Shown: in pieces, positions 1-32,806 of the stretch
Layout: every line of letters starts with the position of its first letter
How positions within the stretch are numbered: position 1 is the first letter of the stretch
From: an uncultured Bacteroidales bacterium
Lineage (GTDB): Bacteria > Bacteroidota > Bacteroidia > Bacteroidales > UBA4417
Reading direction: 5' to 3'
DNA: 32,806 nt
Assembly (NCBI GenBank): GCA_903946925.1
Contig: CAJAXK010000454.1
Span: 1 to 32,806, forward strand
The notes under the pieces: model-generated
The model's input: the letters and a program-made list of their open reading frames with translations, nothing else
What the model was told of the DNA's origin: nothing
The model's database searches: none
Program-made: the position numbers and the translations under genes

Positions 1-1
1 A

Positions 2-1012
2 TTAGTTCAGTTTATCAACGAAAAACAATCGGAATATCCCGAAGCAACCGGCGATTTGACCCGTTTGCTTAACGACATCGGAATTGCCGCCAAAATTGTG
101 AACCGCGAAATCCGTCGGGCGGGCCTTGCCGACCTAAACGGTTATTTCGGCACCACCAACGTGCAAGGCGAAGACCAAAAGAAATTGGATGTTTTTGCCA
201 ACGAGCAGTTTATCAATGCCTTAAAACATGGCGGACAATGTGCGGCATTGGCATCGGAAGAAAATGAGGATATGATTATTTTTGGAAACAAGTATTCGAT
301 GGGAGGCAAATACGTGGTTGCTTTCGACCCTGTTGATGGCTCGTCGAATATTGAGGTCAACGTTCCTATCGGGACAATTTTTGCCGTTTACAAACGCTTG
401 ACCACTATTGGTGGATCAGGATCGCTGGAAGACCTGTTACAGCCCGGAAGAAACTTAGTGGCAGCAGGTTATGTAATGTACGGCAGTTCCACGATGCTGG
501 TTTATACTACCGGAAACGGCGTAAATGGGTTCACTTACGATGCCACAGTAGGCTTATTTTTCCTTTCGCACCCCAACATGAAAATCCCTGAAAACGGAAC
601 AATTTATTCGGTGAACGAAGCCAATTATGTGTATTTTCCCGAAGGCGTTAAACAATATATCAAATATTGCCAGGTTGACGACAAAGCAACCAACAGGCCA
701 TATAGCACGCGCTACATAGGTTCCTTGGTGGCTGATGTACACCGCAACCTCATCCGTGGTGGGATTTTTATTTATCCCGGAACCCTGAAAAACCCTAACG
801 GCAAACTGCGGTTGCTATACGAACTTGCACCAATGGCTTTTATTGTGGAACAAGCAGGCGGCAAGGCTTCTGATGGTTTTCACCGCATTATGGATTTGGA
901 GCCTTACGATCTACACCAACGCGCACCAGTATTTATCGGTTCCAAGGAAATGGTGTTGAAAGCTGAAGAATTTATGAGTCAGTATTCCAAAGATTTTGTG
1001 GAGAAAATGTAA
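2..1012 (+). CDS. fbp: Class I fructose-1,6-bisphosphatase, 5'-truncated by the window edge
   Basis: Hydrolyses fructose 1,6-bisphosphate to fructose 6-phosphate in gluconeogenesis; a Mg2+-dependent cytosolic enzyme. The frame is open from base 2 and reads [23 protein letters not shown], the normal N-terminal helix of the family, so the start codon lies just left of the window and the TTG at 56 is internal. About 336 codons are visible against about 332 in E. coli Fbp, so only a few residues are missing. The metal and phosphate motif [20 protein letters not shown] is present near base 323, followed by the family blocks [35 protein letters not shown] and the C-terminal [19 protein letters not shown]. 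It ends at TAA 1010-1012 and is followed by its own terminator, so it is not cotranscribed with the dcw cluster. No lesion seen. Confidence 0.96.
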
Positions 1013-1048
1013 GCAGCATATTCATTGATTCTTTTTAATCACTTCATG

Positions 1049-1074
1049 GCAGCCCAATTGAGGGCTGCTTTTTT
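1049..1074 (+). terminator. Rho-independent terminator of fbp
   Basis: Perfect 7-bp stem GCAGCCC (1049-1055) / GGGCTGC (1062-1068) with a 6-nt loop, followed directly by TTTTTTAT. It sits 36 nt after the fbp stop. Confidence 0.9.
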
Positions 1075-1220
1075 ATTTGATACCCTCGCCATCTTCTGAC
1101 CTCCTAAAAGTAAAATACTCCAACATCCTGAAATAAAATCATTTAAACTTTTGCTTGAGAAGGCTAACAACAAATTACATTTGCTTTAAAAGCAAACCCT
1201 GTGGGCTACGAAAACAAAAA

Positions 1221-1376
1221 ATGACAAGTGAGCCTGTTGAACTAAACAAATTAAAACACATAAACCAAGCAAGAAAAAAAATATTGGCTTTTGCATTGAT
1301 ACAAGCTCATTTGGCTAAAAAAAACGATATAAGTATTAAAGAAAGCTTGCTGGCATTGAGTTCGGGCAAGGTTTGA
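1221..1376 (+). CDS. Possible small hypothetical protein (51 aa)
   Basis: An ATG at 1221 opens a lysine- and alanine-rich 51-residue frame (MTSEPVELNKLKHINQ..., ending LLALSSGKV) with an amphipathic helical character (ARKKILAFALIQAHLAKKN). I recognise no family. The frame also runs upstream to a TTG at 1155, but that extension has no coding look, so the ATG is preferred. It lies alone between the fbp terminator and the mraZ control region, with no clear ribosome binding site and no recognisable promoter. It may be a real small protein or chance. Confidence 0.35.
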   Translation: MTSEPVELNKLKHINQARKKILAFALIQAHLAKKNDISIKESLLALSSGKV

Positions 1377-1503
1377 ATAATTCCGGTTTTTAAATATCAC
1401 ACATTCCATTACCTCCTTAGAAAAGCAAGAAACAGTTTTATTTCCTTTTCCAAAAACACCTCTAAGCCTTTATTTATAAGCACCTACGGTATTGTTAATA
1501 AAA

Positions 1504-1533
1504 AAAAGTGGTAAAAAGTGGTAAAAAGTGGTA
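1504..1533 (+). promoter_or_regulatory. MraZ box: three tandem 10-bp AAAAGTGGTA repeats
   Basis: Three exact tandem copies of AAAAGTGGTA at 1504-1513, 1514-1523 and 1524-1533, 38 bp before the preferred mraZ start. MraZ is known to bind short direct repeats spaced one helical turn apart upstream of its own operon: TGGGA-type boxes in E. coli and AAAGTG-type boxes in Mollicutes. Arrangement, position and core sequence fit, so this is very probably the autoregulatory operator of the dcw cluster. Confidence 0.8.
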
Positions 1534-1542
1534 AATGAGATG

Positions 1543-1550
1543 TAAATTTG
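1543..1550 (+). promoter_or_regulatory. Candidate -7 box (TAAATTTG) of the dcw promoter
   Basis: TAAATTTG fits the Bacteroidota -7 consensus TAnnTTTG and would start transcription near 1557, before the mraZ ATG at 1571. No TTG -33 element lies at the usual 17-23 nt; that place is taken by the MraZ boxes. The motif is short and AT-rich, so chance is possible. Confidence 0.4.
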
Positions 1551-1570
1551 AGCCGAATTTAATTTCAATC

Positions 1571-2035
1571 ATGATATCATTATCCGGGGTACACATTTGC
1601 AGGGTCGATTCCAAAGGAAGGTTTATGCTTCCTGTGGCATTGAAAAACCAGGTTGATGCAGCACTTGGCGAAGGGTTCATGATAAAACGGAGCATTTCGG
1701 CTGCTTGCCTCGATCTTTACCCAAAGTCGAACTGGGATGATATGCTTGGCAAAATTACCCGTAAACTGAACATGTTCCGAAATGAAGACAGGGATTTTGT
1801 AAGGGCTTATAGCTCGGGGTTGGTTGCACTGGATATTGACAGCACGGGAAGGTTGCTGATCCCACGCGACCTTGCAGTTTTTGCAGGTATTACAGGTGAT
1901 ATTGTATTGGCATCCATGCTGAATAGCATTGAAATTTGGGACAAAACAAAATATGATGAAGTTGTAAGGGAAACCCAGAAGGATATGGGTGCAAGGGCAG
2001 AGAAATTATTAGGGAATATTAACCTCTTCGAATGA
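1571..2035 (+). CDS. mraZ: Transcriptional regulator MraZ
   Basis: DNA-binding regulator of the dcw cluster, with two SpoVT/AbrB-like halves that assemble into a ring. Both diagnostic motifs are visible: DSKGRFMLP in the first half and DSTGRLLIP in the second. The ATG at 1571 (MISLSGVHICRVDSKGR) gives 154 aa, matching the family. An in-frame ATG at 1535 would add twelve residues without family resemblance and would place the start directly against the operator repeats and before the candidate -7 box, so it is rejected. First gene of the cluster; rsmH begins 7 nt after its stop. Probably regulates its own operon through the repeats at 1504-1533. Confidence 0.93.
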   Translation: MISLSGVHICRVDSKGRFMLPVALKNQVDAALGEGFMIKRSISAACLDLYPKSNWDDMLGKITRKLNMFRNEDRDFVRAYSSGLVALDIDSTGRLLIPRDLAVFAGITGDIVLASMLNSIEIWDKTKYDEVVRETQKDMGARAEKLLGNINLFE

Positions 2036-2042
2036 TATCAAG

Positions 2043-2936
2043 ATGTATCACCAACCCGCATTATTGCAAGAATGTATTGAAGGCCTCAGCATCAATCCGT
2101 CAGGGATCTATGCTGATCTTACATTTGGCGGCGGTGGTCATTCGCGTGGAATAATTGAAAAACTGGATGCCAAAGGCCGCTTGATTGCCTTCGACCAGGA
2201 CGAAGATGCACTAAGCAATGCAATTGATGATGAACGTTTTACGCTGGCAAACGAGAATTTCCGCTATCTAAAAAACTTCCTCCGGCTGTATAATGCTTTT
2301 CCTCTTGACGGAATACTGGCCGACCTTGGTATTTCATCGCACCAGATAGATACGCCAAACCGTGGATTTGCAACCCGTTTCGATGGGCCTTTGGATATGC
2401 GGATGGGCCGTAAACAGGGCGTAACAGCCGCACAAATGATAAATTCCTATCCAGAAGAGAGGCTTTATTCGGTTTTTAAACTCTATGGCGAAATTTCGAA
2501 TGCACGCTTGCTGGCAGCAAAAATTATTGAGGGGCGCACCAAGCCTATAAACACAACCAATGAATTAAAAGAAGCAATAAAACCCTGCACACCTTTAAAT
2601 TATGAAAATAAATACCTGGCCCAGGTTTTTCAAGCTATCCGCATCGAAATAAACGATGAAATGGGTGCACTGCAGGCCATGTTAAAACAGTGCGCCGATG
2701 TTTTAAAACCGGGAGGCCGGCTTGTAATAATCTCGTACCATTCCCTCGAAGACAGGTTAGTGAAAAACTATATCAAAACAGGGAATTTTGAGGGGGAAGT
2801 AGAAAAAGATTTTTTTGGGAACAAACTAACCTCTTTGATATCAGTCACCCGAAAGCCTATTACGCCATCAGAAAGTGAAATAAAAAACAATCCCCGCTCA
2901 CGGAGCGCAAAACTGCGTATCGCACAAAAAATATAA
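2043..2936 (+). CDS. rsmH: 16S rRNA (cytosine-1402-N4)-methyltransferase RsmH
   Basis: SAM-dependent enzyme (formerly MraW) that methylates N4 of C1402 in 16S rRNA at the decoding centre. The N-terminal SAM-binding block YADLTFGGGGHSRGIIEKL is followed by FDQDEDAL and DGILADLGISSHQID, all RsmH signatures; the C-terminal third contains LKPGGRLVIISYHSLEDRLVK and ends with NPRSRSAKLRIA, also typical. At 297 aa it is full length. Its place between mraZ and ftsL is conserved in most bacteria. It is separated from ftsL by 3 nt, so the two are surely cotranscribed and perhaps translationally coupled. Confidence 0.97.
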   Translation: MYHQPALLQECIEGLSINPSGIYADLTFGGGGHSRGIIEKLDAKGRLIAFDQDEDALSNAIDDERFTLANENFRYLKNFLRLYNAFPLDGILADLGISSHQIDTPNRGFATRFDGPLDMRMGRKQGVTAAQMINSYPEERLYSVFKLYGEISNARLLAAKIIEGRTKPINTTNELKEAIKPCTPLNYENKYLAQVFQAIRIEINDEMGALQAMLKQCADVLKPGGRLVIISYHSLEDRLVKNYIKTGNFEGEVEKDFFGNKLTSLISVTRKPITPSESEIKNNPRSRSAKLRIAQKI

Positions 2937-2939
2937 TAT

Positions 2940-3347
2940 ATGAACGAGATACGCAATACAATAATGGCCGAAATAGAGCCATTAGCCGAAGAACCGAAGC
3001 CCACAAAGACGAAAAAAAGCAAACTAAAACCTGCGGCCGGAACGGTTCAAAGCATATTGGGAGGCAAGTTCATGGATCGGGATAAAGTGATAAAGATGCT
3101 GCCCTTCCTTATTTATTTAACCGGGATCGGCCTGCTTTATATCTTCAACTCAAATTATGCAAACCATACCGTAATTAGCATTAGCAGGACAAAAAAACAA
3201 ATTGAGGAACAACGCTACGAATACATAAACACAAAATCGAAGCTGATGCAAACCACCAGACAAACTGAAATTGCTAAACGACTAATAAACAGTGGACTAA
3301 AAGAATCGAAAAGCCCGCCAAGGAAGATAGTTATTGAAGGGAAGTAA
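2940..3347 (+). CDS. ftsL: FtsL-like cell division protein (Bacteroidota FtsL_2 type)
   Basis: Small bitopic divisome protein of the FtsQLB group, expected to recruit and activate FtsW/FtsI at the septum. The sequence shows a charged, lysine- and proline-rich cytoplasmic tail (about residues 1-50), one membrane segment (MLPFLIYLTGIGLLYIFNS, about residues 53-71) and a periplasmic heptad-like helix (ISRTKKQIEEQRYEYINTKSKL). Sequence identity in this family is low, so the call rests mainly on topology, size (135 aa) and position between rsmH and ftsI, which is the standard place. The GTG/TTG-free start at 2940 lies 3 nt after rsmH. Its stop is followed at once by a repeat array. Confidence 0.85.
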   Translation: MNEIRNTIMAEIEPLAEEPKPTKTKKSKLKPAAGTVQSILGGKFMDRDKVIKMLPFLIYLTGIGLLYIFNSNYANHTVISISRTKKQIEEQRYEYINTKSKLMQTTRQTEIAKRLINSGLKESKSPPRKIVIEGK

Positions 3348-3350
3348 ATT

Positions 3351-3486
3351 AATTTGAAAATGAATCAATTTGAAAATTTGAAAATGTGGGGATGTGGGGA
3401 TTTGAGGATGTGGGGATTTGAGGTTGTGGGAATTCGTCAATTTGAAAATTTGAAAATGAGAGAATTTGAAAATGAAGGGTTTGATA
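3351..3486 (+). repeat. Degenerate octamer array (TTTGAA type) between ftsL and ftsI
   Basis: Seventeen consecutive 8-nt units with no slip in register. AATTTGAA occurs at 3351, 3367, 3375, 3439, 3447 and 3463; GATGTGGG at 3391 and 3407; GATTTGAG at 3399 and 3415. The rest are variants such as AATGTGGG, GTTGTGGG, AATGAGAG and AATGAAGG. The core TTTGAA and the 8-nt period link it to the GAACATTT arrays at 17401 and 25429. A short open frame through it (from 3354) only translates the repeat and is not a gene. Confidence 0.85.
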
Positions 3487-3514
3487 AAAGTTTTGCCAAT
3501 TTACAAACAAAAGC

Positions 3515-3591
3515 CAAACAACTAATAGCCATTAACCAATAACCATTAACCGATATCAAATAACCAATAACCATTCACCAATAACTATCAC
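3515..3591 (+). repeat. Degenerate heptamer array (ACCNNNA type) before ftsI
   Basis: Eleven 7-nt units in perfect register, for example CCATTAA at 3529 and 3543 and CCAATAA at 3536, 3564 and 3578; shifted by one base, most read ACCNNNA. It begins 28 nt after the octamer array and ends 8 nt before the ftsI start. The same ACCNNNA pattern recurs at 21114-21190. Confidence 0.8.
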
Positions 3592-3599
3592 CCCAAACA

Positions 3600-5702
3600 A
3601 TGGACTCAAGGAAATCAATACTTGCACGTGTATATATAGTTTATGGCTTTATGTTTGCCATAAGCCTTGCTATACTTGGCAAGATCCTATATATCCAATT
3701 GGTTGAAGGCGAAATGTGGAAAGCTAAGGCTGAGAAACTTTCGCTCAAGTATTTCACCATCGAACCAAACAGGGGAAATATTTATGATGTAAATGGAGAA
3801 ATGTTAGCCACTTCTGTTCCACAGTTCGAAGTGAGGATGGATGCCGCTTCGCCACTGATACATGATAGCATTTTCGATAAAGATGTTGATTCCCTTGCAA
3901 TTTCCCTGGCAGTGTATTTTAAGGATAAGAGCAAAGCAGAATACAAAACCCTACTTGTAAAAGGGCGCCACAATAAAAACAGATACCTATTAATAAAGCG
4001 CAAAGTTAATTTCGACCAACTTAAAGCATTGCGGACTTTCCCCATTTTCAGGATGGGTAAAAACAGCGGAGGACTTATAACTACAGTTCAAAACAAAAGG
4101 GTATATCCGTTCGATAAACTTGGCTACCGCACATTGGGCTGGTTTAGGGATGGAAATGCAAACAATGTTGGTATTGAAAGCGCATTCAACAGCCAGATGC
4201 AAGGCATGGCGGGCAAGAGGTTGTACCAAAGGATTCCTGATGGGAACTGGCGGCCCATGAACAGGAGCAACGAAATTGAACCCGTAAACGGTGCCGATAT
4301 TTTGACCACAATTGATATCAACATACAAGATGTGGCCGAGGAAGCTTTGTTGAGGCAGCTTGAAATAAACCAAGCCGATCACGGATGCGCAATTTTGATG
4401 GAAGTAAAAACTGGCGAAATCAGGGCAATAGCCAATTTGGGCAAAACCAAAGACGGCACTTACCAGGAACTTTACAACTATGCCATTGGCGAAAGTACCG
4501 AGCCAGGTTCAACCTTCAAATTATTTTCGTTGTTGGCCGCTTTTGAGGATGGGAAAGTGCATTTGAACGACGTTGTTGATGTAACAGGTGGCGTTGCCAA
4601 ATTCGGAAAACGCACCATGAGGGATTCGCATTTGGGAGGAGGGGTAATGACGGTTCAACAAGCATTTGAAAAATCGTCGAATGTTGGCATTTCAAAGGTC
4701 ATAACCGCCGCATACTCCGAAAACCCACAAGCCTTTGTTGACCGGCTGCATAGTTTTAGCGTGAACAAAAAAATAGGCCTCGAAATAAAAGGCGAAGGCC
4801 GCCCACAAATACTTGGCACAAAGGATGGCTTATGGTCAAACTCATCGTTGCCGTGGATGTCAATCGGTTACGAGGTTGCATTAACGCCGTTACAAATCCT
4901 CACATTTTATAATGCCGTTGCCAATGATGGCGTAATGGTGAAACCCCATTTTGTAAAGGAAGTCCGCAGGGCTGGTTTGCCGGTAACAAGTTTCGAGACC
5001 GAGGTGATAAATCAGAAAATAGCTTCAAAAGAAGCTATCGCAATGGCAAAAACCATGCTCGAAGCCGTTGTTGACCATGGAACCGGTTCAGTCTTAAAAA
5101 ACCCTATTTATAAGGTGGCAGGAAAAACCGGGACTGCCCAGGTAGCGCAAAACCGTGGTGGCTACAATAAAACAAACTACAAAGGATCATTTGTTGGTTA
5201 CTTCCCTGCCGAAAACCCAAAATATTCGTGCATAGTGGTAATTAACAACCCAACCCAGGGCGGATATTACGGAGGAGCCATTTCGGCCCCGGTTTTCCGC
5301 GAAATAGCCGACCGCATTTATGCTACCGATCCCGATGTTGGCATGAATTGGATTGATACCACGCATACCACTCGTTCAAACCCGATGAATGCCGGCAACA
5401 CCGAAGATATTAAGTTTTTGAGCAATTGGTTAGGTTATGCCAAGCAAATGCCCGGTGCAGGCGAATGGATTACCCAGGTAACCGACAGTACGGGAACAAG
5501 GTTCGCTTCTGTTGATTATGATCAGGAAACCATTCCCAGTGTAATTGGGATGGGCGCAAGCGATGCCATATTCAGGCTCGAAAAACTTGGGATGCGTGTT
5601 CAAATTAGTGGCGTTGGATTGGTAAAACAACAATCGTTGCCTGCCGGAAGTAAAATAGTAGCCGATACGCCTATACTGTTGAGTATGGGAATCAACAATT
5701 AA
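3600..5702 (+). CDS. ftsI: Septal penicillin-binding protein (FtsI/PBP3-like transpeptidase with PASTA domain)
   Basis: Class B PBP that cross-links septal peptidoglycan together with FtsW. One N-terminal membrane anchor (about residues 8-30, VYIVYGFMFAISLAILGKI) is followed by the PBP dimerisation domain (IEPNRGNIYDVNGEMLATS) and a complete transpeptidase domain: S304-T-F-K307, S359-S-N361 and K509-T-G511 are all present. The C-terminus carries one PASTA domain (about residues 640-700, IPSVIGMGASDAIFRLEKLG), as in many Bacteroidota and Gram-positive homologues but not E. coli FtsI. 700 aa is normal for this subtype. The gap to ftsL (252 nt) is the largest within the cluster and is filled by two repeat arrays; there is no clear Shine-Dalgarno sequence. 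Confidence 0.95.
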   Translation: MDSRKSILARVYIVYGFMFAISLAILGKILYIQLVEGEMWKAKAEKLSLKYFTIEPNRGNIYDVNGEMLATSVPQFEVRMDAASPLIHDSIFDKDVDSLAISLAVYFKDKSKAEYKTLLVKGRHNKNRYLLIKRKVNFDQLKALRTFPIFRMGKNSGGLITTVQNKRVYPFDKLGYRTLGWFRDGNANNVGIESAFNSQMQGMAGKRLYQRIPDGNWRPMNRSNEIEPVNGADILTTIDINIQDVAEEALLRQLEINQADHGCAILMEVKTGEIRAIANLGKTKDGTYQELYNYAIGESTEPGSTFKLFSLLAAFEDGKVHLNDVVDVTGGVAKFGKRTMRDSHLGGGVMTVQQAFEKSSNVGISKVITAAYSENPQAFVDRLHSFSVNKKIGLEIKGEGRPQILGTKDGLWSNSSLPWMSIGYEVALTPLQILTFYNAVANDGVMVKPHFVKEVRRAGLPVTSFETEVINQKIASKEAIAMAKTMLEAVVDHGTGSVLKNPIYKVAGKTGTAQVAQNRGGYNKTNYKGSFVGYFPAENPKYSCIVVINNPTQGGYYGGAISAPVFREIADRIYATDPDVGMNWIDTTHTTRSNPMNAGNTEDIKFLSNWLGYAKQMPGAGEWITQVTDSTGTRFASVDYDQETIPSVIGMGASDAIFRLEKLGMRVQISGVGLVKQQSLPAGSKIVADTPILLSMGINN

Positions 5703-5729
5703 ATTAACAGAAAAAAAAAATAAGCTTAC

Positions 5730-7181
5730 ATGAAAGCCCTGGCTGATTTACTCGAAAATGTAAGCCCTTTGCAAATACAGGGTGCTACCGGCATTGCTAT
5801 CGGCGGCATTACGTACGATTCGCGTGAGGCAAAAGCCGGGTTCATGTTTTTTGCTGTGAAAGGGACCAGGGTTGACGGCCATGATTTTATAGATCAAGTG
5901 ATTGAAAGTGGGGCTGTTGCTATTGTTTGCGAAACCCTTCCCAAAGTTGTAAACGAAAAAGTAACTTTTATCCAGGTTAAAAACAGCAGCCAAGCTTCGG
6001 GAATTATTGCTTCAAACTGGTTCGATAATCCTTCGTCGAAGCTAAAACTTGTTGGGATAACGGGAACCAATGGCAAAACAACAACCGTAACGCTGCTATT
6101 TAATATTTTCAGCAGGCTTGGATATCATACTGGATTGCTCTCCACCATTCTCAATAGGATTGATGATGAAATAATTGCTTCGACCCACACAACACCCGAT
6201 GCCATTAACCTGAACAGCCTTTTGGCCCACATGGTGGAAAAAGGTTGTAGTTATTGCTTTATGGAAGTGAGTTCCCATGCTGTGGTGCAAAACCGTATTG
6301 CTGGACTGACTTTCGCGGGCGGCATTTTCTCAAACCTTACTCACGATCATCTCGACTTTCACGAAACCTTTGATAATTACCTGAAAGCCAAGAAACAATT
6401 TTTTGATGAGCTTCCTGCTTCTGCGTTCGCCCTTACCAATATTGACGACCGCAATGGGCTTGTGATGCTTCAAAACACAAAAGCTACAAAACACACCTAC
6501 AGTTTACAAAAATTAGCCGATTTCAAAGGCCGCATACTCGAATCCCCACTTGATGGACTACACCTCGACTTTGACGGAAACGAAATCTGGTGCCGCCTCG
6601 TTGGCCGCTTCAATGCGTACAACCTTTTGGCAGTTTATGCAGCAAGTGTTCTACTGGAGCAGGATTCGCTGGAAATACTTACTATTTTGAGCAATCTGGA
6701 AAACGTGGAAGGCCGTTTCGATTACATTAAATCGCCACAAGGGAATATTGGTATTGTTGATTATGCCCACACGCCTGATGCACTTCAAAATGTATTGGAA
6801 ACTATAAACCAGTTGCGTACAGGCAACGAACTTCTGATAACAGTTGTGGGCTGTGGCGGCGACAGGGACAAAACCAAGCGTCCGGTGATGGCCCGCATCG
6901 CAGCAAGATTCAGTGATAGTGTGATACTTACATCCGACAACCCAAGGAGCGAGGTTCCTGAACAGATTATTGCCGAAATGCTTGCTGGCGTTGAGAAAGG
7001 TTTTGCCCGAAATGTGCAAACCATAACCGACAGGCGCGAAGCCATAAAAATAGCCTGCGCCATTTCGCGGAGCAACGATGTAATACTAATTGCTGGAAAA
7101 GGCCACGAGAAATACCAGGACATAAAGGGTATAAAACATCCTTTCGATGATAAGGAAATACTAAAGGAATACTTGTCATAA
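5730..7181 (+). CDS. murE: UDP-MurNAc-L-Ala-D-Glu:meso-diaminopimelate ligase MurE
   Basis: Cytosolic ATP-dependent Mur ligase that adds the third residue of the stem peptide. The ATP loop GITGTNGKTTT has its lysine at residue 116; the central domain shows TTPDAINLNSLLAHMVEKG and EVSSHAVVQNRI; the C-terminal domain carries DNPR (residues 403-406), the motif that selects meso-diaminopimelate rather than lysine. From this the wall is inferred to be mDAP type. 483 aa is full length. The start ATG lies 27 nt after ftsI in an A-rich leader. Confidence 0.96.
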   Translation: MKALADLLENVSPLQIQGATGIAIGGITYDSREAKAGFMFFAVKGTRVDGHDFIDQVIESGAVAIVCETLPKVVNEKVTFIQVKNSSQASGIIASNWFDNPSSKLKLVGITGTNGKTTTVTLLFNIFSRLGYHTGLLSTILNRIDDEIIASTHTTPDAINLNSLLAHMVEKGCSYCFMEVSSHAVVQNRIAGLTFAGGIFSNLTHDHLDFHETFDNYLKAKKQFFDELPASAFALTNIDDRNGLVMLQNTKATKHTYSLQKLADFKGRILESPLDGLHLDFDGNEIWCRLVGRFNAYNLLAVYAASVLLEQDSLEILTILSNLENVEGRFDYIKSPQGNIGIVDYAHTPDALQNVLETINQLRTGNELLITVVGCGGDRDKTKRPVMARIAARFSDSVILTSDNPRSEVPEQIIAEMLAGVEKGFARNVQTITDRREAIKIACAISRSNDVILIAGKGHEKYQDIKGIKHPFDDKEILKEYLS

Positions 7182-7215
7182 CTTCCAATTAAGTTAAACC
7201 GAAAAACAGAGCCAG

Positions 7216-8472
7216 ATGCTGTATTATCTTTTCACCTTTTTAGATAAAGCGTACAATGTACCCGGAGCCGGATTGTTTCAATTCATCTCGTTCCGCGCTG
7301 CAATGGCAACTATATTTTCGTTGTTCATTTCCTTGGTTTATGGGAAACGCATAATCAATTATTTACGCACAAAACAAATTGGCGAAACCGTTCGTGAGCT
7401 TGGCCTCGAAGGGCAAATGGCAAAAACCGGAACCCCAACCATGGGTGGACTTATTATACTTGGCGCCATCCTCATTCCAACGCTGCTTTTTGCCAAAATA
7501 ATGAATATCTATATTTTGCTGATGCTTTTTGTTACGGTTTGGTTAGGCTTAATCGGATTTTTGGACGACTATATCAAAGTGTTCCGTAAAAATAAAGAAG
7601 GTCTTGCAGGCAGGTTTAAAATCATGGGACAAGTCGTAGCTGGTTTGGTAATTGGTTCGGTTTTATATTTCCATCCTGGAATTGTGATACGCGAACGCTT
7701 ACCACAGCGAAAAACCGAAGTAAAAGCTGGACAACTCACTGCTTTTGAACAAATTAAAGACCATAACAAGAAGTTTAAAACCACACCTGTAAAATCAACC
7801 AAAACCACCATCCCATTCCTGAAAAACAACGAATTCGACTACGCGGTCCTGATTAAATGGATTGGCCATGATTACCGCAAATTTGCATGGCTTATCTTTA
7901 TCCCAATAGTGATTTTAATTATAACAGCCATTTCCAATGGGGCCAACCTCACCGATGGCATGGATGGCCTGGCGACAGGCACATCCGCGGTTATAGCCAT
8001 TACCTTGGGTTTGCTGGCGTGGGTGAGCGGCAACATTGTGTTCGCCGATTACCTTAATATAATGTATATCCCCAATACCGGCGAACTCGTAGTTTTCATT
8101 TTTGCACTGGTGGGGGCTTGTGTGGGATTTCTTTGGTACAACTCCTACCCTGCCCAGGTTTTTATGGGCGATACCGGAAGCCTTGCATTAGGCGGAATCA
8201 TTGCAACTTTCGCTATTATGATCCGGAAAGAGCTGCTAATCCCGGTTTTGTGCGGCATTTTTATAGCCGAAAATCTTTCCGTCGTAATTCAAGTAACTTA
8301 CTTTAAATACACGAAAAAAAGGACTGGCGAAGGCAAGAGGGTTTTCCTAATGGCTCCGCTGCACCACCATTATCAAAAGAAAGGTTACCCCGAACCGAAG
8401 ATAGTGATGCGGTTCCTGATTATTGGTATTGCCTTGGCCATCATTTCAATAGTAACATTGAAAATCAGATAG
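7216..8472 (+). CDS. mraY: Phospho-N-acetylmuramoyl-pentapeptide transferase MraY
   Basis: Multi-pass inner-membrane enzyme that transfers phospho-MurNAc-pentapeptide to undecaprenyl phosphate, giving lipid I. Family motifs in order: TGTPTMGG, the D117-D118-Y aspartate pair, [10 protein letters not shown] with D247 and D250, [10 protein letters not shown], and [11 protein letters not shown] with H383-H385. At 418 aa it exceeds the 360-aa E. coli enzyme; the extra residues form a charged insert after the fifth membrane segment (about residues 158-210), which is usual in Bacteroidota. About ten hydrophobic segments are visible. murD starts 4 nt after its stop. Confidence 0.96.
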
Positions 8473-8476
8473 CAAT

Positions 8477-9823
8477 TTGAAAACTAATGGTAAAATAGCC
8501 ATTCTTGGGGCAGGCGAAAGCGGAACCGGGGCGGCAGTGTTGGCCAAAAAACAAGGGTTCAGTGTCTGGTTATCCGATGCTGGAAAAATAAAGGAAAAAT
8601 ACAAAAACGTTCTTTCTCATTTTGAAATAGCATTCGAAGAAGGTGGGCATACCGAAGGGGAAATCCTTGATGCCGATGAAGTTGTGATTAGCCCTGGAAT
8701 ACCTTTAACCGCTCCTTTGGTTAAAAAAATCAAGGCTACAATGATTCCGGTAATTTCCGAAATCGAATTCGCATCGCGCTACACCAATGCACGAAAAATC
8801 TGCATCACCGGGGCTAATGGCAAAACAACAACAACTTTGCTCATTTACCACATCCTGAAAAATGCAGGGTTCAATGTTGGTTTGGCAGGAAATGTTGGAA
8901 AAAGCTTTGCACTGCAGGTTGCAACCGAAAATTTCGATTGGTACGTTTTGGAAATCAGTTCGTTTCAACTCGACAGCATGTTCAAATTCAAAGCCGATAT
9001 TGCCATTTTGACAAATATAACACCCGATCACCTGGACCGCTACAATTACAAATTTGAAAACTACATTGACTCAAAATTCAGGATTGTGCAAAACCAGACA
9101 CAGGATGATGCTTTTATTTATTGCCTTGATGATGAAGTAAGTGCTGCCGAAGTAAATAAACGCGACTTAAAAGCCCGGGTTTACACTACTACAATCCAAC
9201 AAGGAAACACCAATGCGAATGCTTACCTGATTGACAATAAAATACATATAAACATAGATAATAACCCATTTACCATGACATTGGAAGAACTGGCCTTACA
9301 AGGCAAACACAATATATATAATTCGATGGCTGCCTCAATCGGCACCAAGCTGTTGGGTGTGCGCAAGGAAAGCATTCGGCAATCGCTGAGTGCATTTGAA
9401 AATGTGCCGCACCGCCTCGAATTTGTTGCGCGTATCCATGGCATCGATTTTATCAACGATTCCAAGGCTACCAATGTAAACAGTGCATGGTATGCCCTCG
9501 AAACCGCCGAATCGCCCGTGATTTGGATTGCCGGAGGCATGGACAAAGGAAACGATTATTCCAAACTGGAAGAATTGATACTGAAAAAGGTGAGGGCAAT
9601 AATCTGCCTTGGCGTTGACAACACCAAGCTGATAAACACATTCGCATCAAAGGTTAAATCAATATACGACACCAAGTCAATTGAAGAAGCAGTGCTCACG
9701 GCTTATTCTATTGGCAAAAAAGGGGATACCGTATTGCTGTCGCCTGCCTGTGCAAGTTTCGATCTGTTCGAGGATTACGAAGAACGCGGCAACCTATTTA
9801 AAAAAGCAGTAAAAAACCTTTAA
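8477..9823 (+). CDS. murD: UDP-N-acetylmuramoyl-L-alanine:D-glutamate ligase MurD
   Basis: Cytosolic Mur ligase that adds D-glutamate to UDP-MurNAc-L-Ala. The N-terminal Rossmann motif IAILGAGESGTGAA is followed by the ATP loop ITGANGKTTTT (lysine at residue 116), EISSFQLD, NITPDHLDRY, and the C-terminal FINDSKATNVNSAWYAL and LLSPACASFDLFEDYEERG, all MurD signatures. 448 aa is normal. The start is a TTG at 8477; the only nearby ATG (8485) is out of frame, and the TTG places the Rossmann motif at the usual distance from the N-terminus. Confidence 0.95.
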   Translation: MKTNGKIAILGAGESGTGAAVLAKKQGFSVWLSDAGKIKEKYKNVLSHFEIAFEEGGHTEGEILDADEVVISPGIPLTAPLVKKIKATMIPVISEIEFASRYTNARKICITGANGKTTTTLLIYHILKNAGFNVGLAGNVGKSFALQVATENFDWYVLEISSFQLDSMFKFKADIAILTNITPDHLDRYNYKFENYIDSKFRIVQNQTQDDAFIYCLDDEVSAAEVNKRDLKARVYTTTIQQGNTNANAYLIDNKIHINIDNNPFTMTLEELALQGKHNIYNSMAASIGTKLLGVRKESIRQSLSAFENVPHRLEFVARIHGIDFINDSKATNVNSAWYALETAESPVIWIAGGMDKGNDYSKLEELILKKVRAIICLGVDNTKLINTFASKVKSIYDTKSIEEAVLTAYSIGKKGDTVLLSPACASFDLFEDYEERGNLFKKAVKNL

Positions 9824-9850
9824 ACCAAACAACCAACACAAAACCAAAAA

Positions 9851-11026
9851 ATGGTTCAGATAGTGCCAAAAATACGCGGGGACAAAGTTATTTGGGGAAT
9901 AGTAATTATTCTCTCAATGTTTTCGGTATTGGCAGTTTACAGTTCTACCACCACGCTGGCTTATAGATTTAAGCAAGGCAATACGGAATATTATCTGCTT
10001 AAGCATATTGGCATCCTTATTTTTGGGTTTGTATTGATGTATGCCGCACACAAAATAAAATATGTGTATTACTCCAAATTATCCCTGATTGCGGTTTTGT
10101 TTGCTGCCCCTCTCCTACTTTATACGTTGGTTTTTGGAGAAGTCCGCAATGATGCAGCCCGTTGGACAACCCTGCCCGGTGTTAACATTATGTTCCAGCC
10201 ATCGGATCTTGCAAAACTTGCACTTATCATGTTTGTTGCCAGCATGTTGGCAAAAAAACAGGACAATATAAAAGACTTGAAAAGTGCTTTTATCCCAATA
10301 TTGCTGCCCGTTCTGGTAATCTGTGGGCTTATTTTGCCGGCCAATTTATCAACGGCGGTCATCCTTTTTGTAACCTGTATTGTACTGATGTTTATTGGTG
10401 GGGTCAAATTCCGCTATTTATTGGCCCTTTCGGGGATAGGTATTGCGGCATTGGCCCTATTTATCGCTTTTCTGATAGTTTCCCCAAAATCGAGTGGGCG
10501 TTTGGGAACCTGGCAAAACCGCATCGAGCATTTTGGCGGCGGCGGCGACAGCGATGAGAACTTTCAGGTAGAACAAGCTAAAATTGCTATTGCCAATGGA
10601 GGGTTTGTTGGAAAGTTACCGGGAAACAGTATGCAGAAAAATTTTCTCCCCAATCCTTTCAACGACTTCATTTATGCCATAATAACAGAAGAATATGGTT
10701 TTGCAGGTGCATTTTTGATCTTGCTTATGTACATGATCTTGCTTTTCCGTGGAATCCGCATTGCCATAAAAGCACCTGGTCATTTTGGGGCTTTGCTCGC
10801 TATTGGGGTTACATTAAGCCTTATTATTCAAGCATTTGCCAATATGGCCGTTGCCGTACACCTGGTTCCGGTAACAGGGCAACCGCTGCCTTTGGTCAGC
10901 ATGGGCGGAACAAGTATCTGGTTTACAAGCGTAGCCATTGGCATCATACTCAGCGTTAGCAAGGAAATGGACGAAAACGAAGAGCAATCATCAGAAACAA
11001 CTGAATTACAGGATGCAGCAGTCTGA
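9851..11026 (+). CDS. ftsW: Lipid II polymerase FtsW (SEDS family)
   Basis: Inner-membrane glycosyltransferase that polymerises lipid II at the septum with FtsI. About ten hydrophobic segments are visible. SEDS-family blocks include DAARWTTLPGVNIMFQPSDLAKLA, LILPANLSTAVILF, the loop with FLPNPFNDFIYAIITEEYGF, and the C-terminal HLVPVTGQPLPLVSMGGTS. Position among mur genes, rather than beside mreC/pbp2, favours FtsW over RodA. 391 aa is typical. It ends with a short charged tail rich in Glu, and its last 14 nt overlap murG. The upstream gap (9824-9850) is an A/C-rich leader without a Shine-Dalgarno match. Confidence 0.94.
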   Translation: MVQIVPKIRGDKVIWGIVIILSMFSVLAVYSSTTTLAYRFKQGNTEYYLLKHIGILIFGFVLMYAAHKIKYVYYSKLSLIAVLFAAPLLLYTLVFGEVRNDAARWTTLPGVNIMFQPSDLAKLALIMFVASMLAKKQDNIKDLKSAFIPILLPVLVICGLILPANLSTAVILFVTCIVLMFIGGVKFRYLLALSGIGIAALALFIAFLIVSPKSSGRLGTWQNRIEHFGGGGDSDENFQVEQAKIAIANGGFVGKLPGNSMQKNFLPNPFNDFIYAIITEEYGFAGAFLILLMYMILLFRGIRIAIKAPGHFGALLAIGVTLSLIIQAFANMAVAVHLVPVTGQPLPLVSMGGTSIWFTSVAIGIILSVSKEMDENEEQSSETTELQDAAV

Positions 11027-12143
11027 TAACATACGGGTTATCCTTAGCGGAGGCGGTACCGGCGGGCATATTTTCCCGGCCGTGGCAATCGCCAATGCGA
11101 TAAAATCCGTAGCTCCAAATGCAACATTCCTGTTTGTAGGTGCAAAAGGCCGTATGGAAATGGAAAAAGTACCTGCTGCCGGCTATCCAATACAAGGTTT
11201 GTGGATTAGCGGTTTGCAGCGAAGGCTAACAACCGATAACCTTATGTTCCCGTTCAAAGTAGTTTCGAGCTTGTACAATGCTTACAAAATCATAAAATCA
11301 TTCAAGCCCGATGTTGTGGTAGGTACCGGCGGATATGCCTCGGGACCAACGCTCAGGGTTGCTTCTTGGTTGGGCATACCAACGCTTATACAGGAGCAGA
11401 ATTCGTTTCCGGGAATCACAAATAAAATGTTGGCAGCAAAAGCAGATAAAATATGTGTGGCTTACGAGGGGATGGAGAAGTATTTCCCGGCCAATAAAAT
11501 CCTGCTCACCGGAAACCCTGTTCGAAATGATATTGAACACAACCACAACAGCCAATCGGAAGCACTTCAACATTTCAATCTGAATACAGATAAAACTACC
11601 GTCCTAATTGTGGGTGGAAGCCTCGGCGCAAGGACAATAAACCAAAGTATAGCCGCAGGGTTAAGCCAGTTTGCCGAAGCAAACATCCAGATAATTTGGC
11701 AAACCGGTAAACTATACGAAACTGAGGCAACCGCAACAGTATCCGAATACAAGGAGAAAGGGATTATTTCAATGCCTTTTATAAAAGAAATGGACAAGGC
11801 ATATTCTGCTGCCGATGTCGTGGTTTCGAGGGCAGGTGCCATAGCTATTTCCGAACTCTGCATTTCGGGCAAACCTTCCATTTTGGTCCCGTCGCCAAAC
11901 GTTGCCGAAGACCATCAAACAAAAAACGCCCTTGCCCTCTCTTCCCGCAAAGCAGCAATATTGGTAAAAGATTCAGAAGCTTTTGAAAAGTTGGTTGGAA
12001 CAGCAATTGCACTGGCGGAAAATAAAAATGAGCAAAACAAACTTGGTACGAATATCAGCACAATGGCAATGCAAAATTCGGCAGCAATTATTGCCGGCCA
12101 GGTTTTCGCACTAGCCAAATTTAAAAGCAATAAAGTATTGTAA
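11013..12143 (+). CDS. murG: UDP-GlcNAc:lipid I N-acetylglucosaminyltransferase MurG
   Basis: GT28 enzyme at the cytoplasmic face of the membrane that adds GlcNAc to lipid I, forming lipid II. The N-terminal loop SGGGTGGHIFPA (residues 12-23, with catalytic-site H19) starts eleven residues after the chosen ATG. The second G-loop is GGSLGARTIN (near residue 200), and the donor-binding region is VVSRAGAIAISELC followed by PSPNVAEDHQTKNA (near 293). An in-frame ATG at 10938 would add 25 residues inside ftsW with no family match. With the start at 11013 the protein has 376 aa and the gene overlaps ftsW by 14 nt, pointing to translational coupling. Confidence 0.95.
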   Translation: MQQSDNIRVILSGGGTGGHIFPAVAIANAIKSVAPNATFLFVGAKGRMEMEKVPAAGYPIQGLWISGLQRRLTTDNLMFPFKVVSSLYNAYKIIKSFKPDVVVGTGGYASGPTLRVASWLGIPTLIQEQNSFPGITNKMLAAKADKICVAYEGMEKYFPANKILLTGNPVRNDIEHNHNSQSEALQHFNLNTDKTTVLIVGGSLGARTINQSIAAGLSQFAEANIQIIWQTGKLYETEATATVSEYKEKGIISMPFIKEMDKAYSAADVVVSRAGAIAISELCISGKPSILVPSPNVAEDHQTKNALALSSRKAAILVKDSEAFEKLVGTAIALAENKNEQNKLGTNISTMAMQNSAAIIAGQVFALAKFKSNKVL

Positions 12144-12146
12144 AAC

Positions 12147-13520
12147 ATGTCGTTAACCATAAAAGAACATAGTATTTATTTCCTCGGCATTGGAGGTATA
12201 GGCATGAGTGCCTTGGCGCGGTATTTTATCGCGAAAGGATACCAGGTTCATGGTTACGACAAAACATCTACCAGCCTAACCAGCCAATTAGAGCAGGAAG
12301 GCATGATCATCCATTTCCATGAGGATGTTGAACTTATACCCGCCGAAACAGGGTTGGTGATTTATACCCCTGCCATACCTGCCACAAATTCTGAATATCA
12401 GTTTTTAATTAAAAGTGGCGTTCGGATGATGAAAAGGGCCGAAGTATTGGGCATGTTGTCATCGGAATATAAAACCATAGCTTGTGCCGGGACACACGGT
12501 AAAACAACTACTTCAACCTTATTGTCGTTCCTGATGCAACAATCCCAAATTGGCTGCCAGGCTTTTTTGGGAGGGATTTCGCGGAATTTCGACAACAACC
12601 TTCTTATTTCGGAAACATCGCCATTCATGGTTGTTGAAGCCGATGAATACGACAGGTCGTTCCTCCATTTGCATCCATTTATTGCAATTATAACAAGCAC
12701 CGATTCCGACCATCTTGATATTTACGGGAACCATGAATCGGTGCAGGATGCATTCTCCGCCTTTTCGCAAAACATTGAACCTACCGGTTCGCTGATCATA
12801 AAGAAAGATGTTGTTTTGCCTTTGCAGCATCTTTTGGAATGTAACGTCTATTCGTATGCTGTAAATGAAGAGGCTCATTTCTATGCAAATAACCTTAGTT
12901 TGGAAAGCGGCCTTTATCATTTCGATTTCAATTACCCAAATGGTAAAATCAGTAACCTCACACTTGGTATTCCTGGTTTGTATAATGTCGAAAATGCCGT
13001 TGCTGCTTTGGCCGCGGCTTTACTTGCCGGGGTTACGCCCGAAGAGTTGGGCATCGGGCTATCAAGTTTCCGTGGGGTAAACCGCAGGTTCGATGTAAGG
13101 GTTAATGAAAAAAGCATGGTTTACATTGATGATTATGCCCACCATCCTGAAGAACTGAATGCCTGCATTGGTTCTGCAAGTGCAATGTTTCCAGGGAGGA
13201 AACTGACTGGTATTTTTCAGCCTCATTTGTTTACCCGCACTCGCGACTTTGCTGTTGAATTTGCAAAAAGCCTTTCGATGTTGGATGAAATCATGCTTCT
13301 ACCTATTTACCCTGCCCGCGAGCTTCCAATTCCAGGTGTCGATTCGGAGATGCTGCTTTCGTTGATAGACAATAAAAACAAATCTTTGGTTCAAAAAACA
13401 GATATCCCTTTCATTTTCGCCAATAAAAAAATCGAAGTACTGCTTACCATGGGTGCCGGCGATATCGACACCTTGGTTCAACCCATTGAATCCTATATCA
13501 AAAACACATCAAACCTCTAA
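12147..13520 (+). CDS. murC: UDP-N-acetylmuramate:L-alanine ligase MurC
   Basis: First Mur ligase of the pathway; joins L-alanine to UDP-MurNAc using ATP. The N-terminal dinucleotide-like motif YFLGIGGIGMSALA is followed by the ATP loop CAGTHGKTTTSTLL (lysine at residue 119), EADEYDRSFLHL, TSTDSDHLDIYG and the C-terminal MVYIDDYAHHPEEL with GIFQPHLFTRTRDF. 457 aa is full length and all signatures are intact. It starts 3 nt after murG, and ftsQ begins 1 nt after its stop. Confidence 0.96.
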   Translation: MSLTIKEHSIYFLGIGGIGMSALARYFIAKGYQVHGYDKTSTSLTSQLEQEGMIIHFHEDVELIPAETGLVIYTPAIPATNSEYQFLIKSGVRMMKRAEVLGMLSSEYKTIACAGTHGKTTTSTLLSFLMQQSQIGCQAFLGGISRNFDNNLLISETSPFMVVEADEYDRSFLHLHPFIAIITSTDSDHLDIYGNHESVQDAFSAFSQNIEPTGSLIIKKDVVLPLQHLLECNVYSYAVNEEAHFYANNLSLESGLYHFDFNYPNGKISNLTLGIPGLYNVENAVAALAAALLAGVTPEELGIGLSSFRGVNRRFDVRVNEKSMVYIDDYAHHPEELNACIGSASAMFPGRKLTGIFQPHLFTRTRDFAVEFAKSLSMLDEIMLLPIYPARELPIPGVDSEMLLSLIDNKNKSLVQKTDIPFIFANKKIEVLLTMGAGDIDTLVQPIESYIKNTSNL

Positions 13521-13521
13521 G

Positions 13522-14322
13522 ATGAAGATATTTCTAAAAATATTGCTCATTATAGTTTGGGTTTCCATTGCGGCAGGAGTGGTAATTATGATGGGTTTTG
13601 CCAACAAAACACACGAAGTTAAACCGTGCCGCGGCATTATTTGTAACATCAATTACAACGGGATTGAACCATTGATGAGCAACAGGGATCTGGTAAATGG
13701 CATTAACAACCGCTTTGGGAAACTTCAGAATAAAACCATAAGCGATATTGATGTTGCCGGAATAAGTACCTATTTACATAAGGAGCCTTATCTCGAAAAT
13801 ATGGATGTGCAGGTTAGTATCGAAGGGGATGTTATAGTTAAAGCTGATCAATGTGAACCGATAATCAGATATTTCACCCTAACAGGTGAGCAGCATTTTC
13901 TCGACAGAAAAGGCCGGATAATGCCTATTAGCCATGAGTATCCATACAAAACAATTATTGCCACCGGTGAAATAGAAAGTGCTTTGGGAGATGGGAAAAA
14001 CATTTTCTCGGTTCCGGTTACAAATAAATTGCTGCGAAGCAAATTGAAAAGCCTTTACAATTTGCATGAAATAGCATCGCTGATAGTTGCCGATTGCACC
14101 TTAAATGCTCTTATTGAGCAAGTAAACATAACCAAAAACGGCAAAATACAATTAGCAACCAAAGCCGGATCGCATATCGTTTATTTGGGCGATACTACCG
14201 ATGTGGCAGAGAAACTGGAAAACCTAAAGTGCTTTTACAAATTTGGCCTTGTAAAAACAGGCTGGAACAAATATGGAAAAATTAACCTTGAGTATAAAAA
14301 CCAAATAGTGTGTACAAAATAA
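13522..14322 (+). CDS. ftsQ: Cell division protein FtsQ
   Basis: Bitopic divisome scaffold that bridges the early ring to FtsL/FtsB and FtsW/FtsI. The ATG at 13522 gives a short cytoplasmic start, one membrane helix (IFLKILLIIVWVSIAAGVVIMMGFA, within residues 3-27), and a periplasmic region with a POTRA-like segment (about residues 50-110) and a beta-rich C-terminal domain. Primary sequence is poorly conserved in this family; the call depends on topology, 266-aa length and position between murC and ftsA. A longer frame from 13453 would put hydrophilic residues inside the murC coding end, so it is not used. Confidence 0.87.
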   Translation: MKIFLKILLIIVWVSIAAGVVIMMGFANKTHEVKPCRGIICNINYNGIEPLMSNRDLVNGINNRFGKLQNKTISDIDVAGISTYLHKEPYLENMDVQVSIEGDVIVKADQCEPIIRYFTLTGEQHFLDRKGRIMPISHEYPYKTIIATGEIESALGDGKNIFSVPVTNKLLRSKLKSLYNLHEIASLIVADCTLNALIEQVNITKNGKIQLATKAGSHIVYLGDTTDVAEKLENLKCFYKFGLVKTGWNKYGKINLEYKNQIVCTK

Positions 14323-14332
14323 TTATAAAACT

Positions 14333-15607
14333 ATGCAAGCTGAAATAGTAGTCGGGTTAGATATTGGAACCACTAAAATTGCCGCCATTGTGGGCCGCCG
14401 CAACGAATTTGGCAAGATAGAAGTTTTGGGCTATGGCCATACCGAATCCATTGGCGTTCGCCGTGGGGTCATCACCAATATCGAAAATACGGTAAACTCC
14501 ATTTTAACCGCTGTAAAGGATGCCCAGGAAACCTCAAAAGTTACCATACGCACGGTAAACGTGGGTATTGCGGGGCAGCATATCCGGAGCATACAGCACC
14601 GCACCAGCACCATAAGGGAAAACCCCGACAATGTTATCAGCCAGGAGGATATCGACAGGTTTACTTCCAGCATTTACAATATAGCCATGAACCCTGGCGA
14701 AAAAATTATTGATGTAATTCCTCAGGAATTCTTTATTGATGGTGATTCGGGCGTAAGGGATCCCAAAGGAATGTTAGGGCATCAGATTGCAGGCAGCTTT
14801 CATATTGTAACCGCGCAAACCTCGGCAGCCCAAAACATAATGAAGTGCATAGAAAAAGCAGGCCTCAACCTTCAGCAAATGATACTTCAGCCATTGGCAT
14901 CGGCAGAGGCTGTTTTGGGCGATGATGAAAAAGACGCCGGAGTGGTTCTGGTAGATATTGGCGGCGGCACAACCGATGTAGCCATCTTTCTCGACGGGAT
15001 AATAAGGCATACCGCTGTTATCCCTTTTGGTGGCGAGATTATTACCGAAGATATAAAAACAGGTTGCAACATCATTAAAAAACACGCTGAGGACCTAAAA
15101 GTAAAATTTGGCTCCGCGCTTGCCACCGAAAACCGGACCGAAGAAGTAGTGGCCATTCCAGGCCTTCGTGGAAGGGCTCCAAAAGAAATTACGTTGAAAA
15201 ACCTTGCCAATATTATCCAGGCAAGGATGGAAGAAATAATTGAGGCCGTTTACGAAGAAATAAAAAGTACCGGTCTGGAAAAAAAACTGATTGCAGGCAT
15301 AGTTTTAACAGGTGGGGGCGCAACCCTCAAACATATCGAACAGCTTACCCAGTTTAAAACAGGGATGGAAACACGTATAGGATATCCAAACGAACACTTG
15401 GCCAGCACTTCGGCAGAAGAAATGACCAAACCCATGTACGCAACAGGGATTGGGTTGGTGCTGATGGGGATGCAGCGTTCCGATAATTCAGGAAGCGAAA
15501 ATCAGCCAACAACCCAGCCAAACCCGGATGTACCTGCAAAAAAACCCAAACCAAAGAGTGGGATGACTGAGTGGCTCACTACATTTTTCAAAGATGGAAT
15601 CAGTTAA
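14333..15607 (+). CDS. ftsA: Cell division protein FtsA
   Basis: Actin-fold ATPase that tethers FtsZ to the membrane. Motifs in order: phosphate 1 loop VGLDIGTTKIAAIVG near the N-terminus, the FtsA-specific 1C region GVRRGVITNIENTVNSI, phosphate 2 VVLVDIGGGTTDVAIF and the adenosine motif IVLTGGGATLKHI. The C-terminus ends in an amphipathic helix (GMTEWLTTFFKDGIS), the usual membrane-targeting sequence, after a proline- and lysine-rich linker. 424 aa is normal. It lies 10 nt after ftsQ and 82 nt before ftsZ. Confidence 0.96.
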   Translation: MQAEIVVGLDIGTTKIAAIVGRRNEFGKIEVLGYGHTESIGVRRGVITNIENTVNSILTAVKDAQETSKVTIRTVNVGIAGQHIRSIQHRTSTIRENPDNVISQEDIDRFTSSIYNIAMNPGEKIIDVIPQEFFIDGDSGVRDPKGMLGHQIAGSFHIVTAQTSAAQNIMKCIEKAGLNLQQMILQPLASAEAVLGDDEKDAGVVLVDIGGGTTDVAIFLDGIIRHTAVIPFGGEIITEDIKTGCNIIKKHAEDLKVKFGSALATENRTEEVVAIPGLRGRAPKEITLKNLANIIQARMEEIIEAVYEEIKSTGLEKKLIAGIVLTGGGATLKHIEQLTQFKTGMETRIGYPNEHLASTSAEEMTKPMYATGIGLVLMGMQRSDNSGSENQPTTQPNPDVPAKKPKPKSGMTEWLTTFFKDGIS

Positions 15608-15676
15608 TAACTCAGGCACATTTTGTTAGTAATTTTTTAAACCGAAATTTTAACCAAAACATATAACAATTAATTT

Positions 15677-15683
15677 AGGGGGG
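15677..15683 (+). promoter_or_regulatory. G-rich putative ribosome binding site of ftsZ
   Basis: AGGGGGG ends 6 nt before the ftsZ ATG. Most starts in this window lack any purine-rich Shine-Dalgarno match, so this one stands out and may reflect the high FtsZ output needed. It is not an exact AGGAGG. Confidence 0.4.
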
Positions 15684-15689
15684 ATCAAA

Positions 15690-17258
15690 ATGACAACTAT
15701 GCTTAAATTCGATACGCCTGAGGAACAGGCTCCAATCATTAAAGTAATCGGTGTAGGAGGTGGGGGCAGCAATGCTGTTTCACACATGATGGCACAAGGG
15801 ATAAAAGGAGTAGATTTTTATATCTGCAACACTGATGCCCAATCACTTAACAAATGCGATGTGCCCAATAAAATAAGGCTGGGACATACCGGTTTAGGTG
15901 CTGGTGCAAACCCTTCGGTTGGTCGCGAAGCAGCTTTACAGATTGCCGATGAAATGCGGGAACTTATTTCGCACAATACTTCAATGCTGTTTATTACAGC
16001 AGGTATGGGCGGTGGAACCGGAACCGGAGCCGCACCTGTAATTGCTCAAATTGCCAGGGAATTGGGTATTCTTACCGTTGGCATCATCACCAAACCTTTC
16101 GGATTTGAAGGACGTAAACGGGAAATCCAGGCAACGGCAGGCATCGAGGAATTGAAGAAATATGTTGATACCACACTTGTTATTTGCAATGACAAATTGC
16201 TCGATATGCGTGGCGATATGAAACTCGGACAGGCCTTCTGCGAAGCAGACAACATACTGACCATTGCAGCTAAAGGCATTGCCGAAATAATTACAGTTAC
16301 CGGCAGGATAAATGTGGATTTCGAAGATGTTAAAACTGTAATGGAAGGTAGCGGAAAAGCTATAATGGGCGCTGGGATTGCAAGCGGCCCCGACCGTGCG
16401 GTAAAAGCTGTTGAAATGGCTTTGAACTCACCCTTGCTCGATGATACCGATATAAAAGGAGCAGCTAACGTATTGCTTTATATCACTTCTGGAAAAAACG
16501 AGATTTCGCTCGAAGAACTTAATGAAATCACCGGTTTTATAACCGAACGCACCGGCGACGATGCCAACGTAATTTGGGGGGATGGAATAGACGACAACCT
16601 CGATGACGAAATTACAATTACACTTATTGCTACTGGGTTTAACAGGCCTGTTATTACCAAACACACCCTCAACGAGGCTCAAAACACTATAAACCAACAA
16701 CAAGTAGCAAAAGTTGATAACGCTATTACCGAAGTTCAAATGGTTGTAGAAGTTGCTGCTCTTGCAAAAGCTAATGTGGAACCTATACGGATTTTGCCCG
16801 AACTTACTGTTAACAACCTTCCTTTTACACTTTTTCCGGATTCGGGAACTGAAAAGCCGGCACCAATTATCGAAAAACCCCAACAACTGCCAGAGCCAAT
16901 TGAAATAAGGGGCTTTTTCAGGAAAGAACCAGAATTTGAAGTTGTGATGCCAGCCCCTAAACCAGAACCAATTACAACGGTTTTCGTTTCGGCATCCACA
17001 TCAACCCATACCGCTGAAAAAGAGGAACAACGCGAAGATGAACGCAGGGCCAAGCTTAAAGGCATGAGCCACAAACCTAATGTTGTTTCTAATATCGAAG
17101 AAATGGAGAAGGTTCCAGCTTATCAGCGCCGCAACGTTTTGCTCCCCGATGCAAGCCAGGTAAACGAAAACCCACCTTCGCAATACACCCTGAGCCTCGA
17201 CAACAACAATGTGGGAGGGCTAAAGGAAAATAAATTCTTGCACCACAAAGCGGATTGA
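15690..17258 (+). CDS. ftsZ: Cell division GTPase FtsZ
   Basis: Tubulin-like GTPase that forms the division ring. The N-terminal IKVIGVGGGGSNAVSHM, the NTDAQSL loop and the tubulin signature GGGTGTG (residues 107-113) are intact, as are GFEGRKR and DFEDVKTVM. After the globular core (to about residue 325) comes a long acidic, proline-rich linker. Near the end VPAYQRRNV resembles the conserved FtsA-binding peptide, and the last residues NKFLHHKAD match the tail typical of Bacteroidota FtsZ. 522 aa is long compared with E. coli (383) but normal here. Last gene of the dcw cluster. No terminator is seen before the repeat array downstream. Confidence 0.97.
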   Translation: MTTMLKFDTPEEQAPIIKVIGVGGGGSNAVSHMMAQGIKGVDFYICNTDAQSLNKCDVPNKIRLGHTGLGAGANPSVGREAALQIADEMRELISHNTSMLFITAGMGGGTGTGAAPVIAQIARELGILTVGIITKPFGFEGRKREIQATAGIEELKKYVDTTLVICNDKLLDMRGDMKLGQAFCEADNILTIAAKGIAEIITVTGRINVDFEDVKTVMEGSGKAIMGAGIASGPDRAVKAVEMALNSPLLDDTDIKGAANVLLYITSGKNEISLEELNEITGFITERTGDDANVIWGDGIDDNLDDEITITLIATGFNRPVITKHTLNEAQNTINQQQVAKVDNAITEVQMVVEVAALAKANVEPIRILPELTVNNLPFTLFPDSGTEKPAPIIEKPQQLPEPIEIRGFFRKEPEFEVVMPAPKPEPITTVFVSASTSTHTAEKEEQREDERRAKLKGMSHKPNVVSNIEEMEKVPAYQRRNVLLPDASQVNENPPSQYTLSLDNNNVGGLKENKFLHHKAD

Positions 17259-17400
17259 TCATAAAAGTTATGCATTGACCCTGTATTTAATAATGGGATC
17301 CAAAGCACATAAGGCTTTGATTTCGAACCTAATTTGGTCAATTGTATTAAGCAAATATCGGTTTGGGTTGGCCTTTGTAAAAGTATAGATACAAAGAAGC

Positions 17401-17749
17401 GAACATTTGAACAAGCGAACATTTGAGCATTTGAACGGCGAAGCCAATTGAACCTTGAACAAGCGAACATTTGAACATTTGAACAAAAGAACAAGCGAAC
17501 ATTTGAACGGCGAAGCCAATTGAACCCTTGAACAAGCGAACATTTGAACAAGCGAACATTTGAACATTTGAACATTTGAACATTTGAACCCTTGAACAGC
17601 GAAGCCAATTGAACCCTTGAATAAGCGAACATTTGAACAAACGAACAAGCGAACATTTGAACGGCGAAGCCAATTGAACATTTGAACGGCGAAGCCAATT
17701 GAACTCTTGAACCCTTGAACGGCGAAGCCAATTGAACCCTTGAACAAAA
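17401..17749 (+). repeat. GAACNNNN octamer array with interspersed 17-nt hairpin units
   Basis: The 349 bp parse completely into 30 octamers, one heptamer and six 17-mers, each opening with GAAC or a one-base variant. GAACATTT occurs 13 times (plus one GAGCATTT), GAACAAGC six times (plus GAATAAGC), GAACCCTT five times (plus GAACTCTT and the heptamer GAACCTT), and GAACAAAA/GAACAAAC three times. The 17-mer GAACGGCGAAGCCAATT is at 17433, 17505, 17594 (AGC variant), 17659, 17684 and 17717. The minus strand has no stops in the main units, which explains three overlapping long open frames there. It ends 39 nt before yqeY. Confidence 0.92.
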
Positions 17750-17788
17750 TAACTTTCTTTCAATTACAAAATCCTGAACTAGAAAAAT

Positions 17789-18244
17789 ATGGAACTAGAA
17801 AAACTTATAAACGAAGATATTAAGCAAGCAATGATCAACAAGGACAAGGAAAAACTTGAAGCCTTGCGTTCTATTAAAGCTGCTTTGCTGCTCGAAAAAA
17901 CAGGAAAAGATGTTACTGGCGGCATAATCCCCGAAAGCGTTGAACTGAAAATGCTGCAACGATTAGTGAAACAACGGCGGGAAAGTGCTGGGATTTACCT
18001 TGCACAAGGCAGGCCCGATTTAGCTGAACCGGAATCCTTTCAAGCTTCCATTATCGAAAAATACCTTCCTGAGCAATTGACCGAAGATGACGTGGTTGCT
18101 ATCGTACAAAAAATCATCGCCGAAACCGGGGCTGCCGGAATTAAAGATATGGGCAAAGTAATGGGATTGGCAAGCAAACAAGTTGCAGGCAAAGCCGACA
18201 ATAAAATGATTTCGGAGATTATAAAGAAGCTGTTGCCAGGGTAA
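17789..18244 (+). CDS. yqeY: GatB/YqeY domain-containing protein
   Basis: A 151-aa stand-alone protein related to the C-terminal tRNA-interacting domain of the GatB subunit of the Asp/Glu-tRNA amidotransferase. Its exact role in the cell is not settled. The family pattern is clear: an N-terminal helical segment with DKEKLEALRSIKAALLLEK, the middle LKMLQRLVKQRRESAGIYLAQGRPDLAEPE, then EKYLPEQLTEDDV and the C-terminal GIKDMGKVMGLASKQVAGKADNKMISEIIKKLL. It commonly sits after ftsZ in Bacteroidota. Here the gap holds a 349-bp repeat array. It converges with the MBOAT gene across a bidirectional terminator. Confidence 0.95.
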   Translation: MELEKLINEDIKQAMINKDKEKLEALRSIKAALLLEKTGKDVTGGIIPESVELKMLQRLVKQRRESAGIYLAQGRPDLAEPESFQASIIEKYLPEQLTEDDVVAIVQKIIAETGAAGIKDMGKVMGLASKQVAGKADNKMISEIIKKLLPG

Positions 18245-18295
18245 AGAGATTATGGCCATTTTTACGGCCTTTATTCTATTGCTTTAATAAATGAT

Positions 18296-18328
18296 AAAAA
18301 ATGCCGTTCTATGCCAACGGCATTTTTC
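18296..18328. terminator. Bidirectional rho-independent terminator between yqeY and the MBOAT operon
   Basis: Twelve-bp perfect stem AAAAATGCCGTT (18297-18308) / AACGGCATTTTT (18316-18327) with a 7-nt loop. The A-run on one side and the T-run on the other let it act for both convergent transcripts. A weaker GGCC / GGCC hairpin with a following TTTATT lies just before it at 18254-18275. Confidence 0.9.
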
Positions 18329-18373
18329 ATTCTATCAGATTCTCTATTTGCACATTGGCTTGACTTCCAATCA

Positions 18374-19843
18374 TCAAAACTGAAAATATATAAACGGTTG
18401 TATCTCCGATGATTTTATCTGTATTACAACTAAAACTATAATAATGAGATAGGCGATTTTTAGCACAAATGGCGATTTGATAACCAATTGTTGAGTGCTT
18501 TCCTCAAATTTTGAAGGAACAAAATGCAAAAAAAATCCTAACGCCATTAGCATCAACACATACGGATATCCCTTAATAAAATCAGGGATTATTTCTCCGT
18601 GAAAGGATGTGGTAATTTGAACCAGCATTACTTTCACCACCTCCATGGTATCGGCCCTGAAGAACACCCAGGTAAAACAAACAAAATGGAATGTAATTAT
18701 TACACCTAACCAATGGGTTAGCTTGTTCTTTGGTATGGTTATAATGGAATTGACAAATTTCTCGAAAGCCAACCCAATGCCATGCAAAGCACCCCAAACC
18801 ACAAAACGCAATGCCGCCCCATGCCACAAACCACCAATCAACATGGTTATCATCAGGTTGATATAAGTCCTTATTTTTCCCTTCCGGTTTCCGCCCAACG
18901 AAATGTATAAGTAATCACGCAGCCAACTGGAAAGCGAAATATGCCACCGCCGCCAAAACTCGGTGATACTTGCCGACTGATATGGCGAATCGAAATTCAC
19001 CGGCAATTTGTACCCAAGCAGCAACGCGATGCCAATAGCCAAATCGGTATAACCCGAAAAATCGCAATAAATCTGAAGGGCATACCCATAAACCCCAAAC
19101 AGGTTTTCGAGGCCTGTATAAAGCCCAGGATTATCAAAAATCCTATCCACAAAATTGCTGCTGATATAATCGGAAATAACTGCTTTTTTAAACAAGCCAA
19201 TGCAAATCAGGAAAATAGCTTTCCCAAAATCCGCTTTGCTAACAAAAGGCGTCTTGCGCACCTGTGGTAAAAATACCGATGCCCTCACTATGGGTCCAGC
19301 TACCATTTGTGGAAAAAATGTAACAAAAAAAGCAAATTCGGAAATGTCCTTTACCGGCTCGATGTTGCGGCGGTAAATATCGATTGTATAACTCAAGCTT
19401 TGAAAGGTGAAAAATGAAATACCTACAGGCAAGAAGATGTTCAATGGATCAAAAGGCTTGTTTACAACATCATACACAATGCTCAAAAAAAAGTTGGTAT
19501 ATTTAAAATAAACCAGCATCCCAATATTTACCACCAAACTGATAACCAAATAAAGGGTACGACGTTGCTTGATTTCAGTCCTGGCAATTTGCCGGGCAAG
19601 GTTATAATCAACAACTGCAGTTAATAGCAACAATATAAAGTATAGCCCGCTCGATTTGTAATAGAAGAAAATGGAGAATATTGTAAGGTAAATGTTTTTC
19701 AGCTTATTGTGCTTATAAACAATACTATACACAGCTATAAACCCAAGAAACAGGAATAAAAAGAAACCGCTGCTGAAAATCATCGGCTCCTTGGGATTGT
19801 AAACAAATTGCTGTAAAAGTTTGTTAAAATCAATCTGCTGCAT
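18374..19843 (-). CDS. MBOAT-family O-acyltransferase (AlgI/DltB/PatA-like)
   Basis: Multi-pass membrane protein of 489 aa expected to move acyl (usually acetyl) groups across the inner membrane to an extracytoplasmic partner that modifies a polysaccharide. Around ten hydrophobic segments are visible. Family motifs: FFPQMVAGPIVRA (near residue 177), DFSGYTDLAIGIALLLGYKLPVNFDSPY (near 261), TEFWRRWHISLSSWLRDYLYISLGG with H301, and GLWHGAALRFVVWGALHG with H341, the conserved active-site histidine position. Its start overlaps the stop of the upstream SGNH gene (14 nt). The adjacent SGNH genes suggest a three-gene O-acylation system. The substrate cannot be read from the sequence; alginate itself is not implied. 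Confidence 0.93.
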   Translation of the reverse strand: MQQIDFNKLLQQFVYNPKEPMIFSSGFFLFLFLGFIAVYSIVYKHNKLKNIYLTIFSIFFYYKSSGLYFILLLLTAVVDYNLARQIARTEIKQRRTLYLVISLVVNIGMLVYFKYTNFFLSIVYDVVNKPFDPLNIFLPVGISFFTFQSLSYTIDIYRRNIEPVKDISEFAFFVTFFPQMVAGPIVRASVFLPQVRKTPFVSKADFGKAIFLICIGLFKKAVISDYISSNFVDRIFDNPGLYTGLENLFGVYGYALQIYCDFSGYTDLAIGIALLLGYKLPVNFDSPYQSASITEFWRRWHISLSSWLRDYLYISLGGNRKGKIRTYINLMITMLIGGLWHGAALRFVVWGALHGIGLAFEKFVNSIITIPKNKLTHWLGVIITFHFVCFTWVFFRADTMEVVKVMLVQITTSFHGEIIPDFIKGYPYVLMLMALGFFLHFVPSKFEESTQQLVIKSPFVLKIAYLIIIVLVVIQIKSSEIQPFIYFQF

Positions 19844-21146
19844 ACTTCAAATAGCTGTTTATTAAAGCTTTGTACAGAAGTTCGCCCTGCAAAGCATAAC
19901 CCTGTTTATTATAATGCACTCCATCGCGCTGAAGCAAAGCTGCTTTTCGCCATTCGGTGCATGAGCCATAACCGCCCGATATGGTATAAAAATCCCAGCA
20001 AGCCGTATTTTCGAGCGTTGCGGTTTTTAATAATGCACGTTGTACCAATTCGAGGTAAGGGTTTTTGTATTTTTTCCGGAAATAATCATCGGCCGGTGTG
20101 GCAATGAGTATGCAGGTTTTGGGGTCAAAATTCCTGATTGCCTGTATCATAGCTGTTGCTGAAGCAATCATTTCCTCCTCCGCTATTTTTATATTTGCGC
20201 CTTCGTTGGTGCCAAGCGAAATAATTACCAAATCGGGCTTGATAACCTTCAACTGATTGAAAAATAAAGGATTCCTATTATAATCGCTAAAGTGCGCCCC
20301 ATTTATGCCCACGCTATGATAAAAAACCCCGGGCTGGCTCTTTTTCAGGATTACTCCATTTACGATGCATGAATTCTGTCCGGCTTCCGTTTGTTCGGCC
20401 TGAATTCGAAGGTAATTCGATGGTTTTGGGAATTTTACAAGGGTTGTGTTTTCGTCAGGCTCGATTGGACGGGCCGACATAAGGAAACCGAATTTCAGCG
20501 GCGAATCGGTAAAACGGCAGTCGTATTGAAGCGAATCCTTTGTATGTATGAGCGTTACTTCGTCGAAAGAATAATCAAGGTCATCGTGGTTAAAAGTAGT
20601 AAAATCGAAATATGCACCGGCCTCATCGCTGCGCATCGAAATACTGGAAATTCCGGGATCGGGGAAATTGGCCTGGCTGTTAATTCTTGCCACTTGCCAA
20701 CCCACGTTTGAGGACGAACGGTAATCGGCTGGCTCGTTGGTGCCGGCAACCCTAAGCGGAAAAACAAGTCCACGCCCGGCATTGCCAAAGCGCTGCTGAA
20801 GGTTTTTCCGTACTTCGCGGGTAAGGAAATCAGCCTGTATATGCGAATCGCCTATGTGAAGAATGTTCATCTGATTGGTATCCCCATCCTCGAGTTTTAG
20901 AAGTTTGTTAAAAAATGGTGTTAGCAGGTTGCCTCTAATCAGCGTGTCGGCATCGTAGTTAATAAACGAATACTCAGTATTTGAAAGCGTATCCACTTCA
21001 CTAATCGAATCGCTAACTACAACTTGACCCTTTGTTACCAACGAAAATCCAAAAATCAGTATAAAACAAAAAATACTATTTAAAATCTTTCCGTAAAATC
21101 GGGTTTTATTTATGTTTACGGTGTACGGATTAAGACCGACAACCAT
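19830..21146 (-). CDS. SGNH-fold protein with N-terminal membrane/signal segment (partner of the MBOAT protein)
   Basis: Likely periplasmic SGNH/GDSL hydrolase-like protein acting as acyltransferase or esterase with the MBOAT enzyme. From the ATG at 21146 it has 438 aa. A hydrophobic segment (ILNSIFCFILIFGFSLVTKGQ, about residues 21-41) serves as signal peptide or anchor. SGNH blocks: ILHIGDSHIQAD with the nucleophile at S101, the PDLVIISLGTNEG block, and DGVHYNKQGYALQGELL with the Asp-x-x-His pair. The frame continues upstream to 21326, but that part overlaps the preceding gene and is antisense-like, so it is not used. The first eleven codons lie in a 7-nt repeat array, so the exact start is uncertain. 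Confidence 0.87.
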   Translation of the reverse strand: MVVGLNPYTVNINKTRFYGKILNSIFCFILIFGFSLVTKGQVVVSDSISEVDTLSNTEYSFINYDADTLIRGNLLTPFFNKLLKLEDGDTNQMNILHIGDSHIQADFLTREVRKNLQQRFGNAGRGLVFPLRVAGTNEPADYRSSSNVGWQVARINSQANFPDPGISSISMRSDEAGAYFDFTTFNHDDLDYSFDEVTLIHTKDSLQYDCRFTDSPLKFGFLMSARPIEPDENTTLVKFPKPSNYLRIQAEQTEAGQNSCIVNGVILKKSQPGVFYHSVGINGAHFSDYNRNPLFFNQLKVIKPDLVIISLGTNEGANIKIAEEEMIASATAMIQAIRNFDPKTCILIATPADDYFRKKYKNPYLELVQRALLKTATLENTACWDFYTISGGYGSCTEWRKAALLQRDGVHYNKQGYALQGELLYKALINSYLKYAAD

Positions 21147-21190
21147 GACCCGTTGTAAACAAATCGTGAACCGTAAACCACGATTCGTAT
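21114..21190. repeat. Decayed heptamer array (ACCNNNA) at the start of the SGNH gene
   Basis: Eleven 7-nt steps in one register on the + strand. ACCGACA (21135), ACCATGA (21142), ACCGTAA (21170) and ACCACGA (21177) fit ACCNNNA exactly; ATCGTGA and CCCGTTG are near matches; GTTTACG and GTGTACG open the run. It fills much of the gap between the two SGNH genes and overlaps the start codon of the second. It has the same unit length and consensus as the array before ftsI, but lies in the opposite orientation relative to the downstream gene. Confidence 0.6.
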
Positions 21191-21222
21191 ATTTTGAATT
21201 AGAGCCAGTGAAAATGAAAACT

Positions 21223-22581
21223 TTATTTAGTGATAACTGCAAGTCGGTTCCTCCTTTTTTCATAATTTTCCACTTCGTAAACAAAACTCCTGGCAAAAGA
21301 AAGGCCAACTTTACGGCCACCAGCAAAATTTAGGTGAGTATAATCCTTGTTGGCAAGAGCCGGAATGGAATTGGCAAAAGCAGCCATCGAATTTTCGCCA
21401 CCCATAGCATCGAAAAGGTTCCAGAAAAGCAATTTGTTTTCAAATGCAATTTTTTCCTGTGCTTGAATAAGTAGAGGTATAACCGGCATTGTAACATATT
21501 GCCCCTGTTGCCGCTTGCTACGATCCGATACAGACAAAAGCATAATTGGTGTTTCGGGAAATGCTTCTTTAAGTTTGCTGATTAACTTTGACATTCCTTT
21601 ACCGTAACTTGCAAAATCGGTGTTTGGCGAATTCGAAACATTTAGCCCAAATTGAAGAACTATCAGATCGTAATTCAACAAACTGTCGAATGCAGCGAGG
21701 TTCTTCTGTGGTATTGCTCTAAGCCCAAGCCCCGAATTCCCTTTAATAGCAAAATTATCAATATAAATTCCGGTTTCATCCTCCAGCGAAGCTCCCAGGC
21801 ATGTAACCCCGCCCAAATTCAATCTTGCACTTACCTGCCGTATGGAGTCAGCTTCAACCAGTACCATTGATGGCACAGAGGTTGCAATGAGTTCCAGTTG
21901 CCTGCTATCCTTCCTGTTGATTAAAACCCTGGCTTTCTGATTAAAATCGGCAGTATAAAACAACCTGAAAGTATTGAACATAGCAGTATGCCTGAAATGG
22001 TCAGTTCCTTTATAAAAAACATAATTCCCCGAATCAGGCGTGTAACAAAATCCATTGATACCCAAATGACCTGATCCAGGATTGGTAAGGATTGAGGAAG
22101 TATTCCATCCGCCAAACGAATGAATAACTGAACGCCTGAAACCAGCTATTTCGGATGTAATTGGCACAAAACCAACCCCATTCCCGCCATACAAACTTTG
22201 CAGTGTATCGCGTAAATCGCTTACTAAAATATCACCATCCGAAAACGAATCGCCATACCAGGCAATCCTAACTTTGCCACTTTTCTCTTTTGCTTTCAGC
22301 AATCGGGCAAAAAGTTTGTCGAGTGGATAATCATCATCCGTAAAATTGCGGAAACAGATAACATCAGGAGGACAAGGTTCAAATTCAGTCGGAATGCTAT
22401 CGGCAATCAGTGGTTGAATGGTTTGCGGCTTGGCATCGGCTAAAATATCTGAAAAAATACTTACTGGTTTAAGGGTATAGCTGAAAAAGGTTTTTTCGGT
22501 ATCGAAAAACGACAAAACACTGAGGATGCCTGCCACAGCCAATGTAAAAAAAAATGCTTGGGGAATATAATTCTTATTCAT
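21223..22581 (-). CDS. SGNH-fold protein, first gene of the MBOAT operon
   Basis: Second SGNH/GDSL-like protein of the operon, 452 aa from the ATG at 22581. An N-terminal hydrophobic segment (IPQAFFFTLAVAGILSVLSFF, about residues 5-25) suggests export or anchoring. SGNH blocks: VRIAWYGDSFSDGD with the nucleophile at S112, DLIVLQFGLNVSN in the GxND position (a Leu-Asn variant), and DYTHLNFAGGRKVG with the catalytic Asp/His pair. A region of about 200 residues between the first two blocks (with SGHLGINGFCY and VLINRKDSRQLEL) probably forms an inserted beta domain. The frame runs on to 22665, but the -7 box at 22671-22678 puts transcription start near there, so 22581 is preferred. Followed by the other SGNH gene after 76 nt. 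Confidence 0.87.
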   Translation of the reverse strand: MNKNYIPQAFFFTLAVAGILSVLSFFDTEKTFFSYTLKPVSIFSDILADAKPQTIQPLIADSIPTEFEPCPPDVICFRNFTDDDYPLDKLFARLLKAKEKSGKVRIAWYGDSFSDGDILVSDLRDTLQSLYGGNGVGFVPITSEIAGFRRSVIHSFGGWNTSSILTNPGSGHLGINGFCYTPDSGNYVFYKGTDHFRHTAMFNTFRLFYTADFNQKARVLINRKDSRQLELIATSVPSMVLVEADSIRQVSARLNLGGVTCLGASLEDETGIYIDNFAIKGNSGLGLRAIPQKNLAAFDSLLNYDLIVLQFGLNVSNSPNTDFASYGKGMSKLISKLKEAFPETPIMLLSVSDRSKRQQGQYVTMPVIPLLIQAQEKIAFENKLLFWNLFDAMGGENSMAAFANSIPALANKDYTHLNFAGGRKVGLSFARSFVYEVENYEKRRNRLAVITK

Positions 22582-22670
22582 TAAAGTTTGCAGTTGTACA
22601 CCACTGAAATTCCTTAATAAAAATGAAATCAGGGAATTTATCAGTTCGGGCCTTTTGAAAAACAAGGCTG

Positions 22671-22678
22671 CAAAAGTA
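22671..22678 (-). promoter_or_regulatory. Candidate -7 box (TACTTTTG) of the SGNH-SGNH-MBOAT operon
   Basis: On the minus strand TACTTTTG matches TAnnTTTG, about 90 nt before the ATG at 22581. I do not see a TTG -33 element at the usual distance, so this is a half-supported promoter. Confidence 0.45.
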
Positions 22679-22681
22679 GTG

Positions 22682-23092
22682 AGATTTCCAATATGCGCCG
22701 GATTGAATAATCAGTAAAGTGAAGATGGAAACAGTACAACCAAATACTAGTAAATTGAAGATTTAATTTATCGATTCTACTTATTACTGTTACCGGAAAG
22801 TTTTTACACTGAAGGTTAACTTCAAAATATGATTCTTTGTTGAAAGCCTTAATATATGGAAACTTCACGAAAACGCAGTTAGGAAATACAACATATAATA
22901 TTGGTTATCTGTATATTAAATCAATTTAAAATTTTAGACTTTGTACAATTCATCAGGTGTTCGGCTGAGCACTCTCCGAAATCTTAGTGTATTGCATTTT
23001 AACAAAAATGACTTTTCGTAGTTGCGTCAAATAGTAAACCCCAACCACTTTTTGAGGCAGAGGCACCATATTATAAATCAAATGACATCAAA
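22682..23092. other. Intergenic stretch without a supported gene
   Basis: AT-rich spacer between the SGNH operon promoter and the SRPBCC pseudogene. Around 22970-23030 there is a faint resemblance to the ends of the MITE-like elements (CTCTCCGAAA on one side, ACTTTTCGTAGTTGCGTCAA on the other), too weak to call. Nothing else seen. Confidence 0.5.
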
Positions 23093-23623
23093 CTATTGTT
23101 TCTCCAAAACAGCTTTAAGATTTATTAGCCCTTTTTCCAAGTCCTTTCCAAGAATCTTTTGAAATATGGGTTTAAAAAGCTTCATCGGAAATTTCGTGGG
23201 GCTATAAAACCCCCACATAAATTCTGTTTGCCCAGATGAAGCAGGAAAAAACACAAATTTGGCTTTAGCCACATTCTGCATAGGTTTACTGAAGCGAATT
23301 TCGTATTCAATACTTTTGTTTTGCTCCAATTTTATTGTTTCCTGCTCTCCGGAACCAACATTTTTATTTGTTTTGCTATCCCAGATGTAAACAAACCCAA
23401 CCTGTCCATCCGTTCCGCGATACTCCTTTTTCATTGCTGGATCTAACATATTTCAGGTACTGAATTGGTCATGATTTTTTGAGATTTTTACGAAGTCAAA
23501 AATCTGTTGGGCAGGTTTATTAATGGTGACAAATCGCTCAATTTTCATTTCATTACCCATGAGCATTGTCATAACTAAAAGCAACCCAAATATTCCAGCG
23601 ATTACAACAAATAATGTGGTCAT
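23093..23623 (-). pseudogene. SRPBCC-family (START-like) membrane-anchored protein with an in-frame TGA
   Basis: From the ATG at 23623 the minus strand reads MTTLFVVIAGIFGLLLVMT, one membrane segment, then KIERFVTINKPAQQIFDFV, the opening strand and helix of an SRPBCC lipid/polyketide-binding fold. After FST, codon 57 is TGA (23455-23453), followed in the same frame by NMLDPAMKKEYRGTDGQVGF and the rest of the domain, ending at 23093. Homologues of this type usually have tryptophan here, so one TGG-to-TGA change explains the break. Without it the protein would have 176 aa. The distal part could start again at the ATG at 23449 (118 aa) but would lack the anchor and first strand. The alternative is a sequencing error. 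Function of the family member unknown. Confidence 0.85.
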
Positions 23624-23688
23624 AATAAACTTTATTAATGTTTGTGATTTCGTTAATAAACTATTAATCTGATGTTTTGTTCACGATC

Positions 23689-23869
23689 TTGAGTTCTCTC
23701 CGAAAACCCTAAAAAAAAGAAAACCACGGAGCGATGTGCTGAGCCTGCCGAAGCAGCGCAAAAGACATTGAGGAACACTGAATATTGTTAATCAGCAATA
23801 TAAAGTTCATGAAACTTGGTAAAATAGTGCCACGTTGTGGCAAAAAAGACGTTTCGGAGCGGTCTGAAT
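23689..23869. mobile_element. MITE-like element, copy 1 (about 181 bp)
   Basis: Begins TTGAGTTCTCTCCGAAAA (23689-23706) and ends TTTCGGAGCGGTCTGAAT (23852-23869), which are imperfect inverted repeats of each other. The interior shares long blocks with 27892-28120: an A-rich run before ACCACGGAGCGA, GCTGAGCCTGCCGAAG, and TATTGTTAATCAGCA. No coding frame. This copy is shorter and more degraded than copy 2. No target duplication is evident. Confidence 0.75.
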
Positions 23870-24137
23870 AACCTTTGAGTTTAAACCATTAAATTTGCTT
23901 GTCAATCATAACCATCAAAAATATCATGCAAATATTATTTTTTCATACTCTATTGCCTTGCAAATGTGTATGTTCACAAAAATCAATTACAATTTGGGAT
24001 TATACAGTAATTTTAGAAACCCGTTTAGAAAATACGGGACAAGGTACGTTAAAAGCACTTTGGTTAAAGCAACGTCATTTCGAGAACATACTTTAATGCT
24101 TGTGTTCGAAAAATCTGAAGTTTTTATGTATTACGAT
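23870..24137. other. Intergenic stretch, possible gene remnant
   Basis: Two overlapping + strand frames run through 23895-24146 (83 aa) and 23899-24096 (65 aa). Neither resembles a family I know, and the first runs into the end of tdh on the other strand. Late in the second frame DYTVILETRLENTGQGTL looks protein-like. I treat the stretch as a possible decayed remnant, not a gene. Confidence 0.35.
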
Positions 24138-25100
24138 TTAAATTAAACCTTTATCTTTTTTCTCCTGAATGGCACTAAGCATATCCACGGTCATGGTTTC
24201 AAGGTTCCATTTCGGTTTCCAGCCCCATTCGGAGCGGGCACAGGAATCATCCATGCTGTTTGGCCATGAGTTGGCAATTCCTTGCTTCATGGGTTCAACA
24301 TTATAATCCATCACAAAACCCGGAATATGTTTGCGTATTTCAGCAGCAATGATTTCGGGATCAAAACTCATTGCGGTAACATTGAAAGAATTACGGTGTA
24401 TTAATTTAGCCGGATCGGCTTCCATCAGATTTATCGCAGCTTCGAGTGCATCGGGCATATACATCATATCCAGAAAAGTGCCAGCACCCAAAGGACAAGT
24501 ATATTTCCCGTTTTTAATGGCTTCGTAATAAATTTCCACAGCATAATCGGTTGTTCCTCCTCCAGGCAACGTTACATTGCTGATAATGCCGGGGAAACGC
24601 ACTGAACGCGTATCAACTCCAAATTTCTTGAAATAATAGTCGCTCAACAGCTCACCTGTAACTTTGGTAATACCGTACATGGTTTGCGGGCGTTGAATGG
24701 TATCCTGCGGGGTATTGTCGTGAGGGGTATCAGGGCCAAAAGAGCCTATGGAACTCGGCGTGAAAAGTGCGCAATTGAATTCTTTTGCAACTTCGAGGCA
24801 ATTCATCAAACCGCCAACCCCAATCTGCCAGGCCATAAGCGGTTTTGTTTCACCCACAGCCGAAAGGATGGCAGCCAGGTTATAAATCGTATCAATTTTA
24901 TATTTCTTTACCAGATCGGCTATTTCCTGCGCTTCGGTAACATCAACGTACTCGGCTGGCCCTGAATTCAAAAGTTCACCCGTTGGCTCTGGCCGGAAAT
25001 AACCTGCTACCACGTTGCTGTTTCCATATATTTTCCTGAGTTTCATGGTAAGCTCCGAACCAATTTGGCCTACTGCCCCGATTACGAGAATATTCTTCAT
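24138..25100 (-). CDS. tdh: L-threonine 3-dehydrogenase, SDR/epimerase type
   Basis: NAD-dependent short-chain dehydrogenase that oxidises L-threonine to 2-amino-3-ketobutyrate. It belongs to the UDP-galactose-epimerase-like threonine dehydrogenases described in Flavobacterium and Cupriavidus, not the zinc alcohol dehydrogenase type of E. coli. Seen: MKNILVIGAVGQIGSELTMK with the GxxGxxG nucleotide loop (G8, G11, G14), TPSSIGSFGPDTP, and the catalytic YxxxK pair (Y142, K146) in MYGITKVTGELL. 320 aa is normal. It is divergent from kbl, whose product uses its unstable ketone product; this pairing strongly supports threonine dehydrogenase over a sugar epimerase. Confidence 0.92.
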   Translation of the reverse strand: MKNILVIGAVGQIGSELTMKLRKIYGNSNVVAGYFRPEPTGELLNSGPAEYVDVTEAQEIADLVKKYKIDTIYNLAAILSAVGETKPLMAWQIGVGGLMNCLEVAKEFNCALFTPSSIGSFGPDTPHDNTPQDTIQRPQTMYGITKVTGELLSDYYFKKFGVDTRSVRFPGIISNVTLPGGGTTDYAVEIYYEAIKNGKYTCPLGAGTFLDMMYMPDALEAAINLMEADPAKLIHRNSFNVTAMSFDPEIIAAEIRKHIPGFVMDYNVEPMKQGIANSWPNSMDDSCARSEWGWKPKWNLETMTVDMLSAIQEKKDKGLI

Positions 25101-25143
25101 GTATTGACTGCGGTTTTGTTGTTATACGATTCACAATTTGCGG

Positions 25144-25151
25144 CAAAATTA
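25144..25151 (-). promoter_or_regulatory. Candidate -7 box (TAATTTTG) of tdh
   Basis: Minus-strand TAATTTTG fits TAnnTTTG and lies 43 nt before the tdh ATG. No clear -33 TTG at the usual distance. Confidence 0.4.
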
Positions 25152-25312
25152 AACAAATTTGCTTACCTCCACAGGTATTTGGCACTATCTGAACAATAAT
25201 TTTATAGTTCTGTATATCAATTATATATAATAATAATTTAAGTATTTTACTGATACTTTTTCCTTTTGTTGCGAAACTCTTTCGATATATGCTTCATTTT
25301 AACAAAACTGCC

Positions 25313-25341
25313 TTGCAGGAGACCAATAATTTTTACCTTTG
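25313..25341 (+). promoter_or_regulatory. Promoter of kbl (TTG-N18-TACCTTTG)
   Basis: TTG at 25313-25315, an 18-nt spacer and TACCTTTG at 25334-25341 fit the Bacteroidota consensus (TTG, 17-23 nt, TAnnTTTG). Transcription would start near 25348, leaving a leader of about 240 nt that contains the octamer array. Confidence 0.65.
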
Positions 25342-25428
25342 CAGGGGTTCAGGATGTGCTTTCTGAGTAGGTAACAGTTGTTAAAGGCGGGGTTTAGATG
25401 CCATGGTTTGTGCTCAAAAACTTCGTGT

Positions 25429-25538
25429 GAACATTTGTACAAAAGAACAATTGAACAAGCGAACATTTGAACATTTGAACATTTGAACATTCGAACATTT
25501 GAACATTGAACCCTTGAACATTGAACCCTTGAACATAA
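25429..25538 (+). repeat. GAACNNNN octamer array in the kbl leader
   Basis: The 110 bp parse into twelve octamers and two heptamers (GAACATT): five GAACATTT, two GAACCCTT, one GAACAAGC, and the variants GTACAAAA, GAACAATT, GAACATTC and GAACATAA. This is the same unit set and strand as the array at 17401, but without the 17-mer. It ends 51 nt before the kbl ATG. Confidence 0.9.
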
Positions 25539-25589
25539 AAAAGTAACCATCTTCCCAATACCACCAATCTAATTTATAATAACAATACC

Positions 25590-26822
25590 ATGTACACAAA
25601 ATTTCAAGATTTCCTTACCAAAGAACTTGCTGGCATAAAAGAAGCCGGATTGTTTAAAAATGAGCGCATACTTGTCTCGCCACAAGGGGCTGAAATTACC
25701 ATAAGCTCCGGTGCCAAAGTGCTTAATTTCTGTGCCAACAATTACCTTGGCCTCTCCAATAACCCTCAACTGATTGCTGCTGCAAAAGACGCCCTGGATA
25801 CACATGGCTACGGCATGTCGTCAGTGCGTTTTATTTGCGGAACCGGTGATCTTCACAAAGAATTGGAAAAGAAAATTGCCGATTTTTTCGGTATGGAAGA
25901 TACCATTTTATATGCCGCTTGTTTTGATGCCAATGGTGGCGTTTTCGAACCTTTATTAGGCGAAGAAGATGCAATTATCTCTGATTCGTTAAACCATGCT
26001 TCCATTATAGATGGTGTAAGGCTTTGTAAGGCTGTACGTTACCGATACAACAATGCCGACATGGCCGATCTTGAAGTACAATTGCAAGCCGCTCAGGCTC
26101 AAAGGCACAGGTTGATCGTTACCGATGGCGTTTTTTCGATGGACGGGAACGTGGCTCCTCTCGACAAAATATACGAGTTGGCCAATAAATACGATGCCAT
26201 GATCATGGTTGACGAATCACATTCAGCAGGAGTTGTTGGCAAAACAGGGCGTGGTGTAACCGAGCAGTTCAACCTGAAAGGTAAAGTTGAAATTATTACC
26301 GGAACTCTTGGAAAAGCATTTGGAGGTGCAATCGGTGGCTTTACTACCGGGAAAAAAGAAATTATTGATATGCTCCGCCAACGTTCGCGGCCCTATCTTT
26401 TCAGTAATTCAATACCTCCGTTGGTAGCTGCTGCAGGAATCCGGATGGTGGATATGATGAGCGAAACCAATGAGTTGCAAGATAAATTACACGAAAACAC
26501 GGCCTATTTTGTAGAGAAAATGTTGGCCGCAGGTTTCGATATCAAACCAACCCAAAGTGCCATCTGCGCCGTAATGCTGTACGATGCCAAGCTTAGCCAG
26601 GAAATGGCATCCAAACTGCTTGACGAAGGTATTTATGTTATAGGTTTCTACTATCCTGTTGTACCTAAGGACAAAGCCCGTATCCGTGTTCAGATTTCGG
26701 CAGCACACGAACGCGAACACCTCGACAAATGTATTGCTGCATTTACCAAAGTTGGGAAAGAACTTGGCGTTATCAAGAGCCAACAAGGCGGTTGTGGCTG
26801 TGGTTGCAGTTGTGGAAACTAA
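25590..26822 (+). CDS. kbl: 2-amino-3-ketobutyrate CoA ligase (glycine C-acetyltransferase)
   Basis: PLP enzyme that cleaves 2-amino-3-ketobutyrate with CoA into glycine and acetyl-CoA, the second step of threonine breakdown after Tdh. Seen: NFCANNYLGLSNNPQ, GYGMSSVRFICGTGDLHKELE, DSLNHASIIDGVRL, the PLP-ring aspartate and histidine in DESHSAG (D208, H211) and the Schiff-base lysine K242 in TGTLGKAFGGAIGG. Length is 410 aa against 398 in E. coli. The excess is a C-terminal tail after the family's usual LGVI ending, with four cysteines in CGCGCSC, which I do not know from characterised enzymes. Start at 25590 fits the family N-terminus. Followed by a terminator. Confidence 0.95.
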   Translation: MYTKFQDFLTKELAGIKEAGLFKNERILVSPQGAEITISSGAKVLNFCANNYLGLSNNPQLIAAAKDALDTHGYGMSSVRFICGTGDLHKELEKKIADFFGMEDTILYAACFDANGGVFEPLLGEEDAIISDSLNHASIIDGVRLCKAVRYRYNNADMADLEVQLQAAQAQRHRLIVTDGVFSMDGNVAPLDKIYELANKYDAMIMVDESHSAGVVGKTGRGVTEQFNLKGKVEIITGTLGKAFGGAIGGFTTGKKEIIDMLRQRSRPYLFSNSIPPLVAAAGIRMVDMMSETNELQDKLHENTAYFVEKMLAAGFDIKPTQSAICAVMLYDAKLSQEMASKLLDEGIYVIGFYYPVVPKDKARIRVQISAAHEREHLDKCIAAFTKVGKELGVIKSQQGGCGCGCSCGN

Positions 26823-26845
26823 TGTATCCTGTTGATTTCATTTTG

Positions 26846-26873
26846 AAAAGGCTGCTGAAAAGTGGCCTTTTTT
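26846..26873 (+). terminator. Rho-independent terminator of kbl
   Basis: Stem AAAAGGC (26846-26852) / GCCTTTT (26865-26871), a 12-nt loop with a possible inner CT/AG pairing, and a T-run of six. Confidence 0.75.
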
Positions 26874-26916
26874 AGCTTTTGCAAACAAGAAACAGCATCT
26901 ATACTCTCGATATTTT

Positions 26917-26949
26917 TTTGCAGTTATTGCTTGAAATAACCTAAGTTTG
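26917..26949 (+). promoter_or_regulatory. Promoter of the CDF transporter gene
   Basis: TTTG at 26917-26920, a 21-nt spacer and TAAGTTTG at 26942-26949 fit the Bacteroidota consensus. The start codon follows 28 nt later. Confidence 0.6.
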
Positions 26950-26977
26950 AAAAAAATATCAAACACATTTTCTCCTT

Positions 26978-27886
26978 ATGGAAAATAATTCATTGAAGAA
27001 ATTCATCTATCTGGCAATTGCTGCGGCAGTGGCAACTATTTCGCTTAAGCTTCTTGCATATTTTCTTACAGGATCGGTCGGTTTGTTTTCTGATGCGCTC
27101 GAGTCGGTTGTTAACCTTATCGCGGCTGTGGTTGCACTTTTTATGATTACCCTGGCCGAAAAACCTGCCGATGAAGAACATGCTTTTGGCCATTATAAAG
27201 CAGAATATTTTTCGAGTGCCATAGAAGGTGGGCTGATTGTGATTGCTGCATTCAGTATTATTTGGTCGGCTATCCCAAGAATTATACACCCACAACCTCT
27301 TGAAAATGTCGGGGTTGGATTGCTGGTTGCAGTAGGTGCTTCGGCAATTAACCTGGCTGTTGGGATGATTTTAATCAAGAACGGCAAAAAAAACCATTCT
27401 ATCACACTCGAAGCCGATGGCAAACATTTGATGACTGATGTTTACACTTCGGTTGGGGTTTTGATAGGGATTGGTTTGGTAAACATTACCGGTTTTCTTG
27501 TGCTTGATGGGATTGTTGCAGTTGGGGTTGCAATAAATATTTTATGGACTGGCTACCAGCTTATGCACCGTTCAGCTCAAGGATTGCTCGATTCGGCCAT
27601 TCCTGAAGAAGAACGTCAGAAAATAATTGATGCACTTGCTAAATTTAAGGATCAGAATATTGAATACCATTCACTTATGACCAGGCAAGCGGGACGGCGA
27701 AAATTTATTTCACTGCACATACTTTTGCCCGGAAAACTGAGCATTCAGGAAGGGCATGATAGTGTCGAAAATATCGAAAAGGCAATCCGCGACCTTTTCG
27801 GTTCACCGGTAACTGTTTTTACCCATCTCGAACCTGTGGAAGATCCTCTTTCGATGGAGGATATTGGGTTGGACAGGATATATTAG
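26978..27886 (+). CDS. Cation diffusion facilitator (CDF) family metal transporter
   Basis: Inner-membrane antiporter expected to export divalent metal ions in exchange for protons. Six membrane segments can be traced. The second carries [12 protein letters not shown] (D39, S43), the loop has [15 protein letters not shown] (H68, H72), and the fifth carries H150-LMT-D154, the HxxxD metal-site half. The C-terminal cytoplasmic domain (about residues 205-302) shows the regulatory fold with [19 protein letters not shown] and VFTHLEP. 302 aa is typical. The D/S rather than D/D or H/D pair in segment 2 leaves the metal unclear (zinc, iron, manganese or cobalt). Monocistronic by its own promoter; a MITE-like element starts 5 nt after its stop. 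Confidence 0.93.
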
Positions 27887-27891
27887 TAATC

Positions 27892-28120
27892 TTGAGTCCG
27901 CTCCTAAAACCCTTAAAAAAAAGAAAACCACGGAGCGAAGTACTGAGCCTGCCGAAGTAGCACAGAGGACACAGAGGCACACAGAGTATTGTTAATCAGC
28001 ACTATAAACTTTGTGAACTCAGCGAAGCGATATCACGAACACTTTAAAAATTAGCAATTGTGAGTAAACTTAGAGACTTTGTGCCTTTGTGGCAAAAAAG
28101 ATTTTTCGGAGTGGACTCAA
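27892..28120. mobile_element. MITE-like element, copy 2 (about 229 bp)
   Basis: Begins TTGAGTCCGCTCCTAAAA (27892-27909) and ends TTTTCGGAGTGGACTCAA (28103-28120): the reverse complement of the end matches the start at 16 of 18 positions. Internally CACAGAGGCACACAGAG (near 27971-27987) is a near inverted repeat of CTTTGTGCCTTTGTGGC (near 28077-28093), so the whole element can fold back. It shares interior blocks with copy 1, has no coding frame and sits directly after the CDF gene. Confidence 0.82.
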
Positions 28121-28144
28121 TTTTCGAAATTTTCAATTTATCCT

Positions 28145-28152
28145 TACTTTTG
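28145..28152 (+). promoter_or_regulatory. Candidate -7 box (TACTTTTG) of the repeat-protein gene
   Basis: TACTTTTG matches TAnnTTTG, 55 nt before the ATG at 28208 and 24 nt after the end of MITE copy 2. No clear TTG at the expected -33 place. Confidence 0.45.
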
Positions 28153-28207
28153 AAAGTGAAAATCAATCAGCAACAATAGTTACAATTCAAATGAAGGGGC
28201 AACAAAA

Positions 28208-29917
28208 ATGAAAAATTGCAGCAACCACAACCTTTACAAGTTCTTCAGCAGCAAAATTATTTGTTCTGTTTTTTGCCTGATCAGCTTCTTTTCGATAAAT
28301 GCTTATTCACAAACCTGGTCCCCGCTTGGCAGCGGGATGAATGACTGGGTGTATTCCTCCATAATTTATAATGGCGACTTGATTGTTGGTGGGAAATTTA
28401 CTTCGGCAGGAGGTGTAAGTGCAAACCATATTGCTAAATGGAATGGTACAAGCTGGCAACCACTTGGATCAGGTGTAAATGGGAAAGTTAACGCGCTTGC
28501 TGTTTACGAAGGCAACTTAGTAGCTGCTGGCGAGTTTACATCTGCGGGTGGGATGGACGTAAATTTTATCGCAATGTGGGATGGCACCGCATGGAACGAT
28601 GAATTGGGTGGTGTGGGAAGCACTGTAACATCACTTGCAGTTATTGGAACGGATTTATATGTTGGAGGCTATTTTACAGAAGCAGACAGTACCCCGGCCA
28701 ATTATATCGCAAAAAGGGACAATACAGGATGGTCTGCATTGGGGACCGGAATGGCAGGAGGTCAAGGCCAAGTTATGGCTTTAACTGTTTTCAACGGCGA
28801 ATTGTATGCAGGTGGCTTTTTTACCTCTTCGGGCGGGGTAACCACCAACCATATTGCGAAATGGAATGGCATTTCCTGGTCGGCACTTGGTAATGGAATT
28901 GCTGGCATTGTTTATTCGTTGGCCGAATACAACGGTAATTTAGTTGCCGGTGGTTTGTTTTTAAGCGCAGGTATTATTGCGGCTAACCATATCGCTTCTT
29001 GGGATGGAGTTTCGTGGTCAACATTCGGGACCGGTATGGCCGGCGATTTTTATCAATATGTTTTTGCGCTGGCCGTGTACAATGGAAACTTGTTTGCGGG
29101 AGGATATTTTCAAAGTTCAGGAGGCGTTTCCACAAATGGCGTTGCAAAATGGGATGGGGCTTCCTGGAGCGGTTTGAACGGAGGCTTTTTTTATCCTGCA
29201 AATGCGTGTGGTGCCCACACGTTATGCATTTTTGGCGGCGATTTGGTAGTCGGAGGATTATTTACCTCTGCCGGATCTGTTGGTGCCGCCCATATAGCTG
29301 CTTACAACGAGCCAATTTCTACCACCCAACAACTTAATCTTACTGTTTTTCTGGAAGGATTTTTCGATACAACAACTGGAGCGATGAACCAATCCCAATT
29401 TATTGATATTGATGGACAATGGTACAACAATTTTCCCGGTTCGATTGTGGATACTTTGAGTGTTCAGTTGACTGAAACTGTATCGCCTTATAATATAATT
29501 TACCATGTGCCATCTGCTGAACTGAATACCAATGGCACTATTGATATACCAATTCCTTTAAACTTGAATGGGTCGTATTATGTTGTTATCAAACATCGTA
29601 ACAGTATTGAAACCTGGTCGGCAAATCCTGTTCAATTGATGGGAAATACGACTTTTTATGATTTTACTGATGCTGCTTCCAAAGCATTTGGCAATAACCT
29701 GCTTCTTAAGGGTGGTATCTACACTATTTTTAGCGGCGATGTAAACCAAGATGGGATTATGGATTCATCTGATATTGTTATTGCTAAAAATGACGCATCT
29801 GTTTTTAATAACGGATACATCGTATCCGACATAAACGGGGATGGAATAACGGACGCTGGCGACTTGATTGTTATCGACAATAACTCAAGCATTTTTATTG
29901 GATCCATCCAGCCTTGA
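28208..29917 (+). CDS. Secreted beta-propeller-like repeat protein with dockerin-like C-terminus
   Basis: Predicted exported protein of 569 aa with unknown function. The N-terminus has a signal peptide (hydrophobic ICSVFCLISFFSINAYSQ, about residues 18-35). Residues 36-375 hold about seven repeats of 45-50 residues, each with LGSGM..V..L..YNG.L.AGG.FTSAGGV..NHIAKW(N/D)G.SW; the tryptophan/glycine pattern suggests a beta-propeller. Then comes a beta-sandwich-like region (LNLTVFLEGFFDTTTGAMNQ, IPIPLNLNGSYYVVIKHRN). The end has two calcium-loop repeats, GDVNQDGIMDSSDIV and SDINGDGITDAGDLI, like dockerin or EF-hand modules. I see no T9SS-type C-terminal sorting domain. It stands alone with its own -7 box. 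Confidence 0.82.
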   Translation: MKNCSNHNLYKFFSSKIICSVFCLISFFSINAYSQTWSPLGSGMNDWVYSSIIYNGDLIVGGKFTSAGGVSANHIAKWNGTSWQPLGSGVNGKVNALAVYEGNLVAAGEFTSAGGMDVNFIAMWDGTAWNDELGGVGSTVTSLAVIGTDLYVGGYFTEADSTPANYIAKRDNTGWSALGTGMAGGQGQVMALTVFNGELYAGGFFTSSGGVTTNHIAKWNGISWSALGNGIAGIVYSLAEYNGNLVAGGLFLSAGIIAANHIASWDGVSWSTFGTGMAGDFYQYVFALAVYNGNLFAGGYFQSSGGVSTNGVAKWDGASWSGLNGGFFYPANACGAHTLCIFGGDLVVGGLFTSAGSVGAAHIAAYNEPISTTQQLNLTVFLEGFFDTTTGAMNQSQFIDIDGQWYNNFPGSIVDTLSVQLTETVSPYNIIYHVPSAELNTNGTIDIPIPLNLNGSYYVVIKHRNSIETWSANPVQLMGNTTFYDFTDAASKAFGNNLLLKGGIYTIFSGDVNQDGIMDSSDIVIAKNDASVFNNGYIVSDINGDGITDAGDLIVIDNNSSIFIGSIQP

Positions 29918-30452
29918 GCAGTGAATAAGTGAAACCGGCAAAAGCACTTGGCAGCTAATCTTTCAAATTATTCGCTCCTTACTTATTTCAAAAGAGCGGT
30001 TGGAAACGCTTAGCTAAGTTGATGTTGTTTTTGGCATAATATATTGAATTCCAGCCTTGAATTTAAGTCAAAAGCGATGCCCTGAGCTTGTCGAAGTGGC
30101 TAAGGCAAAAGGCTAAGGTTCTTGACTATCAATATTTGCATTTCATGCGTTATTATTTGTTTTTTAACGGGTCACATGGAACTCCATGACAAAATAATAT
30201 CATCCGACGGTGAGTCAAAATTGGTTGATTTTGTCATGTTCGTTTGATCTCACTTTTTCAAAATAACTCATACACCATCAACTCTGATACTATTTTTTTA
30301 GAGATTGCATCTATGGTCTTAGCTTAGAAATTTCGGCTGGCACATCGGCAAGCTCAGTGTGGCACTCAGTTCATAGCTTTTGAATTTATCTTTTCCGGCT
30401 TGCTTAGGGTAAGGAATAATCCAACAAATATTCATAGGGTAACCCAAAAATC
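29918..30452. other. Noncoding stretch between the repeat protein and the terminator-like stems
   Basis: No supported gene. It contains CCCTGAGCTTGTCGAAG (near 30079-30095), a common dispersed bacterial palindrome half that is related to the CTGAGCCTGCCGAAG block of the MITE-like elements; the inverted repeats at 30175-30238; and CATCGGCAAGCTCAGTG near 30345, a related inverted fragment. It looks like a collection of repeat remnants. Confidence 0.55.
30185..30238. repeat. 11-bp inverted repeat CATGACAAAAT / ATTTTGTCATG
   Basis: Perfect arms at 30185-30195 and 30228-30238 with a 32-nt spacer. The left arm overlaps a smaller hairpin CATGG (30175-30179) / CCATG (30184-30188). It could be the ends of a small decayed element or a large stem-loop; function unknown. 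Confidence 0.6.
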
Positions 30453-30503
30453 CGCCCCTTGAATGCAAGTGTCGGGGCGACTTTTTTATTTACCCCGACA
30501 CTT
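30453..30503 (+). terminator. Terminator-like stem with an overlapping competing stem
   Basis: Stem A: CGCCCC (30453-30458) / GGGGCG (30474-30479) followed by AC and six Ts (30482-30487). Stem B: AAGTGTCGGGG (30467-30477) / CCCCGACACTT (30493-30503), 11 bp perfect with a 15-nt loop. They share GGGG 30474-30477, so only one can form. It may be simply a terminator for the upstream gene or a remnant of an attenuator. Confidence 0.65.
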
Positions 30504-30525
30504 TTCAGTAAACCGAATGCATAAT

Positions 30526-30567
30526 AACAAACAACAGCCATCCAATATTGGGTGGCTGTTGTTTGTT
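30526..30567. repeat. Long hairpin with 20-nt arms before the TPR regulator
   Basis: AACAAACAACAGCCATCCAA (30526-30545) and TTGGGTGGCTGTTGTTTGTT (30548-30567) pair along 20 positions with a single G-T mismatch, separated by TA. It lies 40 bp before the candidate promoter at 30607. It may be a bidirectional terminator; the T-rich 3' arm fits only loosely. Confidence 0.8.
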
Positions 30568-30606
30568 AAATTTGCCGGAACAATATAAAAACCTTTTGAA
30601 CAGCTA

Positions 30607-30640
30607 TTGAAAATACCGCTTCAAAGTTTTATTACTTTTG
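30607..30640 (+). promoter_or_regulatory. Promoter of the TPR-AraC regulator (TTG-N23-TACTTTTG)
   Basis: TTG at 30607-30609 and TACTTTTG at 30633-30640, spacing 23 nt, at the upper limit of the Bacteroidota consensus. Transcription would begin near 30647, 22 nt before the ATG. Confidence 0.6.
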
Positions 30641-30668
30641 CGCACCATAAAAACGCAAACTCCGCCAA

Positions 30669-32549
30669 ATGCCACTCCCGCGAACCTTGCCAATATTGCT
30701 TTTCAGATTTTTATCAGTTATCCTTATTTTGCTTTATTCATGCAATAGTCCGTTTACTGCTGAACGCCAAAACAAACAGGAACGGGTAAGATATGAAAAT
30801 TTGATCTCTAAAGCGCGGCTGTATGTGGCAACGCAACCCGACAGTGCCTTGCTTTATGCCGATTCGGCCATTCAATTCCTACTTAAAACCGGCAATACCG
30901 ATTCCGCCTTAATATCAATGATGGCTATTAAAGCTCAATCATGGCTCAACAAAGGACATTCCGATTCGGCCATAAACATACTTTTACGAGCAAGGACAAT
31001 AGCTATCGGGGCTTCCGACACCTTGGCCCAGGCCAATTCCTCATTCAAGCTTGGCGAAATACTTGCTGACAGAGAGGATTACAACTCCGCCGAAAAATAT
31101 ATTAAGGAAGCAATATTGTTATTTGAGCTACACAAAAAAGAGTACAAATTAGCTGCGGCCTACAATGTATTTGGTACACTCCTGATTGCAAAAGGCGATA
31201 ATATGAAAGCCCAGGAATACCTGATGAAGGCTACTGCTATTTTCAAACGCCTTGGCAGCTTTAATGCCCTCGGGGTAATATACATAACCATAGCCCGCAA
31301 CAACAACGCCATGGGCAACAAAGATGTAGCTGCGAAATATTATAAATTGGCTATCAGCCAACTTGCCCAGGTACACGATACCTCGAACCTGGGAATTGCC
31401 TACATGAACATGGGCGTGATGTTACGCACTACCGCTCCCGAAAGCGCAATGGCCTTTTACCGCAAAGCTATTGCCCTTTTGGCAGCAAGCGATTCGTCCG
31501 AACCTCCCATCGTTGAAAAATACAATATTGCAAACCTGTATCTCGACCAGAAACAATATAACAAAGCTCTTGAAGAATACGACAAGGTACTTGAACTTTG
31601 CAGAAGGTATAACCTGGCCGGCGGTATCGCGAGGGTGTACAGCGGCTACGCCAGTGTTTACGAGGAAACAGGAAAACACGGCTTAGCTACATCCTATCTT
31701 ATTAAAGCTGTGCATATTGCCGACTCGATTGGAGACGTATCACTCGCGTTGAAACTTCGGCAGTCGCTTATGGACAATTACCGAAAGCAGCAAAACTACG
31801 ATGCCGCCATGCTGATAAACGACACCATAAAAATTATACACGATACGCTCACGGCAGGAGGCAACAAAACAGTATTGCGAACCATGGAACAACTCCACCA
31901 GGCCGAGAACAAAGAGCTTGAAAACAGGATCCTTAAAAAGGAGTTGAAAAACCAGGCAGATCAAACCGTTTACCGTTGGGTTATTTTTACAGTACTGGCA
32001 TTGGCATTAGTACTGATGTTTTATCTGTACCGGAAGATTTCGAGGTTGTATGTCGAACGCACGAAGGCATATCATATACTAATTAGTAAATACAAGCAGG
32101 AAAGCGAACTGCTTAACAGGTTAAGAGGCATCAGGAAGCCCGATACACTGCCCGGCACCGACCCCGATACCGCGCACGACAGCAACTACTTGTTGCAGCA
32201 ACTTATTGAATATTATGTTACCGAAAAACCCTACCTGGACCCGAAATTAAAAGTTGCCGATGTTGCCGAAAAACTAAACTGCTCGCGAAAAGCCATTGCC
32301 ACAGCACTTAAAGGATGTAAGGATTCCAATTTCAATACATTTACTAACCGGTTCAGGGTCGAAACGGCTATTGCCATGTCAGATAACCCTGCTTACAAAA
32401 ACTATAAAACAGAGGCCATTGCCCATGATTCGGGGTTTGGCTCCAAATCAAATTTCTACGATATGTTCGAATCCTGCACAGGGGTTAAGTTCAACTATTA
32501 CCGGCGTTATCACACCACCCTCCCACCTGATGATTCCATTGATGAATAA
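30669..32549 (+). CDS. TPR-containing membrane-bound AraC-type transcriptional regulator
   Basis: One-component sensor-regulator of 626 aa. The N-terminus (LPILLFRFLSVILILLYSC, C25) looks like a signal peptide with a lipobox. Residues about 40-390 are tandem TPR repeats (for example AQANSSFKLGEILADREDYN, AAAYNVFGTLLIAKGDNMKA, EKYNIANLYLDQKQYNKALE). A helical segment precedes one membrane helix (VIFTVLALALVLMFYLY, about 437-455), then a coiled linker and a C-terminal AraC/XylS helix-turn-helix domain (about 520-615: LKVADVAEKLNCSRKAIATAL, then IAHDSGFGSKSNFYDMFESCTG). This architecture is common in Bacteroidota, where TPRs are outside the membrane and the DNA-binding domain is in the cytoplasm. 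Target genes are unknown. Own promoter upstream. Confidence 0.9.
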   Translation: MPLPRTLPILLFRFLSVILILLYSCNSPFTAERQNKQERVRYENLISKARLYVATQPDSALLYADSAIQFLLKTGNTDSALISMMAIKAQSWLNKGHSDSAINILLRARTIAIGASDTLAQANSSFKLGEILADREDYNSAEKYIKEAILLFELHKKEYKLAAAYNVFGTLLIAKGDNMKAQEYLMKATAIFKRLGSFNALGVIYITIARNNNAMGNKDVAAKYYKLAISQLAQVHDTSNLGIAYMNMGVMLRTTAPESAMAFYRKAIALLAASDSSEPPIVEKYNIANLYLDQKQYNKALEEYDKVLELCRRYNLAGGIARVYSGYASVYEETGKHGLATSYLIKAVHIADSIGDVSLALKLRQSLMDNYRKQQNYDAAMLINDTIKIIHDTLTAGGNKTVLRTMEQLHQAENKELENRILKKELKNQADQTVYRWVIFTVLALALVLMFYLYRKISRLYVERTKAYHILISKYKQESELLNRLRGIRKPDTLPGTDPDTAHDSNYLLQQLIEYYVTEKPYLDPKLKVADVAEKLNCSRKAIATALKGCKDSNFNTFTNRFRVETAIAMSDNPAYKNYKTEAIAHDSGFGSKSNFYDMFESCTGVKFNYYRRYHTTLPPDDSIDE

Positions 32550-32664
32550 CATGGGGATTTTTATCCCGTAAAGGTTTTTTAAAAAAATCGGGCTAATTCT
32601 TATTTTGAGGAGCTATCTGACACTGTAATCAAATCCAAAACCTTGGTCAAACTTTTTTAGCTTT

Positions 32665-32692
32665 TTTACTTTTTGCTTGATCAAAAAGTAAA
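32665..32692. repeat. Perfect 11-bp hairpin TTTACTTTTTG / CAAAAAGTAAA
   Basis: Arms at 32665-32675 and 32682-32692 with loop CTTGAT. From memory, a very similar ACTTTTTGCTTGATCAAAAAG block recurs between genes in many Bacteroidota genomes. Whether it terminates transcription or is a dispersed element is not clear; it lies 115 bp after the TPR regulator. The rest of 32550-32806 shows no gene. Confidence 0.65.
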
Positions 32693-32806
32693 CAAAAAAT
32701 CAAGGCTTTATAAAAATACTTGCGTTTCTAATCCGAAGGTATCTTCCAGCAATACAAGGCATGTTAGATGGCACAATTCCAGGCTTTTGTCGTTGCTGTG
32801 TATTGC

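Follow-up and report, generated by a model that had tools for sequence, protein, structure and literature searches.

A GAAC octamer array with hairpin units in an ftsZ–yqeY spacer, read as one copy of an intergenic satellite of a Bacteroidales lineage

Introduction

The STRR repeats of heterocystous cyanobacteria are degenerate short tandem heptamers that lie in spacers and use a family-specific vocabulary. Intergenic heptamers of heterogeneous sequence, in which some positions are fixed and others vary, have been described in Xanthomonas, as (GGGANTN)n, and in Nostoc, as GGGGA(C/T)T, in a report that also mentions Calothrix heptamers; they are present in many copies per genome near the ends of ORFs, sit in the same spacers of close species with strong variation in length and sequence, and have been proposed to arise by slippage (PMC4692102). 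A second family comprises the TAACTGA direct-repeat arrays of Beggiatoaceae, Cyanobacteria and some Bacteroidetes. These arrays are intergenic and in most cases point forward towards a start codon located shortly downstream, may be absent in relatives with the same gene order, and are mixed with other heptamers in Gramella, Aequorivita and Elizabethkingia (PMC4679880). REP elements with REP-associated Y1 transposases (REP/RAYT) are dispersed, small intergenic hairpins beside a fixed tetranucleotide (PMC3733652, PMC8266576). The literature on octamer repeats in Bacteroidetes yielded no direct match, and the motif TTCGACAAGCTCAG yielded none either.

Here we analyze a 349-bp array of GAAC units within a 32,806-nt stretch of DNA (the window) from an uncultured Bacteroidales bacterium. 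In the array, degenerate octamers (GAACNNNN) repeat in tandem and are interspersed with hairpin units (GAAC + GCGAAGC or GGCGAAGCC + ATT/AATT), and we interpret it as a single copy of a satellite located between genes in this Bacteroidales lineage. Like the Xanthomonas and Nostoc heptamers, the GAAC arrays of this genome are intergenic, numerous, composed of fixed and variable positions, and variable between close species. Unlike those heptamers, which have a seven-base, G-rich unit with quadruplex-capable GGG runs and no described hairpin units, they are built of octamers and hairpin units on a GAAC core without GGG. Similarly to the TAACTGA arrays, they run forward close upstream of a start codon and are absent in some relatives; they differ from a family with a seven-base unit, exact repeats by definition and, in the parts of PMC4679880 considered, no described hairpin unit, being degenerate octamers with hairpins that do not carry the TAACTGA sequence. 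The likeness to STRR heptamers, which is one of description only, lies in the degenerate short spacer units and the family-specific vocabulary, the STRR repeats belonging to another phylum and having seven bases.

The first-pass annotation of this DNA had placed the array outside any named element. A structure without precedent is not supported, given the heterogeneous heptamer repeats already described (PMC4692102, PMC4679880) and the heptamer families of the same design in the same genome. What sets the GAAC arrays apart from the Xanthomonas/Nostoc and TAACTGA arrays is their octamer unit, their hairpin units, their ordered unit types and their larger size; we file them as members of neither named heptamer family and as a real, unusually elaborate case of a known bacterial repeat kind. 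CRISPR loci share with them the direct repeats in an intergenic array and differ by their unique spacers. The GAAC units, 8-17 bp long, abut directly with no unique spacers between them, so that CRISPR was rejected, as the annotation had anticipated.

Results

The array occupies positions 17401-17749 (plus strand) in the spacer between an ftsZ-like ORF (15690-17258, plus strand), named from its sequence and its place in a division/cell-wall cluster, and a yqeY-like ORF (17789-18244, plus strand), for which orthologues were found. GAAC lies on the strand that is coding for both neighbouring genes. Tokenizing the sequence confirms the parse proposed at first sight, with 37 units comprising 30 octamers, one heptamer (GAACCTT) and six hairpin 17-mers (30x8 + 7 + 6x17). 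The tokenized units also bear out a fixed core with few variable endings in mixed order (octamer counts: ATTT 14, AAGC 7, CCTT 5, AAAA 2, AAAC 1, TCTT 1). Two statements of the first-pass annotation hold in part. The claim that all units open with GAAC is true of 35 of the 37, the others being one GAGC unit (GAGCATTT) and one GAAT unit (GAATAAGC), and the array is phase-locked within octamer runs but not across its length, because the phase is offset by every 17-mer and by the heptamer. The array has 35 occurrences of GAAC, none of GTTC and no GGG run. Across the window, (GAACN4)2GAAC has 24 matches, versus 0 in each of 20 Markov controls.

All six 17-mers read GAACGGCGAAGCCAATT except one, GAACAGCGAAGCCAATT, and the 17-mer holds the mini-hairpin GGC-GAA-GCC. 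The first of them lies at 17433-17449 (plus strand; stem GGC/GCC, loop GAA) with its core GGCGAAGCCAATT at 17437-17449 (plus strand); more cores start at 17509, 17663, 17688 and 17721, and one core in the array is a variant with A replacing the first G. Tandem Repeats Finder reports a higher-order duplication within the array at 17455-17712 (plus strand; period 89, 2.9 copies, 83% match) and also a 16-bp period. The 3' border of the array, GAACAAAA / TAACTTTCTTTCAATTACAAAATCC at 17741-17773 (plus strand), is common to the sister species (GAACCTTGAACAAATAAACTTTCTTTCATTTACAAAATAT in loci L031/L183).

Three overlapping minus-strand ORFs of 138-202 aa (MFKCSNVQMFKC...) cover positions 17123-17763. 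Stop codons number 7, 11 and 10 in the three plus frames of the array and zero in every minus frame, and the three ORFs are therefore reading artefacts of the array. A coding repeat was rejected, since the minus strand is without stops in any frame and the units have a length not divisible by three. We note that these spurious ORFs are likely to be annotated as hypothetical proteins.

The window contains further arrays. A second GAAC array of 13 units (25429-25538, plus strand) lies between a promoter-like box, TACCTTTG, conserved before kbl in four species, and the kbl start codon. Ahead of a penicillin-binding-protein-like gene, Tandem Repeats Finder identifies a related period-8 array with a different vocabulary (3351-3473, plus strand; units ATTTGAAA / ATGTGGGG / ATTTGAGG), followed directly in the same spacer by a heptamer array of AACCAAT / AACCATT (AACCANT; 3520-3585, plus strand).

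The scan of the whole genome that the first-pass annotation had suggested reveals that the array is not unique: (GAACN4)3GAAC has 308 matches in 6.17 Mb (498 contigs), versus 1 for the reversed pattern. The array is one of dozens of fast-changing short-unit arrays filling the gaps between genes. In stretches fetched from about 0.93 Mb of the 6.17-Mb genome, where genes were called as simple ORFs and part of the loci were picked via array patterns, we read 50 GAAC arrays with a median length of 207 bp (maximum 431), none of the 50 within an ORF and all thus confined to spacers. Beside the octamers, these arrays hold hairpin units of 14, 15 and 17 bases, and 16-mers are also used in siblings of the ftsZ-yqeY array. 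A scan of other Bacteroidota, likewise proposed at the outset, found five-unit GAAC arrays in 17 of the 296 genomes sampled, and in abundance in this one only.

The internal structure of the arrays points to growth by blocks. Strings of four units recur within arrays 21 times in this genome, versus 4.7 in shuffles, and 20 times in the sister species, versus 0.7. Unit identity at lag 2 reaches 129 (74 +/- 6.5 expected), whereas at lag 1 it is not enriched (72 versus 78), and the duplicated blocks therefore hold two or more units. Simple one-unit slippage alone was rejected for want of the lag-1 enrichment.

Comparison of related species at the same loci reveals extensive turnover. The sister species (G002) has a YqeY that is 96% identical and a ftsZ-yqeY spacer holding a rudiment only, GAACAAT GAACACAAAGCAATT GAACCTT GAACAAA, followed by the common TAAACTTTCTTTC border; the spacer pair aligned poorly in MAFFT, and this 3' border was identified by direct reading. 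None of the other congeners readable at ftsZ-yqeY carries a GAAC array there, and the spacer of G003 instead carries arrays of two hexamers, (GGTTGA)n and (TCAACC)n, inverted relative to each other. The kbl spacer of close relatives contains other repeats or none. At an orthologous pair of arrays (L113 in this genome, L178 in the sister), both borders are kept while the middle differs. As in intergenic heterogeneous short-unit SSR arrays, one and the same spacer thus differs in length and sequence from one close species to the next. A duplication or recombination origin, as had been suggested for the array, agrees with these data, in which multi-unit strings recur above unit shuffles and related species diverge at a given locus. 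We consider it likely that slippage or recombination copying blocks of units explains most of the intergenic satellite.

The position and strand of the arrays raise the possibility that they are instead functional leader or promoter-proximal elements under selection, acting in front of start codons as repeated binding sites or as an unstructured, G-poor spacer and so adjusting how the downstream gene is transcribed or translated. We regard this reading as doubtful, although several regularities speak for it. The downstream gene is on the same strand as GAAC in 34 of 44 arrays, with a median of 51 bp from the array to the next start codon and of 98 bp from the upstream stop codon to the array. 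In co-directional spacers, the strand with GAAC is coding in 28 arrays and template in 6 (p = 2e-4), the split of 10 versus 3 in the sister species not being significant by itself. Unit types are ordered along the arrays, with AT-rich endings early (mean relative position 0.44), hairpins at 0.57 and CTT/CCTT late (0.65); among 2000 shuffles (C-type mean 0.50), these positions were reached by none for AT-rich endings, by 0.2% for hairpins (p = 0.002) and by none for CTT/CCTT. GC skew over array spacers starts at +0.52 after the stop codon and reaches -0.54 ahead of the start codon, compared with +0.15 to -0.29 in spacers without GAAC arrays. Folding is weaker than in shuffles (RNA z +1.8, DNA z +3.3), TTG recurs each 8 bp beside the TAACTTTC box before yqeY, and a similar role has been proposed for TAACTGA repeats.

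Against a leader function, arrays are absent at the same gene in close species, as the rudiment or empty ftsZ-yqeY spacer and the kbl spacer illustrate. They also stand before unrelated genes and on either side of the promoter-like box, TACCTTTG being upstream of the kbl array and TAACTTTC downstream of the yqeY array. The skew gradient exists without arrays, if in weaker form, and weak folding is expected from any GAAC-only repeat; the arrays have no Rfam match. Because spacers show a general GC-skew gradient, the order of unit types may partly follow that gradient in composition. A specific function is not needed to explain the data.

The strand bias itself is probably kept by selection, as a minus strand open in three frames would yield spurious ORFs of considerable length that enter or leave genes. 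Array spacers have 68 coding-strand stops per kb, versus 69 expected, so this stop-codon reason draws on the stop-depleted other strand. A positive function as a stop-codon insulator was rejected, coding-strand stops not being enriched, and a structured RNA was rejected as well (no Rfam match at E <= 1, folding weaker than shuffles). We also note a steady fall of GC skew from the stop codon to the following start codon in co-directional spacers, whether or not they carry GAAC arrays; the fall is steeper in this lineage than in the other Bacteroidota read, where it is weaker still than in the array-free spacers of this genome.

Block copying within arrays, a part of our preferred reading, does not by itself account for the distribution of the 17-mer. 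Its core, GGCGAAGCCNATT, is present in 56 copies in this genome, at about 21 array loci, versus 0-3 copies in each of 15 congeners. By these counts, the 17-mer has spread in this species' lineage only. Hairpin units of the sister species are of the GCGAAGC type (44, versus one GGCGAAGCC). Stem pairing is kept in most hairpin variants, 111 of 135 here and 58 of 74 in the sister, and the unit vocabulary overall is weakly genome-specific (p = 0.06). Independent origin of one 17-mer at some twenty loci is implausible, and some transfer between loci is therefore needed. Exact 49-nt strings link array loci in 6 pairs (shuffles: 0.9 on average, 4 at most), and sister array loci share none; since the excess over shuffles is modest and nothing is seen in the sister, exact sharing gives long-tract transfer between loci weak support at most. 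Recent long-tract exchange between loci was rejected on this modest excess. A module, CACTTCGACA(A/G)GCTCAGTGGCC, is embedded in arrays L112, L125, L126, L148 and L154 and in sister arrays L174 and L178, where it occupies the position of the small hairpin loop: GC[GCACTTCGAC..CAGTG]GCC.

Such a distribution could also be expected if a Y1 (REP-associated) transposase mobilized the GAAC-hairpin-AATT unit as a REP-like element, with the octamers as its debris or targets, a reading we hold to be improbable. It gains from the presence of one exact 17-mer at about 21 array loci in this lineage only, from the fixed tetranucleotide that precedes the hairpin as in REPs, and from Y1_Tnp genes in 16 of 16 congeners. 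Those Y1 genes that were read, in this genome and the sister, nevertheless have other palindromes and no GAAC unit on their flanks, and the highest Y1 copy numbers are those of G003 and G013, both array-poor. Rank correlation with array counts is 0.53 for Y1 copies, versus 0.67 for genome size. Outside arrays, two matches to the 17-mer core were read, both within coding sequence. GAAC beside GGC-GAA-GCC is seen in the hairpin units only; most GAAC units are hairpin-free, and the octamers run head-to-tail. REP/RAYT was rejected, the Y1 genes being surrounded by other palindromes. We grant a comparably slim chance to a specific dispersal process such as hairpin-guided copying, in which the GCGAAGC-type mini-hairpin would write one species-specific unit into many spacers in fixed orientation, making the arrays a continually rewritten code.

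Short-read assembly of repeats might have invented or scrambled the array, and the close genomes with named records are indeed metagenome bins. Among arrays in whole contigs, 4 of 17 lie <=150 bp from a contig end, versus about 6% expected, and the exact unit order in these bins is therefore uncertain. Independent bins nonetheless carry arrays at orthologous spacers with common borders, and unit-order and strand rules are consistent over loci. Other Bacteroidota also have GAAC octamer arrays within contigs that are 0.2-5.5 Mb long, and because several sit inside such long contigs, one of them of 5.5 Mb, the arrays as a class are not an assembly artefact. An artefact is unlikely as the whole explanation, and we rate its probability as very low.

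The first-pass annotation had also entertained an unknown copying or writing process; Y1 transposases and reverse transcriptases are present, but we found nothing that ties either to the arrays among the Y1 and reverse transcriptase genes examined in this genome and its congeners. A dedicated writer, with a reverse transcriptase or similar enzyme copying units from an RNA template into spacers, has next to no chance of being correct in our estimate: few endings in mixed order, one unit at many loci and the reverse transcriptases themselves (three in this genome, five in the sister) would suit it, but those of this genome read by sequence as two group II intron-like and one retron-like, arrays occur with no detected reverse transcriptase in G013, G005 and G008 while G006 has three and no arrays, the rank correlation between the two among congeners is 0.38 (p = 0.14), and internal block duplication requires no template RNA.

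Discussion

In our preferred reading, the satellite would be shaped by three processes: (I) arrays would lengthen and shorten in place by replication slippage or misaligned recombination, in blocks of 16 bp or more, (II) new endings would arise by point mutation and be multiplied by later duplications, and (III) units, chiefly the 17-mer hairpin, would move between arrays by recombination or template switching at shared GAAC-rich sequence. We infer the rate and step size of array change from sequence comparison.

Bacterial spacers can thus hold long satellites of several unit types that have a unit vocabulary, a polarity and rules of strand, even inside a cell-division gene cluster, and such satellites are turned over from one sister species to the other. 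The hairpin unit particular to one species serves as a marker for the passage of units between unlinked loci, for which slippage alone is insufficient. The arrays also matter for annotation and binning, because assemblies break there and spurious ORFs arise.

The design of a core plus a few endings extends beyond GAAC. Other tandem arrays in this genome number 84, located in 58 of 212 non-GAAC co-directional spacers and mostly of periods 7 and 8. They include GATT + {GCG, TCG, TGG, GGG, ACG} and, following the same design, alternating heptamers TTAATGG / AAAATGG / TTAATAG / AAAATAG. Heptamer families with a fixed core and few endings (GATTNNN, AATCCNC, TTAATGG/AAAATGG) were observed at loci L148, L150, L124, L235 and L220 of this genome.

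Complementary tandem arrays also occur in inverted arrangement, as (GGTTGA)n...(TCAACC)n at L135/L200 (G003) and as (TGTTCAAA)n...(GAACATTT)n at L194, making long imperfect hairpins possible. In G224, a distant member of the Bacteroidota, spacers at three loci (L243, L244, L245) contain GAAC octamers with CTCG/TTCA/CCCG endings followed by their inverted complement, an arrangement resembling long terminator hairpins with repetitive arms. Finally, two spacers of the sister species (L181 and L223) carry 21-bp tandem repeats, CAATCTTTGGGTGCTTCACAC and TTTTAGGGTGGATTTTGATGC.
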